From Planctomycetota bacterium (lineage in GTDB: Bacteria; Planctomycetota; B15-G4): a stretch of 64,000 nt of DNA. The position numbers were made by a program, and so were the translations under genes. This document shows positions 1 to 64,000 of this stretch, piece by piece. Under the pieces are notes generated by a model. The model was given only the letters and a program-made list of their open reading frames with translations. It was not told the origin of the DNA and made no database searches. The stretch spans positions 62,001 to 126,000 of the forward strand of contig JAJDEP010000019.1 of the NCBI GenBank assembly GCA_029259715.1. Direction: 5' to 3'. Positions within the stretch are counted from its first letter, which is position 1. The number at the start of each line of letters is the position of its first letter.

Positions 1-978
1 CTCGCCCTCGGGGCCTGCGGCGGCAACGGCGGCGGTAGCGACGACGACCAGCTCTACCTCTTCGTCGCCGACATGGGCGGCGACAAGCTGTGGGTCTTCG
101 CCCTCGACGAGGACACCGGCGAGATCGCGCCCGACCCCGTCCGCATCGTCGAGGGGCCGTCCACCGGCCTCGACCAGCCCTACGAGATCCACGCCGACCG
201 ACACGGCAACCTCGTCGTCGGCAACATGGGCGGCGACCCTTACGCAGGCAAGGTCACCGTCTACGACAAGGGGGCGGACGGCGACGTCGCTCCACGTCGC
301 ACGATCCAGACGCGCTTCGGCGGCGACACCGACGTCGACCCGATTCAGCCCGTGGGTCTGTCGACCCGCCGCGACCCCGGCGACATCTTCGTGGCCATGG
401 ACGGCTGGTCGATCCTGTACGAGTACCCCTGGGAGGAGGCGCGCCCCGGCTTCGTCGACCTCGCGACCGGGTTCTTCTGGGGCAGCTGGCTGCAGTCGGC
501 GTCCGACGTGGTCTTCGACAAGAACCGTCGGCGCCTGCTCGTGGCCGACCGCTCGCAGAATGCCGTCTTCGCCCTGCGCGACGATCGCAACTCCGAAGTC
601 AGCCGCCCACCCGAGGAGACGCTGCAGGGACCGAACACCCTGTTGGACGAACCCGTCTCCCTCGACATCGACGACGCGGGGCAGATCTACGTGCTCAACC
701 ACGGCAACGGTTCGGTGACGGTCTACGCCGCCGATGTCATGGGCATCGTGAACCCCTTCAACGACGGCGACCTCGCCCCCATCCGGCGGGTCGGCGGCCC
801 CTCATCGGTGAACCAATTCACCGGCGCCACGACCCTGGCCGTGTCACCCGCGGGGCATCTGTACGTGCTGCAGGGCAACTCGGTGAAGGTCTTCGGCCCC
901 GGAGACACAACGCCGGCCCAGTCCTTCCACCATCCCGGCTTCGTCGGCCCCACCGGCCTCGACATCGAGTCCCACTGA
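1..978 (+). CDS. Beta-propeller (NHL-like) lipoprotein, 5' end outside window
   Basis: The reading frame is open from base 1, so the true start lies upstream. The first visible residues are LALGAC followed by a Gly/Asn/Ser-rich stretch, which is the end of a lipoprotein signal peptide with its lipobox cysteine. The remaining 320 or so residues contain about six repeats of the form 'L-V-V-hydrophobic, short turn, V-x-V-Y/F' (for example IYVLNHGNGSVTVYAA and LYVLQGNSVKVFGPG), as in NHL or lactonase-type beta propellers. It is therefore an exported, lipid-anchored propeller. No catalytic residues can be identified, so the ligand or enzyme activity is unknown. The downstream gene is convergent, 97 bases away. 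Confidence 0.75.
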   Translation, partial: LALGACGGNGGGSDDDQLYLFVADMGGDKLWVFALDEDTGEIAPDPVRIVEGPSTGLDQPYEIHADRHGNLVVGNMGGDPYAGKVTVYDKGADGDVAPRRTIQTRFGGDTDVDPIQPVGLSTRRDPGDIFVAMDGWSILYEYPWEEARPGFVDLATGFFWGSWLQSASDVVFDKNRRRLLVADRSQNAVFALRDDRNSEVSRPPEETLQGPNTLLDEPVSLDIDDAGQIYVLNHGNGSVTVYAADVMGIVNPFNDGDLAPIRRVGGPSSVNQFTGATTLAVSPAGHLYVLQGNSVKVFGPGDTTPAQSFHHPGFVGPTGLDIESH

Positions 979-1075
979 GGGCAGCGCGGGGCACACCCGC
1001 GCCTCGGTGATCCCGCATCGAACTCGACCACACTTGAGGTTGAACGGCGGGCGGGTCGAACGGCCTCCGAGAATC

Positions 1076-1735
1076 TCAGCTCTTCATCAGCATCGACCAG
1101 GCGTCGAGACCCACGCGCAGTCGCAGCAACGCGACCTTGCCGAGCAGGGCCATGGCGCCTGTCCCGAGCAGGTAGTGGCTCACCACGAGCGGAAGCAGGT
1201 TCCGATGGCGGCGGAAGTGGGCAGCCCAGAACAGCCCCATAGGAAACGTCAGCGCAACGAGCCAGGGGTTGGGGGCGTGGGCGCTCGCGTAGAGCAGGGC
1301 GCAGCCGACCACGGCCCGGCGGTGGCGCGCGGGCTCGGGGCGGTGGGCGCCGCGGTCATACAGGACGTCGTTGACCATGCCCTGCAGCAGGACCTGCTGG
1401 ACGACGACGGCGAAGATGTAGGCCGGATTGAAGGTCTTCCGCGCAGCCTCCCAGGAGGGCTCGCCCCAGAACCAGCCCGCCACGCCGACAGCACCGAGCA
1501 GCGCGACGGTGAACACGAGCGACGAGCGCCAACCCGCCCCCCGGGTACCGGACGCAAGACCCAGAGCCGTGAGGCCGGGCCGGGCCGAGCGGATCCACGA
1601 CACGAGGCCCGCCACCACCACGAGCGCGAACACTCTCTTGCTCCACGCCCCGAAGCCCACATGCGTGGAGATCAACAGCCAGACCTTCCAGTTGATCGCG
1701 GCGACCCCGAGGAAGACGCAGGCGATCGCGGTCAT
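1076..1735 (-). CDS. CPBP-family (Rce1-like) membrane protein with altered catalytic motif
   Basis: A 219-residue polytopic membrane protein. The C-terminal half has the layout of the CPBP/Rce1 family (PF02517): an amphipathic VVQQVLLQGMVNDVLYDR segment where family members have EExxxR, then HAPNPW, a F-xx-G-xx-W segment and LPLVVSHYLLG. In active family members the paired glutamates are catalytic; here they are both Gln, so proteolytic activity is doubtful. I chose ATG 1735, preceded by AAGGA four bases upstream. The frame is open further upstream, to 1885. A 29-codon ORF in another frame (ATG 1821) ends in an ATGA overlap with this start, so a frameshift at the 5' end is possible. The gene lies just downstream of the ChaN-like gene on the same strand. 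Confidence 0.6.
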   Translation of the reverse strand: MTAIACVFLGVAAINWKVWLLISTHVGFGAWSKRVFALVVVAGLVSWIRSARPGLTALGLASGTRGAGWRSSLVFTVALLGAVGVAGWFWGEPSWEAARKTFNPAYIFAVVVQQVLLQGMVNDVLYDRGAHRPEPARHRRAVVGCALLYASAHAPNPWLVALTFPMGLFWAAHFRRHRNLLPLVVSHYLLGTGAMALLGKVALLRLRVGLDAWSMLMKS

Positions 1736-1835
1736 GCGTTCCTTGGCACCGTCGACCCGCCCTTGCCATCGGAGACGACCTGCGTACCGAGGGATTCGAA
1801 GAGGCTCTGGACCGTATTCATGATCTCCGTTGTCG

Positions 1836-2390
1836 CTAGCGGCGCACGACCCACACGTGATCGGCGGCCGGGAGATCTTCCTCACCGAGCCAGGTCGCGA
1901 CCCGCGGGCCCTGGCGCATGGTCACGACACCGAGGCCTCGCGCTTCGCGGGCCCACTCCACGACGGGGCGGTAGTGCTCGGCGTAATTCTTCCGCGGTCG
2001 CGCGCCGTCGAGCAGGACGGCCTCATCGATGGTTCCGGCGAGGTCGTCGTCGAGCAACCCCTGGGTGTCGCGTTCGAACATCTCGAGAGACACCACGACT
2101 TCATCGGCCCGCGTTCCATCGGCCCCCGCTCCCTCGGTTCCGCGCCCGAGTCGCTCGATAAGCTGAACCTGCAGCTCGTGTCCCACATCGCTGTCGTGGA
2201 TCTCACCGAGGAAGACGACGTCACGGCCTGCGAGTGCGGCGGCCATTTCGTCGAGGGTGACGACCCGGCCCGTCGCGCTTTCGACGGCGATCCAGTCGGG
2301 GCCGATGCCCAAGACGTCAGTCATCGATTGACAGGCCGGCAATAGCAACAGCGCCAGGGCGAGCGGTGAACCAAGCGCCAGCGCCCTCAT
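1836..2390 (-). CDS. ChaN-like haem-binding lipoprotein, shortened
   Basis: A 184-residue predicted lipoprotein: signal peptide with lipobox LLPAC at about residue 20, then a ChaN/Tiki-like domain (PF04187). The N-terminal half is typical: VVFLGEIHDSDVGHELQVQL, then VVSLEMFERDTQG and NYAEHYRPVVEWAREARG. ChaN proteins bind haem at the outer membrane. Family members are usually 270-300 residues. Here the protein passes from the first half straight to a tail (GLGVVTMRQGP... ending ADHVWVVRR) that resembles the extreme C terminus of the family. An in-frame loss of roughly 100 central residues is inferred, so function is uncertain. I chose ATG 2390 because it starts the signal peptide; the frame is open to 2516. 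Confidence 0.65.
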   Translation of the reverse strand: MRALALGSPLALALLLLPACQSMTDVLGIGPDWIAVESATGRVVTLDEMAAALAGRDVVFLGEIHDSDVGHELQVQLIERLGRGTEGAGADGTRADEVVVSLEMFERDTQGLLDDDLAGTIDEAVLLDGARPRKNYAEHYRPVVEWAREARGLGVVTMRQGPRVATWLGEEDLPAADHVWVVRR

Positions 2391-2481
2391 GCTCCTTCCC
2401 CCGGTCGTGCGTGTGTCGGACCCGCTCGGGCAAGACCCCAAAGATCGGACGGAGTATAGAAGGTGCCGCCACCGACGAACA

Positions 2482-2511
2482 TCGACATCGGCGCGGCGCG
2501 AGAGGTAGAAC
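2482..2511 (+). promoter_or_regulatory. Putative sigma70-type promoter of the tRNA gene
   Basis: TCGACA (2482-2487), an 18-base spacer and TAGAAC (2506-2511) lie 10 bases before the first base of tRNA-Arg. The match is 5/6 and 4/6 to the consensus hexamers. The position fits transcription starting just before the mature tRNA. It is only a motif match. Confidence 0.35.
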
Positions 2512-2520
2512 GGCACCTGT

Positions 2521-2597
2521 GTTCCCGTAGCTCAGCTGGATAGAGCACCGGATTTCTAATCCGGCGGTCGCAGGTTCAAGTCCTGCCGGGAACGCCA
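2521..2597 (+). tRNA. tRNA-Arg (anticodon TCT)
   Basis: A complete cloverleaf can be drawn. The acceptor stem GTTCCCG (2521-2527) pairs with CGGGAAC (2587-2593). The D arm contains GTAGCTCAGCTGGATAGAGC. The anticodon stem CCGGA/TCCGG encloses the loop TTTCTAA with anticodon TCT. The T arm contains GGTTCAAGTCC. The 3' CCA is encoded. It decodes AGA/AGG arginine codons, which are rare in this GC-rich genome. It is a lone tRNA, not part of a cluster. Confidence 0.97.
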
Positions 2598-2598
2598 A

Positions 2599-2645
2599 CC
2601 TCGCCGTGTACCGGCCCAAAATGCCGGAGCCGCCCGCTGGCGAGG
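2599..2645 (+). repeat. Nested inverted repeat 3' of tRNA-Arg
   Basis: CCTCGCC (2599-2605) pairs with GGCGAGG (2639-2645), and inside it CCGGC (2611-2615) pairs with GCCGG (2623-2627). The structure begins two bases after the tRNA CCA. It has no T tract. It may act as a transcription end or 3' processing signal for the tRNA transcript. The rest of 2646-2763 shows nothing recognisable. Confidence 0.35.
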
Positions 2646-2763
2646 CTGGCGTCGGCGAGCACGCGCAGCGTGCAGCCAACGCCATCGTCGATCGGCGAGG
2701 GAGGTGGGAGATCGGCGACGGGCGCGCGAGAACGGCGAGCCCCCCTCGGCGGTCGCCTGCGGC

Positions 2764-3414
2764 TCAGCGGCGCGACTCTTCCAGCAACACCTCGATGGCC
2801 GCTCGCAACAGGCGATAGTCCGCGTCCTGCACGGCCTCGGACGGATCCTCGGATGGATGGAACTCCGGTCCGGGGTGGACGAAGCGGATCACGCCCTGGG
2901 CATCCACGAGGAACGCCGCGCTGGTGGCCGCGCGCCGGCCGGTAGAGAGGTAGAGGCCGTCCAACACGGACCAGTCGGAGTCCAGCGTCAGGGCGCCCTC
3001 GTAACCGAAGCCGGCGGCGGCGTCGGTCACGAACCCGTCGCTCACCTCCCGCGGCGGTTTCGGGTGAAAGACGGACACCACCGCCAGACCCTGTGGCTCG
3101 TAGTCCCGGCGGAGCGTCTCGACCGCCGGCAGGCTGGCGCTGCAGAAGGGACAGGTGTCGGTCCACCAGCGATACAGGGTCACCGTGCCCGGAGCCGCCG
3201 GCTCTCCGCGCACCCACCGGTCGAAGGCCAACGCCGGCATGGGCCGCCCCACCAGGTCCTGCCCGCCGCGCGCCGCCGGCAGCGTCACGGGCGGATCGCC
3301 CTGTGCGATCACTGCCGATTGTGGATCCGACCCGGCCGGCTCGCCGCAGGCGAGCACCGAGAGCACCGAGAGCACCAGGAACGCCATCGCCATCATTGCC
3401 ATCGCGTGCAGCAT
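2764..3414 (-). CDS. Redoxin / TlpA-like thioredoxin-fold lipoprotein
   Basis: 216 residues. A hydrophobic signal segment ends in the lipobox VLAC at about residue 23, so the protein is lipid-anchored outside the cytoplasm. The thioredoxin-fold core reads VTLYRWWTDTCPFCSASLPA, with the redox motif CPFC, then LAVVSVFHPKPPREV and, near the end, SAAFLVDAQGVIRFVHPGP, the usual cis-Pro/strand region of the AhpC/TSA-redoxin group. It probably reduces disulfides or peroxides in the periplasm, but no partner (DsbD/CcdA) is nearby. Several ATG codons are close together at the start; the first is used here. Confidence 0.8.
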   Translation of the reverse strand: MLHAMAMMAMAFLVLSVLSVLACGEPAGSDPQSAVIAQGDPPVTLPAARGGQDLVGRPMPALAFDRWVRGEPAAPGTVTLYRWWTDTCPFCSASLPAVETLRRDYEPQGLAVVSVFHPKPPREVSDGFVTDAAAGFGYEGALTLDSDWSVLDGLYLSTGRRAATSAAFLVDAQGVIRFVHPGPEFHPSEDPSEAVQDADYRLLRAAIEVLLEESRR

Positions 3415-3471
3415 TGCAGCCCAGGCTACCGCCCGTCCCCATCGAGTTCTCTCACCGGCGGGATCTCCGCC

Positions 3472-3609
3472 TCAGCCCGGCCGACGCCGCTCCGCGCGAC
3501 GTCGATCGGCCGGGTACAGCCTTTCGACCTTGGTGCGGGCCCAGGCCGTCTTGCGCAGGAACTTCAGCGTGATGCCGTGCAGCGGATTCTTCGGTTGTTC
3601 GTCGAACAC
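3472..3609 (-). CDS. Miniature VF530/DUF2132-like ORF with internal deletion
   Basis: A 45-codon ORF starting at GTG 3609, five bases after the stop of the DbpA-type helicase. Residues 4-15 (EQPKNPLHGITL) match the start of VF530/DUF2132 proteins, and residues 16-32 (KFLRKTAWARTKVERLY) match their end. In normal family members of about 65-75 residues these two blocks are separated by roughly 35 residues. The junction falls between similar TLK and SLK sequences of the family, so an in-frame deletion is inferred. The family has no established biochemical role; it folds as a small helical domain. This may be a decayed gene or a functional short form. Confidence 0.55.
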   Translation of the reverse strand: MFDEQPKNPLHGITLKFLRKTAWARTKVERLYPADRRRAERRRPG

Positions 3610-3614
3610 GGCGG

Positions 3615-5024
3615 TCAGCCCTGCCCCACCAGCCGCGCGCGGAAGCTGCGGCCCTTGATCTGCCCAGCGTTGAGCTGAGCGACGGCGTGTTGCACCACGC
3701 CGCGGGTGACCGCAACGTAGGAGTACCGGTCGTGGATCTCGATCTTGCCGACGTCCGCTCCCGCCAGCCCGCCGGCCTCGCCGGTGAGCGCGCCGAGGAT
3801 GTCGCCCGGCCGCACCTTGTCCTTGCGCCCGCCCGTGATGAGCACCGTCTCCTTCTCGGGGCCGCGGGCGATGGCCTCGAGCAGGCGCGGCAAACCGGGG
3901 TCGTCGGCCGGGGTGCGCTGCAGCACCTCCATCGGCGTGCCGGTCAGCTCTTCGATGACGCGCAACCGTCCGGCTTGCCGCGAGGTGGTCAGCGAGATGG
4001 CCACGCCCACCTGGCCGGCTCGGCCGGTGCGCCCGATGCGGTGCACGTAGGGCTCCGGCTGCTGGGGCAGTTCGTAGTTGATCACCAGGTCGAGGCCCTG
4101 GATGTCGATGCCGCGGCCGGCCACGTCGGTGGCGATGAGCAGGCGCAGGCTGCCGTTGCGGAAGCGCGCCAGCGCCTGGTCGCGGTCGAACTGCTGCATG
4201 TCCCCATCGAAGCGACCGGCGCTGACGCCCGCCTGGACGAGCGCGTGCGTCAGCTCCCGTACGGTGTCCTTGAAGTTGCAGAAGATCAGCGCCGACTTGT
4301 GGGGGAAGCGATGCAGCAGCCAGCACAACCCATGCAGGCTCTCGTGGGCTTCGGTCTCCAGGCGCAGCTGGCGGATCTCGTGGCGGGCCGTCTCCGGCTC
4401 GACGATGGCGACGCGCACGGCGTCACGCTGGTGTGTCCGGCCGAGGGCCTGGATGCTCGGCGGCATGGTGGCCGAAAACATCACCGTCTGACGGTCGCGC
4501 GGCAGAGCGGCGAGGATCGTCTCGACGTCCGGACCGAAGCCCATGTCGAGCATGCGATCGGCCTCGTCCAGCACCACGGTGGTGACCGCATGGAGGCCGA
4601 TGCTGTCGCGGCGCTGCAGGTCGAGCAGGCGGCCGGGCGTGCCCACCACGACGTGGACGCCACGGTGGAGAGCGGCCATCTGCGGTCGTACCGGTTGGCC
4701 GCCGACGACTTCGAGCACGGTGAGCCCCGGCTGCCGGCGTCCGAGCGTGCGCAGCTCCCGCGCCACCTGGGCGCTCAGCTCGCGCGTGGGGCACAGCACC
4801 AGCGCCTGCACCGCGCGGGTCTCGAACCGCAGGCCTTGGAGGATGGGCAGGGCGAAGGCGGCGGTCTTGCCGCTGCCGGTCTTCGAGTGGCCGATCAGGT
4901 CCCGGCCGGCGAGCAGCGCCGGGATGCTGGCGGACTGCACCGGCGTCGGGTGGGTATAGCCGAGCTCCCCCACGACGGCGAGCAGTGTCGGGGCGAGGCC
5001 GAGCGAGGTGAAGTCGGGGGACAC
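3615..5024 (-). CDS. dbpA: DbpA-type DEAD-box ATP-dependent RNA helicase
   Basis: 469 residues. All DEAD-box motifs are present: Q motif GYTHPTPVQ (22-30), Walker A SKTGSGKT (47-54), PTREL (79-83), DEAD (153-156), then FSATMPPS, ATDVAGRGIDI and HRIGRTGRAG. The last 80 residues match the DbpA RNA-binding domain (KIEIHDRYSYVAVTR, then GQIKGRSFRARL), which in E. coli binds hairpin 92 of 23S rRNA during 50S assembly. I prefer GTG 5024 because GAAGG lies six bases upstream and the protein then begins like E. coli DbpA. The alternative TTG 5069 overlaps the end of the Acr3 gene. A short VF530-like ORF follows five bases downstream. Confidence 0.9.
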   Translation of the reverse strand: MSPDFTSLGLAPTLLAVVGELGYTHPTPVQSASIPALLAGRDLIGHSKTGSGKTAAFALPILQGLRFETRAVQALVLCPTRELSAQVARELRTLGRRQPGLTVLEVVGGQPVRPQMAALHRGVHVVVGTPGRLLDLQRRDSIGLHAVTTVVLDEADRMLDMGFGPDVETILAALPRDRQTVMFSATMPPSIQALGRTHQRDAVRVAIVEPETARHEIRQLRLETEAHESLHGLCWLLHRFPHKSALIFCNFKDTVRELTHALVQAGVSAGRFDGDMQQFDRDQALARFRNGSLRLLIATDVAGRGIDIQGLDLVINYELPQQPEPYVHRIGRTGRAGQVGVAISLTTSRQAGRLRVIEELTGTPMEVLQRTPADDPGLPRLLEAIARGPEKETVLITGGRKDKVRPGDILGALTGEAGGLAGADVGKIEIHDRYSYVAVTRGVVQHAVAQLNAGQIKGRSFRARLVGQG

Positions 5025-5065
5025 GGGCGGCCTTCGGGCTCGGGAACGGGTCACTCTACACCGGG

Positions 5066-6262
5066 TCAAGCCGCCTCGGAGCCCTCAGGTGTCTGTCGGA
5101 ACCAGCCCTGCGTCCTCAGGCAGAACTTGACCAACGCCAGCATCAGCGGGACTTCGATCAGCACACCGACCACCGTGGCCAGGGCAGCGCCGGAGGACAA
5201 GCCGAACAGCATCGCTGCGGTGGCGATCGCCACTTCGAAGTGATTGCTCGCCCCGATCATGGCGGTTGGCGCCGCGTCGGCGTACCGAAGCCCGAGCAGG
5301 CGTGCCAGGCCGTATCCGACACCGAAGATGAGCAGGGTCTGGAGCACCAGCGGCACCGCGATCCACAGGATGGTCAGCGGGTTCTCGAGGATCACGTCCC
5401 CCTTGAAGGAGAACAGCAACACGAGGGTGAGCAGCAGCGCGCCGATGGTGATCGGCGTGAGGACGTGCAGGAACCTCTGCTTGAACCACTGCTCGCCCTT
5501 CGCCGCGATGATCCACTTGCGCGACACGATTCCAGACACCAAGGGCAGCGCGACGTACACGCCGATCGACAAGAGCAGGGCCTGCCACGGGACAGGCAGC
5601 CGTCCGACTCCCAGCAGGAAGCCCCCTAAGACGCCGTAGAGAACGAGCATGGTGAGCGAGTTGATGGCGACCATGACCAGGGTGTGCGCGTCGCTTCCTC
5701 GCGCGAGGTAGCCCCACACCAGCACCATCGCAGTGCAGGGTGCGACACCCAGCAGAATGCAGCCGGCCAGATAGCTCCTCCAGAGCGGGATCTCCAGGAG
5801 CTTCACGCCCGCCTGCACGACGACTGTGCCGGCGCCGTATGTCGCGCCTTCCGGCAGGTCGAGTCCGAACGGAAGCTTGACCAGGTCCATCGCGTCGGGC
5901 CCGATGAACTGCAGGAAGACGGTGCCCAGGAAGAGGCTCGAGAGGCCCAACATCGTGAAGGGCTTCACGCACCAGTTCACGAACAGCGTCAGCAGGACGG
6001 GTCGGATGCTCTTGCCGGCAGTGACGACCTCCGTGAAGTCGATCTTCACCATGATCGGGTACATCATGCAGAACAGGCAGACGGCGATCGGGATCGAGAT
6101 CACCGGCGCCCCACCGACATCGATGGTGATGCCGTCCAGTGCGTGTGCGAACCCAGGCGCCACCCGGCCGAGCAGGATTCCGGCGCCCATGCAAAGGAAG
6201 ACCCACAGGGTCAGCAGGCGCTCGAACCCCTGCATCTTGCGGCTCGACGTGTCCTCAACCAT
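5066..6262 (-). CDS. acr3: Acr3-family arsenite efflux permease
   Basis: 398 residues with about ten membrane segments. The protein matches the Acr3 branch of arsenite exporters (bile-acid:sodium symporter fold). It keeps the functional cysteine in the [20 protein letters not shown] segment, the motif [15 protein letters not shown] and the late [17 protein letters not shown] segment. It would export As(III), and possibly Sb(III), across the inner membrane, driven by proton motive force. ATG 6262 is preceded by GGAG. No arsR, arsC or arsM is visible nearby, so this is a lone determinant that may be constitutive or regulated in trans. Confidence 0.88.
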
Positions 6263-6327
6263 GAGCAGCGAACTCCACTGGTAGTGCCTTGATCCAGGCG
6301 CCGATCCCGTCGCGCCCCCATCGCTGC

Positions 6328-6891
6328 TCAGCCCTTCACGGACTGCACGACGTCGCGCGCCCATTCCGCGACCTCGTCGCGATAGGTCTCCAACGGTCCG
6401 CGCTGCTTGAGGAAGTACCGCGCCATCCCGCCCTGGTAGAGAATGGTGGCGGCGAGGCAGGTGGCGTAGAGCAGGACCTCGACCGAGTCGGCGAGGGCGG
6501 TGATGCCCCGCATCTGGCCCGCACCGAGTTGGCGCTCGAGTTCCGCGCTCGTCTCGCCCTTCCAGAGCGTCAGCTTGAGGGTGAAGTAGAGCGCGAGGGT
6601 CGCGCCGAGCACGAGCTCGTTACGGCTCAGCCAGGTCGGCGCATCGGGCTCGGCCGCGGCCAGCCGCCGGCCCTGGCGCACCTCGATCACACCCACGCTC
6701 GTGACGACGGCGCTCAGCACGATGCCGACCGGGTCGACGAGCAGCACGGTCAGCGCCAGCGACAGCCCGCCGAGGACCGCCATGCCCATGCCGTTGGAAT
6801 GAGCCCGCTTGGCGGCCTTGGCCAGCGGGCGGTACAGCTCAGCCGCGCGGTGCAACTCGGCCTGCTGGTCGTCGCCTAGGGACTCGCTCAT
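6328..6891 (-). CDS. Uncharacterised four-helix membrane protein
   Basis: 187 residues; no family recognised. The N terminus (about 35 residues) is charged and soluble. Four hydrophobic segments follow, near residues 36-53, 55-73, 97-115 and 140-165. A charged region with a Lys/Glu-rich stretch ([15 protein letters not shown]) lies between the third and fourth. The C terminus is cytoplasmic-looking and charged ([20 protein letters not shown]). ATG 6891 begins MSESLGDD. The Acr3 gene follows after 65 bases on the same strand, so co-transcription is possible, but nothing links the functions. Confidence 0.6.
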
Positions 6892-6920
6892 GGGCCGGCC
6901 TCTCGTCCGCGACGGTCGGA

Positions 6921-6952
6921 CGCGACCGGCGCTCATGCGAGCGCCGGTCGCG
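6921..6952 (-). terminator. Perfect 14-bp hairpin, putative terminator
   Basis: CGCGACCGGCGCTC (6921-6934) and its exact complement (6939-6952) flank a four-base loop, ATGC. It lies 20 bases past the stop of the secreted-protein gene that reads leftward. There is no T tract, as is common for strong hairpins in GC-rich genomes. It may also separate this gene from the membrane-protein gene downstream. Confidence 0.55.
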
Positions 6953-6971
6953 ACGACGGGGTTGGCAGGCG

Positions 6972-8060
6972 TCAGTTGATGATGAATCCGCCGAAGCCGT
7001 ATTCGAATTCCGCGATGGCGCCCGAGCCGGAGAGCTCCACTTCGACGTGGGTGAGCAGCAATCCCGTGTTGAAGAAGACACGCTGGAGCGAGTTGTCGGG
7101 TCCCGGCGGCACGACGATCTCGTCGATGAGGTACTGGCCCTGGTAGGTCCGCACGACAGCGCCTGCGTCCTCGTCGATGTCGAGCAGGTCCATCGAGCAC
7201 AGGTGGATGAATCCCTGGATCTGAAACAGGATCGTCCCGCCCCAGCCTTCGTCGTCGGGTTCGTCGCAGAATCCGTCGCCGCAGCCGTCGGCATTCTCCT
7301 GGATGATCAAGACATGGTCGTAGGCCTTGCACGGATTGCCCGGGAAGGGTCCCTGGCCGTCGGGCACGCCGACGAGGCAGCCGTCCGCCCCGTCGAACAG
7401 CGGTGTGCCGAGATCATCATCGCCGCCGGTGGGGTCGGCCGAGTCGAAGAGCACCGCGAGGTCCGGCCCATCCGGGCTGTCGTTGATCGCGCTGACGCAG
7501 CCCCACTCGTTTTCCCACTGGCAGGTCACGATCTGTCCCGCGCTCGTCGTGGCCCCATCGCCGGAACACCCGGCGCCTGTGCCGCAATCGTGGTCCTCCC
7601 AGTCCTCGACGAAGCAGTCGGCCGTCGGCCCGTCGCCGAGGGCCAGGTGCGCCGGGTCGGTGAAGACCGGACCCCGAGGGCGCTGGAAGCCGGCCCGGAA
7701 CGCCAACGGCATGCGCAGCACCTCGGCCGGGAGGTCGAGCAGCAGCTCGCGGGAGCCGGTCTCGTCGAGCCATCCGCCGGTGACGACGAACGGATCGAGA
7801 CCCTCGACCTGGGCGAAGACGATGAAGCGCTGCGCCGGATCGCCGCCCAGCACAGCACGCACAGTGGGCAGGCCGACGCCAGGGCCCTGGTTCACGTTGA
7901 GGCTGTGGAGCGGCGCGACCGACCAGGCAACCGCCGCGGCCTCCATCTTGGCCATGGGCAACCGACCCCGGGCCGTGGCATGGGTGTCGTCCCCGGCGAG
8001 GACGGTCGACGCGGCCAGGCCGAGCACGGCAAGGCCGGAAAGGAATGGGTTGGGACTCAT
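6972..8060 (-). CDS. Secreted protein of unknown function, acidic, Cys-rich centre
   Basis: 362 residues starting at ATG 8060, which has AGGAG seven bases upstream. A classical signal peptide (FLSGLAVLGLAASTVLA) is cleaved near residue 23. The centre is Asp/Gly/Cys-rich (DCFVEDWEDHDCGTGAGCSG) and contains DSADPTGGDDDLGTP, then HVLIIQENADGCGDGFCDEP and SMDLLDIDEDAGA. The 'DPTGGDxDLxTP ... GxVLIIxE ... LDIDE' pattern recurs in exported proteins of many aquatic bacteria. Acidic loops suggest calcium binding. The C terminus ends in beta-strand-rich FEYGFGGFIIN, without a recognised sorting signal. It is divergent from the FG-GAP lipoprotein, with a 248-base intergenic region that shows no clear promoter pair. 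Confidence 0.65.
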   Translation of the reverse strand: MSPNPFLSGLAVLGLAASTVLAGDDTHATARGRLPMAKMEAAAVAWSVAPLHSLNVNQGPGVGLPTVRAVLGGDPAQRFIVFAQVEGLDPFVVTGGWLDETGSRELLLDLPAEVLRMPLAFRAGFQRPRGPVFTDPAHLALGDGPTADCFVEDWEDHDCGTGAGCSGDGATTSAGQIVTCQWENEWGCVSAINDSPDGPDLAVLFDSADPTGGDDDLGTPLFDGADGCLVGVPDGQGPFPGNPCKAYDHVLIIQENADGCGDGFCDEPDDEGWGGTILFQIQGFIHLCSMDLLDIDEDAGAVVRTYQGQYLIDEIVVPPGPDNSLQRVFFNTGLLLTHVEVELSGSGAIAEFEYGFGGFIIN

Positions 8061-8308
8061 GCTGCTGCTCCTGCGAGGCATTGCGCGGTCCGCCCGGGAT
8101 CTCCGAGCGCAATCGACGTGATTCCATGCTCGTGCAGGATCAGTCATCGCACAAGGCCCCGGGCCCTCGCGGCATGGGTCACCGTGGAATCGCGGCCCGG
8201 GCCCGGCGAGTTCCGATGGGTGGCAAGGTCGAATACGCTGGCCGATACAGTGTGAGTCGCCGCCAACGGCGTGATTCGCTGCCCGACGTAGAGATCAGGA
8301 GCATCCCC

Positions 8309-10585
8309 ATGGCCAGGGCCAACCGGCGTCGACCCCCGACTCGCGTCGGCCTGCTCGCCCTCGTCATCGCGGCGGCATGCCTGCACAGCGGGTGTGGGCC
8401 AGCGGAGCCGGACGACGCCGTCGCGGCCCCACCCGGCCTGACCGAAGCCGCGACCTCACTCGGCGAGGAAGAGAAGGCGGCGAGTCATCGCAGGATGGTC
8501 ATGCACCTCGAGGACATCCGGCGGCGAACGCCCGACGAGAACATCTGGCAGGGAGACCGACAGGCGCGCCAGGCCCGCCAGGCACTGGCGTCGCTGCCGG
8601 CGGGCGCCGACGACCGGGAGCGCGCGCGTCGCGAGGCCGACCTCGGATTCCACGAGCTGCGCCTCGGCAACGAACGCGAGGCCATCGAACTCTACGAGTC
8701 GGCGTACGCGCACCTGTCACCATTCGAGGACAAGGGCTCGCGGTCCAAGGCGCTGCGCCATCTGTTCCGGCTCGGGGTGGCTTACCTGCGCTATGGCGAG
8801 ACCCAGAACTGCTGCAAGGGCAACACCGCCGAGAGCTGCATCCTGCCCCTGCGCGGGAGTGGGTTTCACACCGACCCGGAGGGTTCCCGGGAGGCCATCC
8901 GGTGCTTCGGCATGGTCCTGGAGAACGCTCCGCCACGGTCGGTCATGCACTACAAGGCCCTGTGGCTGCTCAACATCGCCTGCATAACCCTCGGCGAGTA
9001 CCCCGACGGAGTGCCGGAGCGCTACCGGGTCCCGGAGCAGGTCTTCCTTCCCGGCGAGGACTTCCCCCGTTTCGAGAACCTCGCCCCCAAACTCGGACTG
9101 GCCAGCTTCAACCTCTTCGGGGGCGTCGTGGCCGACGACCTCGACAACGACGGCCATCTGGACATCGTCACCTCCACCTTCGACACCGCGGGCCCGCTGC
9201 ACTTCTTCCACAACGAAGGGGATGGGACGTTCACCGATCGAACGCAGGAGGCCGGCCTCGAGGGCCTCTTCGGTGGCTTGAACATGGTTCAAGCCGACTA
9301 CGACAACGACGGAAACCTGGATCTCTTCGTCCTGCGCGGCGCCTGGCTGTCCACCGCCGGGCGCCACCCCAACTCGCTGCTGCACAACAACGGAGACGGC
9401 AGCTTCACCGACGTCACCTTCGCGGCCGGCCTGGGAGACGTGCAATACCCGACGCAAACCGCAGCCTGGGCCGACTACGACAACGACGGTGACGTCGACC
9501 TCTATGTCGGCAACGAGAGCACGACGGGTCTCGACGCCCCGTGCCAGCTCTTCCGCAACAACGGCAATGGCACCTTCACCGATGTGGCGGTTGAGGCGGG
9601 CGTCGACAACCGCACCTTCGTCAAGGGCGTGATCTGGGGCGATTACGACGGCGACCGCTACCCGGATCTCTACGTGTCGAGCATGAGCGGTCCCAATCGC
9701 CTCTATCACAACAACGGTGATGGCACCTTCGCCGACGTCGCGGACGAACTCGGAGTGGTCCAGCCCATCGACAGCTTTCCGGTCTGGTTCTGGGACTTCG
9801 ACAACGACGGCGTCCTCGATCTCTACGTCCCCAGCTACGAAGGCACGGCCGGCTCGGTGGGCACGGTCGCGGCAAGCTACCTGGGCAAGCCCATCTCCAA
9901 CGAGATGCCGCGCTTGTATCGGGGCGACGGGCAGGCCCGTTTCCAGGAGGTCGCCCGGGACCACGGTCTGACCCTTTTCCTGCTGCCCATGGGCGCCAAC
10001 TTCGGCGACCTGAACAACGACGGCTACCTCGACTTCTATCTCGGCACCGGGTACCCCGACTACGAGGCCATCATGCCCAACGTCATGTACCTGAATCGCG
10101 ACGGCGCGGGCTTCGACGACGTGACCCTCGCGGGCGGCTTCGGTCACCTACAGAAGGGTCATGCCATCGCCTTCGTCGACTTCGACAACGATGGCGACCA
10201 GGACATCTTTGCCCAGATGGGAGGCGCGTTCCCCGGCGACCGCTTCAGCGACTGCTTCTACGAGAACCCGGGATTCGGAAACCACTGGGTCGCGCTTCAC
10301 CTGGTGGGCGTGCACTCCAACCGCTCCGCCATCGGCGCCCGCATCCGCGTGGACGTCGTGGAAGACGGGAAGCGGCGCTCGATCTACAAGCACGTCAACA
10401 CCGGCGGCAGCTTCGGCTCGAACCCCCTGCGCCAGACCATCGGCCTGGGCACGGCGGCGGAGATCGTCCGGCTCGAGATCGACTGGCCGACGACCGGCCT
10501 CACCCAGACCTTCGACGACGTGAGCGTGGATGCGTTCTACCGCGTCATCGAAGACAGCGACGACCTGATCGCCCTCGATCTGTAG
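8309..10585 (+). CDS. FG-GAP/VCBS and ASPIC/UnbV domain lipoprotein (CRTAC1-like)
   Basis: 758 residues starting at ATG 8309 (AGGAG upstream). Signal peptide and lipobox (LHSGC) end near residue 27. Residues 60-200 are helical and repeat-like, probably TPR. Seven FG-GAP/VCBS calcium-binding repeats follow between about 270 and 645, each with a DxDxDG-type loop (DDLDNDGHLDIV, ADYDNDGNLDLF, ADYDNDGDVDLY, WDFDNDGVLDLY, GDLNNDGYLDFY and others). They should build a seven-bladed propeller. The C terminus (about 667-745) is an ASPIC/UnbV domain, with IGARIRVDV, TGGSFGSNPLRQTIGLG and IDWPTTGLTQTF. Such proteins are abundant in Planctomycetota and Bacteroidota. The exact role is unknown; adhesion or glycan binding at the cell surface is likely. 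Confidence 0.88.
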   Translation: MARANRRRPPTRVGLLALVIAAACLHSGCGPAEPDDAVAAPPGLTEAATSLGEEEKAASHRRMVMHLEDIRRRTPDENIWQGDRQARQARQALASLPAGADDRERARREADLGFHELRLGNEREAIELYESAYAHLSPFEDKGSRSKALRHLFRLGVAYLRYGETQNCCKGNTAESCILPLRGSGFHTDPEGSREAIRCFGMVLENAPPRSVMHYKALWLLNIACITLGEYPDGVPERYRVPEQVFLPGEDFPRFENLAPKLGLASFNLFGGVVADDLDNDGHLDIVTSTFDTAGPLHFFHNEGDGTFTDRTQEAGLEGLFGGLNMVQADYDNDGNLDLFVLRGAWLSTAGRHPNSLLHNNGDGSFTDVTFAAGLGDVQYPTQTAAWADYDNDGDVDLYVGNESTTGLDAPCQLFRNNGNGTFTDVAVEAGVDNRTFVKGVIWGDYDGDRYPDLYVSSMSGPNRLYHNNGDGTFADVADELGVVQPIDSFPVWFWDFDNDGVLDLYVPSYEGTAGSVGTVAASYLGKPISNEMPRLYRGDGQARFQEVARDHGLTLFLLPMGANFGDLNNDGYLDFYLGTGYPDYEAIMPNVMYLNRDGAGFDDVTLAGGFGHLQKGHAIAFVDFDNDGDQDIFAQMGGAFPGDRFSDCFYENPGFGNHWVALHLVGVHSNRSAIGARIRVDVVEDGKRRSIYKHVNTGGSFGSNPLRQTIGLGTAAEIVRLEIDWPTTGLTQTFDDVSVDAFYRVIEDSDDLIALDL

Positions 10586-10610
10586 CCGGGTCTCGACAGA
10601 ATCCGTCGCG

Positions 10611-12263
10611 TCAGAACACGTCGATACGCACGGCCTCGGACGTCGCGCCGACGCCATTGGGCGCCGCCGGGTCGAGCACGACCCACTGGACGAACCACGG
10701 GATGCCGATGGGGAAGTCCGCGGGGATCGAGGTGTTCAGCGTGGCGGTGCCGCCGCCCGGGCCGACGCCCGCAACGGGCACCACGAAGAACAGCATGCCC
10801 GCAGGGTCGACGAGGAGCGGCACCGGCAACCCGTCGGCGCCGTCCGAGTCCCCCACCGAGACGGCGAGCAGCCCCAGGCCACCGCCGAGCGCAGCGTGGA
10901 GGCCCAGCTTGAAGGGGCTGCTGCCCGCCTTGGGCGGTGTGGTCGCGATCATCTGCGGTGCGAAATCGCCGCTGCCGACGACGCCCTCGCCGTACGTCGC
11001 GAGATGCTCGCCGGAAACTTCCGAGAACAACGTGGGCCGGTCGAAGGGGAACTGCTCCGCCGCCACGCGCGGGTCCGTGAGCGTGTCGAGGAACAGCACC
11101 ATCTCGTCACGCACCGGCACCGGGACCGTCAGGTTCGCCAGCAAGGGCGACTTGTTGTTGGCGAAGGGGCCGCCGTCGCCGTTGTAGAAGGCGAGTACCG
11201 CCGTCAGGTCGCCGAGGTTCGGCGCCCCGGTGTGGAAGAATTGCTCTCGCAGGGCCACGTTGCGCAGCGACGGCGTCTTGAAGCGCCCCCGGTCGGCCGC
11301 GAGTCCCGTCACCGCCTGGCGGCCGGTGTCCTCGACGATGGGTCGCAAGCCGAGGTTGTGGAAGGCGTTGTCGCTGAACAGCGGCGGGGTGTGGCACACG
11401 TTGCAGCGCGACCCCGGGGAGCGGAAGGCGTTGAAGCCCTGTTGCTCCGGGGGCGTGAACACCGCCTGGCCGGCCATGACCCGATCGAACTTCGAAGCAT
11501 TGGGGATCAGCGTGCGCTGGTAGGTCGCCAGGGCGAAGGCGATGCGCTCGCTGGTGATGCGGGCGTCGCCGAAGGCCTGGGCGAAGAGATCCGGGTAGGA
11601 GGCCGTTCCGGCGAGCGCGTTCTCCAGGTCCGGGGGCAGGTCGCTCGCCAGCGCCAGGGGCCGGGCCTCGACGAGCTTGGCGTTCACGTCGTCGAGGGTG
11701 CGCTCCGACCGGGCCATCTCCACGTCCGAGAGCAGCGGCCCCAGGGACTGGTTCTCGAGCGCGCCTCCCGAGGGGATCGAGACCTCGTTCGTCGCGGGAT
11801 CGACGAAGGTGCCGGAGGCGCGCCCATCCCAGAAGAGTTCCGGTGCATAGGCCGCCAGGAAGACCGACGGGCTCAGCCGCCCGGTCACCTGCTCGTCGAA
11901 GCCGAACACGACGTCCGCTGCGTAGTGACCGAAGCCGCTCTGGCGGATCACCCCCGCCGAGCCGAATCCATCGTCACCGGTGCCGAAGAGCCCATCGGGG
12001 CCGGGGTCGTTGGGCGCGCCCGGCATGCGCGGGTCGGAGCCGCCGACGCCGGGCACGTGACAGGTCCCGCAGGCCATGGTGTTGTCGGACGAGAGCTGCT
12101 CGTCCCAGAAGAGCGCCTTGCCGAGGACGCGCTTGGCCTCGGTGATCGGATTCTCGGAGGGAACCGGCGGGGGCGCGAGCGACTGGCCCCGCGCGAGGGA
12201 ACTCAGCAGCAGCGGGACGACGGCCACGCCCACAACGCGGGCAAGGATGCGGAGGTCATGCAT
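10611..12263 (-). CDS. MauG/CcpA-type dihaem cytochrome c peroxidase with extra C-terminal domain
   Basis: 550 residues. Signal peptide ends near residue 26. Two haem-binding motifs are present: C65-G-T-C-H and C287-N-V-C-H, the expected two for the bacterial dihaem peroxidase/MauG family. Conserved family segments include GKALFWDEQLSSD, LFWDGRASG and GRFKTPSLRNVALREQFFHTGA. It would act in the periplasm, either reducing H2O2 with electrons from a small donor or oxidising a protein or organic substrate. Beyond about residue 455 there is a beta-rich extension (ending WFVQWVVLDPAAPNGVG then EAVRIDVF) not found in classical CcpA; similar tails occur on secreted planctomycete proteins. Direct-repeat boxes in its upstream region suggest control by the adjacent two-component system. 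Confidence 0.9.
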   Translation of the reverse strand: MHDLRILARVVGVAVVPLLLSSLARGQSLAPPPVPSENPITEAKRVLGKALFWDEQLSSDNTMACGTCHVPGVGGSDPRMPGAPNDPGPDGLFGTGDDGFGSAGVIRQSGFGHYAADVVFGFDEQVTGRLSPSVFLAAYAPELFWDGRASGTFVDPATNEVSIPSGGALENQSLGPLLSDVEMARSERTLDDVNAKLVEARPLALASDLPPDLENALAGTASYPDLFAQAFGDARITSERIAFALATYQRTLIPNASKFDRVMAGQAVFTPPEQQGFNAFRSPGSRCNVCHTPPLFSDNAFHNLGLRPIVEDTGRQAVTGLAADRGRFKTPSLRNVALREQFFHTGAPNLGDLTAVLAFYNGDGGPFANNKSPLLANLTVPVPVRDEMVLFLDTLTDPRVAAEQFPFDRPTLFSEVSGEHLATYGEGVVGSGDFAPQMIATTPPKAGSSPFKLGLHAALGGGLGLLAVSVGDSDGADGLPVPLLVDPAGMLFFVVPVAGVGPGGGTATLNTSIPADFPIGIPWFVQWVVLDPAAPNGVGATSEAVRIDVF

Positions 12264-12313
12264 CGGGTCAGCTCTCCAGGGATCACTTCTGGAGAGAGAC
12301 TACGAGCGACGGC

Positions 12314-12330
12314 GTGAGAACACGGTGAGA
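12314..12330 (-). promoter_or_regulatory. Response-regulator box 1 (11-bp-spaced direct repeat)
   Basis: On the minus strand this reads TCTCAC, five bases, TCTCAC: two hexamers exactly 11 bases apart. It lies 51-67 bases upstream of the start of the dihaem peroxidase gene and in the same orientation as it. Eleven-base direct repeats are the classic binding geometry of OmpR/PhoB-type regulators, and one is encoded 1.6 kb away. Confidence 0.5.
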
Positions 12331-12377
12331 GGCGACGCCACTCGTCGCGGCGTCTGCTCAGGCTGCCCTCAGCCTGT

Positions 12378-12394
12378 TCTCATGGTGCTCTCAT
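12378..12394 (+). promoter_or_regulatory. Response-regulator box 2 (11-bp-spaced direct repeat)
   Basis: TCTCAT, five bases, TCTCAT on the plus strand, with hexamers 11 bases apart. The last base is the first of the histidine-kinase stop codon. It is inverted relative to box 1, and the two sit in the 130-base gap upstream of the peroxidase gene. Confidence 0.5.
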
Positions 12395-13943
12395 CAACGC
12401 GCGGTCGTCGCCGGCAAGCGCATGCTCACCTCGAAACCGTCACCGTCGAGCGTCGCCTGGATACTCCCGCCGAGGAACTCGACGACGCGCCGACACAACG
12501 CGAGCCCCAGACCGGCGTGCTGGCCAGTCTCACTGCGCGCGGCGTCCGCCCGCCAGAAGGCCTCGAAGGCACGCTCGGGCAGGTCGCGGGGCGCGCCCGC
12601 CACGCGGTTCGCCATGCGGACCTCCACTTCCGCTCCGACCGGGAGCCCCTCGATGTGCACCGTCGTCGACCCATCGGCGTAAGCCACAGCGTTGCCGATC
12701 AGGTTGTCCACGACCCGCGCGAGCAGGGCGCCGTCGGAGGCGACTTCGAGACCGGCGTCGATCTGCTGCATCAGGGTCAGCCCCCGATCGCGCGCCGACT
12801 CGGCATGGTGCGACCAGGCCACCTCGATCAGCGGACCGATGGCGACGGGCTCGGAAGGCGGAGGGGAGTCCGCCGAGAAGCGCGCCAGGTCCAGCAGGGT
12901 CTCGACCAGCGACTGCATCTCCAGCGTGATCGCCAATGACTGCCGGGCCGTCTCCCGCAACTCCTCGCTCTCGCGGGGCCGCATCAGCGCCAGCTCCAGG
13001 GTCGAGCGCAATCCCGCTAGCGGTGTACGCAGCTCATGGGCGACGTCCGAGGCGAAGGCCTGCTCGCGCTCCATCGCCCCGCGGATGCGGGCCATCAGGT
13101 CGTTGAGCTGATCGACGACCGGCTTCATCTCGGCGAGCGGCCCCGGCAGCACAAAGCGGTGCTGGAGATCGTTGGCCTGTTGGCGCCCCATCTGGTCCCG
13201 CAGCCCGGCCAGCGGCCGCAGACCCACGTGGACGATCCACAGAGCCAGGCCCGCGCAGCCCACGCTCGACACCAACCAGCTGATCACGAGCAACAGCCGC
13301 AGCTCCGACAGCGTCGCCTCGAGGCCCGTGGTGTCATGGGCCGCCACGAGTTCGATCACGTCCCCGCCTGCACGAGGGTCCCCGCCGGCACGAGGGTCCC
13401 CGCCCAGGCGAGGATCACCGCCCGGCGGACGACGCCCCGGACCGTTCTCGGGACCCGGCGGTCGCATGCTCCCCGCGCCCCCGATGGACGGCGGCTCGAA
13501 GCGCAAGGCCATGGCGCGGGCCTCGACGTCGCGCCCCGGCAGCGTCAGCACGAAGCGCACAGGTTCGCTGGTGCCCAGCTCGTGGAACGGGACGGGATCG
13601 GGCCGGACCGGTGCCCGCGCGAGGTCACCGGCGGACAGACCCTCCGAGCGCAGCACGGTCTCGCCGACCGCATTCCAGGCCTGGAAGAGCACGTCCTCTT
13701 CGTCGGGCGCCCGCCAACCCAGGAACGAACGTTGGCGTCCCGGCCGACGGAACCGATCGATGGGGCCGCGGCGCTGCTCGCGCAGCACGTCGTCCACCGA
13801 TGCGAACAGCACCGCCTCCAGCGTGCCGTCGAGCGCCGCCTCCAGTCGGGACTCGACGACCGCATGCACGGCCACGCCGGTGGCCGCGAGGAACAGGGTG
13901 ATGCCGGCGAGCAGGCCCAGCAGGAGGCGGCCGCGGAGGGACT

Positions 13944-13947
<4 letters not shown>
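12394..13947 (-). CDS. Membrane sensor histidine kinase
   Basis: 517 residues. TM1 is at about 8-28. A periplasmic sensor region spans roughly 30-200 and TM2 about 215-235, followed by a HAMP-like segment, HisKA and HATPase. The phospho-accepting histidine is H304 in VAHELRTPLAGL. The N box is VVDNLIGNAVAYAD. The usual DxGxG G1 box is replaced by MANRVAG, a variant seen in CusS/QseC-like kinases, and the G2 box is HAGLGLALCRR. The sensor region carries a Gly-Gly-Asp-Pro-Arg repeat encoded by an 18-bp tandem repeat. It overlaps the upstream response-regulator gene by four bases (ATGA), so the two form one operon. Confidence 0.9.
13361..13414. repeat. 18-bp tandem repeat inside the kinase gene
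   Basis: Three units of 18 bases (13361-13378, 13379-13396, 13397-13414) share the frame TCCCCGCC-N-GCACGAGG, the third less exact, and a fourth begins. They encode GGDPRAGGDPRAGG-type residues in the periplasmic sensor domain. The unit length is a multiple of three, so copy-number change would alter the sensor without breaking the frame. Confidence 0.7.
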
Positions 13948-14621
<674 letters not shown>

Positions 14622-14700
14622 GTCGAGGCGTGCCCCGGTCGATGGAGGAAAAGTGTGCGCGGGGGCGACGGCCCCGATGCAGCGAGACTACCCCGGTCTC

Positions 14701-14717
14701 ATGAGAACTCCATGAGC
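14701..14717 (-). promoter_or_regulatory. Response-regulator box 3 (11-bp-spaced direct repeat)
   Basis: On the minus strand: GCTCAT, five bases, TCTCAT, with 11-base spacing. It lies 80-96 bases upstream of the response-regulator start, oriented toward it. It overlaps a TCTCATGAGA palindrome (14697-14706). Confidence 0.5.
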
Positions 14718-14745
14718 GAGCTCGACGAGAGAAATCTCCCCCCGC

Positions 14746-14762
14746 TCTCACGCTGCTCTCAT
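14746..14762 (+). promoter_or_regulatory. Response-regulator box 4 (11-bp-spaced direct repeat)
   Basis: TCTCAC, five bases, TCTCAT on the plus strand, with 11-base spacing. It lies 66-82 bases upstream of the lysine-rich secreted-protein gene and oriented toward it. It shares the divergent region 14622-14827 with box 3. Confidence 0.5.
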
Positions 14763-14827
14763 GGATCCGAGGGCATTCTCCCGGTCGTCATCAGCACGCA
14801 CCCCCCATTCGCACCGGAGTCACGATC

Positions 14828-15442
14828 ATGAGCACCCTCCTGATTCTCTCGAGCGGCCTCCTCGCCGCTCTGCTCCCGACCCTGCAAGCCAGTGCGCAAG
14901 CACCGGGAACTCAGGAGACTCCGCAGGTCGCGGTGCCGGCCTCGGAGACCCGCACTCCTCAGGCGGCGCCCACCGAGCGCCGGAACTCCACGAGGGCTCC
15001 GGCGCGTCGGGGTGACACGACCGCAGCCGGCACGCTGCGTCGACGCGGCCCGGGCGCCGACGACGCCGCCGAGGGCAAGTCACCGCGGCACGGAAAGGAC
15101 GGGCGCAAGGGGGCCAAGAAGCAGGCGGCGCTGAGCAAGAAGAAGCAGGCCATCGTCAAGAAGAAGGCCGCGCTGACCCGGAAGAAGCAGGCCCTGACCA
15201 AGAAGGTCAAGAAGTTGAAGCACCAGCACGCCCAGGGCGACCGGACACGGCGTGACGAGCGGCGCGCCGATGCCCGTCGCGGGGACGGCGAGCGCTCGCC
15301 TCCGCATGCGGGGCGTCGTCGTCTCTCCCCCGAGGGCGACCGGCCCAACGATTCGGCCGAAAGCCATAGAGGGCCCCGCGGCGGCCCTGAACGCCGGCCT
15401 CGTGACAACCACCGTTCCGACCGGCGCAAGCGCTCCCGCTGA
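14828..15442 (+). CDS. Secreted, very basic Lys/Arg-rich protein
   Basis: 204 residues starting at ATG 14828 (GGAG eight bases upstream). A clear signal peptide (LILSSGLLAALLPTLQASA) precedes a low-complexity chain. Residues about 85-140 are a Lys/Ala/Gln tract built on KKKQAxxKKKA-type repeats, predicted helical. The C-terminal 65 residues are Arg/Asp/Gly/Pro-rich and probably disordered. No domain is recognised. A polycationic exported protein could bind nucleic acid, lipopolysaccharide, acidic glycans or metal-phosphate. The C-terminal third has weak protein character, so the exact end is less certain. Box 4 upstream suggests control by the divergent two-component system. Confidence 0.6.
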   Translation: MSTLLILSSGLLAALLPTLQASAQAPGTQETPQVAVPASETRTPQAAPTERRNSTRAPARRGDTTAAGTLRRRGPGADDAAEGKSPRHGKDGRKGAKKQAALSKKKQAIVKKKAALTRKKQALTKKVKKLKHQHAQGDRTRRDERRADARRGDGERSPPHAGRRRLSPEGDRPNDSAESHRGPRGGPERRPRDNHRSDRRKRSR

Positions 15443-15557
15443 CGGCTCCATCGGCCTGCGCCGGCCCCCCTGGCGCACTTGCCGCGGACAAAAGCGCCCG
15501 TTAGCCTGAGGCTCACATCGACGGGGACAGGGCCCCGCGATGCCGGCATGACTGGAC

Positions 15558-16340
15558 ATGCTGAGGGGTGACCGCACGGGGGCAAGGACCGTGGAGCAAG
15601 CGACTCGTTCGCATCGCACCGGGCTCATGGTCTGGATGCTGGCCCTGGCAGCCGCGCTCCTCGGAACGTGGTTGTGCCCGCCCACCCGCGAGGTGTGGGA
15701 CGCCCTCGACCTCGCCACGTTCCAGCTGCTCAACGGCAACCTGGAGGGTTCGCGGCCCCTGCAGGTGTTCTGGGCCATCGCGAATCACCGCGCCTTCGAC
15801 CTCCTGCCGTTCGTGATCACGCTGTGGCTCGCCAAGCGCTTCGTCTTCGACGACGGCGGACGACACGCGGCTTCGCGCGCGGCCCTCACCCTGGCCGCGG
15901 CCCTGACCATGCTGGTCGGGCGCAAGGTCGGCACCGCCGACATGTTCGAGTTCGATCGCGACAGCCCCAGCCTCGCGGTGGAGGGCGCCCTGCGCTTGTC
16001 TCAGGCCGTGCCGTGGATCGACGCCAAGGACTCGTCGCGCTGGAGCTACCCCGGCGACCACTGCATGTTCCTGGTGATGCTGACGATCTTCTTCTGGGTG
16101 GTGGTCGGCCGACGCTCGGGCCTGATCTTCCTCGCCATCACCGTCGCGTGCTCGCTCCCGCGCCTGGTCAGCGGGGGGCATTGGCTGACCGACGACCTGG
16201 TCGGGTCGACGGTCATTGCCCTGCCGACGATGGGGATCTTCTTCGGCACGTCACTGCATACGGGCTTCGCCCGCGCACTCCTGCCGCTGACCTCACGTGT
16301 TCTCGCCCGGCGGGAGCGCCGGCCGCGGGCGACGGCCTGA
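15558..16340 (+). CDS. PAP2-family membrane phosphatase
   Basis: 260 residues with about six membrane segments. The acid-phosphatase signature is present in three parts: KDSSRWSYPGDHCMF (the PSGH-like second motif, with its catalytic His) and LVSGGHWLTDDLVGS (third motif, with His and Asp), preceded by a loop with GRKVGTADMFEFDRD in the place of the Lys/Arg motif. Such enzymes dephosphorylate lipid pyrophosphates such as undecaprenyl-PP, phosphatidic acid, or lipid A in LpxT-like relatives. The SGNH protein gene follows 54 bases later on the same strand, so a joint role in envelope lipid or glycan modification is possible. A later start at residue 24 cannot be excluded. Confidence 0.8.
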   Translation: MLRGDRTGARTVEQATRSHRTGLMVWMLALAAALLGTWLCPPTREVWDALDLATFQLLNGNLEGSRPLQVFWAIANHRAFDLLPFVITLWLAKRFVFDDGGRHAASRAALTLAAALTMLVGRKVGTADMFEFDRDSPSLAVEGALRLSQAVPWIDAKDSSRWSYPGDHCMFLVMLTIFFWVVVGRRSGLIFLAITVACSLPRLVSGGHWLTDDLVGSTVIALPTMGIFFGTSLHTGFARALLPLTSRVLARRERRPRATA

Positions 16341-16394
16341 CCCCGGGCCGCAAGCCGCGCAGGAGACGGCCGGCGGCGCTCCACCGGGGCTTGC

Positions 16395-17711
16395 ATGGTC
16401 ACCCCGACTCACTACGGTGAGCGCAGGCCAGCGGACACCACCCACCGGATCGATTCCGTGTTCAAGAGTCTCGCCACCAAACTGCTCCTGTTGCTCGCCT
16501 CGTCCGCGGTCTGCATCGCGGTGGTGGAGTTCTCGCTGCGTGCGTTCGCCCCGCGCTTCCAGTATGCGGCCGAATCGCAGTCCGAGGAGAGCCCCGGCCG
16601 GATCTGGGTGCGCCGCAAGTTCGACGAATACGAGCGCAAGCATCCGGACACCGAACAGACGTTCACGGTGCACCACAACAACCTCGCGCTGCGCCACGCC
16701 CGCGACTTCACCCCCGAGTCCCTCGCGGCCTCGGTCAACATCGGCTTCTTCGGCGATTCCTTCACCGAGAACCTGCGCCTGCAGGGTCCGTACGTGTTCA
16801 CGGAGGTGCTCGACTTCCTGCTGAACACCCACGCCCCTCCCGTCAACGTCCTCAACTTCGGCGTCGACGGGTACGGCACCGACCAGGCGTACGTCACCTA
16901 CCAGGAGTTCGAGTCCGCGGCCGACCTTGATCACGTCTTCTACGTCTTCTGCGTGAACGACATCCGCAACGTGTACGAGAACAACCTGTTCTCCCTCGAC
17001 GCCGAGGGCGGCCTGGTCACGACGCCCGCGCGTCCCTCGCCCTGGTGGATCCGGTCGGCGAGCGGGCTCTACTCCACCTACTACCTGCTCGAGGCGCTGC
17101 AGCGGACGGGCAGCCACAAGCGGGTCGTCGGCGCGAAGGACCTCGAGGAGTACTACCAGAGCAAGCATCGGCGCGGTGAGCGCGACGAACGCTTCCACGA
17201 CACCCACGCCGACTCGATGGAGCAGGCCCTGCTCGACGGCACGTCCACGGTCGCGTTGGAGGACACGCTCGCGGTCTTCCACGCCCTCCTGAGGACGTGG
17301 AGGGCGAGCGTCGAGGCCCGGGGCGCCGCGTTCCACATCGTGTTCCTGCCGCGCGAGGACGAGCACGTCGTGCGAGGCGTCATCCCCGACGACTTCGAGG
17401 TGCTCGACCTTTACGAGGCCTTCGACGAACGCATCCCCGACTACGACTACGGCGATTGGCGCTTCGTCCAGGACGGCCACTGGAATGAGAACGGGAACCT
17501 GCTCGCCGCCGTCGTCCTGCTGCGCGCGCTCGAAGCCGACTTCAGCGGGGCGCCGCTCTCGGAACAGTCCTTGAGAGAGGCGCTGTTCACCTACTACTCG
17601 AGCCTCGGCGACTTCATGCCGGAGGCTGAGTTCCTGCATCGCGTCGACATCGACCCGGACCTCAGCCGGTCGCTACGAATGCGCTACGGCCCGGCCGACC
17701 GGACGGACTGA
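16395..17711 (+). CDS. Membrane-anchored SGNH/GDSL-type hydrolase-like protein
   Basis: 438 residues. One N-terminal membrane segment (about 27-47, TKLLLLLASSAVCIAVVEF) anchors an extracytoplasmic SGNH domain. Block I is NIGFFGDSFTENLRLQG with the nucleophile Ser of GDSF. Block II is NFGVDGYGTDQA. Block III is FCVNDI with its Asn. Block V is DGHWNENGN, carrying the Asp-x-x-His pair (as DGHW). Such proteins add or remove acyl groups on polysaccharides, like AlgX/AlgJ or PatB. It probably works with the preceding PAP2 protein. A second, related protein lies at the end of the window. Confidence 0.75.
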   Translation: MVTPTHYGERRPADTTHRIDSVFKSLATKLLLLLASSAVCIAVVEFSLRAFAPRFQYAAESQSEESPGRIWVRRKFDEYERKHPDTEQTFTVHHNNLALRHARDFTPESLAASVNIGFFGDSFTENLRLQGPYVFTEVLDFLLNTHAPPVNVLNFGVDGYGTDQAYVTYQEFESAADLDHVFYVFCVNDIRNVYENNLFSLDAEGGLVTTPARPSPWWIRSASGLYSTYYLLEALQRTGSHKRVVGAKDLEEYYQSKHRRGERDERFHDTHADSMEQALLDGTSTVALEDTLAVFHALLRTWRASVEARGAAFHIVFLPREDEHVVRGVIPDDFEVLDLYEAFDERIPDYDYGDWRFVQDGHWNENGNLLAAVVLLRALEADFSGAPLSEQSLREALFTYYSSLGDFMPEAEFLHRVDIDPDLSRSLRMRYGPADRTD

Positions 17712-17732
17712 CGCCCGCACCGGTCGCGGGCG
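17712..17732 (+). terminator. GC-rich hairpin after the SGNH gene
   Basis: CGCCCGC (17712-17718) and GCGGGCG (17726-17732) flank a seven-base loop and start directly after the stop codon. There is no T tract. It may be a weak terminator or mRNA 3' end. Confidence 0.35.
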
Positions 17733-17777
17733 GACGATGCTCTTGCAGCCACTCACAACTTCGTGTGAAAAGGGTGC

Positions 17778-18308
17778 ATGCCACGCACACCCTTGAGAAT
17801 CGTCCTGCTGCTCATGGCCCTCGTGGTCGTGTGGGCCCTCGACGGCTGGCCGCCGGCCGCGTTCGACACGGCGCCGGGCGCTGCGCCCGTCGGTTCGCCC
17901 ACCGAAGTGTCCACCAGCGAGGGCGGCTCGACAGGCGCCGGGTCCACCGCATCGGGGTCCACTGCATCGGGGTCCACCGACTCGGCGGCCCTCGCCGAGG
18001 CCTTCCGCGACCGCGTCTCCGGTCTCATGCTCGACACTGTCGGCCGCGTGGTGAAGGTGCTCCCCGACGATCGCGAAGGCTCCCGCCACCAGCGCTTCAT
18101 CCTGCGCGTCACCGACGACCACACCGTGCTCGTGGTGCACAACATCGACCTCGCGCCCCGCGTGCCGCTCTCCGAGGGCGACGTCGTTGACGTGCGCGGC
18201 CAGTATGAGTGGAACGCCAAAGGCGGCCTGATCCACTGGACCCACCACGACCCCGCCGGGCGCCATGCCGAGGGGTTCATACGGCATGCGGGCCGGACCT
18301 ACCGCTAG
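17778..18308 (+). CDS. DUF3465-family exported protein
   Basis: 176 residues. An N-terminal hydrophobic segment (IVLLLMALVVVWAL) acts as signal anchor. A Ser/Gly/Thr linker (about 40-72) includes three GSTASGST-like units. The domain from about 90 to the end matches DUF3465 closely: GRVVKVLPDDREGSRHQRFI, then VVHNIDLAPRVPLSEGD and RGQYEWNAKGGLIHWTHHDP and the final GFIRHAGRTYR. The family is an OB-like beta domain with many conserved His and Arg residues. No biochemical activity is established. Confidence 0.88.
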   Translation: MPRTPLRIVLLLMALVVVWALDGWPPAAFDTAPGAAPVGSPTEVSTSEGGSTGAGSTASGSTASGSTDSAALAEAFRDRVSGLMLDTVGRVVKVLPDDREGSRHQRFILRVTDDHTVLVVHNIDLAPRVPLSEGDVVDVRGQYEWNAKGGLIHWTHHDPAGRHAEGFIRHAGRTYR

Positions 18309-18325
18309 GGGCAGGATCCACCGGC

Positions 18326-18369
18326 GCGGGGCTCAGCACTCAGCACTCAGCGCTCGACAAGCCCCGCGG
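18326..18369. terminator. Inverted repeat between convergent genes, with 7-bp repeats in loop
   Basis: CGCGGGGCT (18326-18334) pairs exactly with AGCCCCGCG (18361-18369). The 26-base loop holds three tandem 7-mers, CAGCACT, CAGCACT and CAGCGCT (18335-18355). It lies between the convergent DUF3465 and HerA-like genes and could end transcription from both sides. Confidence 0.4.
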
Positions 18370-18370
18370 C

Positions 18371-20869
<2,499 letters not shown>

Positions 20870-20879
20870 CGGCGGGATC

Positions 20880-21365
20880 CTAACGCGGGTCCTGGGCGGC
20901 CCAGGCGCGCCGCTGCGCCGCGTCACGCCACAGCTCGCGCGTGCTGGGGAAGTAGAGGCTGCCCACCGAGTCCTGCGGTCGCTTCCAGGGACTGATGCCC
21001 GTGGGCCACTGCGGCCAGAGCGAGCGACCGAGCACGTAGTCGATGCCGCCGAAGATCCACGAGAACGGCTTGAACACGTAGTAGCCGAGGTTGATGCCGA
21101 GGTGCGGCTTGATGCCGCCCGAGCCCACACCCACCCCCACCGAAGGCTGCGGCGTCTTGCTGCTGCTCTCGGCCCAGCTCTCGAAGACATTCGCGAGCGA
21201 GACGAAGGGCACGTCGACGATGTCGCGCACCACGGTGAGCGGCGTCAGAGCGACCTTCGAAGGCGCGGATAGGTTGGCGCAGGCCGTGCACGCCCACAGG
21301 AGGGTCAGGCCCAGGACGACAGGCCGGAGCATGGGTGCGCGGGGCATCGAGTCAGGCGGAGTCAT
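20880..21365 (-). CDS. Small lipoprotein of unknown function
   Basis: 161 residues. The signal peptide (LRPVVLGLTLLWACTAC) ends with a lipobox cysteine near residue 29. The mature part begins ANLSAPSKVALTPLTVVRDI and contains FVSLANVFESWAE, a Gly/Val-rich turn and YYVFKPFSWIFGGIDYVLGRSLWP, a hydrophobic aromatic stretch that may lie on a membrane. It ends in a charged tail. No family recognised. Start could also be ATG 21347 or 21332. It is immediately upstream of the HerA-like gene and probably co-transcribed. The 161 bases between it and the symporter gene show no recognisable signal. Confidence 0.6.
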   Translation of the reverse strand: MTPPDSMPRAPMLRPVVLGLTLLWACTACANLSAPSKVALTPLTVVRDIVDVPFVSLANVFESWAESSSKTPQPSVGVGVGSGGIKPHLGINLGYYVFKPFSWIFGGIDYVLGRSLWPQWPTGISPWKRPQDSVGSLYFPSTRELWRDAAQRRAWAAQDPR

Positions 21366-21526
21366 GGGCGCGGGTTCCGGTGGGGGCGGCAAGCTGACGG
21401 ACACGCCTGAGTCCGACGACCGGTGACGATGAAGCTCTGAAACGCGGGCGTCAACCTCAGGCCGCCGGCTCCGCCCCTCGACTTCCCGACGAGTCGCAAA
21501 CTGCATCGTGCGCCGCATTCCCGGCC

Positions 21527-22867
21527 TCACCGCCGCGAGCGCCGGGCCACGATGGCCGCGATGCTCACATCGCCGGTGACGTTGGCCACGGTCTTGAACA
21601 GGTCGGGGATCGTATCGACCACGTTGGTCAGCACGACCCCTTCCAGGGGGATGCCGAGCCCCAGGTAGACGGGCGTCGTCGTCCACACCGCGCCGCTGGG
21701 CAGGCCGGGTGTCGCGAAACTCTGGAGCGTCACCGCGATGACGCCCAGGGCCACCGCGCCCGGCGTCGGGTCGAGTCCGTAAACGTGGAGCAGGAAGAAC
21801 ATCTGGAAGTTGGCCGAGATGGCCATGTTGAGTTTGAACGAGGCCACCGCGAAGGGCAGCGTCACGTCCGTGGCCGATCGCGGCAGCGCGAGCCGTGCGC
21901 CCGCCGCCTCGACCATCGCGGGCAGGCAGGCCACCGACGACCGACTCGAGAAGGCCAGCATCTGCACCGGGAGGAGCGCCCGCGCGAAGCGACGCAGGGA
22001 CTGGCCCGCGAGCACGACGGTCACGGGATAGAGCACCAGCGTCGCCGCCAGCATGAGCGCGGAGAGCAGCACGACGTAACGCACGAGCCCGCCCACCATC
22101 TCGCCCCCCGACTGCGCCGAGGCCGTGAAGGTGAGCGCGAAGACCGCGACGGGCAGCACCCGGAACAGCAACCCGGCGAGCCTCAGGAACCAGCCCCCCA
22201 GGGTCTCGGCGGCGCCGACGACGGGAGCCGAGATCCGCCGCGGCATGAGGCGCAGAGCGAGGGCGAAGAGCAGCGTCACGAGCATCACCGCGAACAGGTC
22301 GCCCTGCGCCACTGCCCGCATCAGGTTGGTGGGCACGAGCAGGTCCAGCCCGTCGTTCAACGTGGGCGCGACCGGCGCAGCCGCCGACGCCGCGGCCCCG
22401 GATGCGGCCGCCGACTCGGCCATCATGGCCGCGGACACCGGCACCAGGCGCAGCAGCACGGGACTGACCAGCACCGTCGTCACCGCCGCGACGGCGAGCG
22501 CCACGAGGAACCACAGCAAGGATGCGATGCCGACGCGGCCGGCGTCGTTCCCACCCGCGCGCCCCACCGCCGCCGTCAGCAGTGTCACCGTGAGCGGCAG
22601 CACCAGCAGGCGCAGGGCCGCGAGCCACACCGAGCCCACCGGCTCGACGAAGGGCAGCAGCCGCGCCCCCAACGAGCCCTCGCCGGCATCGACGAGCAGT
22701 CCCGCCCCGAGTCCGATCACCACCGCGAGGACGGCCGCCCGGGCGCTCGGGCCCGGCGCTTGGGGACCCCGCGCCCGGGGACCCGACGGCGTGAAATCGG
22801 GCGCCTGCGGACCGCGGGCCGCGTCGGCGAGTTCGCGCGGCTCGTCGTCCTCCTCGGCGGGACTCAT
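21527..22867 (-). CDS. Sodium:dicarboxylate/amino-acid symporter (SDF/DAACS family)
   Basis: 446 residues. A Pro/Gly/Arg-rich cytoplasmic N terminus of about 40 residues precedes eight membrane segments. The serine-rich re-entrant loop is present as LAFSSRSSVACLPAMVEA. The TM7 motif that is usually NMDGT reads FKLNMAIS here. The second hairpin is QSFATPGLPSGAV. The last third (IPDLFKTVANVTGDV) matches the family, whose TM8 Asp and Asn contact substrate and sodium. It should import a dicarboxylate or acidic amino acid with Na+ or H+. The changed NMDGT motif makes the coupling ion and substrate uncertain. It is divergent from a sulfatase gene. Confidence 0.85.
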   Translation of the reverse strand: MSPAEEDDEPRELADAARGPQAPDFTPSGPRARGPQAPGPSARAAVLAVVIGLGAGLLVDAGEGSLGARLLPFVEPVGSVWLAALRLLVLPLTVTLLTAAVGRAGGNDAGRVGIASLLWFLVALAVAAVTTVLVSPVLLRLVPVSAAMMAESAAASGAAASAAAPVAPTLNDGLDLLVPTNLMRAVAQGDLFAVMLVTLLFALALRLMPRRISAPVVGAAETLGGWFLRLAGLLFRVLPVAVFALTFTASAQSGGEMVGGLVRYVVLLSALMLAATLVLYPVTVVLAGQSLRRFARALLPVQMLAFSSRSSVACLPAMVEAAGARLALPRSATDVTLPFAVASFKLNMAISANFQMFFLLHVYGLDPTPGAVALGVIAVTLQSFATPGLPSGAVWTTTPVYLGLGIPLEGVVLTNVVDTIPDLFKTVANVTGDVSIAAIVARRSRR

Positions 22868-23015
22868 GGCAGGCCTTCCCCGGGGGCGAACCGCAATCGG
22901 TCGAACAGACTATCGTTCCCGCAGCCTGCATGCGGTCGTCGCCTGAGGTAGAACGTCGGCGGGGCCCGGCGTCCGGCCGGGTGCCTGCATGCCCCAGAGC
23001 CCGAGAGGGAAGGCG

Positions 23016-24407
23016 ATGTCGAGCGGGCCGAGTCGGCGAGCAGCGCGGGTCGCGACGGCGGTGTTCTGCCTGGCCACGCTCGCCGGCGCCCTCGCCTGCG
23101 CGCCCGCCGGCGCACCCGTCGACGAGCCCCCCGAGGCAGCCCTCCCCGAGCGGCCCAACATCGTGGTCATCGTGGCCGACGACATGGGCTACGGCGAGCC
23201 CGGTTGCTACGGCGGCACGACGCGCACGCCCAACATCGACCGACTCGCCGCCGAAGGATTGCGCTTCACCGACTTCCAAGTGACCGCGCCGGCCTGTGTC
23301 CCGTCCCGCCTGGCCTTGCTCACCGGGCGCTACCAGCAACGGGTGGCGGACGACTGGCGCGTGCGCGACTGGATCCCCAAGGAAGACGTGGGCCGGGTGG
23401 CCGCCGCCATGGACACCGGCCTGGCCGTGCGGCTCAAGGCCGCCGGCTACGCCACGGCGCTCATCGGTAAATGGGGGCTGGGCGCCCGACCGTCGCTGCA
23501 TCCCCTCAACGCGGGCTTCGACCGCTTCAGCGGTTCGCTGGGCGGCTCCGTCGACTACATCAACCACGTGAGCCCAAACGGCAAGTTCGACTGGTGGAAG
23601 GACTGGACCCCGGACGGCGAGCCCGGCTACGTGACCCACCTGATCACCCGCCACGCGGCGCGCTTCATCGTGAACCAGGCGCAGCAGCCCTTCTTCCTGG
23701 TGGTCTCCCACACGGCGCCGCACCTGCCCTACCAGGCCCCCGGGGACGAACCGGTCCACGTCCTCGGCGAGCAGCGGGCCTTCGAGAATCGTCCGGTCGA
23801 GGAGGTGGCCCCCACCTACCGACGCATGGTCGAGGTGCTCGACGCCGCGGTGGGCGACATCCTCGACACGCTCGACGCCCTCGACCTGACCGAGCGCACG
23901 CTGGTCGTGTTCCTGTCGGACAATGGGGCCAACAAGTACGGGTCCAACGGCGCCCTGCGGGGCGGCAAGAACGACGTCGCGTCCGGGGGTGTGCAGGTGC
24001 CGGCCATCGCCCGCTGGCCGGGCGTCATCGCACCGGGGCGCACCGCCCACGACCTGGTCTCGTCCCTCGACCTCGCGCCCACGCTGTTGCACGCCGCCCA
24101 CGGCGCCGCGCCGGCCGGGTGGGCGGAGCGCTCGCCCTTCGACGGCCGCGACCTCCTGCCCCTGCTGCGCGACGGCACCGGCCCGGGAGAGCGCGACCTG
24201 TTCTGGGAGCACCGGCCCGAGGACGGTTTGGTGGTGCGCGCCGTCCGGCGCGGGTCGTGGAAGCTGATCGCCGCGGGCGACGCCGTCACGCTGTTCGATC
24301 TCGCCCGCGATCCCGGTGAGTCCACCGACCGCTCGGAGGACGAGCCCGCGCTCACCGCCGAGCTGCTGGCCGCCCACGCCCGCTGGAAGACCGACCTGAG
24401 TCGGTGA
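23016..24407 (+). CDS. Cys-type sulfatase, lipoprotein
   Basis: 463 residues from ATG 23016, which has AGGGAAGG just upstream; ATG 22989 is possible. The signal peptide ends at the lipobox LAGALAC. The sulfatase signature C-x-P-S-R is seen as C94-V-P-S-R in APACVPSRLALLTGRYQ, where the Cys must be converted to formylglycine. Metal ligands appear in IVVIVADDMGYG and LVVFLSDNGANKYG. The substrate is probably a sulfated polysaccharide or a small sulfate ester; the subfamily cannot be set by eye. No formylglycine-generating enzyme is in the window. A second sulfatase gene is convergent, 46 bases away. Confidence 0.9.
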   Translation: MSSGPSRRAARVATAVFCLATLAGALACAPAGAPVDEPPEAALPERPNIVVIVADDMGYGEPGCYGGTTRTPNIDRLAAEGLRFTDFQVTAPACVPSRLALLTGRYQQRVADDWRVRDWIPKEDVGRVAAAMDTGLAVRLKAAGYATALIGKWGLGARPSLHPLNAGFDRFSGSLGGSVDYINHVSPNGKFDWWKDWTPDGEPGYVTHLITRHAARFIVNQAQQPFFLVVSHTAPHLPYQAPGDEPVHVLGEQRAFENRPVEEVAPTYRRMVEVLDAAVGDILDTLDALDLTERTLVVFLSDNGANKYGSNGALRGGKNDVASGGVQVPAIARWPGVIAPGRTAHDLVSSLDLAPTLLHAAHGAAPAGWAERSPFDGRDLLPLLRDGTGPGERDLFWEHRPEDGLVVRAVRRGSWKLIAAGDAVTLFDLARDPGESTDRSEDEPALTAELLAAHARWKTDLSR

Positions 24408-24453
24408 GCCCGGGCTGCGCCGCGACGCGAGCGCCGCCCGACGCGGCATGTGT

Positions 24454-25959
24454 TCAGCGCAGGCCCGCCAGCACCGTGGTCAGCGTGTCGAAGGCGGTCT
24501 GGGCGGAGGCCTCGAGGCGTCCCCGCGCGAGCAGGTCCTGCTGCTCGAAGGGATCGAGGTGGAGGTCGTACAGGCGCGTCAGCGTGCCGCCGCCCGAGAG
24601 CTGCTGATCGATGAGCTTGTAGCGCGCCTCACGGATGATGCGGGTGTGGGCCACCCAGGGGGGCGGCCCGTTGGGCGCGAGCGACTCGGCGTACACCCAT
24701 GGGCGCAACGACGGCTGGTCCGGCTGGTCGAGGTAGGGCACCAGACTCACGGCGTCGGGGCTGATGGCGTCGGGGCTCACCGCAGCGGAGGGTGCGGCCG
24801 CCCCGCCGTCGACGCCGGCCCACTCCACGATGGTCGCGAAGAGATCGGTGGTGTTCACCAGCGCGACGCACTCGGCGCCCGGCGTCACCCCGGGGCCGGC
24901 GATGATCAGGGGCACGTTGATGCCGCCCTCGAACGGCGTCGACTTGGCGTGGTCGCTCGGGAAGGGCGCCGTGGTCGCGCCCTTGGGCGTCCCGTTGTCG
25001 CCGACGAACACGACGTAGGTCCGCGCGAGTTGCGCCGCCGGGATCCCCGCGAGCAGTCGGCCGATCTCGGTGTCCATGGCCTCGGTCATGGCCTTGTGGT
25101 GCGCGGGGATGTCGTCGTTGACGAGGGGCGGCAGGTCGAATGTGTGCAGCCCCGCGGGCGGCTTGTGGAACGGGCCGTGCGGTGCGCTGAACGCGAGCCA
25201 GACGAACCACGGATCGGGGGTCGTCGTGATGATGTCGAGAGCGTCGTCGACCTGGTCCGTCGTGGCGTAGGTCGTGGCGTTCGTGGCCACGCCGTCGACG
25301 ATCTTCTCGTAGTCGAAGTAGGAGTCGAGCCCGTCGGGGAGGTTCTCGATGGGGCCACGATGCTCATCGAAGTCGAACAGCAGCGGGTGCACCCAGCCGC
25401 TGCCGGAATCGGTGGCGAGGTGCCACTTGCCCACCGCCGCCGTGTGGTAGCGGGCCACCCGCGGCGCCGGAGCGCCGGCCGCACCCGGCGCCGCGGGGCT
25501 CGGATTCCACGCCGCGAACCCGCCCCGCAGGAGGCGCGGCAGGCTCGGCAGGCGCGGCGCGAGTTCGAAGTCGCCCGAGAAGGCGATGGCCCGTCCGATG
25601 CCGGTGCGGAAGGCGTAGCGGCCGGTGAGCAGGGTCGCCCGGGTCGGCGAGCAGGTGGGATTGCTCCAGGCGTTGCGGAACAACACGCCGGCGGCGGCGA
25701 GTCCGTCGACCACGGGCGTGTGCCCGGGGTCGGGGTGCTCGGCGTAGACCCCCACCCGGTCGACGCCCAGGTCGTCGGCGATGATCAGCAGGATGTTGGG
25801 CCGCGGCGCGAAGGGCGCCGCGTGCTCGACGGAGACGCCCGGCGGGACCTGCGCCCCCGCCCGCGCCCCGAGGCCCAGCGTCGAGACCAACGTCGCCAGC
25901 ACGCATGCCACCCAGCGATGCTTCACGCTCCGGCAGGTCGGCGGCGACCCCGCGCTCAC
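24454..25959 (-). CDS. Cys-type sulfatase, exported
   Basis: 501 residues if translated from GTG 25959, whose GTGA overlaps the stop of the preceding SRPBCC gene; GTG 25926 is an alternative. The signal peptide is VACVLATLVSTLGLGARAGA. Signature C103-S-P-T-R is in NPTCSPTRATLLTGRYAFRTG. Metal-binding segments are ILLIIADDLGVDRVG and YVVFVGDNGTPKG. The sequence differs clearly from the neighbouring sulfatase (shared motifs only), so the two probably act on different esters. An N-terminal half rich in Ala/Pro/Gly insertions (APGAAGAPAPR) is unusual. It needs formylglycine activation in the cytoplasm before export. Confidence 0.9.
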   Translation of the reverse strand: MSAGSPPTCRSVKHRWVACVLATLVSTLGLGARAGAQVPPGVSVEHAAPFAPRPNILLIIADDLGVDRVGVYAEHPDPGHTPVVDGLAAAGVLFRNAWSNPTCSPTRATLLTGRYAFRTGIGRAIAFSGDFELAPRLPSLPRLLRGGFAAWNPSPAAPGAAGAPAPRVARYHTAAVGKWHLATDSGSGWVHPLLFDFDEHRGPIENLPDGLDSYFDYEKIVDGVATNATTYATTDQVDDALDIITTTPDPWFVWLAFSAPHGPFHKPPAGLHTFDLPPLVNDDIPAHHKAMTEAMDTEIGRLLAGIPAAQLARTYVVFVGDNGTPKGATTAPFPSDHAKSTPFEGGINVPLIIAGPGVTPGAECVALVNTTDLFATIVEWAGVDGGAAAPSAAVSPDAISPDAVSLVPYLDQPDQPSLRPWVYAESLAPNGPPPWVAHTRIIREARYKLIDQQLSGGGTLTRLYDLHLDPFEQQDLLARGRLEASAQTAFDTLTTVLAGLR

Positions 25960-26402
25960 CCGGCGGGCCGCTCGCAGTGGGCCTTCACCGCGCTCATGTC
26001 CTTCTCGATGGCCTTCCTCACCATGCCCTTGATGAGCGGGTTGAACATCCTGGCGGCCAGCTTGTAGGCGCGGGCCTCCATCACCAGGGTCAGGTCGGTG
26101 CCGCTCCCGGGCGCCGCGACGGTGGTGAAGACCGTGTCCCAGATGGTGCCGCCGGCATCGGCCACCATGCGCACCCGTTCGTGGGGCCGGTACTCGGTGA
26201 CCTCGAGTTCGGTGGCGGCCTCACGCTTGCCCATCATGCGCGTCTCGCGGAAGCGCGTGCCCACGCCCGTCTGTTGCTCGGAGAGGAACTCGACCTTGAT
26301 GATGTCGGGCACGATCTCGCGGAAGTTCTGGATGTGGGCCACGGCATCGAAGACCGCTTCCACGGGCGCGTCCACGTGCAAACTGACGGTGGTGGTGGTC
26401 AT
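25956..26402 (-). CDS. SRPBCC (START/Bet v 1-like, CoxG-type) protein
   Basis: 148 residues from ATG 26402, preceded by GGGAG. The protein reads as one SRPBCC helix-grip domain: N-terminal VSLHVDAPVEAVFDAVAHI, the FREIVPDIIKVEFL helix, strand EYRPHERVRMVADAGGT and a long C-terminal helix (FNPLIKGMVRKAIEKDMSAV). Such domains bind lipids or polyketides in a central cavity; members may act in membrane-lipid handling or as cyclases. It overlaps the sulfatase gene by four bases, so the two are translationally coupled, although the functional link is not obvious. Confidence 0.8.
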   Translation of the reverse strand: MTTTTVSLHVDAPVEAVFDAVAHIQNFREIVPDIIKVEFLSEQQTGVGTRFRETRMMGKREAATELEVTEYRPHERVRMVADAGGTIWDTVFTTVAAPGSGTDLTLVMEARAYKLAARMFNPLIKGMVRKAIEKDMSAVKAHCERPAG

Positions 26403-26446
26403 GTTCGGCTCCCGGTGAGCACCAGTGTAGCGGGGCGCCGCTGCGG

Positions 26447-26472
26447 GCGGGAATGGTCGGCGGGAATGGTAG
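26447..26472 (+). repeat. 13-bp tandem direct repeat in divergent promoter region
   Basis: GCGGGAATGGTCG (26447-26459) is followed directly by GCGGGAATGGTAG (26460-26472), 12 of 13 bases identical. It lies in the 104-base gap between the divergent SRPBCC and PhyH genes, 34 bases before the PhyH start. It may be an operator, or the second copy may overlap a -10 element (TAGATT follows). Confidence 0.5.
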
Positions 26473-26506
26473 ATTGGGACGCACACACCCGCTGGAAGGC
26501 CCCGGC

Positions 26507-27601
26507 ATGACCACCGGCAAGTCCGACACGACGGCACCGACCCCCGTCGCCATCGAGCCTCCGCTCGCTCATCGCGCCCCGCACGGCGACGCCGTCAACC
26601 AGCAGGCCGTCGCCGACAGTCTCATGGTCGACCCGTCGCACTTCCCGCGCTTCGAGGAGTTGAGCGAGGACTATCCCGAGGAGCGCGTGCCGTGGCTCGA
26701 TCGGTCGGACACCGACGAATCGGCGCTCACCCCCGAGCAGCGCTTCTGGCGCGAGAACGGCTACCTGATCCTGCCGGGCGTGATCCCCGAGGCAATCGTC
26801 GACGCCTACCTCGACCTGCGCGAACGCACCGGGGTCGGGACGGCCCAGTGGGGCAACTTCACGCCCTACATGTTCTTCGAGGAAATCCGCGACCTCTGCT
26901 GTCACAAGTCCGTCGCGGACATGCTCTGCGCGCTCATCGGCGAAAAGATGGGCATGCACTTCAACCTCGCCAGCTTCAAGAGCACGCAGCGGGCCTGGCA
27001 CCAGGACGACTACCTGAATCCGCCCGACATCTACAGCTGGTACGCGGCCTGCTGGTTCTCGCTCGGTGACATCCACCCCGACAGCGGTCCCTTCGAGTTC
27101 GTTCCCGGCTCCCACAGGTGGCCATGCATGCGCAGCAACAAGGTCAAGCGCCACCTGCAGCCGCAATTACGCGAGGTGACGGGCACCAAATTCGGCGAGA
27201 CCCATTGGGCCAGTCATGCCGAGATCTTCACGACGCCGGCCTACGAACAGAAGCTGGCCGAGACGGGCGCCGAGGTGCACCGCTTCCTGGGCAACAAGGG
27301 CGACGTCCTGATCTGGCACGGCAAACTGCTGCACCGCGGCTCGACGCCGAAGGATCCGGGCCTCGAACGGCCGGCCATCATCACGCATTACAGCAGCATC
27401 GAGCGGCGCACCGACATCGGCACGCACATCGAGCAGCACGGGAACGACGGCTGGTACTGGTCGTTCCCCCAGAACAAGTTGATGTTCGGCGCCGACGCCG
27501 TGAACATGGACCGGCAGGTCCAGACCATCGCGGGACAGCAGCAACGCATCCGCAGGCTCGAGGAGCGACTCGCGGCGCTGGGGGCATCCCCCGACCGCTA
27601 G
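26507..27601 (+). CDS. Phytanoyl-CoA dioxygenase (PhyH) family Fe(II)/2-oxoglutarate oxygenase
   Basis: 364 residues from ATG 26507 (GGAAGG upstream). The double-stranded beta-helix core carries the facial triad H165-x-D167 (WHQDDY) and H276 (LLHRGS), with Arg nearby. Family segments include FWRENGYLILPGVIP and GPFEFVPGSHRWP. The last 25 residues form a short coiled coil (QQQRIRRLEERLAAL). It hydroxylates an unknown small molecule or a sugar. It is the first gene of a rightward run that continues through glycan-synthesis and export genes, so a modified sugar or lipid carrier is a plausible substrate. Confidence 0.85.
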   Translation: MTTGKSDTTAPTPVAIEPPLAHRAPHGDAVNQQAVADSLMVDPSHFPRFEELSEDYPEERVPWLDRSDTDESALTPEQRFWRENGYLILPGVIPEAIVDAYLDLRERTGVGTAQWGNFTPYMFFEEIRDLCCHKSVADMLCALIGEKMGMHFNLASFKSTQRAWHQDDYLNPPDIYSWYAACWFSLGDIHPDSGPFEFVPGSHRWPCMRSNKVKRHLQPQLREVTGTKFGETHWASHAEIFTTPAYEQKLAETGAEVHRFLGNKGDVLIWHGKLLHRGSTPKDPGLERPAIITHYSSIERRTDIGTHIEQHGNDGWYWSFPQNKLMFGADAVNMDRQVQTIAGQQQRIRRLEERLAALGASPDR

Positions 27602-27658
27602 GGAGTCCGCACGCCGCGGGAGCGTCGCGAACGGATCGGCAGGGGAGGGCCAGGCCCG

Positions 27659-29005
27659 GTGGGTGATATGCGCAGCCTCTCGACGCAGGCTCGCTGGTTC
27701 GCGCTGTGCGCCGGCGTGCTCGCGTTCTGGTGGGTGCGCGGCGCCTATTGGTCCGTCACCGAAGAACTGCCCTTCTCGGACATGGCGGACTTCGAGCGCA
27801 TCGCCCGCCACCTGCTCGAAGGCGGAGGATTCGGTCACACCGAATTCTTCCAATCCTTCAAGCCTCCGGTGCAACCGCTCCTGGGGGCGGCCGTGTTCGG
27901 CGTCTTCGGGCTCGAGAACTACCTGGCCTGGCGCCTGTGCCAAGCGCTGCTGATCTTCGGCGGACTGATCTGGTTCCTGGTCGAACTGAACCGGGTCACC
28001 GGCAAGCCGTGGATCAGCGTCGTCCTGCTCTGGTCGGTGGCCCTCTCGAAGGCGTCGGTCTTCTGGAGCTTCAAGTTCGCGACGGAGGGCGTGGCGGAGG
28101 CCTTCCTCTACATGAGCGTCGCGGTGCTGCTGCGCGCCTTCCGGACGCGCGCGCGCGTCGACTTCCTGCTGCTCGGTGTGCTCGCCGCGCTGGGTGCGCT
28201 GCATCGCCCGAACTTCGTCGGGTGCACCGTCGCCTGCGGGCTCGCGATCCTCTGCCTGCGCCGGTACCGGATCGGTGGACTCAAGATCCGCGCCGGTCGC
28301 CGGGCGCGATGGGTCAGCGCCGCGGTGTTCGCCCTCGGCGGCGTGCTGGCCTTCGGGCCGTGGGCGTTGCGCGGCTACCAGCTCTACGGCACGCCCCTGC
28401 TCACCAACACGAGCGGCGGCTACACGTGGATCTTCGACCTGGGCCCGGTCACGTTGACCGAGGACGACGGCACGGTGGTGACCAAGTCGCACAACGAACT
28501 GCTCCGGGAAGCGCCTACCCACTTTCCCAACGACTACGAGGCCCAGCGCTACGCCTTCCGCTTCTTCGCGGAGTGGTTCCGGGAGGACCCGCAGCGCTAC
28601 TTCGACGTCCTGCTCATCCGGGCCCGCATGACTTTGAACGAGCACACCGTCTACCTGACCAAGGTCTCCCGCACGGACCTCATCGCCGAACCCTGGAACG
28701 CCATGCTCATCGACAAGTCGCCGCTGCTGCTGCTCGGCGGTCTGCTCGGCCTGGCCCTGCTCTGCCTGCGCGAGTCCGCCGTCCTGTCGGTCCTCCCCGC
28801 CGCCATCGTCTCGAGTTGGTTCCTGGCGATCCTCGTGGCCAACACCTCGCGCTACCTCGATCCGGTGTTGCCCTTGCTGCTCGGAGGAAACGCCGTGCTC
28901 GCGGGTTACCTGCTCCAGGCCACGATCCGGTTCAACGCGCGACGCCGAGGCATCGGGCAGCCGTCCGGACCGGCCGCAACGCGAGGGGCGCCCGAGGAGT
29001 CCTGA
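27659..29005 (+). CDS. GT39/PMT-like polytopic glycosyltransferase
   Basis: 448 residues with about ten to twelve hydrophobic segments. After TM1 a luminal loop contains LPFSDMADFERIARHLLEGG, similar to the acidic first-loop motif of GT-C (PMT/ArnT) transferases, and then EFFQSFKPPVQPLLGAAVFG. A large extracytoplasmic loop holds LTNTSGGYTWIFDLGPV. GT-C enzymes use polyprenyl-phosphate sugars on the outer face of the inner membrane. Start is GTG 27659 (GGAGG upstream) or ATG 27668. It belongs to the polysaccharide locus. Confidence 0.7.
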   Translation: MGDMRSLSTQARWFALCAGVLAFWWVRGAYWSVTEELPFSDMADFERIARHLLEGGGFGHTEFFQSFKPPVQPLLGAAVFGVFGLENYLAWRLCQALLIFGGLIWFLVELNRVTGKPWISVVLLWSVALSKASVFWSFKFATEGVAEAFLYMSVAVLLRAFRTRARVDFLLLGVLAALGALHRPNFVGCTVACGLAILCLRRYRIGGLKIRAGRRARWVSAAVFALGGVLAFGPWALRGYQLYGTPLLTNTSGGYTWIFDLGPVTLTEDDGTVVTKSHNELLREAPTHFPNDYEAQRYAFRFFAEWFREDPQRYFDVLLIRARMTLNEHTVYLTKVSRTDLIAEPWNAMLIDKSPLLLLGGLLGLALLCLRESAVLSVLPAAIVSSWFLAILVANTSRYLDPVLPLLLGGNAVLAGYLLQATIRFNARRRGIGQPSGPAATRGAPEES

Positions 29006-29066
29006 TCCGGGATCGACGCCCGGTCGCGCTGTCGCCCCGGAGGGACGTTCTCGATATCCTCGGGGG

Positions 29067-29843
29067 ATGCTCGAAAAGCCCCCCTCCGAACAGTCGCCGC
29101 AGCGCTCGCTGGCCTTCACCCTGCGCGAGAACAAGCGCTACGACTGGCACAAGCAGCCCGGCAGCGACTACATCCCCCCCATCTACGCCACGCTCGACGA
29201 GCAGGAGTGGGCGGTCATGGAGGCGTGGTACGACGAGACCGAGGAAGTGCAGCACTTCGGCGAGGCCGGGGTGACGTTCATGTGCTTCATCCAGGGCCTG
29301 GTCATGGGCAACATGCTCCGGCGCGTCGTCCAGCTCGGCACCTACGCCGGCTACTCGACGCTGCTGCTGGGATTCATGCTGCGCCGCATGGGCGCCTCCA
29401 ACGCGCTGCTGTCCGTCGACATCTCGGCCGAGACCAACGTCTTCACCCAGCGCTGGGTCGAGCGCGCCGGCCTCGACCAGCAGGTGCGCCTGCACACCGG
29501 CGACTCCGCCGACCCCCAGGCCGTGACCCAGGCCCGTGACTTCCTCGAGGGCCCGCCCCAACTGCTCATCATCGACTCCTCGCACCAGTATCAGCACACG
29601 CTCGACGAGCTCGAGCGGTGGCTGCCCGAACTCCCCCAGGGCGGCCTCGTGGTCATGCACGACTCCGGCGACTTCGCCGCCGCCTTCGACTCGACGCAAG
29701 CAGGCGGCGTCCACCGGGCCCTCTCCGAATGGACCCGTGACCACGCCGACGAGGTGGGCTGCATCGACCTGCGTTGGTGCCCGGGCGGCGACGCGTCCAT
29801 CTACCTCGATCCCTGCGGTCTCGCGCTCCTCCAGAAGCGGTGA
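29067..29843 (+). CDS. Class I SAM-dependent methyltransferase (CmcI-like)
   Basis: 258 residues. The SAM-binding motif I is VVQLGTYAGYSTLLLGF near residue 90, followed by acidic motif II LLSVDISAETNVF, then LLIIDSSHQYQHTLDELERW and the GGLVVMHDSG strand. This matches the CmcI / Methyltransf_24 group, often found in polysaccharide clusters and in rhamnosyl O-methylation. It is followed two bases later by a glycosyltransferase gene and lies in the run leading to Wzm/Wzt. O-methylation of a sugar is the likely task. Confidence 0.85.
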   Translation: MLEKPPSEQSPQRSLAFTLRENKRYDWHKQPGSDYIPPIYATLDEQEWAVMEAWYDETEEVQHFGEAGVTFMCFIQGLVMGNMLRRVVQLGTYAGYSTLLLGFMLRRMGASNALLSVDISAETNVFTQRWVERAGLDQQVRLHTGDSADPQAVTQARDFLEGPPQLLIIDSSHQYQHTLDELERWLPELPQGGLVVMHDSGDFAAAFDSTQAGGVHRALSEWTRDHADEVGCIDLRWCPGGDASIYLDPCGLALLQKR

Positions 29844-29845
29844 AC

Positions 29846-31210
29846 ATGGGCACCCACAGGCGCGTCGTCCTGATCACGCCCGATCGTGTCGCCGATCGGC
29901 ACGCCGGGATCGCGTTGCGGCATCTCGGCCTGGCCCGCGCGCTCACGCGCTGCGGCCACGACGTCCTGCTCTGCTCGACCGACCCAGCTTCCTCCTGGTC
30001 CGGGGACGCCTTCGCCTTCGCCATCGCCACCAACGACACCGTGCCGCACTTGCTGGCCGGTGCGGACGCCTGTCTCGTGCAGGGCGCCGCGCTGCAGGGC
30101 CTGCCCGCACTCCTGACCCAGGACGTGCCCCTCGTGGTCGACCTGATCTGCCCCATCTTCCTGGAGAACCTCGAGCGCTACCGGGGGCAGCCGGGCGGCG
30201 AGGCCCTGCTGCGCAGTGACCACGACCTGTTCCGCGAAGCGCTCGTGGCGGGTGATGCCTTCCTGTGCGGCAGCGAGACGCAGCGACAGTTCTGGCTCGG
30301 CATGCTGGCGGCGCACGGCCGCCTCACCATCGCGGCCACCGACGACGACCCCGGCTTCGACCGGCGGCTCCGCAGCGTGCCGTTCGGCGTCCCTGAGATG
30401 GCCCCGGTCAAACGTCAGCCCGTGCTCAAGGGCGTCGTGCCCGGCATCGGGAGCGACGCAGTCGTCGCCTGGTGGGGCGGCGGGCTGTGGAACTGGCTCG
30501 ATCCGCTGACCCCCATCCGCGCCCTGGCCGCCCTGCGCCCCTCGCACCCCGAGCTCAAGCTGGTCTTCACCGGGCTGCGCCGGCCGCAGGACACCGCGGG
30601 CCTGACGCCCATGGCCCGCGCCGCCATGGCCCTCGCCAAGAGCCTCGACGTCGAGCAGCGCAGCGTGTTCTTCCTGGAGGGCTGGGTCCCCGGTGAACAG
30701 CTCGGTGACTACGTGCTCGAGGCCGACATCGGGATCACCGCCCACCGCGCGACGCTCGAGTCCCGCTTCGCGGTGCGCACGCGGTTCTGGACGTACCTCT
30801 GGGGCGGACTCCCCATCGTCGCCACGGCTGGAGACGTGACCGCCGAGCAGGTCGAACGACACGAGCTGGGCTGCGTCACGCCGCCGGGAGACGTCGACGC
30901 CATGGCCGAGAGTCTGCGCCGGTTGACCGACCCGGCCGCACGGGCTCAACACGCCACCGCCTCGCGCCGGCTCGCCGCCGCGTCGACGTGGGACGCGGCC
31001 GTCGCGTCGCTCGACGACTTGTTGCGCAGCGGCATCCCCCGCGGTGACCGCGCCGCCCGACTGGCCACCCTGCCCCCCTCGCCGCGCTTCTCCCGGGCGG
31101 GAAACAACCTGCGCAAATTCGGGGCGACGGCCGCGGCCGAGGGCCTGCCCACCGCGCTGCGTCGATCGTGGGTCAAGCTCTCCGGCCGCTCCGCGGACGC
31201 CGACGCGTGA
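29846..31210 (+). CDS. GT4-type (GT-B) glycosyltransferase
   Basis: 454 residues. N-terminal Rossmann half starts RRVVLITPDRVADRHAGIALRH with a nucleotide/acceptor loop. The C-terminal half contains AVVAWWGGGLWNWLDPLTP, LKLVFTGLRRPQDT, FLEGWVPGEQLGDYVLEADIGI and the E-x7-E-like region HRATLESRFAVRTRFWTYLWGGLPIV, as in GT4/WsaF-type enzymes. A 60-residue basic C-terminal tail follows. Its stop overlaps the GTG start of the Wzm permease (GTGA), so they are one operon. Sugar donor unknown. Confidence 0.85.
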   Translation: MGTHRRVVLITPDRVADRHAGIALRHLGLARALTRCGHDVLLCSTDPASSWSGDAFAFAIATNDTVPHLLAGADACLVQGAALQGLPALLTQDVPLVVDLICPIFLENLERYRGQPGGEALLRSDHDLFREALVAGDAFLCGSETQRQFWLGMLAAHGRLTIAATDDDPGFDRRLRSVPFGVPEMAPVKRQPVLKGVVPGIGSDAVVAWWGGGLWNWLDPLTPIRALAALRPSHPELKLVFTGLRRPQDTAGLTPMARAAMALAKSLDVEQRSVFFLEGWVPGEQLGDYVLEADIGITAHRATLESRFAVRTRFWTYLWGGLPIVATAGDVTAEQVERHELGCVTPPGDVDAMAESLRRLTDPAARAQHATASRRLAAASTWDAAVASLDDLLRSGIPRGDRAARLATLPPSPRFSRAGNNLRKFGATAAAEGLPTALRRSWVKLSGRSADADA

Positions 31211-31983
31211 TCGACCGCCTCGCGCAACTCTGGAAGTTCCGCGGTCTCGTCGGGAACCTGACGCGCGTCGAGCTGCTGGTGAAATACCGCGGCTCGGTGC
31301 TCGGGCTGCTGTGGTCGCTGCTCAACCCGCTGCTGATGATGTTCATCTACCTGGTGGCGTTCAAATACATCATGCGGCTGGAGCTCGAGAACTACACCTT
31401 CTACCTGCTCGTCGGACTGTTGCCGTGGGGCTTCTTCGCCACTTCCGTCACGGGCTCGACCATGGCGTTGATCAACAACGGCACGCTGCTCAAGAAGGTG
31501 CAGCTCCCCCGCGAGGTCTTCCCGGTTTCGGGCGTGGCCTTCCACACCGTCCAGTTGGCGCTGACCTTGGTCGCCTTCCTGCCCTTCACCCTGGCCTGGA
31601 AGGACGAGCTGCACTGGTTCCACTTGCTCTCGATCCCCGTCCTGCTGCTCTTCGTGGCGTTCACGCTGGGCGCCTGCATGGCGCTCTCGGCGCTCACCAC
31701 GCTCTACCGGGACCTCGAGCACTTCACCGAGATCGCCGTGGCGGCGACCTTCTGGTTCACGCCCATCGTCTACAATTTCGAGATGATCCCGGAGAACCTG
31801 CGCCCCGTGTTCCTGGCGAATCCGGTCACGCTCTTCATGAATTGCCTGCACGACATCCTCTACTGGGATCGCCTGCCGGGCCTGCTGACCGTCCTCGGCG
31901 TCTGCGTCTGGACACTCGTATCGCTGTGGGTGGGCAGCCTGATCTTCCGCCGCATCGAACCGCAGATCGCGGAGCGCGTGTGA
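31207..31983 (+). CDS. wzm: ABC-2 polysaccharide export permease (Wzm-like)
   Basis: 258 residues with six membrane segments. It opens with the cytoplasmic amphipathic helix typical of Wzm/TagG (IDRLAQLWKFRGLVGNLTR) and ELLVKYRGSVLGLLWSLLNP. The gate helices follow, and FTPIVYNFEMIPENLRPVFLANPVT is the conserved late loop. With the next gene it forms an ABC exporter that moves a lipid-linked glycan across the inner membrane. The start is GTG 31207, overlapping the previous stop; the end overlaps the next ATG by one base (TGATG). Confidence 0.92.
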   Translation: MIDRLAQLWKFRGLVGNLTRVELLVKYRGSVLGLLWSLLNPLLMMFIYLVAFKYIMRLELENYTFYLLVGLLPWGFFATSVTGSTMALINNGTLLKKVQLPREVFPVSGVAFHTVQLALTLVAFLPFTLAWKDELHWFHLLSIPVLLLFVAFTLGACMALSALTTLYRDLEHFTEIAVAATFWFTPIVYNFEMIPENLRPVFLANPVTLFMNCLHDILYWDRLPGLLTVLGVCVWTLVSLWVGSLIFRRIEPQIAERV

Positions 31984-32780
31984 TGCCGACCGTCATCGCG
32001 TGCAAGGGCGTCAGCAAGCATTTCCTGATCGGCGTCAACCGCATGCCCTCGCTGAAGTCCAAGTTCATCGGCGTGTTCAAGCCGCAGTACCGCGACCAGA
32101 TCCGCGAGCTGTGGGCCCTGCGCGACATCGACCTGGAGATCCAGGCGGGCGAGTCGGTGGGCATCATCGGCCCCAACGGCTCGGGCAAGAGCACGCTGTT
32201 CAAGCTCATCGGCGGCATCCTGCGGCCGACCCACGGAACGGTCGTCACCGAGGGGCGCATCGCGCCCATGATCGAGCTGGGTGTCGGCTTCCACAACGAG
32301 ATGACCGGGCTCGAGAACATCTACCTCAACACCAGCTACTACGGCATGTCCCGCAAGCAGACCAATGCCATCCTCGACGACATCGTCGAATTCTCGGAGC
32401 TGGGTGAGTTCGTCGGCACGCCGATCAAGAACTACTCCACCGGCATGGTCATGCGACTGGGCTTCTCCATCGCCATCCACACCGCACCGGACATCCTGCT
32501 CGTCGACGAGATCCTCGCCGTGGGCGACAAGGACTTCCGTGAGAAGTGCCTCGCCCGCATGACCGAGCTGCAACGCAGTGGGCGCACCTTCGTGATGGTC
32601 TCGCACGACGCCCACGAGGTGCGCCGCATGTGCGCGCGCGCCATCCTGCTCTGGCAGGGGCGCATCCTGGCCGACGGACCCTCCGACGAGGTGGTCGACC
32701 GCTACGAATCGCTCAACACCAAGGACTCGGTGCTCGGCATGCTGTCGCAGCCCGAGACCCAGGCGGTGGGCGGCCCATGA
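31983..32780 (+). CDS. wzt: ABC polysaccharide export ATPase (Wzt-like, without C-terminal binding domain)
   Basis: 265 residues. Walker A GPNGSGKST near 63-71, the H-loop-type IELGVGFHNEMTGLENIYLN segment, signature KNYSTGMVMRLGFSIAI, Walker B ILLVDEILAVGD and the switch His in FVMVSHDAHEVRRM. About 265 residues is the length of the nucleotide-binding domain alone. The carbohydrate-binding beta-sandwich that follows in E. coli O9a Wzt (protein about 430 residues) is absent. Export may thus not require terminal-residue recognition by Wzt itself, or recognition may be supplied by the beta domains of the next two proteins. Confidence 0.92.
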   Translation: MPTVIACKGVSKHFLIGVNRMPSLKSKFIGVFKPQYRDQIRELWALRDIDLEIQAGESVGIIGPNGSGKSTLFKLIGGILRPTHGTVVTEGRIAPMIELGVGFHNEMTGLENIYLNTSYYGMSRKQTNAILDDIVEFSELGEFVGTPIKNYSTGMVMRLGFSIAIHTAPDILLVDEILAVGDKDFREKCLARMTELQRSGRTFVMVSHDAHEVRRMCARAILLWQGRILADGPSDEVVDRYESLNTKDSVLGMLSQPETQAVGGP

Positions 32781-35146
32781 GCCCGGCCCCTACCGCACCC
32801 CTCGTGCTGGTGCTCGGCATGCACCGCAGCGGCACGTCCGCGGTCACCCGCGTCCTGAACCTGCTCGGGTTCGAGGTCGGCGCCGATCTCGAACCGGCCG
32901 GCAAGGGCAGCGAGACCGGCGTGTGGGAGCACTCGGGCCTCGTCAACGTGCACGACCGCCTGCTCACCGCGCTCGGCCTCGACGGCTGGTCCGATCCCGG
33001 CCCCCTGCCGGACGGATGGGAGCAGGACCCGCTGTGCACCCCCTTCCGCGATGAGCTGGTGTCGATCCTGCGCGCGACCTTTGCGGACGACGCCCCCATC
33101 GTCGTCAAGGACCCGCGCCTGTGCCGGCTGACCCCGCTGTGGTGGCCCGTGCTTCAGCAACTCCGGCGCCGGGCCGTGTGCGTCCTCAACCTGCGCCACC
33201 CTCAAGAGGTGGCCCGCTCGCTCGCCGAGCGCAACGCCCTGTCGGCGCAACGTTCGCACCTGCTGTGGCTGCGACACGTGTTCGAGTCGGAGCTGGCCAC
33301 GCGCAAGCATCCGCGCGTCGTCCTGCGCTACGACCGGCTGCTGACCCACTGGAAGCGCACCCTCAAGCCGCTCGAGGCCCTGCTCGGATCGGGCTTCCCC
33401 CGGTCCCCCGCCGAGGCGGCCGACGACATCGCCGCCTTCCTGCAACCGCCGCTGCGACACCACCGCTTCCGCAGCAACCGCGCCTGGATGGAACAGACCG
33501 AGCATGTGCCCTGGATCGCGGATGCCCACGCGGCCGCTCTGGCGCTGATTGAGAGCGATGACGCCGCCGCCCGCCGACGCTTCACCCGGCTGCGGCAGGA
33601 CTTCGATGCGGCCAGTCGCCTGTTCTCCGGCGGCCCGGCATTGCGGGCCGATGACGGCCGACCCGCGGGCGGCCCGTCCGCCGGCGGCGGCGACCCGGCG
33701 CTCGTGGCCGTCGTCGAGCGCTGGGATCACGGCCGGCTGGATGTCGACGGCACCACCGGCGAGCTGATCACCGGCAAGCAGGTCGAGTTCGAGCTGACGC
33801 CGCGGCACTCCAACTTCTGTGCGCTGGAGCTGCTGGTCGGAACCCACAAGCGCGTCAACACCTGCCTGCTGCTGATCGAGGTGATCGACTCGCTCGGCGA
33901 GGTCGTCGACCAACAGGAAGTGGCGGCCGACACGCTCGAGGACAACGCCTGGTTCAAGTTCCGCTTCCCGCCCCAGCCCGGCTCGGCCGGCAGCGCCCAT
34001 CGCGTCCGCGTCACTTCCCGGGACGCCGACGCCGGCAACGCGGTCAGCCTCTACTGCGGCGACGACGGACTGCCGGTCTTCCGCGCCTACTACGGCGCCC
34101 TCGTGGATGCCGCGGCGCGCTCCCCGGAGATCGCGGCCGCAGGCACGCAGATCGTGCCCTCGGTCGAGGTCATCACGCGGCTGCAGACCCAGCTCGCCGA
34201 GTTGCGCCGGGCCTTCATGCACGCCCAGCAGGGCCGCCGACAGGACGAGTCGGCCCAGGACGACCGCATCGCCGGCATCGCCGAGGCTTCGGGGCGCACC
34301 CACGACGGGTTGACCCGGCTCGAGCAGCGTCTCGTGGTCGACGCGCAACGCGCCCGCGACGCCGATCAGCGCGTCGAGCAACTCGAGGCCCGGTTGGGAA
34401 CCCGCGTCGACGAGCGCCTCCAGGAGGCCCTGCATGGCTTGAACGCGGCTCACAAGCAACGGCTGCGACTGCAGAGCGAAGTCAGCGACCTCGTCGAGCA
34501 GGTGAGCAACCTCGCCGGGCAGGTCGCCGGAGTCTCAGGGCAAGTCAGCGACGTCACCGGTGAGCTCACTGAAGTCCGCCGCGCTGCCCGGGCCCAGGCC
34601 GAGGCGGAGGTGACGCGTGCCGAGGCGGAAGAGGCACGGGCCGAGACCCTGCGGAAACAGACCGCCAGCGTCGGCGCACAATTCGGCGAGCAGGTCACCG
34701 CCTTGGTCCGGCAACACACCCGGACCGCCGAGGCCCTGCAGGCCCTCACCGGCGACGTGGCCGAGGCCGGCAGCACTCTCACCGAGCTGGCAGCGCGTCT
34801 CGATCGTCACGACGAAGAACGACCGGATCGCGCCGCCGCCGTGCATGGTCTCACGGGCCAGGTGGATCAGCTGCGCGAGCGCCTGACCTCACGCCTGGGA
34901 CAGCTCGATCGCCGCCTCGAGGAGCTGCACGCCGGCGCCTGGGAGCGTCGTCTGGCCGAGGTGGAGAGCCGGGTCGACGGCGAGAGCACCAGCCAGCGCC
35001 GCTCGCTCGCCGAGCTGCGCGAATTCACCGACACCATCGCGCGTCAGGCCCGCGCTCTGCAGGCGGGTCTGCTCGAGATCGACGCCAGCATGGCGGCCGG
35101 ATTCGAGGTCATCGAGGAGGCCCTCGCCGCGGAGGATCTGCCATGA
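32777..35146 (+). CDS. Sulfotransferase with beta domain and long coiled coil (candidate glycan chain terminator)
   Basis: 789 residues from ATG 32777, overlapping the Wzt stop (ATGA). Residues 1-290 are a PAPS-dependent sulfotransferase: 5'-phosphosulfate loop VLGMHRSGTSAVTRVL (11-26), KDPRLCRLTPLW, and 3'-phosphate segment VLNLRHPQEVARSLAERN. Residues about 318-438 are a beta-sandwich-like domain with LLIEVIDSLGEVV, DNAWFKFRFPPQPGSAG and RVRVTSRDADAGNAVSLYCG. Residues about 462-785 are heptad-patterned coiled coil with few prolines, for example QVSNLAGQVAGVSGQVSDV. The coil would be over 40 nm if fully extended. Position after wzm-wzt suggests that it sulfates and ends the growing glycan while the coil measures length; this is inference. 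Confidence 0.8.
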   Translation: MSPAPTAPLVLVLGMHRSGTSAVTRVLNLLGFEVGADLEPAGKGSETGVWEHSGLVNVHDRLLTALGLDGWSDPGPLPDGWEQDPLCTPFRDELVSILRATFADDAPIVVKDPRLCRLTPLWWPVLQQLRRRAVCVLNLRHPQEVARSLAERNALSAQRSHLLWLRHVFESELATRKHPRVVLRYDRLLTHWKRTLKPLEALLGSGFPRSPAEAADDIAAFLQPPLRHHRFRSNRAWMEQTEHVPWIADAHAAALALIESDDAAARRRFTRLRQDFDAASRLFSGGPALRADDGRPAGGPSAGGGDPALVAVVERWDHGRLDVDGTTGELITGKQVEFELTPRHSNFCALELLVGTHKRVNTCLLLIEVIDSLGEVVDQQEVAADTLEDNAWFKFRFPPQPGSAGSAHRVRVTSRDADAGNAVSLYCGDDGLPVFRAYYGALVDAAARSPEIAAAGTQIVPSVEVITRLQTQLAELRRAFMHAQQGRRQDESAQDDRIAGIAEASGRTHDGLTRLEQRLVVDAQRARDADQRVEQLEARLGTRVDERLQEALHGLNAAHKQRLRLQSEVSDLVEQVSNLAGQVAGVSGQVSDVTGELTEVRRAARAQAEAEVTRAEAEEARAETLRKQTASVGAQFGEQVTALVRQHTRTAEALQALTGDVAEAGSTLTELAARLDRHDEERPDRAAAVHGLTGQVDQLRERLTSRLGQLDRRLEELHAGAWERRLAEVESRVDGESTSQRRSLAELREFTDTIARQARALQAGLLEIDASMAAGFEVIEEALAAEDLP

Positions 35147-38100
35147 CGCCGGCGACCACCCGCCCCCTCAACGTGCTGCAGGTCGACCCGTGCCAGGGCG
35201 CGACGGTGCGGCGCTATCGCGTCGGCAACCTCGCCGAGCAGCTGCGTCTCGCCGGCGACGCGGTCACGGCGTGGACCGATGACGACCTGCGCCGCGAGGT
35301 CGAACGTGGGGACATCGACGCCACCGTGGCCCACTACGACCTGCTCATCCTGCACCGCTTCCCGTGGTGCACCGCCGTGGAGCGGCTGCTGCAGGCGGCC
35401 CGGACCGCCGGCATCCGCACGGCGTTCGAGGCGGACGACCTGGTCTTCGTTCCCGGCGTCGGTCGCTGGGTCGACGGCCTGCGGCACCTCGACCCGGGCG
35501 AGCTGAAGCTCTACGACGAGGGCCTGCAACGCTACGCGGCGAGCGATGCGGCCTGCGACACCTTCATCGGGGCCACCTCCTTCCTGGCCGGGCTGCGCGC
35601 GGGACCGCCACGACCGTCCGTCGTCATCCCCAACCTGCTCGGCGAGGAGCAGGTCGCCGTCGCGGAGAGGCTGCACCGCAAGGGCCGCTCACGCGCTCAC
35701 GGGGCCGGGGGCGGGGCGGCGCACGAAGTGGTCATCGCCTACGGCTCCGGCACGCGCACCCACGACGCCGACCTCGCGGCCATCGCGCCCGCGCTGGCCC
35801 AGGTGCTCACCGCCCATGTCGGGGCCCGGCTGATGCTCGTCGGCCTCGTCGACCTCCCCGAAGCCCTGCGACCCTACGCCGACCGGGTGCGGCTGGAGCC
35901 GGTCGGCCCCTGGGAACACTGGTGGGAGTTGCTCGCCGCTTGCGACATCGCCGTCGCCCCGCTCGAGGAGCGCAACCCCTACTGCCGCGCCAAGAGCGCG
36001 CTCAAGTACCTCGAGGCCGGCGCCCTCGGTGTGCCCCTCGTGGCGAGCCGCATCGACGCCTATGAGCAGGTCATCGACGACGGCCGCACCGGCCTGCTCG
36101 CGTCCGGTACCGATGAGTGGGCGCAGGCCGTTTCGCGCCTCGTCGAGGACACCGACCTGCGCGGGCACATGGGGCGCCGCGCGCGCAAGGACGTGCTGCG
36201 GCGGCACACCACCAAGGCCCGCTTCGCCGAGACCCACGCGACCCTGCGCGCCCTGGTCGACGGCAAGGTCGAGGCCCGGCAGCGCCCCGAGGGCTGGCGC
36301 GGCTTCGATCTCGCCACGGTGATCCCGCCGGCCACGGTCGGTTCCGGCGGACACACCGTCATCTTCCGCACGGTGCGCTCGATGATCGAGCGCGGCCACC
36401 GCACCACCGTGCTGCACGAGTTCGACGGGCGCGGCTTCACTCACGAACAGGTCGAGGGGTTCATCGACGCGGCCTTCTTCCCGACCGGCGCCACCTATCG
36501 CTCCGGCTGGGAGCTCGACCCCGCACGCTTCGATGCCGTCATGGCCACCGCCTGGAACACCGCCGAGTGGGTGGCCGGCCTCGACGTCCCCGCGCGGCTC
36601 TACTTCGTGCAGGACCTCGAGCACCTGTTCTTCCCGGCCTCGGAGAATCACGTGATGGCCGAGCGCACCTACGCGCTGGGGCTCTCGTGCATCACCATCG
36701 GCCGCTGGCTGACGGAAGTCCTGCGCCACCAGTACGGCGCCGACAGCGTCGACTTCCCCTTCCTGTTGCACGTCGACCGGCCCCGCCCGACCCGCGCCGT
36801 GTCCGACGACCGGCCCACCGTCACCTACTTCGCCCAACCCGGCAAGCTGCGTCGCGCCTACGAGATGGGCGTGGCCGCCCTCGCTCGACTGCACGCGGCC
36901 CACCCCGCCGTGCGCATCGTGTTCTTCGGTTCGGCCGCCGTCGATCCGAACGCGGTGCCCTTCCCCTTCGAGGACGCCGGCGTCGTCTCGGAGGCCGAAC
37001 TCGAGGAGCTCTACCTGCGCAGCGACGTGGGACTGGTGATCTCGCTCACCAATCCCTCCGCCGTCCCGCCGAACATGATGCGCTGCGGCTGCGCCGTGGT
37101 GGACGTCGACCTGGAGAACAACCGCTTCGAGTACCGCGACGGCGTCGACTCGCTGCTGGCACCTCCGACAACCGACGGCCTGGCCCAGGCCTTGATCCGC
37201 GTGGTCGCTGACGCCGACCTGCGGCGCACCCTGCAGGCCGGCGCCGTCGCGTCCATCGCCCCCCGATCGGAGCCACGCTCGATGGACCTGATCGAGGCCG
37301 CCCTGGTGCGCTCCATCGTGGCGGGCCGGGCCCGGGCCCCGGAGCGGCTCGACCTGCACGAGCGCGGCGGCAACGCCCACGTCTCGCTCGAGCAGGGCCC
37401 GGCGGTGGCCCGGTTCGAAGCCCGGCACGACGGCCTCTGCGCCGTCTCCTTCTTCCTCGGCACCTTCGGCCGCACGCCCTCGGATCTGGCCCTGTCGCTG
37501 CGACGCTCGTCCGACGAAACCGTGGTCGCCCGCGTGATCCTCCCGGGCAGCACGGTGGGCGACAACGAGTGGGCGCGCTTCGACTTCGAGGCCCTGCCGC
37601 ACAGCGCGGGCGAAGGCTTCTCCTGCGAGCTCTCGATGATGCCCGGCGCCGACGCCCCGGTGGCCGTCTACCGCTCGGCCACCGACGGCACCGGTCGGGT
37701 GCGCTGCACGGTGGGCGGCTTCGCCAGCGGCCCGTTCCGCATGAGCGTCCACGCCGACCCCGACGCCTTCCCGCACACGGGGACCGAGGGCGCGGCGCGG
37801 CGGACCTCCACGACACGCCGGCTCGCGGCGGCCTCCCGGGCCCTCCCGGACTCCGCGTCCCCCGGCGAGAGCGGGACGTCCGGCCGCTCGACGGGCGACC
37901 CGGCCGGCAGCGCGTCGGGTGGCGAGCCCCCGCGCGCCGCGGTGCGGGTGGCCGAGTTGTTGCGCAACCGACACCAGCGCGACGTCCAGGCCCGACGCCG
38001 GACCGACGACCGCGTGGGCTCGGCTCTGGGCCAGATGGACGGACGCCTGGGCCGGGTCGAGACGAGCCTGCGCTCCGTCTCGACCACCCTGCAGCGCGCG

Positions 38101-38658
38101 CGCACCTGGCTGGCCCGACCGGGCCTCCGGCGCGTGCTCACCTTCCTGCGCATCCTGCCGCCGGAGGAGAGCTGGATCGAGCCGACCCGTTTCGTCACGC
38201 CCGAGCTGCGCAGCGGCACCATGGCGTCACAACGCTTCGTGGCCGAGCGCGACGGACTCGACCGGCTCTCCATCCGCTTCGCCACCGAGGGCCGCATGCC
38301 CAGCAACGACGTCCGCCTCCGGCTGCTCGACGGCCACAGCGGCGAGCTGCTGCGCCAGGTCAACATCCCGGCCGGTGAGATCGACGACAACCTCTATGCC
38401 GCCGCCGCCTTCCCGCCCCTGCCCGATTCGGCGCGCAAGACCTACCTCTTCGAGCTCACGTCGCCCGACGGTCTGCGCGGTTGCGGGGCCAAGATCTGGG
38501 GCGACCGCCACGGCCCGAAGGACGGCCCCGGGCGCAAGCGTCTGCAGGACGGCCACCGCGCGCCCGGCTGCCTCGACTTCCGTCTCGACTATGCCGGGAG
38601 CGTCGCGCCGGACGAGAGCTCCAACGGCCGCGCGAACGGTTCCGCAGGGCGCGCCTGA
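35143..38658 (+). CDS. Tandem glycosyltransferase with two beta domains (candidate glycan polymerase)
   Basis: 1171 residues, ATGA overlap with the preceding gene. Residues 8-385 form one GT-B (GT4) enzyme, with FEADDLVFVP, VIAYGSGTRTHDADL, CDIAVAPLEERNPYCRAKSALK and YLEAGALGVPLVAS. Residues about 390-730 form a second, WsaF-like GT-B enzyme: IPPATVGSGGHTVIFR, RLYFVQDLEHLFFPASEN, VTYFAQPGKLRRAYEMG and VISLTNPSAVPPNMMRCGC. Then come beta domain 1 (about 734-850), a disordered and short coiled region (about 860-990), and beta domain 2 (about 1023-1122) with RLRLLDGHSGELLRQV. The beta domains resemble that of the sulfotransferase. Two active sites in one chain fit a repeat-unit polymerase like WbdA. 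Confidence 0.85.
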   Translation: MTPATTRPLNVLQVDPCQGATVRRYRVGNLAEQLRLAGDAVTAWTDDDLRREVERGDIDATVAHYDLLILHRFPWCTAVERLLQAARTAGIRTAFEADDLVFVPGVGRWVDGLRHLDPGELKLYDEGLQRYAASDAACDTFIGATSFLAGLRAGPPRPSVVIPNLLGEEQVAVAERLHRKGRSRAHGAGGGAAHEVVIAYGSGTRTHDADLAAIAPALAQVLTAHVGARLMLVGLVDLPEALRPYADRVRLEPVGPWEHWWELLAACDIAVAPLEERNPYCRAKSALKYLEAGALGVPLVASRIDAYEQVIDDGRTGLLASGTDEWAQAVSRLVEDTDLRGHMGRRARKDVLRRHTTKARFAETHATLRALVDGKVEARQRPEGWRGFDLATVIPPATVGSGGHTVIFRTVRSMIERGHRTTVLHEFDGRGFTHEQVEGFIDAAFFPTGATYRSGWELDPARFDAVMATAWNTAEWVAGLDVPARLYFVQDLEHLFFPASENHVMAERTYALGLSCITIGRWLTEVLRHQYGADSVDFPFLLHVDRPRPTRAVSDDRPTVTYFAQPGKLRRAYEMGVAALARLHAAHPAVRIVFFGSAAVDPNAVPFPFEDAGVVSEAELEELYLRSDVGLVISLTNPSAVPPNMMRCGCAVVDVDLENNRFEYRDGVDSLLAPPTTDGLAQALIRVVADADLRRTLQAGAVASIAPRSEPRSMDLIEAALVRSIVAGRARAPERLDLHERGGNAHVSLEQGPAVARFEARHDGLCAVSFFLGTFGRTPSDLALSLRRSSDETVVARVILPGSTVGDNEWARFDFEALPHSAGEGFSCELSMMPGADAPVAVYRSATDGTGRVRCTVGGFASGPFRMSVHADPDAFPHTGTEGAARRTSTTRRLAAASRALPDSASPGESGTSGRSTGDPAGSASGGEPPRAAVRVAELLRNRHQRDVQARRRTDDRVGSALGQMDGRLGRVETSLRSVSTTLQRARTWLARPGLRRVLTFLRILPPEESWIEPTRFVTPELRSGTMASQRFVAERDGLDRLSIRFATEGRMPSNDVRLRLLDGHSGELLRQVNIPAGEIDDNLYAAAAFPPLPDSARKTYLFELTSPDGLRGCGAKIWGDRHGPKDGPGRKRLQDGHRAPGCLDFRLDYAGSVAPDESSNGRANGSAGRA

Positions 38659-38671
38659 TCCTGCAGGCGGC

Positions 38672-39433
38672 TCAGCCCTGCAGCCAGATCGAATCCTCCA
38701 GCGCGGCGATGGCCGCCGGCATACGCGCCCGCCACTTGGCGAACAGGGCGTCGCGGCAGAGGGCGAACTCGGCGCGAAACGCCGCGCTGTCCCGCTGCAC
38801 GATCTTGGGTGACTGGTCGCGGGCCGTGATCACCGCGCCGGCGGGGTCCCTGTGCTTGTGCCAGCAGAAGGCGTCGAGGGCGTAGCAGTGCCGGCCGGCG
38901 GAGCGCGCGGCGAGGCACACGTCGGCGCCGTAGCAGTGGAATCCCGGCAGGTCGGCGTCGAAGGTCGGCCCCCGGGAGCGGCGCACCCCGAGCCACAGCT
39001 CGTCGAGCACCTGCACCCGCTGCGGCAACGGGTCCGTGCGACGCTTGCCGCCGGGGTCGCACCAGTGCCCGACGTATGCCCCGCCCTCGAGGTCGACGCC
39101 CGCGGACCCGACCACCCCCCAATCCGGATCGTCACGTTCGAGGTCTGTGAGGGCCGCCGCGAGCCGCCCGTCGAAGTCCTCGGGGAACAGCAGGTCCTGG
39201 TGGGCGAAGAGCACGAGGTCGTGGGCGGCCCGAGCCGCCGCCGCGACGTACAGCGCCCCCATGTTCGCGGACGCACGATTGCCCACGTTGTCCACGGCGA
39301 TGAGCTCGTGGCGGCCGTGCTGCAGGCAGGGCGAGCGCATCAGATTCTCGCGCATCTCGTCGGGGTCGTTGACGGCGACCACCAGGCTGAACGGTCGCAC
39401 CCCGTCGCCGGTCTCTGTGGGCACGGTCGCCAT
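38672..39433 (-). CDS. GT2-like family glycosyltransferase (Glyco_tranf_2_5 type)
   Basis: 253 residues. Begins with a Rossmann-like strand FSLVVAVNDPDEMRENLM, then ELIAVDNVGNRASANMGA and VLFAHQDLLFPEDFDGRLA. HQD occupies the position of the GT2 DxD. Later parts include WGVVGSAGVDLEGGAYVGHW, PGFHCYGADVCLAARSAGRH and HKHRDPAG. This is the pattern of small GT-A proteins found in capsule and O-antigen loci. Its ATG overlaps the pyruvyltransferase stop by one base (TGATG). It converges with the tandem-GT gene 13 bases away. Confidence 0.8.
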   Translation of the reverse strand: MATVPTETGDGVRPFSLVVAVNDPDEMRENLMRSPCLQHGRHELIAVDNVGNRASANMGALYVAAAARAAHDLVLFAHQDLLFPEDFDGRLAAALTDLERDDPDWGVVGSAGVDLEGGAYVGHWCDPGGKRRTDPLPQRVQVLDELWLGVRRSRGPTFDADLPGFHCYGADVCLAARSAGRHCYALDAFCWHKHRDPAGAVITARDQSPKIVQRDSAAFRAEFALCRDALFAKWRARMPAAIAALEDSIWLQG

Positions 39434-40701
39434 CAGCGGTGCAGCAACATGCTGACGGCCGGCGCCAGGACGTTCGTGAACAGGTCGGTGGGCGGGACCC
39501 GGATCTGGGCCAGGGCGCGCAACGCGTCGAGGGCGGAGTGTGTGTCGGCCCGGCGACCGCTGGCGGCGACGGCGAGCTCGTCCTCGAGGCGTCGCCAGTG
39601 CTCCGCGAGCCGGGGCGCGGCCCGCTCCGCGGCCTGAGGCTCGTCGGTGCCCGCGAGCCCACCGTCCGGCGAGCGTGGCGGGCGCGCCTCCAGGGCCCCA
39701 GCCGCCGCGCCCCACGACGGCACCACCTGACGGGCGTCATCGAGGTCGGTGGACTGCTCGCGGCACTTGGTCCAGCGCGGCCCCACCGACGCGGGCACCA
39801 CCGTCAGCGCGGGGCGTCCGAAGGCCGCCGCCGCGATCATGCCGTGCATGGAACTGCCGACATAGAGTTCGGCGCCGGCCAGCAGCGCGGTCAACTCCCG
39901 CAGCGAGGCCGGGCGCTCGAGCACGAGCGACGGGACGTCGCAACCGTCGGCCAGCGCACCCAGGTCGCCGGCATCGTCGTCGCAGATCGCCGTGAACACG
40001 GGGACCGCCTGCAGGGCCCGCGCCATGGCGGCCACCGCGGCAGCCGCCGCCGCCGGCTCCTCGACGGCACCGCCCAGCCGCTTGTAGTTCACCACCAACC
40101 AGCGTTCCGGTCGCGGTCCGAGACGCGCGAACAGAGCGTCCAGCGCCGCCGCCCGCTCCTCGGGGGTCCACAGCCCGGGGAGGTCGTACGCGGTGTCGGG
40201 GATCACGTGCACCGGGCGGGTCACGCCGGCTTGCGCAAACCACTCGGCCGTGGAGGCGCTGCGCAGCGCGATGGAGTCACTCTGGTCGGCCGCCCAGCCC
40301 ACGCCCAGGGCCAGCCCCGGCGTGAAGGGCACGGGCGCCCCCGGCCCGTTCCACAGCAGGCGTCCGCCCCCCGCGGCGGCCGCGATGGCCGCTCCCAGCC
40401 ACAGTCCCGGATAGGCGGTGGCGCGCATGAGGGGCGTGGTGCGATAGGCCTGCGGCGTATCGACCACGGCGTTGATCAGCTGACCGCCCCCGATGATCAG
40501 GGCGTCGAATTCATCGGCCCGCGCGAGCGCCGCCTGCACCGAAACCGTGGCCACGCCGTCGTCGAACACCGGCGGCCCGCCCCGGGGCGAGACGTGCACG
40601 ACCTTGTCCCACGCCCCGCCGAGGCGCCGCTCCAAGAGCAGCGGGAAGAGCAGGTCGCCGTAATTCGCGACATCAAAGGTTCCGAAGTGGGCGACTCGCA
40701 C
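39433..40701 (-). CDS. Polysaccharide pyruvyl transferase family protein
   Basis: 422 residues. N-terminal VAHFGTFDVANYGDLLFPLLLERRL is the family start, with the nucleotide-like loop. ALIIGGGQLINAVVD, FARLGPRPERWLVVNYKRLG and ELYVGSSMHGMIAAAAFGRPAL (with the conserved SMHG) complete the fold. WcaK/CsaB-type enzymes transfer pyruvate from phosphoenolpyruvate to a sugar as a ketal, giving the glycan acidic groups. First gene of a two-gene leftward operon with the GT2-like gene. The 118 bases upstream are shared with the tail-collar gene; no clear promoter pair was found. Confidence 0.85.
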   Translation of the reverse strand: MRVAHFGTFDVANYGDLLFPLLLERRLGGAWDKVVHVSPRGGPPVFDDGVATVSVQAALARADEFDALIIGGGQLINAVVDTPQAYRTTPLMRATAYPGLWLGAAIAAAAGGGRLLWNGPGAPVPFTPGLALGVGWAADQSDSIALRSASTAEWFAQAGVTRPVHVIPDTAYDLPGLWTPEERAAALDALFARLGPRPERWLVVNYKRLGGAVEEPAAAAAAVAAMARALQAVPVFTAICDDDAGDLGALADGCDVPSLVLERPASLRELTALLAGAELYVGSSMHGMIAAAAFGRPALTVVPASVGPRWTKCREQSTDLDDARQVVPSWGAAAGALEARPPRSPDGGLAGTDEPQAAERAAPRLAEHWRRLEDELAVAASGRRADTHSALDALRALAQIRVPPTDLFTNVLAPAVSMLLHR

Positions 40702-40819
40702 AGCGCGCGATTGGAACCGTCGGTTCGAGGGCGGTCAAGGTCGGGGCCCAAGACCCGCGGATTGCCCGTATGCTGTTTGCCTCGCCACCGCCTTCGCCAC
40801 CGCCGTCGGAGTTCCACCC

Positions 40820-41452
40820 ATGAAGCCTTCGTCCTACCTGCTCTCCACCGCACTCCTGGTGGCCAGTCTCACGCTCGCCCTGCATGCCCCGGCCGCTCCG
40901 GCCGCTCCGGCGACAGCGGCCCCCGCCGTCCTCGGCGGCATCGAGCCCTTCCTCGGACAGATCGTCCTGTTCGGCGGCAACTTCGCCCCGCGGGGCTGGG
41001 CCAAGTGTGAAGGACAACTCCTGCCGATCTCTTCGAACACCGCGCTCTTCTCGCTGCTCGGCACGCTCTACGGCGGCGACGGCGAGACGACCTTCGGGCT
41101 GCCCGACCTGCGCGGACGCGCGCCCATCGGCTACGGCAACGGCAACGGCCTGAGTCACTACAACCTCGGCAGCAAGGGCGGCAGCGAACAGACGACGCTC
41201 TCCATCGGTCAGATGCCGAGCCACACCCACACCCTGATGGGACAGATGGAGCCCGGCGGCAGCGGCATGCCGGTGGGCCGCACCATGGCCACCAGCCTCG
41301 ACCACCGTCTCTACGGGCCGAACACCAATGCCCCCATGGATGGCGACGCCGTCGAGAACACGGGCGGCGGCCAGTCCCACGACAATCGCCAGCCCTACAT
41401 GGCCATGAACTACCTCATCGCGCTGCAGGGGACTTACCCGTCCGAGAACTGA
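40820..41452 (+). CDS. Secreted tail-collar (microcystin-dependent protein type) domain protein
   Basis: 210 residues. A signal peptide (YLLSTALLVASLTLALHAPAA) with a run of Ala/Pro precedes a phage tail-collar domain: GQIVLFGGNFAPRGWAKCEG, LLGTLYGGDGETTFGLPDLRGRAPIG, and the His-rich MPSHTHTLMGQ. The final PYMAMNYLIALQG is also conserved. Such domains occur both in phage tails and in free bacterial MdpB-like proteins. No other phage gene is nearby and it has a Sec signal, so it is a cellular secreted protein. Function unknown. Confidence 0.85.
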   Translation: MKPSSYLLSTALLVASLTLALHAPAAPAAPATAAPAVLGGIEPFLGQIVLFGGNFAPRGWAKCEGQLLPISSNTALFSLLGTLYGGDGETTFGLPDLRGRAPIGYGNGNGLSHYNLGSKGGSEQTTLSIGQMPSHTHTLMGQMEPGGSGMPVGRTMATSLDHRLYGPNTNAPMDGDAVENTGGGQSHDNRQPYMAMNYLIALQGTYPSEN

Positions 41453-41485
41453 GCCGAGGGACCGTCGGGTGGGTCCGGGGCCGGC

Positions 41486-42013
41486 TTAACGCTGGGGTCG
41501 TTGCCGGAATTCGCCCCAGTCCCGCTGCATCTCGAGGAAGGTGAAGGACGCCGACCAGGTGATCAGGGTCAGGCCCAGCAACGCCTCGGTGCCGGCGAGG
41601 ATGCGGATCGCGCCCACGGGCACGATGTCGCCGAAGCCCAGGGTCGTGTAGGTCACCACCGAGAAGTAGACGAAGTCGAGCGCGCCCTCGTCGAACTCAC
41701 CCGGCAGCCGACCGAGGGTCGGGAAGTGGTCGAGCAGCCAGTAGGTCAGGCCGAAGATCCAGACCTGGACGACGTGGGTGAGCATGATGCCGAGGATGGC
41801 CACGACGACCCGTGCGCGGCGGCGCAGGCGGATGGCGGGCAGCCGGCGCGACATGATGCTGAGCGCCTCGTAGTGCAACAGCACGCAGATCACCGTCGCG
41901 AGCCCGGAGACCAGGCACAGCACGAGCTGGGGCGACGACACGGTGAATGCGTGTCGGCCTGATTCCGGCAGGAACGATGCGAGCACGGCGAGCGGGACGC
42001 TGAGACCTGGCAC
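41486..42013 (-). CDS. Two-TM potassium channel-type protein (Ion_trans_2)
   Basis: 175 residues from GTG 42013 (GTG 42049 also possible). Four hydrophobic stretches, of which the last two flank a pore loop: VYFSVVTYTTLGFGDIVPVG. The selectivity filter is TLGFGD rather than TVGYGD; GFGD filters are known in K+-selective channels. The N-terminal half (LPAIRLRRRARVVVAILGIM) has a basic cytoplasmic loop. No RCK/TrkA-N regulatory domain is present. It is convergent with the tail-collar gene. Confidence 0.8.
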   Translation of the reverse strand: MPGLSVPLAVLASFLPESGRHAFTVSSPQLVLCLVSGLATVICVLLHYEALSIMSRRLPAIRLRRRARVVVAILGIMLTHVVQVWIFGLTYWLLDHFPTLGRLPGEFDEGALDFVYFSVVTYTTLGFGDIVPVGAIRILAGTEALLGLTLITWSASFTFLEMQRDWGEFRQRPQR

Positions 42014-42100
42014 GCACCGATCGTAGCGGATCGCGCGGCGCCCCGGCACGGCCGCGAACCGGCGACACCCGGGGCCGGGGTCGCGTCGACCCCGCGAGGG

Positions 42101-43282
42101 TCAGGCCGAGCGCCCGGTCCAGGTCGCCAGGGTGCGTCTCAGTCGACGCAGCCGACGCCGTCGCTTGCGCCGTCGGGCATCCGCGCGCACCTCGCCCTGC
42201 AGGAGTCGCACGTCTTGCTCGGGCAGGCGCACCTCCACCGGGACACCCTGCCCCGGTGACGGTTCCAGGGCGAGCATGGCGTCGTTGAATGTGGCCGCGA
42301 AGCCATCGCGCGCCTGCTCGAAGAGCGGCCGCACCTCCTCGGGGACCAGATCGCGCAGGGGCGGGCGGTGGGCCCGCCGCGTGCGTCCGCCGATGGTCGG
42401 GTTGCTGTTGATCTCCCACAGCTGGGGGCGGCCGTTCAGCACGCCGTAGTCCATGCGCCCGTATTCGATGCCCGCCCGCTCGAAGACCCGGGCCAGCCAC
42501 TCCGCGTGCGGGTGCTCGTCGCGGTAGGCCGCCTCCTCCCGCACCGAGGTCGCATCGATGAGGCGCCAGCGCGCCTTGGCCACCCAATGCCGGCAACGAT
42601 AGCGCCAGCGCGGGAAGATCCGGTCGCCCACCCGGAAGGCGGCGTACCCCAGGAAAATGCCGTCACTGCCCGCTGTGTCGCAGAATTCGACCACCAGCAG
42701 CTCGTCACGCCGGTAGCCGTGCAGGGGCGAGGTCAGCCGGCGCAGCGCCCGCCGCGCCTGGGCGGGCGACGCCAGCAAATCGGTGAGCGGACCCGAGTGA
42801 TCGCGCTCCTCGCGCACGAAGACCGGGTAGCGCAACGCCTCCAACGCGGCCTTGGGCCGGACCGCCCGGAAGGCGTTGATGCCCTCGGCGTGCATGGTCG
42901 TGAGCAGGTCGTAGCGGCGCAGCGACCGCTGCGGATCGTTGACCACCCGCACCCCCGCCGCCGCCAGCTGCCCGTGCACCGCCGTCGCCACCGCCAGTGT
43001 GGCCGGCCCCGAGGCCTCGAGGTCCGAGAAGATGGCCGTGTTCCCGCGCAGCTCCTGGTGAGCGGTCAAGTCGGCGTAGTCGCACACCTGCAGGCGCTCG
43101 GCCAGCGGCGCTCCCCGCTCGTCCTCGAGCCAGCGCTGGACCGTGCCCTTCGATCGACCGTGGACGAAGTAGAGCAGCGCCGGCGCGTCCTTGTGAATGG
43201 ATGAAAAAGAGACCCGCCGAAGCGCGTGCTCGGCGCGACCCCGCGAATTCGAAATCCCGCGATCCCTGCCCGCATTTGACAC
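42101..43282 (-). CDS. ATP-grasp-like enzyme of the polysaccharide locus
   Basis: 393 residues. An N-terminal part (PALLYFVHGRSKGTVQRWL) precedes an ATP-grasp fold: RYPVFVREERDHSGPLTDLL (Lys/Arg-type nucleotide loop), YRRDELLVVEFCDTAGSDGI (hinge), and the metal-binding strand YGRMDYGVLNGRPQLWEINSNPTIG with Asp, Glu and Asn in expected places. The last 30 residues are an Arg-rich tail. ATP-grasp proteins of this type ligate or phosphorylate amino acids, sugars or teichoic units; the product is unknown. The start is uncertain: no ATG is available and GTG 43282 is the first reasonable choice, which puts its 5' end inside the divergent beta-helix promoter. Confidence 0.65.
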   Translation of the reverse strand: MSNAGRDRGISNSRGRAEHALRRVSFSSIHKDAPALLYFVHGRSKGTVQRWLEDERGAPLAERLQVCDYADLTAHQELRGNTAIFSDLEASGPATLAVATAVHGQLAAAGVRVVNDPQRSLRRYDLLTTMHAEGINAFRAVRPKAALEALRYPVFVREERDHSGPLTDLLASPAQARRALRRLTSPLHGYRRDELLVVEFCDTAGSDGIFLGYAAFRVGDRIFPRWRYRCRHWVAKARWRLIDATSVREEAAYRDEHPHAEWLARVFERAGIEYGRMDYGVLNGRPQLWEINSNPTIGGRTRRAHRPPLRDLVPEEVRPLFEQARDGFAATFNDAMLALEPSPGQGVPVEVRLPEQDVRLLQGEVRADARRRKRRRRLRRLRRTLATWTGRSA

Positions 43283-43306
43283 AGGAACAGGCCCTGTGGC
43301 TATGAT
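43276..43306 (+). promoter_or_regulatory. Sigma70-type promoter of the beta-helix genes
   Basis: TTGACA (43276-43281) and TATGAT (43301-43306) are separated by 19 bases. The -35 is a perfect match and the -10 is 5/6. The short palindrome ACAGGCCCTGT lies in the spacer. It is followed 93 bases later by the start of the first beta-helix gene with an AGGAGG site. The spacer is two bases longer than ideal. Confidence 0.5.
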
Positions 43307-43398
43307 CACGACGGGAAAGTCGGGTGTTTCGTGACGCTCCGGGGACGTGCCGCGGATGTCACACCCAAGGGACACCTTCAACCAGGAGGAATGGGCTC

Positions 43399-45015
43399 AT
43401 GGTCCGTGCGTCAACTCTGTTCTGCAGCCTCGCTGCCGCTCTGGCACTGCTCGCTCCGCGAGCCGAAGCCGCCGAAACGATCACCGTCAATGCCGGTGAG
43501 AGCATCAACGACGCCATCGACATGGCCGAGCCCGGTGACACCATCCGCGTCAAGTCGGGTGTCTACCGCCCCAACGAGGACGAAGGCGACGGCGGCCCCG
43601 GCATCGTCGTCGACGTGCCCGGCATCACGCTCATGGGCCAGAACGCCGTCATCGATGGCGAGTACCAGGGCTTCGGGATGCTCATCTCCGCCCCGGGCGT
43701 GACCGTGCGCGGCTTCACCTTCGTCAACTGCTCCGACGGCCTGGTCGTCGACTTCAACGACGACGAGGATGGGAAGCCCGATCTGTTCGGTGAGACCGTG
43801 ATCACCCGCAACCGGTTCTCCGCCAACTCCAACAACGGCATCAATGTGCGCCTGGCCGGCGCCGTCCGGATCGAACGCAACATCATCGAGGACTCGGGTC
43901 AGAGCGGCATCGTGGTCCAGCGGGAGAACATCGAAACGGATGGTCTGCCCTCCGACAGCGAGACCCTGATCCTGGGCAATCGTTCGGAGTTCAACGGCGA
44001 AGACGGCATCGAGTTCGAGGGCTCTCGCGCCACGATCACCGGCAACACGTGCACGCACAATGCCGATGACGGCCTCAATGTCGACATCACCCCGGTGACG
44101 AACGACGACGGCGAGGAGGAGAGCGATCCGCTCATCACCATCGCCAGGAATCGCATTCACTACAACACCGACGACGGCATCGACATCGACGGTGACCCGA
44201 ACGTGCCTACGGTCATCGAGCGCAACCGCATCACCCTCAACGGCGAAGACGGCCTCTCCTTGGACTACTACGAGGACTTCGATGATGGACCCGCGGACGG
44301 CATCAAGGCCTTCCCGCGGCACCTCATCGCGCGCAACACCTTCTCGAACAACAACGAAGACGGGTGCACGATCGAGATCGATGATGGAGGCGAGAGCGGC
44401 TCGGTCCTGATCGAGCGCAACAACGCCCACCACAACGGCGAGGGCGGGATCTCACTGCGCGAGATCACCGGCGGTAACGACTCCGCCCGGGTCGAGAACA
44501 ATCGCGCCCACCACAACGGCTACTTCGGCATCGAACTCGGCAGCCCGGATATCGACTTCCCGCTGCTCGAGGGAGGCAAGAAGAAGGAGCCCTTGGACGG
44601 CGCCGGGAGCGGCGACGGAGGGCCAGACAGCGGCACGTACCGGTCCGCCACGCGCAACACCTGCTCCTTCAACGGGCTCGGCGGCATCCTGTCCCTCGCC
44701 CAGTCCGCCCGGATCGTGGGCAACCGTTGTGACCGCAACCTGGGAGATGGCATCACCATCGCCTTCTCCTCCTTCAACTTCGTGAACGACAACCGCTGCT
44801 CCCGCAACTCCAGCCAGGGCATCGACAACTGGAACGCGACCATCGAGGAGCTGATCGGCAATCGCACCGGTAACAACGCGTTGGGCGTCGGCGTCGACAT
44901 CGCCGGTGGCGGGCCCAACGGCTCGGGCGTCGTCAACAACGAAGACGACAACACCGGCACCGGCGGCGGCGACGCCACGGGCGAGCCGGACATGTTCAAC
45001 GTGATCCAAGACTAG
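43399..45015 (+). CDS. Secreted right-handed parallel beta-helix protein 1
   Basis: 538 residues from ATG 43399, with AGGAGG (43384-43389) nine bases upstream. Signal peptide LFCSLAAALALLAPRAEA. The mature part begins ETITVNAGESINDAIDMAEPG, the standard N-cap of pectate-lyase-like helices, and continues with about 15 PbH1 coils of the type 'I-x-x-N-x-hydrophobic-x-x-N-x-x-D-G-I', rich in Asn, Asp and Gly (for example NNGINVRLAGAVRIERNIIE, NADDGLNVDITP). Catalytic residues of known lyases were not identified. An acidic surface suggests calcium binding. Its paralogue follows 28 bases later. Confidence 0.85.
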   Translation: MVRASTLFCSLAAALALLAPRAEAAETITVNAGESINDAIDMAEPGDTIRVKSGVYRPNEDEGDGGPGIVVDVPGITLMGQNAVIDGEYQGFGMLISAPGVTVRGFTFVNCSDGLVVDFNDDEDGKPDLFGETVITRNRFSANSNNGINVRLAGAVRIERNIIEDSGQSGIVVQRENIETDGLPSDSETLILGNRSEFNGEDGIEFEGSRATITGNTCTHNADDGLNVDITPVTNDDGEEESDPLITIARNRIHYNTDDGIDIDGDPNVPTVIERNRITLNGEDGLSLDYYEDFDDGPADGIKAFPRHLIARNTFSNNNEDGCTIEIDDGGESGSVLIERNNAHHNGEGGISLREITGGNDSARVENNRAHHNGYFGIELGSPDIDFPLLEGGKKKEPLDGAGSGDGGPDSGTYRSATRNTCSFNGLGGILSLAQSARIVGNRCDRNLGDGITIAFSSFNFVNDNRCSRNSSQGIDNWNATIEELIGNRTGNNALGVGVDIAGGGPNGSGVVNNEDDNTGTGGGDATGEPDMFNVIQD

Positions 45016-45043
45016 TCCAGGCCGACAACGAGGAATCAGACAG

Positions 45044-46732
45044 ATGACCCACTCCAAGACCATCGTTGCCGTCCTGACCGCTCTGCTGCTGACGGCCCCC
45101 ACGCTCTTCGCCGACAACATCAATGTGTTGCCCGGCGAGAGCATCCAGGATGCCATCGACAACGCGGAGCCCGGTGACCGGGTGGTGCTCCGATCCGGCG
45201 TTCACCGCGAGAACGACATCTTCGTCAACACCCCGGACATCGAGATCGTCGGCCAGCGCGCCATCCTGGCGCCCGAACCCTTCACCGTGATGGACGGCGG
45301 AGGGCCCGAGCTCGGCGTCGGCTTCAGGGTCAGCGCCTCCAACGTGACCATCCGCGGCATTCACTTCGTGGGCGCCTCGCCGGGCATCCTCACGAGCGAG
45401 GACGACGACGACGGCCTCGGGTCCGATCCGATCCTCGAGGCCTACTTCAGTTCGTTCGAGGCCAGTCCGACGCCCGTGTTCAACCTCGTCGTGAAGAACT
45501 GCCGCTTCACCCGCTGCATCCTGCCCATCCTGGCGGCCTGCTACGGCAACAGCCACTTCGAGGGGAACCGCTTCGAGGCCTGCGCGAGCCCCGAGCCCGA
45601 AGGCGAATTCGGCTTCCTCGAAGGCGCGGCGGTCGGCGCCATGACGGTGATCGTCGAGGGGAAGGGTGGTTCCGACGAGACGGTCGTCTACCGCAACCGG
45701 TTCAACAAGATCATCCCCGGCCTGGCCCTGGCCGCCTACGCCGAGAGCGGCAAGGTCGATGCCGACCGCAACGTCGCCGAAAACGTTCACGGCGGCTTCT
45801 GGTTCGGCAACTCAGGCGCCTTCAGCAACCCATTTGACGGCAAGGGCTTCGATCTGCCGCAGCTCCGCGTGCGCAGGAACAGCGTCTCCCAGGTCCTGCG
45901 GACCTGGGGCATCGGCGTGATGGGTTCCAACTTCGACGAAGTGTGCGACGGATGCGATGGCAGCGAGTCGATCCCTTCGCTCGTCGGCGTCTTCTCGATC
46001 GAGAACAACGCCGTCACCCGAACGGCTTTCTCGGGCATCCTCGCCATTGCCGACGGGTTCTTCCTCAGCGACGGAGGTTCTGAGTTCCCGGTTCCGCTGG
46101 CCCTGACGCGCAATCGCGTCGCCAATGTCTTCGGTGACGGCATCGTCGCCTCGGGCACCGGCGGAAAGGTCGGACTGTTCGTCGAGTCCAATGTCGCCGC
46201 GCTGAACAACGGCCACGGATTCGCCCTCGGTTTCGAGGGCGACAGCTTCATCTTCGCCACCGAGAACACGAGCTTCCGGAACCTCTTCAACGGGTTCGAC
46301 AGCCTCTACAGCTTCGGTTTCTCCGGAGGCGAACTCGACTCGAGCGACGGCGACCCCAATTTGATCGCACTCGTCGACAATCGCGTGACCCACAACGGGC
46401 GGGACGGGGTCTTCGCGCGCAGCTCGGAAGTGGGCGTGTTCGACAATCGCATCGAGCACAACCGAGGGGACGGTATCGATATCGACGACAACTCCGAGGG
46501 CGACATCGAAGACAACCGCATCCGACGTAACGGCCATCACGGCATCAGCAATAGCGGTCTGGATGCCAACATCTCGGACAACGTCGTGACTGACAACGCG
46601 CGCGGGGCGCACGTCGACATCGCCGGAGCCGGCGACGGCGCGGGCACCGTCGGGACTTTCGACGGCAACACCGGGACCGGTGACGCCGACGAGACGGAAA
46701 CGCTCGACTTCGACTGGATCTCCGACCTGTAA
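45044..46732 (+). CDS. Secreted right-handed parallel beta-helix protein 2
   Basis: 562 residues from ATG 45044, with GAGGAA upstream. Signal peptide IVAVLTALLLTAPTLFA. The first mature residues (NINVLPGESIQDAIDNAEPG) and the last (AHVDIAGAGDGAGTVGTFD then NTGTGDAD) are close copies of those in the preceding gene, while the middle is divergent. The middle again has PbH1 coils (NRVTHNGRDGVFARSSEV, NRIEHNRGDGIDIDDNSEGD). The pair arose by duplication. Likely surface or extracellular glycan-binding or -degrading proteins; activity unknown. Probably transcribed with the first copy. Confidence 0.85.
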   Translation: MTHSKTIVAVLTALLLTAPTLFADNINVLPGESIQDAIDNAEPGDRVVLRSGVHRENDIFVNTPDIEIVGQRAILAPEPFTVMDGGGPELGVGFRVSASNVTIRGIHFVGASPGILTSEDDDDGLGSDPILEAYFSSFEASPTPVFNLVVKNCRFTRCILPILAACYGNSHFEGNRFEACASPEPEGEFGFLEGAAVGAMTVIVEGKGGSDETVVYRNRFNKIIPGLALAAYAESGKVDADRNVAENVHGGFWFGNSGAFSNPFDGKGFDLPQLRVRRNSVSQVLRTWGIGVMGSNFDEVCDGCDGSESIPSLVGVFSIENNAVTRTAFSGILAIADGFFLSDGGSEFPVPLALTRNRVANVFGDGIVASGTGGKVGLFVESNVAALNNGHGFALGFEGDSFIFATENTSFRNLFNGFDSLYSFGFSGGELDSSDGDPNLIALVDNRVTHNGRDGVFARSSEVGVFDNRIEHNRGDGIDIDDNSEGDIEDNRIRRNGHHGISNSGLDANISDNVVTDNARGAHVDIAGAGDGAGTVGTFDGNTGTGDADETETLDFDWISDL

Positions 46733-46769
46733 GCGGTCGCCACGAGGACCGCGAGAGCGGCGAACTCCG

Positions 46770-46798
46770 CGCGTCGCGCCGTCAGCCGGCGCGACGCG
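46770..46798. terminator. Perfect 11-bp hairpin between convergent genes
   Basis: CGCGTCGCGCC (46770-46780) and GGCGCGACGCG (46788-46798) flank a seven-base loop. It overlaps the stop codon of the leftward membrane-protein gene and lies 38 bases after the second beta-helix gene. It could end transcription from both directions. No T tract. Confidence 0.5.
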
Positions 46799-47750
46799 TG
46801 GCGAACAGGGTCTGACCCAGGCCCGCGAAGGTCCGGCCGTTGAGCGGCAGCTCGAGGAAGACGTGCAGGTAGCTGAGGGCGAAGAGGGCCGTCAGTCCCA
46901 GCGTGTAGTCCCAGGCGTACAGGGCCACTGACCCGACCCAGAGCGCGAGGTTGAGATACGTCCACGCCCGCGGGATGCGGTGCCACTGGATGATGGACGT
47001 CTTGCTGAACCAATTCAGGTAGTGATACGTGTAGGCGAAGGCCACGAAGCGCGCGACCTTGCGCCCCGCGTCCGAGAAGAACACCTCCTGCGCCCCCGCC
47101 AGCGGACCGAGCCCCAGCCACTCCGACAGCGCCTGGTTGACCGGGACGATGGCCTGGTAGGACGCCGCCAGCTCGAAGTCCATCGAGGCGGGTGGCGGCC
47201 CCACGCCGCCGAGGAAGCACCAGGCGCTGCACGCGACGAAGACGGCCAACGACACGCCCCCGGTCACGCTGCGACCGCGCAGCGCCCCGAGCAGCACGAA
47301 CGCGCCGGTGAAGACCCACACGTGGACCAGCGAAGGCAGGAACAGGAACAGCCAGTCCTGGCCCGCCGGTCGCTCCGACAGCAACAGCCCGACGCCCGTG
47401 GCCGCACCGATGAGGACGAGCCGCCGCCCCGTCTCGCGCAGGAAGACGATGGCCAGGGCCGCGCCGATGGCGGCGGCGTTGAGCACGGTGCCCCCGGTGG
47501 GCACGTCCACGCCCACCACACGGAACTGCACCAGCAGCACCGCAACGCAGAGCGCCACCAGCCAACCGGCGTCGCGCCGCCGCACGGCGAAGTAGTCCCG
47601 CTGATGCAGCCACGAGATCTCCGTCAGGTAGTGCAGCGGGCCGAGGATCGCGTACGCCCACAGGAACAGCTCGAACGGCAGGGCGAAGGCCGCCGCACAC
47701 GCTCCCAGCATCAGACCGATGTTGAGCAGATCGACGTGGCGGGTGGTCAT
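46782..47750 (-). CDS. Conserved-looking polytopic membrane protein of unknown function
   Basis: 322 residues from ATG 47750, about nine hydrophobic segments. Distinctive motifs are AILGPLHYLTEISWLHQRDYF near residue 50 and AFAYTYHYLNWFSKTSIIQW near 235, both with His and Trp that could bind a metal or haem inside the membrane. The C terminus (LGLTALFALSYLHVFLELPL) has another His. I do not recognise a characterised family. Conserved intramembrane His residues suggest an enzyme such as a desaturase or oxidase-like protein, but this is weak. Confidence 0.6.
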   Translation of the reverse strand: MTTRHVDLLNIGLMLGACAAAFALPFELFLWAYAILGPLHYLTEISWLHQRDYFAVRRRDAGWLVALCVAVLLVQFRVVGVDVPTGGTVLNAAAIGAALAIVFLRETGRRLVLIGAATGVGLLLSERPAGQDWLFLFLPSLVHVWVFTGAFVLLGALRGRSVTGGVSLAVFVACSAWCFLGGVGPPPASMDFELAASYQAIVPVNQALSEWLGLGPLAGAQEVFFSDAGRKVARFVAFAYTYHYLNWFSKTSIIQWHRIPRAWTYLNLALWVGSVALYAWDYTLGLTALFALSYLHVFLELPLNGRTFAGLGQTLFATRRAG

Positions 47751-47803
47751 GGCTAGCAGACTATCGGGAGACAAGAGGAAGCGGGGCCCCTGATGCTCAC
47801 CCC

Positions 47804-49129
47804 CTAGCGCGCCGGCACCCGGTAGATCACGCCGTGCAGCTCACTCCCGGGGTCGTCCCGGTTGTTCGAGCAGACGTAGAGATGGCCCTGCGCGTCGAGG
47901 GCGATATTCCCGGTGCGGGCCGACGGGTTGTCCGTGAGCGCGCGCAGATCGACGTAGGGCTCGACGTCGTAGCCCTCCGTGGCGTCGAACACCTCCTCGG
48001 GATCCGGCGTGAAGCGATACACCGCCCCGGTGTAGGCCGGCGAGACGTACAGCCGCCCGGACCCGTCGAAGGCCATGTCGTAGATGTTCGCGCTGCCGCT
48101 GTCGCGGGCCGGGTCGTAGGGAGCGAAGCGGGCGATGAGCTGCCCCAGGAGCGGCCGCACCAACGCCCCCTCGGCGTCGATGGGGAAGCGCAGGATCTGC
48201 GACGTCGTGCGGAAGGCCACATAGAGGAAGCCGTCGTGGGCCGCCAGGGCACAGGTGCCCTCGACGTACATCTCCCCGTGGCCATCCACCGGCAGGAAGA
48301 CGTCATCGTCCGGCGCCGACCGGTGGAACTCGAGGCGCCCCGCGGGCGGCCCCGCCGCCGGGTCGCGCCGCAGGGCCGCCAGGTCGTACCGCGCCAGCCC
48401 CGTGTTGTCCTTGGCGCCGACGTAGAGGTAGCGGCCGACCACCACCGCGCCGCACGGACCGTTCACCAGACCGTGGGGCGGTGCATTCCGTTCCGGATCG
48501 TGGTGGGGATAGAGCTCGTTGGGCAGCACGCGACCGAGTTGCTCCGCCGGGATGACGTCCTCCCGATGGGCCTCGACCCGGTGCCACGACTCCGAGCGCA
48601 GGTCGTAGCGCAGCACCGAATCCGTCGCGTTCTTGCGGAACTTCGCCGGGCCGGGCCGGTCGAGTCCGCTGAAGCCGCAGATGAAGAAGCTGCGCGACGC
48701 CTCGTCGTACACCAGCGTGCAGTAGGGACGGTCGGTGCGCGTGTCCCGCGTGGTCGGCAGCTCGCGGTCCCACAGGTGGAAGGGCGGGTCGGCCGGGTCG
48801 GCGAGCACCGTGCCGTTGGCGACCACCGCCGCCCCCGCCGGCGCGCCGGACTCCACGGCCTCATAGACGTCCGGGTCGACGACGAAGAGGCTGCCCGCCT
48901 GGTCGTCGAGGTCGGGTCGAGGACCGCCGGCGTCCCGGTGGGCCCCGCGGGCGAGGACGATCAGCCGCCCCTCGTGGAAGCGCAGACCGCGTGGCCAGGG
49001 TACCGCCGTCGAGACCCGCTGCAGCACGACCGGCCCGCGTGACGTCGGCGCCGGCCCACACGCCACCAGGCTCCCGTGCACCACGCCGAGACACAACGCG
49101 AGCGTCGCGACGAGACGGGCACCGGGCAT
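47804..49129 (-). CDS. Beta-propeller lipoprotein
   Basis: 441 residues from ATG 49129. The signal peptide (LVATLALCLGVVHGSLVAC) ends at a lipobox Cys near residue 24. The mature part has repeated propeller-like strands: GRLIVLARGAHRD, GSLFVVDPDVYEAVE, VVGRYLYVGAKDNTGLARYD, GFLYVAFRTTSQILRFPID, GRLYVSPAYTGAVYRFTPD and GHLYVCSNNRD. This is an SMP-30/NHL-like fold of about six blades. No catalytic set is evident. The gene is followed by the unknown membrane protein gene on the same strand. Confidence 0.75.
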   Translation of the reverse strand: MPGARLVATLALCLGVVHGSLVACGPAPTSRGPVVLQRVSTAVPWPRGLRFHEGRLIVLARGAHRDAGGPRPDLDDQAGSLFVVDPDVYEAVESGAPAGAAVVANGTVLADPADPPFHLWDRELPTTRDTRTDRPYCTLVYDEASRSFFICGFSGLDRPGPAKFRKNATDSVLRYDLRSESWHRVEAHREDVIPAEQLGRVLPNELYPHHDPERNAPPHGLVNGPCGAVVVGRYLYVGAKDNTGLARYDLAALRRDPAAGPPAGRLEFHRSAPDDDVFLPVDGHGEMYVEGTCALAAHDGFLYVAFRTTSQILRFPIDAEGALVRPLLGQLIARFAPYDPARDSGSANIYDMAFDGSGRLYVSPAYTGAVYRFTPDPEEVFDATEGYDVEPYVDLRALTDNPSARTGNIALDAQGHLYVCSNNRDDPGSELHGVIYRVPAR

Positions 49130-49158
49130 CGGCCGCGTGATCCAGTCGCCGTCGGAGA

Positions 49159-49365
49159 TCAGGACTTGTGCCGGGCCGCCTCGATGCAGGCGATCACGTT
49201 GGCGATCCAGCCGGCGGTCCCGAGGGTGAAGAACCAGAGCACGCCGCCCAGGATGAAGAAGACCACGGCCGGCATGATGCGCCCTTGCACGAGCTGCCCC
49301 AGCCCGGGAATCACCAGACTGCACAGTGCAGCAATGACGTTGCCACTGGAACCCTGCTCAGCCAT
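49159..49365 (-). CDS. Small two-helix membrane protein
   Basis: 68 residues from ATG 49365. Two membrane segments (about 10-27 and 35-58) with the motif CSLVIPGLGQLVQGR, a Pro-Gly-x-Gly-Gln turn typical of TM2/DUF5683-like small proteins. The C terminus is short and basic (CIEAARHKS). Function unknown. It lies between the DoxX gene and the propeller lipoprotein gene on the same strand, separated from the operon upstream by 112 bases. Confidence 0.7.
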   Translation of the reverse strand: MAEQGSSGNVIAALCSLVIPGLGQLVQGRIMPAVVFFILGGVLWFFTLGTAGWIANVIACIEAARHKS

Positions 49366-49477
49366 CGATCGCGCCCTCCCCACTCTCATGGAATTCCGCC
49401 CGCACCGTGCAGGACGGGAACCGCAGGAGGATAGGCAGGTCGTCGGGCCGAGGGAAGTGCCTGTTCGCAGCGTCAGC

Positions 49478-49864
49478 TCACCGCAGGATGTCGGGGCGCC
49501 GGCTGACCACCGAAACCGAGACCAGCACGAGGAAGACCAGCGGCGACAGGGCGGCCATCGGCGGATCGTGCACGGCGTGGGTCACGATCGCTCCGAGCAG
49601 CACGCCTCCCAGAAAGACGCCGCCCACGAAGCTCGCGCTCGGGAGCAGAAGCAGGACGGCCCCCATGATCTGCATCCAGGCGGTGAGTTGCCGGAAGCCG
49701 TCGGAGTAGCCCCAGCGTCGGAAGTCCGCGACCATGGTCGCGTCGCCTGAGAGATTCTTCAGCGCCATCATCACGAAGAACGCCGCCACGAGGACGCGCA
49801 GAACGAAGGCACCCAGCCCCCACCCGCGCCACTCCATGGGCACCGTGCAGGTCAACCACGTCAT
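49478..49864 (-). CDS. DoxX-like membrane protein
   Basis: 128 residues, four membrane helices. The pattern VLRVLVAAFFVMMALKNLSG, then FRRWGYSDGFRQLTAWMQIMGAVLLLLPS and the last GAIVTHAVHDPPMAALSPL, is that of DoxX/DUF4870-type four-helix proteins. Some DoxX proteins support quinone or thiol redox reactions. Last gene of the five-gene operon; its ATG overlaps the SDR stop by four bases. It could supply electrons to the oxidase two genes upstream. Confidence 0.8.
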   Translation of the reverse strand: MTWLTCTVPMEWRGWGLGAFVLRVLVAAFFVMMALKNLSGDATMVADFRRWGYSDGFRQLTAWMQIMGAVLLLLPSASFVGGVFLGGVLLGAIVTHAVHDPPMAALSPLVFLVLVSVSVVSRRPDILR

Positions 49865-50757
49865 GCGACGGCCTCCGCGACGTCGGCCTCGGGCACGGTC
49901 TCGTGCGCAGGCGCGCATGCAGCCGGGTCCGCCGTGACGGCGCGCTCCTTGGCAGCACTGAGTGCGAACGACCGCGCGATGCGATCCTGCTTCGCCAGTG
50001 CCTTGTCGACGAGCCGCGGCAGGAGCCCGTTGACGCGCACGAACAACGACTCGGGGAAGCCGAGGTAGCGGTCCTTGCCGCCTCGCGCGATGGTCGCGAC
50101 GACGGCCTGCGCCACTGACTCCGGGGCATCCAGCTTCATACCGGTGGCTTCGGCCATGCGCCCGAACACCTTGGCCAGGCCCGTGCGGGTTGCCCGCGGC
50201 GCCACGTAGGTAACGGAGACGCCGGTGTCCGCCCATTCGCGGCGCAGCGCCTCGGAGTAGCCCCGCAGAGCGAACTTGGATGCCGAGTAGGAAGCGAAGT
50301 GGGCGAATGCAATGGAGCCGAAGATCGAACCGACGTTGACCACCCGTCCGGACCCGCTGCGGCGCAGGTGCGGCATGGCCTCGCGGGCCAGGATCATCGG
50401 CGCCAGCACATTCACGTCGAAGAGCGTGCGCAGTTCGTCGGTGGACTCCATCTCGGCCGGTGTGAACGCGAGCAGTCCCGCGTTGTTCACCAGCAGCGAC
50501 AGGCCGCCCAGGGCCTGCGCCGCCTGGTCGACAACCATGGGCAGCGACTCCAGCTGGCTCAGGTCAGCCGCCAGCTCGATGACGACATGGCCGGCCTCCC
50601 GCAGGGGGTGCGCGACAGCAGCCAGCCCCTCGGCGTCACGGTCGACGACGACCAGTCGGGCGCCGCGCCGCGCCAGCTCGTGGGCGAGACAACGCCCGAT
50701 ACCGCCGGCCGCTCCCGTGAGCAGCACCGAAGATCCGGACAGTGGCTTCATCGACAT
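49861..50757 (-). CDS. Short-chain dehydrogenase/reductase (SDR)
   Basis: 298 residues. Cofactor motif TGAAGGIG, a following VVVDRDAEG (Asp after strand 2 suggests NAD(H)), structural NNAG, and catalytic Tyr157 and Lys161 in SYSASKFALRG, with Ser upstream in VGSIFGS. The C-terminal 50 residues are an extension with Ala-rich, acidic end (APAHETVPEADVAEAVA). It should oxidise or reduce an alcohol/ketone on a pathway intermediate. It overlaps the oxidase gene by 10 bases and the DoxX gene by four. Confidence 0.9.
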   Translation of the reverse strand: MSMKPLSGSSVLLTGAAGGIGRCLAHELARRGARLVVVDRDAEGLAAVAHPLREAGHVVIELAADLSQLESLPMVVDQAAQALGGLSLLVNNAGLLAFTPAEMESTDELRTLFDVNVLAPMILAREAMPHLRRSGSGRVVNVGSIFGSIAFAHFASYSASKFALRGYSEALRREWADTGVSVTYVAPRATRTGLAKVFGRMAEATGMKLDAPESVAQAVVATIARGGKDRYLGFPESLFVRVNGLLPRLVDKALAKQDRIARSFALSAAKERAVTADPAACAPAHETVPEADVAEAVA

Positions 50758-51434
50758 GTGACCTCCTCATTGTGGATCGGTGACAGGTGCCTGCCCAGCT
50801 CGCGGAACATGTCGCCGTACAGACGAAAGAACCGCTTCGCCCGGTGCACGACGGCCCGGCGATCCGCCGGGTCGTCGAGGCGGTCCATGAGTCCCGCGAA
50901 GTACTCGACGTGGTCGAGATCGAGGGCGCCGTGCGAAGACAGGTAGGTGAAGGCGCTCGCCGGGAGCTTCAGCGCGACAGCCAGATGGTCCGCCGCCTGG
51001 CTCGCGCCACGCACGCTGGTCCCCTCGAGCACGTGGACCATGCCGAAGAATCCCACCGGGTTCCCCCGCCGCACCACATCGTAGGCGTAGGCAACCATGA
51101 ACTCGGTCTCGGCCGAAGGACGTCCGTGGCGCGCGGCGTCCGCATCCCCGCCGCAGGCCGTGATGTCGTCGAGGATCCACTCCTGGTGACCCAGTTCTTC
51201 GCGGATGTACTCGGCAATGGCGTCGCGGAGCCACTCGCGCGAGTCGTCGAGGGCCGCGCCCGTCGCCATCAACAGGGGGACCGTGTGTTTGACGTGGTGG
51301 TAGGCCTGGGTCAGGAAGGCGACGTAGGCCTCGCGGGTCAGGCGCCCGGTCATGGCCGCCTGAACGAAAGGGATCTCGAGCAGGGCTTGTTGCTCGTCGC
51401 GGGTGGCCTCGGTGAGCTCAGCGTGGAAGGTCAT
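50748..51434 (-). CDS. Iron-containing redox enzyme (haem-oxygenase-like di-iron oxidase, PF14518 type)
   Basis: 228 residues, all helical. The pattern LTQAYHHVKHTVPLLMATG, then YIREELGHQEWILDDI and SSHGALDLDHVEYFAGLM gives the His and carboxylate ligands expected in haem-oxygenase-like domain oxidases (HDOs), such as UndA and related enzymes. These activate O2 at a non-haem di-iron site to desaturate, cleave or oxidise an amine or acid. Located between an AMP-forming ligase and an SDR with overlapping frames (ATGA with the ligase), it is likely to act on the acyl product of this operon. Confidence 0.85.
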   Translation of the reverse strand: MTFHAELTEATRDEQQALLEIPFVQAAMTGRLTREAYVAFLTQAYHHVKHTVPLLMATGAALDDSREWLRDAIAEYIREELGHQEWILDDITACGGDADAARHGRPSAETEFMVAYAYDVVRRGNPVGFFGMVHVLEGTSVRGASQAADHLAVALKLPASAFTYLSSHGALDLDHVEYFAGLMDRLDDPADRRAVVHRAKRFFRLYGDMFRELGRHLSPIHNEEVTCR

Positions 51435-52861
51435 TGGGAGATGTCCTCGAAGGGGGCGCGGGACCACCGGGCGACGCGTGCATAGTCCGGCAGTCCTGCA
51501 TTGACCTGAGCGACGGCGGACGCGACGGCGTCCGGATCGTCTGCGCTCGCCTCGGTCGGGACGATGACCGCGCAGAGTCCGTCGTCATCCCGGGTGACGC
51601 GCGCCTCCGCCACGGCGGGGTGATCGCGCAGCGCACTCTCGACCCAGTCGGGCGAGACGTTGCGGGCGTAGTCCGTGACGATCGTCCGATCGCGGCGCCC
51701 TTGGACGAACAGATAACCCTCGTCGTCCAGGAAGCCGATGTCACCCGTGGCCAGCATTCCCTGGGTCGACGCGCGGTCGGGCTCACCGAGGTAGCCGCTG
51801 AACAAGGCGCCCGAGACGAAGATCTCTCCGGCCGCGTCGATGCGCACCCCGACGTGGGGCAACGGCCGCCCCACGCTGCCCGCGCGATGGCAACGTCGGG
51901 TCTCCACGGCGATGACCGAGCAGGACTCGGAGAGGCCGTAGCCGCAGCGCAGCGGCAAGCCGAGGGCCCGGGCCCGGCCGCGGACGTCCTCCGGGATCGG
52001 CGCCCCGCCGCAACCCACGAAGCGCAGCGCCGGGAGGCGTTCGCCCGTCCCTTCGAGGTGGCTGCAGAGCCCCTCGAGCGCCGCCGGCACCAGGATCACC
52101 GAGGTCGCGTCGGTCGCGAGCAACGTGTGCGCCAGGCGCGACGCCTGCAATTCGGACGATCCACTCAGACCCACCGCGGCGAGCGGAGGCAGAACCACCC
52201 GCGCACCGGCGAAGATCCCTCGATACAGGCCGCCGACGTTCTCCAGCAGCACCGACAGAGGCAGGGCGGCGAGGTGCACGTCGTCCGGGCCGCACGCGGT
52301 GGCCTCCACCAGCGACGAGGTCACCGTCATCAGCGGCGATTCGGCCAGGCGCACCCCCTTGGGATGCCCCGTCGTTCCGGACGTGAACGTCACCTTGGCA
52401 TCCTGCGGGCCGTCCGTCGCCGCGAGACCCGACGCCCCGTGACTCGCCGCCCGCGGCTCGACCGCCCTGCACAAGGACAACCCGAACGGCGAGCAGTCTC
52501 CCGGCTCGACGCGGAAGCCGAGGCGGGCGACACGGGACGGGTCATCCGTCGTCACGATGTCGATGCCGGCCGTCGTGATGATGTGGCGCAGTTGCACGTC
52601 GGTGAAGAAACTCGGCAACGGGACCATGGTGATGCCCATCGCGAGGGCCGCGAGGTCGGTCAGGGCCCAGGGGATGCCGTTGTCCGCCAGCAGTCCGAGC
52701 ACCCGCGCTCCCCGTTCGCGCAGCCAACCGCACTCGGTGGCGACGGCGCCGAGCAGGTCGCCGTAGGCGATCGTCAGCCCGCGACCGTCATCGAGCGCGA
52801 GGCGCTCCGGCGCACGGATGGCATGCCCCTCCACCCGGCGCCATAGGTCGAGGAGCCTCAC
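51431..52861 (-). CDS. AMP-forming acyl ligase (ANL family), lacking the C-terminal catalytic-lysine motif
   Basis: 476 residues from GTG 52861, overlapping the thermostable-hemolysin stop (GTGA). The P-loop is TFTSGTTGHPKGV (near 158), followed by CGYGLSESCSVIAVET, MLATGDIGFLDDEGY and GRRDRTIVTDYARNVSPDWV. The last matches the 'GRNVSPEWVE' variant seen in ligases next to thermostable hemolysins. The protein ends at RWSRAPFEDISQ, where relatives continue with the GxLT-x-x-G-K/R block that carries the catalytic A10 lysine. It should activate a carboxylic acid as acyl-AMP and pass it to CoA, ACP or an amine, but the loss of A10 may limit the first half-reaction. Confidence 0.85.
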   Translation of the reverse strand: MRLLDLWRRVEGHAIRAPERLALDDGRGLTIAYGDLLGAVATECGWLRERGARVLGLLADNGIPWALTDLAALAMGITMVPLPSFFTDVQLRHIITTAGIDIVTTDDPSRVARLGFRVEPGDCSPFGLSLCRAVEPRAASHGASGLAATDGPQDAKVTFTSGTTGHPKGVRLAESPLMTVTSSLVEATACGPDDVHLAALPLSVLLENVGGLYRGIFAGARVVLPPLAAVGLSGSSELQASRLAHTLLATDATSVILVPAALEGLCSHLEGTGERLPALRFVGCGGAPIPEDVRGRARALGLPLRCGYGLSESCSVIAVETRRCHRAGSVGRPLPHVGVRIDAAGEIFVSGALFSGYLGEPDRASTQGMLATGDIGFLDDEGYLFVQGRRDRTIVTDYARNVSPDWVESALRDHPAVAEARVTRDDDGLCAVIVPTEASADDPDAVASAVAQVNAGLPDYARVARWSRAPFEDISQ

Positions 52862-53532
52862 GCCGCCGCGCTCCGCCGCCCGCGGGCCCAAGCCAGTCCG
52901 GCCAGGTAGGCGTAGCCGACCAGCGGCGCCGCCCAGCGGTCGCAGTGCCGCCGCACGTCGTCAATCGAGAGTGCAATGACGCGCGGATCGGCTTCATAGT
53001 AGCGCCCCCAATCGGAGGCTCCGCCCTGCAGCCGGCCGACGTCGGCGCGGGCCAACTCCACCGCATCAAGCCCGGCCCGGGCGAAGAGTACGCGCAGACT
53101 GGTGGTCGCCGTGCACACCACACGGGTGACGGCCGCTCCGTCCAACCAGGCGGCCAGGGCCGCGATGGCCATGCGGCCGCCCTGCGCATGGACCGCCGCG
53201 AGACTGCCGACCTCCGCGAGCATCGAGCGACTCGAGGTCACGCCCAGGCGCTGCTCGAGGACTTGCTCGATGGGCGCCTGCAGGTATTGCTCGAGGAAGA
53301 ACGGGCCTGCATGGTCGCCGCCCACGTGAGCGCCGATGACGCCTTCGGCTCTTCCGAACGAGGCGGCCACGACGAAGAGGTGCGGGAGAAAGTCGTGCAG
53401 GCGGGCTCCGTGCGCAACCCGATAGGTGCGGGCGACGTCGCGCTCGACCTCGGGGCGCCGGGGGTGGTCGGGTGCGATGCGCACGAAACGCGGCTCGGCG
53501 GCGGTGACGGATCCAGTCGGCGGTGCTTGCAT
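52858..53532 (-). CDS. Thermostable hemolysin (delta-VPH) family, GNAT-like protein
   Basis: 224 residues from ATG 53532. It carries the family motifs (PF12261): FFLEQYLQAPIEQVLEQ, MLAEVGSLAAVHAQGGR (family VEVGNLA), VCTATTSLRVLFARAGL and GRYYEADPRVIALSI. The name comes from a Vibrio haemolysin, but the fold is related to GNAT/autoinducer-synthase acyltransferases, so it more likely joins an acyl group to an amine. It is first of five overlapping genes with an AMP ligase, a di-iron oxidase, an SDR and DoxX. This association, which I recall from Pseudomonas-type genomes, suggests a small lipid-derived product. Confidence 0.85.
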   Translation of the reverse strand: MQAPPTGSVTAAEPRFVRIAPDHPRRPEVERDVARTYRVAHGARLHDFLPHLFVVAASFGRAEGVIGAHVGGDHAGPFFLEQYLQAPIEQVLEQRLGVTSSRSMLAEVGSLAAVHAQGGRMAIAALAAWLDGAAVTRVVCTATTSLRVLFARAGLDAVELARADVGRLQGGASDWGRYYEADPRVIALSIDDVRRHCDRWAAPLVGYAYLAGLAWARGRRSAAA

Positions 53533-53579
53533 GGAAGCTTTGTACGGTCGGACAGCCCGCTGACTGATTGACAGTGTGA

Positions 53580-53593
53580 TGACGGATTCGTCA
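53580..53593. promoter_or_regulatory. Inverted repeat in divergent promoter region
   Basis: TGACG-GATT-CGTCA is a perfect 5-4-5 inverted repeat. It lies 48 bases upstream of the hemolysin-like gene and 106 bases upstream of the divergent response-regulator gene, in a 166-base shared region. A TTGACA hexamer (53568-53573, plus strand) sits beside it but has no good -10 partner. It could be an operator for either transcription unit. Confidence 0.35.
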
Positions 53594-53698
53594 CCCCGCA
53601 GCACTTGCCCCTCCACCCCTCACCATCGACCATGGGTGCCAGGCACGGCCCGTCCCAGCGGACACCCCCTTTCCCCTCTGTATCGAGACCGCACCACC

Positions 53699-54376
53699 GT
53701 GAAGATCCTCGTCGTCGACGACGACCCGAAGTACCGCGCCTTCGTCTCCAAAGGTCTGGGCGAGTCCGGGATCATGTGCGAGACGGTTGCGACGGGTGAG
53801 GACGCCTTGAAGGAGCTGCGAGAGCGCACCTTCGACCTCGTGTTGCTCGACGTGATGCTGCCGGGCCTCCAGGGCTGGGACGTGCTGGAGGCCCTGCGTG
53901 CCGAGGGGCGCGAGGTCCCGGTGATCTGGGTCACCGCCCGTGACGCCGTGGACGAACGCATCAAGGGCCTGCGCATGGGCGGGGACGACTACGTGGTCAA
54001 GCCCTTCGCCTTCAGCGAGCTCATCGCCCGCATCCACGCGGTCATGCGACGTCGCGGCACGGCCACCAAGCTGTCGGCCGCCGGTCTCGAGATCGACCTC
54101 ATCGAAGCCGAGGTCGTACGAGACGGCCAGTCCATCGACCTGACGCCCACCGAGTTCAGCCTGTTGCGGCACCTCGCCGTGCACCCCGGCGAAACGGTCA
54201 CGCGCACCCAACTGCTCCAGGAGATCTGGGGCATCGACTTCGATCCCGGCACCAATCTCGTCGACGTGCACATCCGGCGCCTGCGGGGCAAGGTCGACGA
54301 GCCCTTCGCCGAACCGCTGATCCACACCGTCCGCGGCTCCGGCTACGTGCTCGAGCGACGTCTGCTGGCCTCATGA
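53699..54376 (+). CDS. OmpR-family response regulator
   Basis: 225 residues from GTG 53699. Receiver: acidic pocket VVDDDP, phospho-acceptor D51 in LVLLDVMLPG, Lys in VVKPFAFSEL. The winged helix (about 125-220) includes LTPTEFSLLRHLAVHPGE, NLVDVHIRRLRGKVDE and TVRGSGYVLERR. It forms an operon with the kinase that follows (ATGA). It is divergent from the hemolysin/ligase operon and is a candidate regulator of it. It is clearly different from the regulator at 14 kb. Confidence 0.93.
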   Translation: MKILVVDDDPKYRAFVSKGLGESGIMCETVATGEDALKELRERTFDLVLLDVMLPGLQGWDVLEALRAEGREVPVIWVTARDAVDERIKGLRMGGDDYVVKPFAFSELIARIHAVMRRRGTATKLSAAGLEIDLIEAEVVRDGQSIDLTPTEFSLLRHLAVHPGETVTRTQLLQEIWGIDFDPGTNLVDVHIRRLRGKVDEPFAEPLIHTVRGSGYVLERRLLAS

Positions 54377-55767
54377 CGCCGGAAGAAAAGCCCCCCTACT
54401 CACTCACCCGCCGCATGGGCGCGATGTTCGCGCTCACCACGTGCACGCTCGTCGCCCTCTACGCCATCTGGTCGGCCTGGGTGATCTTCCACAAGATCAG
54501 CAACGACACGCTGGTGTTCCTCGACCACGAAGTCAGCGAACTGGCCTACGCCATCCAACAGTCCGACGGCTCGCTCGAGGAGATCCAGAGTGCGGTCCAC
54601 GACATCCTGCAGGTCACCAAGTCGCCGGGATGCGCCTTCCGCATCCGCGACGCCAAGGCCGCAGTGATCCACGAGCAGGGCGACCGCTTGCTGCTGCTGG
54701 CCGTCACCCGCCCGGTCGACGCAAAGACCACCGTGGGCGACTTCCTGTGGGACATCAAGGTCGCCGTCGGCGCGGTCCCCGTCGAAGGCCAAGATCTTAC
54801 GGCGGAGATCATCGTCGACGTCGCCCCGGCCATGGCTCAGATCGGCAATTACCTCGCCTCGAGCCTGATGGCCTTCCTGGTGGCGGTGGGTCTGGCCGGC
54901 GTCGCCGGCTGGTTCGTGGCGCAGCGCGGCCTCGCCAGCCTGCGGGACGTGGTGGCCCAGGCCGAGAGCGCCGACCCCGTCGCCCACCCGGCCACCATCG
55001 AGTTGGCCGACGCCCCGGCCGAAGTGCGCGAGGTCGGGCGCGCTCTCAACGCCATGCTGGTGCGCATCCACGGCGGCCTCACGGAAATGCGCACCTTCAC
55101 GGCGGGCCTGGCCCATGAGCTGCGTTCGCCGCTGCAGAACCTCATCGGCGAGGTCGAGGTCGCGCTCATGTCCGACCGCACCTCGGAGGAGTACCAGCGC
55201 GTCCTGCGCTCGAACCTCGAGGACCTGACCGATCTCACGGACGCTGTCGACAACCTCGTGGCCTTCTGCCGCACCGCCGAGCCCTCGACCCTCTCGAGCC
55301 ACCGCGAGACGTTCGACCTCGCGCAGGAAGCCGAGTTGCGCCTGCAGCGCGAGAGTCGCACGGCTCAAAGGACCGGGATCACCATCGCCTACGACTTCGA
55401 GGGCGACACGCGTCTCCACGCCGACCGTGAAGGCACCCTCCGCGTCCTGCGCAACCTCGTCCGCAACGCGTTGTATTGGAGCCCCGAGGGCTCCACCGTC
55501 ACCGTGCGCATCTCCGGGCACGACGGCATCGTCAAGGTCGTCGTCGAAGACGAAGGGCCCGGCGTGCCCGTCGACCTGCGCTCACGCATCTTCGAGCCCT
55601 TCGTGAGCGGGCGTCCCAACAACGAACGACGCGGCGGCTACGGACTCGGCCTCGCCATCTGCCGCTCGGTCATGGACGAGCACCACGGACGCCTGGCTTA
55701 CGAGTCCCGCGACGAGGGCGGCGCGCGCTTCATCGCCGACTTCCCCGTGCGGTCTCAGGCCGCCTGA
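54373..55767 (+). CDS. Membrane sensor histidine kinase
   Basis: 464 residues. TM1 at about 17-37, a periplasmic sensor of about 120 residues (38-155), and TM2 at 160-180 (SLMAFLVAVGLAGVAGWFVA), followed by HAMP. The phospho-accepting His is H248 in GLAHELRSPLQNLIGE. Then N box NLVRNALYWSPEGS, G1 VEDEGPGVP, F box FEPFVSG and G2 GGYGLGLAICRS are all intact. It is the partner of the preceding regulator (ATGA overlap) and belongs to the heavy-metal/CusS-like kinase type by layout, but its signal is unknown. Confidence 0.92.
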   Translation: MTPEEKPPYSLTRRMGAMFALTTCTLVALYAIWSAWVIFHKISNDTLVFLDHEVSELAYAIQQSDGSLEEIQSAVHDILQVTKSPGCAFRIRDAKAAVIHEQGDRLLLLAVTRPVDAKTTVGDFLWDIKVAVGAVPVEGQDLTAEIIVDVAPAMAQIGNYLASSLMAFLVAVGLAGVAGWFVAQRGLASLRDVVAQAESADPVAHPATIELADAPAEVREVGRALNAMLVRIHGGLTEMRTFTAGLAHELRSPLQNLIGEVEVALMSDRTSEEYQRVLRSNLEDLTDLTDAVDNLVAFCRTAEPSTLSSHRETFDLAQEAELRLQRESRTAQRTGITIAYDFEGDTRLHADREGTLRVLRNLVRNALYWSPEGSTVTVRISGHDGIVKVVVEDEGPGVPVDLRSRIFEPFVSGRPNNERRGGYGLGLAICRSVMDEHHGRLAYESRDEGGARFIADFPVRSQAA

Positions 55768-55789
55768 GGACGTTTGCCGCGGTCACGCA

Positions 55790-58700
55790 TCAACCGACGC
55801 GCACCCTCTCGGCGGCGCTGATGGGCACCCGGTCGTCGGGCGTGAGGATCCCCCGGTAGTTGAGCGGGTCGGCCGCCGCCACCAGGACGGCCTCGCCGGG
55901 CTCCTCCCGGCGCACGGCCCGCAGCGCCTTGATCGCCTCGGGGAGCGCGAACTGCTCGCCGCTGAACCCGGCCACGAAGCGCCCGCCGCGCACCTCGCCG
56001 CGCGACTCGAGCGTGCGGTAGCAACGCAGCAGGTCCCGCCACGGCACGGGGATGCGCTCGCGCACGAGGGTGCGCCGGAAGACCACGCCCGAGCGCCGCA
56101 GCAGTTGCCGCGCGGTGAATTCCACCGACGGAGGCTCGCCGCCGCCCGGCCGGAACAGGCTCCAGCGTCCCATGGTGGTCGACGCCCGGCGCCGCCGACT
56201 GCGGCGCTTGGCGTACAGCCCGCGCAGTCCGGCGAAGGCGTCGCAGGTCGCCAGACCGAGGCCGACCAGATTGCCCAGGGCCTCCTCCAGCCGCACGGGC
56301 AACAGGTGCGTGGCCCGCTCAATCTCCTGGGTGAAGCAGGCGCCCTTGGCGGTGAGCAGCTCGTGGATCGGGCGCGCGTCGCCCTTCAGGCTCCACACGT
56401 CGCCGGGCACCGCGAGCCCGCACCAGGCATCCAGGTCCTCGCGCGGGAACAGCGAGATGGGCGCGTTGCGCGCGACGCCGGCGCCGGCCCCCCACAGCCG
56501 GCCCCACGCCACCTGCCCCGACAGCGTCAGTTCGTCGAGCCACGCCGGGCGGTAGTCAGGGATGCGCGCCGGGAGGATCGATCGCTCCCACGCGGCTGCC
56601 GGCGCCTCGAGTCCGGCGAGTTGCCGCACGACCTCCAGCACACCCAGGGGACCGGTGAGCCCGGCGCCGGGGGCGACGTGCTGCCACCGCGCCAGGAAGC
56701 GCAGGAACACGGCGGCGGCCACCGGCTCGATCTCCTTGCGCAGGCGGTCGAGGGTGTAGCGGTGGATGCGGGCGAGCAGGCGCCGGTCGCACCAGTGGGG
56801 CACGCCGCCGATGCGCGTGCGCAGCACCCGGCCCTGGCCCTCCAGCGCGAACGCCGCCGTCTCGTCCGCGGTAATGAGCGGGTCGTCGGCGCGCACCGGG
56901 CCCAGGGCCTCGAGCCGCCCGGCCAGCACCTCGGCGCCCTCGCGGGGGGCCTCGGTGGCGAACCAACGCTCGCCGTCGCGCACGAGGCGTCCGGCCGCTG
57001 CCAGCGCATCGATCCACGCGGCCCAATGCGGCGCGGCCGCGACCTCGTCCACGGTGAGGAAGCCCATCCACAACAACGACTCGTGCAGCTCCTCGGCGTC
57101 CGCGGGGGCCGGCCAGGCCTCGTCCCGCACCCGGGCGATGGCGTCGGGGTCGAGCTCGCCCAGCTCGTCGGGCTGAGCTCCCCCGATCTGCCGGCGTGTC
57201 ATGACCGCCTGGGTGCGCCGCTCCTCGAGCGGCGCGTCGTCCAGGAAGGCGTAGGGCTGGGCCGCGAGGATGCCGCCCGAGAAGGCTGAGGGCTCGGGCA
57301 GGTCGTACGCCGCCGTCTCGATGGCGCCCGACTCGATACCCTGCAACACCTGCTTGAGCCCGTCGACGTCCATGGCCTCGTGCAGGCAATCGTCGACGGT
57401 CTGCATGACGATGGGATGGTCGAGCGGCACCGGCAGGTCGCCGGCCGGCAGGGTTTCACCGCACGCCATCACTTGAGGGAAGGCCTTCACCAGCAGGTCG
57501 TCGGCGCGCATGCGCTGCAGGGCCGGCGGCACGCGCTTGCCGCTGCGGGTGCGCGGCGCGAGCAACGAGCGCGACACGTTCCAGCGCCAGCGCGTCTGGA
57601 AGACCGGCGCGCCCAGCGCCGCCTGGGTGAGGGTGTGCTCCACCGAGTTGCTGTGCAGGTAGCTGAAGATGCCGTCCAGCGGGAAGGAGTGGTGCGGACC
57701 AAGGGAGATCAGGATCGACTCCTCGGTGGCGGCCGCCTGCAGCTCGAAGCCGAAGCCGCGACAGAACTTCTTGCGCAGCGCGAGGCCCCAGGCCTTGTTG
57801 ATGCGGCCGCCGAACGGCGCGTGGAGCACGAGCTGCATGCCCCCCGTCTCGTCGAAGAAGCGCTCGGCCACCACCCGCCGCTGGGTCGGCGCGCCGCCCA
57901 GGGCCGCCCGCCCGGCCAGGATGTGGTCGGCCAACTGCGTCGCCGCCGCCTCGTCGAGTCCGCAGTGCTCCATGGCCCAGGGCCCGTCCACCAGCGCCTC
58001 CCGGACGTCGCCGATCTCCTTCGACAGCTCTTCGGTGCGCGACGGCGCTTCCCCCAGCCAGAAGGGCAATGTCGGCGGCTGGCCCTTGGCGTCGGCCACG
58101 CGCACCACACCCGGCTCGACCTTCAGGATGCGCCAGCTGGTGTTGCCCAGCTGGAAGATGTCACCCCTGTTGGCCTCGACGGCGAAGTCCTCGTTGAGCG
58201 TGCCCACGAAGGTGCCCTCGGGCTCGAGCTCGACGCGATAGTCGGCGTTGTCGGGGATGGCGCCGCCCGCCGTGAGCGCCGGCAGGCGCGCCCGCTTGGT
58301 GGCCATCAGGCGCCCGCCCACGCCGTCGCGGTGCAGCAGCGCGAAGCGGCCCTCACCGTGCAACGCCACGAGGCGGTCGAATTCCTCTCGTACCACATGG
58401 CGATAAGGCCAGGCCCGCGTCAGACAGGCGAAGAGTTGGTCCTCGTCCCAGTCCTCCGAGACACAGGCCGCCACGATGTGCTGGGCCATGATGTCGCGGG
58501 CCGGCGGCGGCGCAGGCGTGCGATCGAGCAGCCCCGCCCGGATCGACTTGAGCAGCGACGCCGCCTCGGCCAGCTCGTCCAGGGTGAGCGGGAACATGCG
58601 GCCCTTGGGCGTGCGGTGTACGCCGTGCCCCGCCCGCCCGACCCGCTGCAAGAGCGTGGCGATGGACCGCGTGGCCCCCACCTGGATGACCAGGTCGACG

Positions 58701-59725
58701 TCGCCGATGTCGATGCCCAGCTCGAGGCTCGCCGTCGCCACCAGCGCGCGCAGCTGACCGGCCTTCAGGCGCTGCTCGGCATCCATGCGCAGCTCCTTGC
58801 TGAGGCTGCCGTGGTGACACGCCACCGCGTCTTCACGCAGTCGGTCGGTGAGGCGCGCCGCCAGCCGCTCGGCCAGCTTGCGCGTGTTGACGAAGATGAG
58901 CGTGGTGCGGTGCGCGCGGATCAGCTCCGAGGCCCGCTCATAGATCTCGCCCCACTGCTCGTGGCTGCACACGGCGGACAGGGGCGAGTCGGTCACCTCC
59001 ACGCCGAGGTCGAGGCCGCGCAGGTGGCCGGTGTCGATGAGCTCGCACGCGCGGCCGGCGCCCACGAGCAGGTGGGCCACTTCTTCCAGGGGCTTCTGCG
59101 TGGCCGACAGACCGATGCGTTGCAGGCGCGCGGGTCCAGCGCCTTCCACCAGGGCCTGCAGCCGCTCGAGGGAGAGGGCCAGGTGGCTGCCGCGCTTGTC
59201 CCGGGCCAGGGCGTGGATCTCGTCGACGATGACGGTGCGCACGGTGCTCAGCATGGCGCGCCCGCCGTTGCTCGTGAGCAGGATGGCCAGCGACTCGGGC
59301 GTGGTCACGAGCACATGCGGCGGGCGCCGCCCCATCTTGGCCCGCTCGCTGGCGCTCGTGTCGCCCGAGCGCACGAACACGCGCACCTCCGGCAGTGACG
59401 GGTCGAGAGTGCGCAGGCGCTCGAGGGGCCCCTGCAGGTTCTTGCTCACGTCGTTGCTGAGCGCCTTGAGCGGCGAGACGTAGAGCACCTGCGTGGCGTC
59501 GGGCAGGTCGTCACCCTGAGCCAGCAGGCCATCGAGGGCGATGAGGAAGGCCGCCATGGTCTTGCCCGTGCCCGTGGGCGCGGCGATGAGCGTGTGCTTG
59601 CCCGCCGCGATGGCCGGCCAGCCGCGCCGCTGCGGCTCGGTGGGCTGGCCCACCTCGTTGAGGAACCAGTCCCGCACGACGGGCTGCAACAGCGTCGTCA
59701 CGGTGTCGGTCGCAGCAGCGGGCAT
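55790..59725 (-). CDS. lhr: Lhr-type ATP-dependent DNA/RNA helicase
   Basis: 1311 residues. Walker A APTGTGKT (49-56), TPESLAILL, DEIH near 170 (VIVDEIHALARDKRGSHLA), FVNTRKLAERLAARL, and motif VI QRVGRAGHG (ATRSIATLLQRVGRAGHG) define an SF2 Lhr core of about 850 residues with winged helix and beta-barrel domains. The rest is the C-terminal Lhr extension. Full-length E. coli Lhr is about 1540 residues. The enzyme unwinds DNA-RNA or DNA duplexes with 3'-5' polarity in repair and R-loop removal. It is convergent with the kinase gene and separated from the ExbD gene upstream by 39 bases. Confidence 0.92.
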   Translation of the reverse strand: MPAAATDTVTTLLQPVVRDWFLNEVGQPTEPQRRGWPAIAAGKHTLIAAPTGTGKTMAAFLIALDGLLAQGDDLPDATQVLYVSPLKALSNDVSKNLQGPLERLRTLDPSLPEVRVFVRSGDTSASERAKMGRRPPHVLVTTPESLAILLTSNGGRAMLSTVRTVIVDEIHALARDKRGSHLALSLERLQALVEGAGPARLQRIGLSATQKPLEEVAHLLVGAGRACELIDTGHLRGLDLGVEVTDSPLSAVCSHEQWGEIYERASELIRAHRTTLIFVNTRKLAERLAARLTDRLREDAVACHHGSLSKELRMDAEQRLKAGQLRALVATASLELGIDIGDVDLVIQVGATRSIATLLQRVGRAGHGVHRTPKGRMFPLTLDELAEAASLLKSIRAGLLDRTPAPPPARDIMAQHIVAACVSEDWDEDQLFACLTRAWPYRHVVREEFDRLVALHGEGRFALLHRDGVGGRLMATKRARLPALTAGGAIPDNADYRVELEPEGTFVGTLNEDFAVEANRGDIFQLGNTSWRILKVEPGVVRVADAKGQPPTLPFWLGEAPSRTEELSKEIGDVREALVDGPWAMEHCGLDEAAATQLADHILAGRAALGGAPTQRRVVAERFFDETGGMQLVLHAPFGGRINKAWGLALRKKFCRGFGFELQAAATEESILISLGPHHSFPLDGIFSYLHSNSVEHTLTQAALGAPVFQTRWRWNVSRSLLAPRTRSGKRVPPALQRMRADDLLVKAFPQVMACGETLPAGDLPVPLDHPIVMQTVDDCLHEAMDVDGLKQVLQGIESGAIETAAYDLPEPSAFSGGILAAQPYAFLDDAPLEERRTQAVMTRRQIGGAQPDELGELDPDAIARVRDEAWPAPADAEELHESLLWMGFLTVDEVAAAPHWAAWIDALAAAGRLVRDGERWFATEAPREGAEVLAGRLEALGPVRADDPLITADETAAFALEGQGRVLRTRIGGVPHWCDRRLLARIHRYTLDRLRKEIEPVAAAVFLRFLARWQHVAPGAGLTGPLGVLEVVRQLAGLEAPAAAWERSILPARIPDYRPAWLDELTLSGQVAWGRLWGAGAGVARNAPISLFPREDLDAWCGLAVPGDVWSLKGDARPIHELLTAKGACFTQEIERATHLLPVRLEEALGNLVGLGLATCDAFAGLRGLYAKRRSRRRRASTTMGRWSLFRPGGGEPPSVEFTARQLLRRSGVVFRRTLVRERIPVPWRDLLRCYRTLESRGEVRGGRFVAGFSGEQFALPEAIKALRAVRREEPGEAVLVAAADPLNYRGILTPDDRVPISAAERVRVG

Positions 59726-59764
59726 GGGCCCATCATCGCACGGGTCGGCCGCGGGACGAGGTCC

Positions 59765-60211
59765 TCACCCGCCCGCGAAGGTGATCTCGCGCAACCCGCC
59801 CGCCAGACACCCGTCGACGACGGTGACGACGGCCTCGTAGTCCACCGCCGGATCGACGCTGAGCCGTCCCCGCACGTCCGGGTCGCTCGCCCGGAACCGG
59901 CGCACGACCTCCGCCACGCCCGCGGCCACGTCGCGCCGGCCGGCGCTCCACCCGGCGGCGATGCTCCAGCTCCCAACCCGAACCTGGGCCCCGCCCGGCG
60001 CCTCTCGGATGGTGATCTCCAGCGGCTCGAGCAGTTCGGGCGCGGGGCCCGCGTTCTGGCCGATGTCCTTGGGTAGGAAGGTGGGCAGCTTGCCCTCGAG
60101 CACCCGGAAGCTGAGCGTCGTCAGGAAGAAGATCAGCAGCAGGAACACGACGTCGATCATCGGCGTCAGGTCGAGGGGAGCTTCGGTCTCGCTTGTCGTC
60201 CGACGACGCAT
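59765..60211 (-). CDS. ExbD/TolR-family membrane protein, without an adjacent ExbB/TolQ
   Basis: 148 residues from ATG 60211, with GGAGG five bases upstream. The short cytoplasmic N terminus is followed by one membrane helix that starts LDLTPMIDVVFLLLIFFL, containing the ion-path Asp (D20). A periplasmic domain with LTIREAP-like strands and GRLSVDPAVDYEAVVTVVDG ends the protein. ExbD/TolR proteins couple proton flow to force across the periplasm with an ExbB/TolQ/MotA pentamer. No such partner gene lies in this window. Neighbours are an Lhr helicase downstream and a dynamin-like GTPase upstream on the same strand. Confidence 0.85.
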   Translation of the reverse strand: MRRRTTSETEAPLDLTPMIDVVFLLLIFFLTTLSFRVLEGKLPTFLPKDIGQNAGPAPELLEPLEITIREAPGGAQVRVGSWSIAAGWSAGRRDVAAGVAEVVRRFRASDPDVRGRLSVDPAVDYEAVVTVVDGCLAGGLREITFAGG

Positions 60212-60326
60212 GGCGCCTCCCTGCCGCCCGGAGGGAGAGCGGCCGGCGGCGTGCCGACCCACGAGCCCGGGCATCCGCCCTGACTAGCGGCGGCGACGCG
60301 CCCGGTGACAGCCGGAGTGACGCGCC

Positions 60327-62483
60327 TCAGTCGGCGGTCTGTGCTTCGGCCCCTTCGGCCGCCTCCTGCGCCTCGACGACCTCGGCCTCCTCGTCCTCCA
60401 GCACGGCCCGCTCGATGGCCTCGGTCGCCCCGGCCTCTCCGCCGTAGCGGCTCAGCAGGGTCTGCAGGGGCGCCTGACGCGACGCCGCCACCGACTGCAG
60501 GATCTCCATGGTGGCCAGCACCTCGCGCAGTTCGTTCAGCTCGATCTCCACGCGCGTGGCGCGGGTGTCGTTCTCGTTGGCCAGCGAACGCAGCGCCTCG
60601 TCGATGGAACGCCGCAGGGTCGCGGCGTAGACGTCGAGCATGCGGTCCGCCAGGCGTTGCAGCTCTTCGTCGAAGAAGCGGTTCAGCTCGTCGATGCAGG
60701 AGCTGCGCAGCTCTTCGCGGCCGGCCTCGCGGATGCGCTTGGCCTTCACGGCGGCCGGCACCTCCCGGTCGGGAGCTTCCAACGGTCCGAACAAGCGCCG
60801 ACGCACGGTGCTGCGACGCCGCAGCAGCAGCCAGTCGGCGAGTCCCTTGCGCACCGGCACGGCGGCCGTGGTCACGGCGAGCGAGGCGCGCCCCTCGGCG
60901 GCCACCTCGTCGACGGCGGAGACCGCGGCCTTGCCCATCGACGCGAGCTCCAGCCGCACCGTGCCCATGTCCGCCCGGATGGCCGCGGGCAGTTGGGCGC
61001 CGGCGGTCTCGTTGCCGGCCACGGTGTCGAGCACGCCGTGGGCCGTGAGCGTCAGGTCGTTGCGCAGCTCCGACAGCACCGGTCCGATGTGGTCGTCGTG
61101 CAGTCCCAGGAAGGAGCCGTCGCTCTCGTACCAGGCATCGATGGCGGCCGACACGGCCTGGGTGGTCTCCTCGCGGCGATTGGCCAGCCGGCCGGTCACG
61201 ATGGAGCGCAGATCGTCCTCGAGCTGCTCGAACGACGACTTCCAGGCGAAGGCCGAGAGACGCTCCAGGGCGGCCCGCACCGCGGCGCACAGCTCCTTGG
61301 AGGCCTTCAGCTCGTCGACCTGCTCGCCCAGGCTGGCGACGGTGCGCATCGAACAGAGTTGGTTCAGCTCCTCGAGCAGCCGCCCGGCCTGACGCAGGCT
61401 GTCGCGCAGGAAGGCCACCAGATAGTCGGTGCTGTTGAGGTAGTCGGTCAGGTCGCCCAGGAAGGCGGCGCACTTGTCGTTGGGCGCGCCCGCGTCGGCG
61501 CCGTCGCCGGGCGGGAACAAGGCGGGCTGATCGGCGTCCTCGCGACCGGCCGCCGCGGACAGCCGCCCACTGGCGGCGCGCAACAGGTCGACGGGGTAGA
61601 TGCTCAGCCGGCCCTCCTCGCGCGCAGCCTTCAGCGGCGCGCCCATCGCCAGGTTCTCGAACGCGGCGATGATGCGGTCGGGGTCGCTGCCCTCGAGGCT
61701 GGTCACCAGTTGGCCGTCCGGCTGCAGGTCGCGCTTGGCCGAGTCGATGTTCACCAGCAGGAAGATGCGGCTGAACAGCTCGAGCAGCTCGCCGAACTCG
61801 TCGAAGACCTGCTCGAGGAACAGGTTGTCGGTCTTGACCACGAAGATGGCGCAGGCCGCCGCGTCGCGGAAGTCGCGGGTCATGCGGTCGTAGCCGAACT
61901 TCATGCGGGTGTAGAGGCCGGGGGTGTCGACGAGCACGGCGCTTGACTCGGCCAGGTCGGGGGCCGGCACCCGCACGTCCACGCGCCGGATCGATTCGGG
62001 ACGGTGCAGCGCCGGGTCGAAGCTCTGCCCCTTGGCCTCGACCTCACGGATGGCGGTGGCCAACTCGACGTGGGCCGTCTCCATGAGCGTGCGCATGGCC
62101 TCGACGTCGGCGAGCACCTCCTTGGAACCGTCGTAGCGCGTGATCTCGTACGAACGCTCGGGCGCATGGCGCACGAAGACCATGCACGGGTAGGCCGGCA
62201 GGGTCGTGACCTCGCTCACGTAGGCCGCCGAGATGGCGTTCATGAGCGTCGACTTGCCCGACTTGAGCGGGCCGAAGATGAGCACGTAGGCCTGCTGCTC
62301 GGCGACCTTGTCGGTGAGGACGCAGAAGCGGTGGTGCAGGTCGCGCAGCTGCGGCAGGGCCGCCCGCACCGGGCGTTCGGGGGAGACGCCGGCGAGGACG
62401 TCCGCCGCGCCGGCCATGGGCTGCAGCAAGGGGCGCGCGACGTCTTCGAACTCGGCGGCAAATCGGGCCAGGACAGTCTTCAT
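60327..62483 (-). CDS. Dynamin-like large GTPase
   Basis: 718 residues. The G domain has G1 GPLKSGKST (71-79), a G2-like Thr in SEVTTLPAYPCM, G3 DTPGL (near 187-191) and FLLVNIDSAKRD as the likely G4, with Asn/Asp in place of TKxD. After about residue 300 the protein is almost all helix: long amphipathic, Glu/Arg-rich segments (about 390-470, 590-700) with a basic hydrophobic part (KGLADWLLLRRRSTVRRRLF, about 550) that could contact membrane, like the stalk and paddle of bacterial dynamins. The acidic C terminus (EDEEAEVVEAQEAAEGAE) is unusual. Probably membrane remodelling or stress protection. The ExbD/TolR-family gene follows on the same strand after 115 bases. Confidence 0.82.
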   Translation of the reverse strand: MKTVLARFAAEFEDVARPLLQPMAGAADVLAGVSPERPVRAALPQLRDLHHRFCVLTDKVAEQQAYVLIFGPLKSGKSTLMNAISAAYVSEVTTLPAYPCMVFVRHAPERSYEITRYDGSKEVLADVEAMRTLMETAHVELATAIREVEAKGQSFDPALHRPESIRRVDVRVPAPDLAESSAVLVDTPGLYTRMKFGYDRMTRDFRDAAACAIFVVKTDNLFLEQVFDEFGELLELFSRIFLLVNIDSAKRDLQPDGQLVTSLEGSDPDRIIAAFENLAMGAPLKAAREEGRLSIYPVDLLRAASGRLSAAAGREDADQPALFPPGDGADAGAPNDKCAAFLGDLTDYLNSTDYLVAFLRDSLRQAGRLLEELNQLCSMRTVASLGEQVDELKASKELCAAVRAALERLSAFAWKSSFEQLEDDLRSIVTGRLANRREETTQAVSAAIDAWYESDGSFLGLHDDHIGPVLSELRNDLTLTAHGVLDTVAGNETAGAQLPAAIRADMGTVRLELASMGKAAVSAVDEVAAEGRASLAVTTAAVPVRKGLADWLLLRRRSTVRRRLFGPLEAPDREVPAAVKAKRIREAGREELRSSCIDELNRFFDEELQRLADRMLDVYAATLRRSIDEALRSLANENDTRATRVEIELNELREVLATMEILQSVAASRQAPLQTLLSRYGGEAGATEAIERAVLEDEEAEVVEAQEAAEGAEAQTAD

Positions 62484-62595
62484 GAAGTCGCTCGCGAGCC
62501 TCGAATACGGGTGTCAGGGGGGAACCACCGACGATACACCCGCGCTCGTTCCGGTACGAGAGGCCGGCTCGACCACACTTTCCACACGCACTTCG

Positions 62596-64000
62596 ATGGT
62601 AACTTCGGAGCCCACCCATGAACGCACCGGCCATCGATCGCTTCCCTCCGAAGGCCCGCGGCCCGGCCACCGTCGGCGCCGCAAGCGACGCGCTCCTCGC
62701 TTGAGCGGGCCGGCCGAGCCGCTCCGCCGCCGGCGACCCTCGCGCTGGCGCAAGCTGGGCCTGCAGATCCTGGCCGTCGTGGCGTTTCTCGTACTGGCCG
62801 AGGTGGCATTGCGCCTCGCGGGGGTCGAGCCGGTCGTCCGCGACCCTTACCAGGGCTTCTCGGGCTTCCGACCCCTGTTCGTCCCCGCTGACGAAGTCGA
62901 TTTCTACCATGGTCGCCGTTGGCGCGTGACCGCCCCGGGCAAACGACCCTGGTTCAACGCGCAGCGCTTCGAGGCCGTCAAGCCGCCGGGCACCTTCCGC
63001 ATCTTCACGCTGGGCGGCTCCACCACCTACGGCCGCCCCTACGACGACGCCCTCTCCTTCTCGGCCTGGATGCGCGAGCTGCTGCCGGCGGCCGACGGCA
63101 GCCGCGACTGGGAGGTCATCAACGCCGGCGGCATCAGCTACGCCAGCTATCGGGTCGCCGCCGTGCTCGAGGAATTGACGGCCTACGAGCCCGACCTGTT
63201 CGTGATCTACACCGGCCACAACGAATTCCTCGAGGAGCGCACCTACCGCGACGTGTCCCGGCTGCCCGAGGCGTTCCGGGTGGTGGCCGGCCTCTTCAGC
63301 CGAACCAGCCTCTACGCCGTCATGCGCGCGGCCCTGCCGGGACTGCAGGACCCCGAGCCGGAGAATTCCCCGGATGCGGACCGGGACGGCGGCGGCCCCA
63401 CCGCCGTGGCCGCCGAAGTGGTCACGCGCCTCGACTCCGTCGTGGGTCTCGACGCCTACGAGCGCGATCCGCAGCTCAACGCCCAGGTGCTGGCCCACTA
63501 CTTCCACAACCTGGAGCGCATGCTCGACACCGCCCAGGCCGCCGGCGCCGATGTGCTCTTCGTGACCCCCGCCGCGGCCCTCAAGGACTGCGAGCCCTTC
63601 AAGAGCCAGCCCGACGACGAGCACGGCCGCGACGCCGACGCCCTCTACGCCGCAGGCCTGCGCGACCTCGAGCAGGGCCACGTCCAACGGGCCGCCGCGG
63701 CCTTGCGGGACGCCAAGGATTTCGACGTGTGCCCCTTGCGCGCGCCGAGCATGTTGCTCGACTCGCTGCGCGCGTTGGCCACCCACCGGGGCGTGCCTCT
63801 GGTCGACTTCGAGGCGCTGCTCGCGGAACGCATGCAGGCCGAGCACGGCCACCCCATCCCCGGGGCCGAGTGGTTCCTCGACCACGTGCACCTCACCGTG
63901 GAAGGCAACGGCCTGCTCGCCGTCGCCATCCTCGAACGGCTCGCCGACGCAGGCACAGTGACGCTGAGCAGCGCTTTCCGCGACGTGATCGTCCCCGCCG
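62596..64000 (+). CDS. Membrane-anchored SGNH-hydrolase-like protein, 3' end outside window
   Basis: The frame is open from ATG 62596 to the last base, about 468 codons. A very basic N terminus (about 60 residues, RRRRKRR and RRRRPSRWRK) precedes one membrane helix (LGLQILAVVAFLVLAEVALRL). Then SGNH blocks: RIFTLGGSTTYGRPY (Ser in GGST), VINAGGISYASYR, YTGHNEFLEERTY (Asn) and FLDHVHLTVEGN (Asp and His). This matches the GDSL-like lipase group that often carries TPR repeats; the region DALYAAGLRDLEQGHVQRAAA could be one such helix pair. It is divergent from the dynamin-like gene. Possible acyl esterase/transferase of a cell-surface glycan. Confidence 0.75.
   Translation, partial: MVTSEPTHERTGHRSLPSEGPRPGHRRRRKRRAPRLSGPAEPLRRRRPSRWRKLGLQILAVVAFLVLAEVALRLAGVEPVVRDPYQGFSGFRPLFVPADEVDFYHGRRWRVTAPGKRPWFNAQRFEAVKPPGTFRIFTLGGSTTYGRPYDDALSFSAWMRELLPAADGSRDWEVINAGGISYASYRVAAVLEELTAYEPDLFVIYTGHNEFLEERTYRDVSRLPEAFRVVAGLFSRTSLYAVMRAALPGLQDPEPENSPDADRDGGGPTAVAAEVVTRLDSVVGLDAYERDPQLNAQVLAHYFHNLERMLDTAQAAGADVLFVTPAAALKDCEPFKSQPDDEHGRDADALYAAGLRDLEQGHVQRAAAALRDAKDFDVCPLRAPSMLLDSLRALATHRGVPLVDFEALLAERMQAEHGHPIPGAEWFLDHVHLTVEGNGLLAVAILERLADAGTVTLSSAFRDVIVPA

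What the first reader, a model, noticed from the sequence alone, without database searches (positions are those of the whole stretch)
31207..38658. Sulfotransferase plus coiled-coil ruler beside Wzm/Wzt: possible new type of glycan chain-length control
Seen: wzm, wzt, then a 789-residue protein made of sulfotransferase, beta domain and about 320 residues of heptad coiled coil, then a two-domain glycosyltransferase, all with overlapping start/stop codons. Known: in E. coli O9a the order is wzm, wzt, wbdD, wbdA. WbdD caps the chain by phosphorylation and methylation and uses a coiled coil as a molecular ruler, and WbdA is the multi-domain polymerase. Inferred: here the capping reaction is sulfation. 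I know of no described sulfotransferase-based terminator.
Basis: partly seen in the sequence, partly recalled or inferred. Interest (0 to 1): 0.78.

Follow-up and report, generated by a model that had tools for sequence, protein, structure and literature searches.

The report
Sulfotransferase-coil protein beside glycan exporter
Next to a bacterial sugar-chain exporter lies an enzyme that probably adds a sulfate group and carries a long rod; the same arrangement recurs in unrelated bacteria in the place where E. coli keeps the enzyme that caps and measures its sugar chains, suggesting an undescribed sulfate-capping version of that system.

Summary
Window 31207-38658 holds wzm, wzt, a 789-aa sulfotransferase-beta-coil protein and a 1171-aa two-GT protein, joined by overlapping start/stop codons. 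Motifs, family profiles and predicted fold say PAPS-dependent sulfotransferase. The coil is a broken helical rod of about 300 residues. The order matches wzm-wzt-wbdD-wbdA of E. coli O8, checked here.

New evidence: N-terminal sulfotransferase plus coil is a widespread architecture. In 11 of 74 relatives with at least 1 kb upstream it lies just downstream of wzt (Pseudomonadota, Desulfobacterota, Myxococcota, Bacillota). All 10 such Wzts scanned carry the Wzt_C module, which in E. coli reads the cap. Some relatives are sulfotransferase-coil-GT-GT fusions like WbbB; a same-family relative has wzm-wzt-(sulfotransferase+methyltransferase); 16 of 86 share a post-coil motif with WbdD.

Against: most coil-bearing relatives (39 of 63) have no detectable Wzm/Wzt within 10 kb. 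The window's Wzt lacks Wzt_C, its coil lacks the post-coil motif, and nothing shows that sulfate is terminal. Sulfation within repeats with the coil as scaffold stays a serious rival; E. coli K5 KfiB may be a degenerate scaffold of this kind.

Verdict: probable sulfotransferase-type terminator/ruler (about 0.5), a new variant of a known kind.

The parts
29846..31210 (+). GT4 glycosyltransferase, stop overlaps wzm start
   Evidence: Glyco_trans_1_4 E 2.4e-7; coordinates
31207..31983 (+). wzm, ABC-2 permease of the glycan exporter (GTG start)
   Evidence: ABC2_membrane E 2.5e-14; Wzm/RfbD model E 3.4e-18, below its cut-off
31983..32780 (+). wzt, ABC ATPase, 265 aa, without C-terminal Wzt_C carbohydrate-binding domain
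   Evidence: ABC_tran E 1.2e-19, no Wzt_C match; TagH/Wzt-type models lead in NCBIfam
32777..35146 (+). P0001: sulfotransferase + beta domain + coiled coil, 789 aa; candidate terminator/ruler
32777..33631 (+). sulfotransferase domain (aa 1-285): GMHRSGTS, KDPR, RHPQEVARSLAER motifs
   Evidence: invariant columns in alignments A1 and A3; blocks of pLDDT mostly above 90; Foldseek to PAPS sulfotransferases
33695..34126 (+). beta-sandwich domain (aa 307-450), CBM-like fold, no Pfam family
   Evidence: model pLDDT 81.5; Foldseek to CBM6/CBM36-type modules
34154..35131 (+). coiled-coil rod (aa 460-785), five helical segments
35143..38658 (+). P0002: GT4 (aa about 1-375) + WsaF-like GT (about 385-740) + beta domain + short coil (about 956-992) + beta domain; candidate polymerase
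   Evidence: Pfam; beta copies; coil segment
37378..37812 (+). first beta domain of P0002
38158..38637 (+). second beta domain of P0002

Best explanation
P0001 is the terminator of an ABC-transporter-dependent glycan pathway. P0002 (two GT modules) extends a lipid-linked chain at the cytoplasmic membrane. The coil of P0001 holds its N-terminal sulfotransferase away from the membrane-proximal polymerase, so only a chain long enough to reach the active site is sulfated from PAPS. The sulfated end stops extension and the chain is exported by Wzm/Wzt. The CBM-like beta domains shared by P0001 and P0002 probably grip the glycan, perhaps standing in for the missing Wzt_C. Shown here: gene order, overlaps, domains, intact PAPS motifs, sulfotransferase fold, helical rod, recurrence in other phyla. 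Inferred: that the sulfate goes on the non-reducing end, that it stops growth, that the coil sets length, and that P0001 and P0002 form a complex.
For: Same order and overlaps as E. coli O8 wzm-wzt-wbdD-GT, where WbdD ends the chain (PMC3482155). Coiled-coil proteins carrying the terminating enzyme at the distal end mark this strategy (PMC11231755). Sulfotransferase just downstream of wzt in 11 of 74 relatives with at least 1 kb upstream, plus L093 and L072 and L046 and L042 in the window's own phylum. On the tree the wzt-linked label is scattered, with at least 10 changes forced by well-supported branches, so the pairing is not one inherited block. All 10 such Wzts scanned carry Wzt_C, which in E. 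coli recognises terminated chains. Sulfotransferase-coil-GT-GT fusions beside wzt (L073, L076, L116) copy the WbbB/O12 and O7 layout. Same-family L042 has wzm-wzt-(sulfotransferase+methyltransferase), recalling the kinase+methyltransferase of WbdD. Dyella L069 has wzm-wzt-sulfotransferase/coil-WsaF-GT4, the same GT types as P0002. The post-coil motif SxSWRxTxPLR of WbdD O8 occurs in 16 of 86 sulfotransferase proteins against 1 of 1308 neighbours. An APS kinase is present in the genome.
Against: Only 24 of 63 coil-bearing relatives have Wzm or Wzt within 10 kb. The coil-ABC association is not significant in this sample (p 0.09-0.36). The window's Wzt lacks Wzt_C and P0001 lacks the post-coil motif. 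Sulfation inside ABC-exported capsule repeats is documented (Cobetia, PMC11766843). In Aeromonas salmonicida a sulfotransferase gene sits between wzt and wbbB but no sulfate was found (PMC4483657). No glycan structure is known for this organism.
Confidence: 0.5

Rival explanations
1. The sulfotransferase decorates internal residues (each repeat, or some). The coil is a scaffold that keeps it with the glycosyltransferases at the membrane and sets no length.
For: Most coil-bearing relatives are not beside Wzm/Wzt. Internal sulfation of an ABC-exported capsule is known (PMC11766843). The window's Wzt has no cap-reading domain. In several relatives the coil is fused to GTs.
Against: Wzt_C in 10 of 10 wzt-linked relatives scanned suggests a recognised terminal group there. 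The position is that of wbdD. A sulfotransferase+methyltransferase fusion at that position in the same family resembles a two-step cap. Decoration alone would not need a 300-residue rod.
Confidence: 0.28
2. The protein works mainly as a structural scaffold of the synthase complex, with sulfation secondary or lost, as may be the case for E. coli K5 KfiB.
For: KfiB, encoded beside an ABC exporter and the K5 GTs, has a coil at 360-446 and a sulfotransferase-like N-terminus with degenerate motifs (GHPGSKYQ for GMHRSGTS, ADPS for KDPR; hhalign P 4.6e-4, probability only 33%). It is called a putative sulfotransferase in PMC13171606. Heparosan, the K5 polymer, is unsulfated (PMC6691538, abstract).
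Against: In P0001 every invariant PAPS-site residue is intact, as in all 40 sequences of A3, so selection keeps catalysis.
Confidence: 0.1
3. The sulfotransferase acts elsewhere (the primer or adaptor sugars, or another glycan), and its place in the operon is only co-expression.
For: Relatives often lie among general metabolic genes, and the genome has another sulfotransferase of the family.
Against: Tight overlap with wzt and the GT gene, shared beta domains in P0001 and P0002, recurrence next to wzt in several phyla.
Confidence: 0.1

Closest known systems
E. coli O8/O9a WbdD with WbdA (polymerase-terminator system with coiled-coil ruler)
   Same: Gene order wzm-wzt-terminator-multi-GT polymerase; overlapping genes; N-terminal catalytic domain then coil; some relatives share the post-coil SxSWRxTxPLR motif and a Wzt with Wzt_C.
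   Different: Catalytic domain is a sulfotransferase, not methyltransferase or kinase; CBM-like beta domains in both proteins; the window's Wzt lacks Wzt_C and P0001 lacks the post-coil motif.
K. pneumoniae O12 WbbB, and O7 ORF6 (terminator-coil-GT-GT fusions)
   Same: Relatives L073, L076 and L116 are sulfotransferase-coil-GT-GT polypeptides beside wzm-wzt. O7 ORF6 also carries an extra CBM domain, function not pursued (PMC11231755).
   Different: WbbB caps with beta-Kdo (own knowledge) and ORF6 with methylphosphate; in the window terminator and polymerase are separate proteins.
E. coli K5 KfiB
   Same: Sulfotransferase-like N-terminus and coil, in an ABC-exported capsule locus beside two GTs.
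   Different: PAPS motifs degenerate, homology only suggestive, polymer not sulfated.
Aeromonas salmonicida wbsalmo ORF19
   Same: Sulfotransferase gene between wzt and the polymerase gene wbbB (PMC4483657).
   Different: 216 aa only, no coil reported; no sulfate found in the O antigen.
Geobacillus stearothermophilus WsaF rhamnosyltransferase
   Same: Second GT module of P0002 matches WsaF_C E 1.3e-10 and WsaF_N E 1.4e-4.
   Different: Here fused behind a GT4 module and followed by beta domains.

Membership tests
Coiled-coil polymerase-terminator systems (WbdD/WbbB type) | Wzm/Wzt ABC exporter in the same operon | tested here: met
   Pfam and overlaps
Coiled-coil polymerase-terminator systems (WbdD/WbbB type) | Catalytic terminator domain N-terminal to an extended coil | tested here: met
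   Domain order and AlphaFold2 helices; that the domain is a terminator is not shown
Coiled-coil polymerase-terminator systems (WbdD/WbbB type) | Multi-module polymerase encoded alongside or fused | tested here: met
   P0002 has two GT modules; polymerase activity not shown
Coiled-coil polymerase-terminator systems (WbdD/WbbB type) | Membrane-associated/polymerase-recruiting segment after the coil | tested here: inconclusive
   SxSWRxTxPLR absent from P0001 and P0002, present in WbdD O8 and 16 of 86 relatives; a looser tryptophan/arginine-rich stretch follows the short coil of P0002
Coiled-coil polymerase-terminator systems (WbdD/WbbB type) | Wzt with C-terminal cap-reading domain Wzt_C (O8/O9a type; not universal) | tested here: not met
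   Window Wzt is 265 aa without PF14524; met in 10 of 10 relatives scanned
Coiled-coil polymerase-terminator systems (WbdD/WbbB type) | Modification sits on the non-reducing end and stops growth | not testable with these tools
   No glycan structure; biochemistry needed
Coiled-coil polymerase-terminator systems (WbdD/WbbB type) | Coil length sets chain length | not testable with these tools
   Coil lengths of wzt-linked relatives vary from 38 to 487 residues, compatible but not proof
PAPS-dependent sulfotransferases | 5'-phosphosulfate loop and 3'-phosphate motif | tested here: met
   GMHRSGTS and RHPQEVARSLAER; G14 R17 S18 G19 T20 S21 K111 P113 R114 R140 S148 invariant
PAPS-dependent sulfotransferases | Sulfotransferase fold | tested here: met
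   Foldseek ranks 1-12 all sulfotransferases, best E 6.1e-5
PAPS-dependent sulfotransferases | Family profile over curated cut-off | tested here: inconclusive
   P0001 alone below cut-off; 33 of 40 sequences of A3 match Sulfotransfer_3 at E up to 0.01
PAPS-dependent sulfotransferases | PAPS supply in the genome | tested here: met
   APS kinase PF01583 E 4.5e-60
PAPS-dependent sulfotransferases | Sulfate transfer activity | not testable with these tools
   Needs enzyme assay

The most novel reading that the evidence does not exclude
Sulfotransferase-coil proteins are a whole undescribed class of chain-length terminators. Sulfate replaces methyl, methylphosphate or Kdo as the cap read by Wzt. 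The class is spread over several phyla, occurs as separate proteins, as sulfotransferase-coil-GT-GT fusions and as a sulfotransferase+methyltransferase form, and in this window uses CBM-like domains in terminator and polymerase in place of Wzt_C.
Probability: 0.42. Interest if true: 0.75.

Novelty: new variant of a known kind. Interest (0 to 1): 0.64.

Why it matters
If true, the coiled-coil polymerase-terminator strategy gains a new capping chemistry, a charged sulfate, across Gram-negative and at least one Gram-positive lineage. It would give uncharacterised sulfotransferase genes beside wzt a predicted job, raise the question of how Wzt_C reads sulfate, and offer a handle for making sulfated glycans of set length. 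It would also bear on KfiB, a K5 capsule protein whose function is not settled. The paper found on coiled-coil terminators (PMC11231755) does not mention sulfate.

Tried and rejected
Sequence search of P0001 against the PDB found nothing useful; profile and fold searches were needed. Pfam's Sec10_N hit over cut-off on P0001 is a generic coiled-coil match and was rejected. An alignment with beta-only fragments misplaced them, so sulfotransferase and beta domain were modelled separately. Hence the beta domain has low confidence in the full-length model and is judged from its own model. Homology of the beta domain to Wzt_C was tested and not found. A significant link of coil with ABC neighbourhood was looked for and not found. 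Coil-bearing sulfotransferases had no Wzx nearby (0 of 63 against 4 of 13), but three of the four are close Nitrosomonadaceae kin and Wzx detection from E. coli seeds was weak, so this is not used as evidence. Looking for Wzt_C elsewhere in 46 genomes mostly put it on another contig than the sulfotransferase. The first Nissle assembly lacked the kfi genes; the second had them.
Full report
OBSERVATION. The four genes are as described. wzm runs 31207-31983, wzt 31983-32780, P0001 32777-35146 (789 aa) and P0002 35143-38658 (1171 aa). Every start overlaps the previous stop, and the upstream GT4 gene overlaps wzm in the same way. Further upstream on the same strand lie a methyltransferase, a PMT_2-like membrane protein and a PhyH oxygenase.

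SULFOTRANSFERASE. P0001 alone falls under Pfam cut-offs. Its alignment shows the two PAPS-binding motifs: GMHRSGTS, and RHPxEVAxSLxxR with KDPR before it. G14, R17-S21, K111, P113, R114, R140 and S148 are invariant in 40 sequences. 33 of the 40 match Sulfotransfer_3. A profile search finds aryl and tyrosylprotein sulfotransferases in the PDB. The AlphaFold2 model of the domain is confident, and Foldseek ranks 1-12 are all sulfotransferases. The genome encodes an APS kinase. Activity is not shown.

COIL. Residues 460-785 hold only 2 prolines in 326 residues. 85% of positions pass the heptad score against a mean of 14% in shuffles (0 of 300 reach it). AlphaFold2 predicts five helices with breaks near 586-592, 679-684, 719-720 and 733-737 at moderate confidence. 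It is a long rod, interrupted rather than continuous. Oligomeric state could not be tested.

BETA DOMAIN. A domain of about 145 residues, with no Pfam family, sits between sulfotransferase and coil and occurs twice more in P0002. Its model (pLDDT 81.5) resembles CBM6- and CBM36-type modules, with moderate TM scores of about 0.4-0.5. In 337 genomes of the phylum it appears in only four, the window's own included, fused to a methyltransferase (L054) or to large membrane or GT proteins (L150, L151). I read it as a glycan-gripping module; this is inference.

POLYMERASE CANDIDATE. P0002 has a GT4 module and a WsaF-like module, then beta, short coil, beta. In Dyella L069 the gene after the sulfotransferase-coil is a WsaF homologue (E 1e-43), followed by a GT4 gene: the same pair, unfused, in another phylum.

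RELATIVES. A scan of GTDB genomes with the sulfotransferase alignment kept 80 loci. 62 of the 76 with a called gene carry some coil downstream of the domain. Among 74 with at least 1 kb of upstream DNA, 11 lie just downstream of wzt: Sulfuricella, two Dyella, Rhodanobacter, Stenotrophomonas pictorum, an alphaproteobacterium, Desulfomonile, Desulfonema, two further deltaproteobacterial MAGs and the Gram-positive Paenibacillus sedimenti. Ten of these Wzts were scanned and all ten hold Wzt_C, the module that in E. coli recognises terminated chains (PMC3482155). L073, L076 and L116 are sulfotransferase-coil-GT-GT single polypeptides beside wzt. In the window's own phylum, L046 has wzm-wzt-sulfotransferase-GT-GT; L039-L041 have sulfotransferase-coil immediately before wzm-wzt; and the same-family genome G103 (L042) has wzm, wzt (found by tblastn, missed by my gene caller), then a sulfotransferase-methyltransferase fusion. 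On the tree the wzt-linked label is scattered, with at least 10 changes forced by well-supported branches. This argues for repeated pairing rather than one inherited operon, although lateral transfer of whole operons is not excluded.

SHARED MOTIF WITH WbdD. Right after the coil, WbdD O8 reads SRSWRITQPLR. The same pattern ends the coil in 16 of 86 sulfotransferase proteins, and occurs in 1 of 1308 other proteins of these loci and in none of 20 rounds of shuffled sulfotransferase proteins. In WbdD the region after the coil is said to be membrane-associated and to recruit the polymerase (PMC11231755). P0001 lacks the motif.

WHAT SPEAKS AGAINST. Only 24 of 63 coil-bearing relatives have Wzm or Wzt within 10 kb, and the coil-ABC association is not significant. 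Flanks of ten non-ABC loci are mostly general metabolism with scattered glycan genes. So the architecture is wider than ABC systems, or its exporters lie elsewhere. The window's Wzt has no Wzt_C. Internal sulfation of an ABC-exported capsule is documented in Cobetia (PMC11766843). KfiB of E. coli K5 looks like a degenerate sulfotransferase with a coil (homology suggestive only), in a locus whose polymer is unsulfated; this shows that such a protein could serve as scaffold.

COMPARISON AND VERDICT. It works like, and is laid out like, the coiled-coil polymerase-terminator systems of E. coli O8/O9a and K. pneumoniae O12/O7. Full membership is not claimed, because the terminal position of the sulfate and length control are untested and one common feature (Wzt_C) is missing in the window. 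My literature searches found no described sulfotransferase terminator; the paper on coiled-coil terminators found contains no 'sulf' word. Coverage is open-access papers only, so absence is not proof. Best reading: a sulfotransferase-type terminator/ruler, confidence 0.5; a new variant of a known kind.

Noticed in passing
L053:18036-19010 (own genome, contig C9 end): A second sulfotransferase with the start of a coil, 45% identical to P0001, is cut by the contig end. About 18-21 kb away on the same contig lie a wzm (L160:15234-16316) and a Wzt_C-bearing reading frame (L158).
   Followed up: partly
L042:7717-11119: Same-family genome has wzm, wzt and a sulfotransferase+methyltransferase fusion whose start overlaps the wzt stop: a possible two-step sulfo/methyl cap.
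   Followed up: partly
L156:7346-9034 (E. coli Nissle K5 locus): KfiB looks like a degenerate sulfotransferase-coil protein: collinear motif remnants, hhalign P 4.6e-4, coil 360-446. It might be a scaffold.
   Followed up: partly
L150, L151, L054: The unnamed beta domain also occurs in large multi-pass membrane proteins, a GT2-GT4 protein and a methyltransferase; it may deserve a family of its own.
   Followed up: partly
L119:7745-17792 (Paenibacillus sedimenti): Gram-positive wzm-wzt(Wzt_C)-sulfotransferase/coil operon with GTs and a YfhO protein.
   Followed up: partly
L039-L041: Three genomes of one genus in the window's phylum carry sulfotransferase with a short coil directly upstream of wzm-wzt, with short Wzts, as a reversed order.
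   Followed up: no
window:38672-40701 (-): A predicted protein without a Pfam match and a polysaccharide pyruvyl transferase (PF04230 E 9e-21) face the operon on the other strand; they may belong to the same glycan locus.
   Followed up: no
window:43324-46732 (+): Two adjacent secreted-looking proteins of about 560 aa, rich in repeated N-rich strands that look like right-handed beta-helix repeats.
   Followed up: no
window:40820-41449 (+): Phage tail collar domain protein (PF07484 E 1.5e-28) next to the glycan locus.
   Followed up: no
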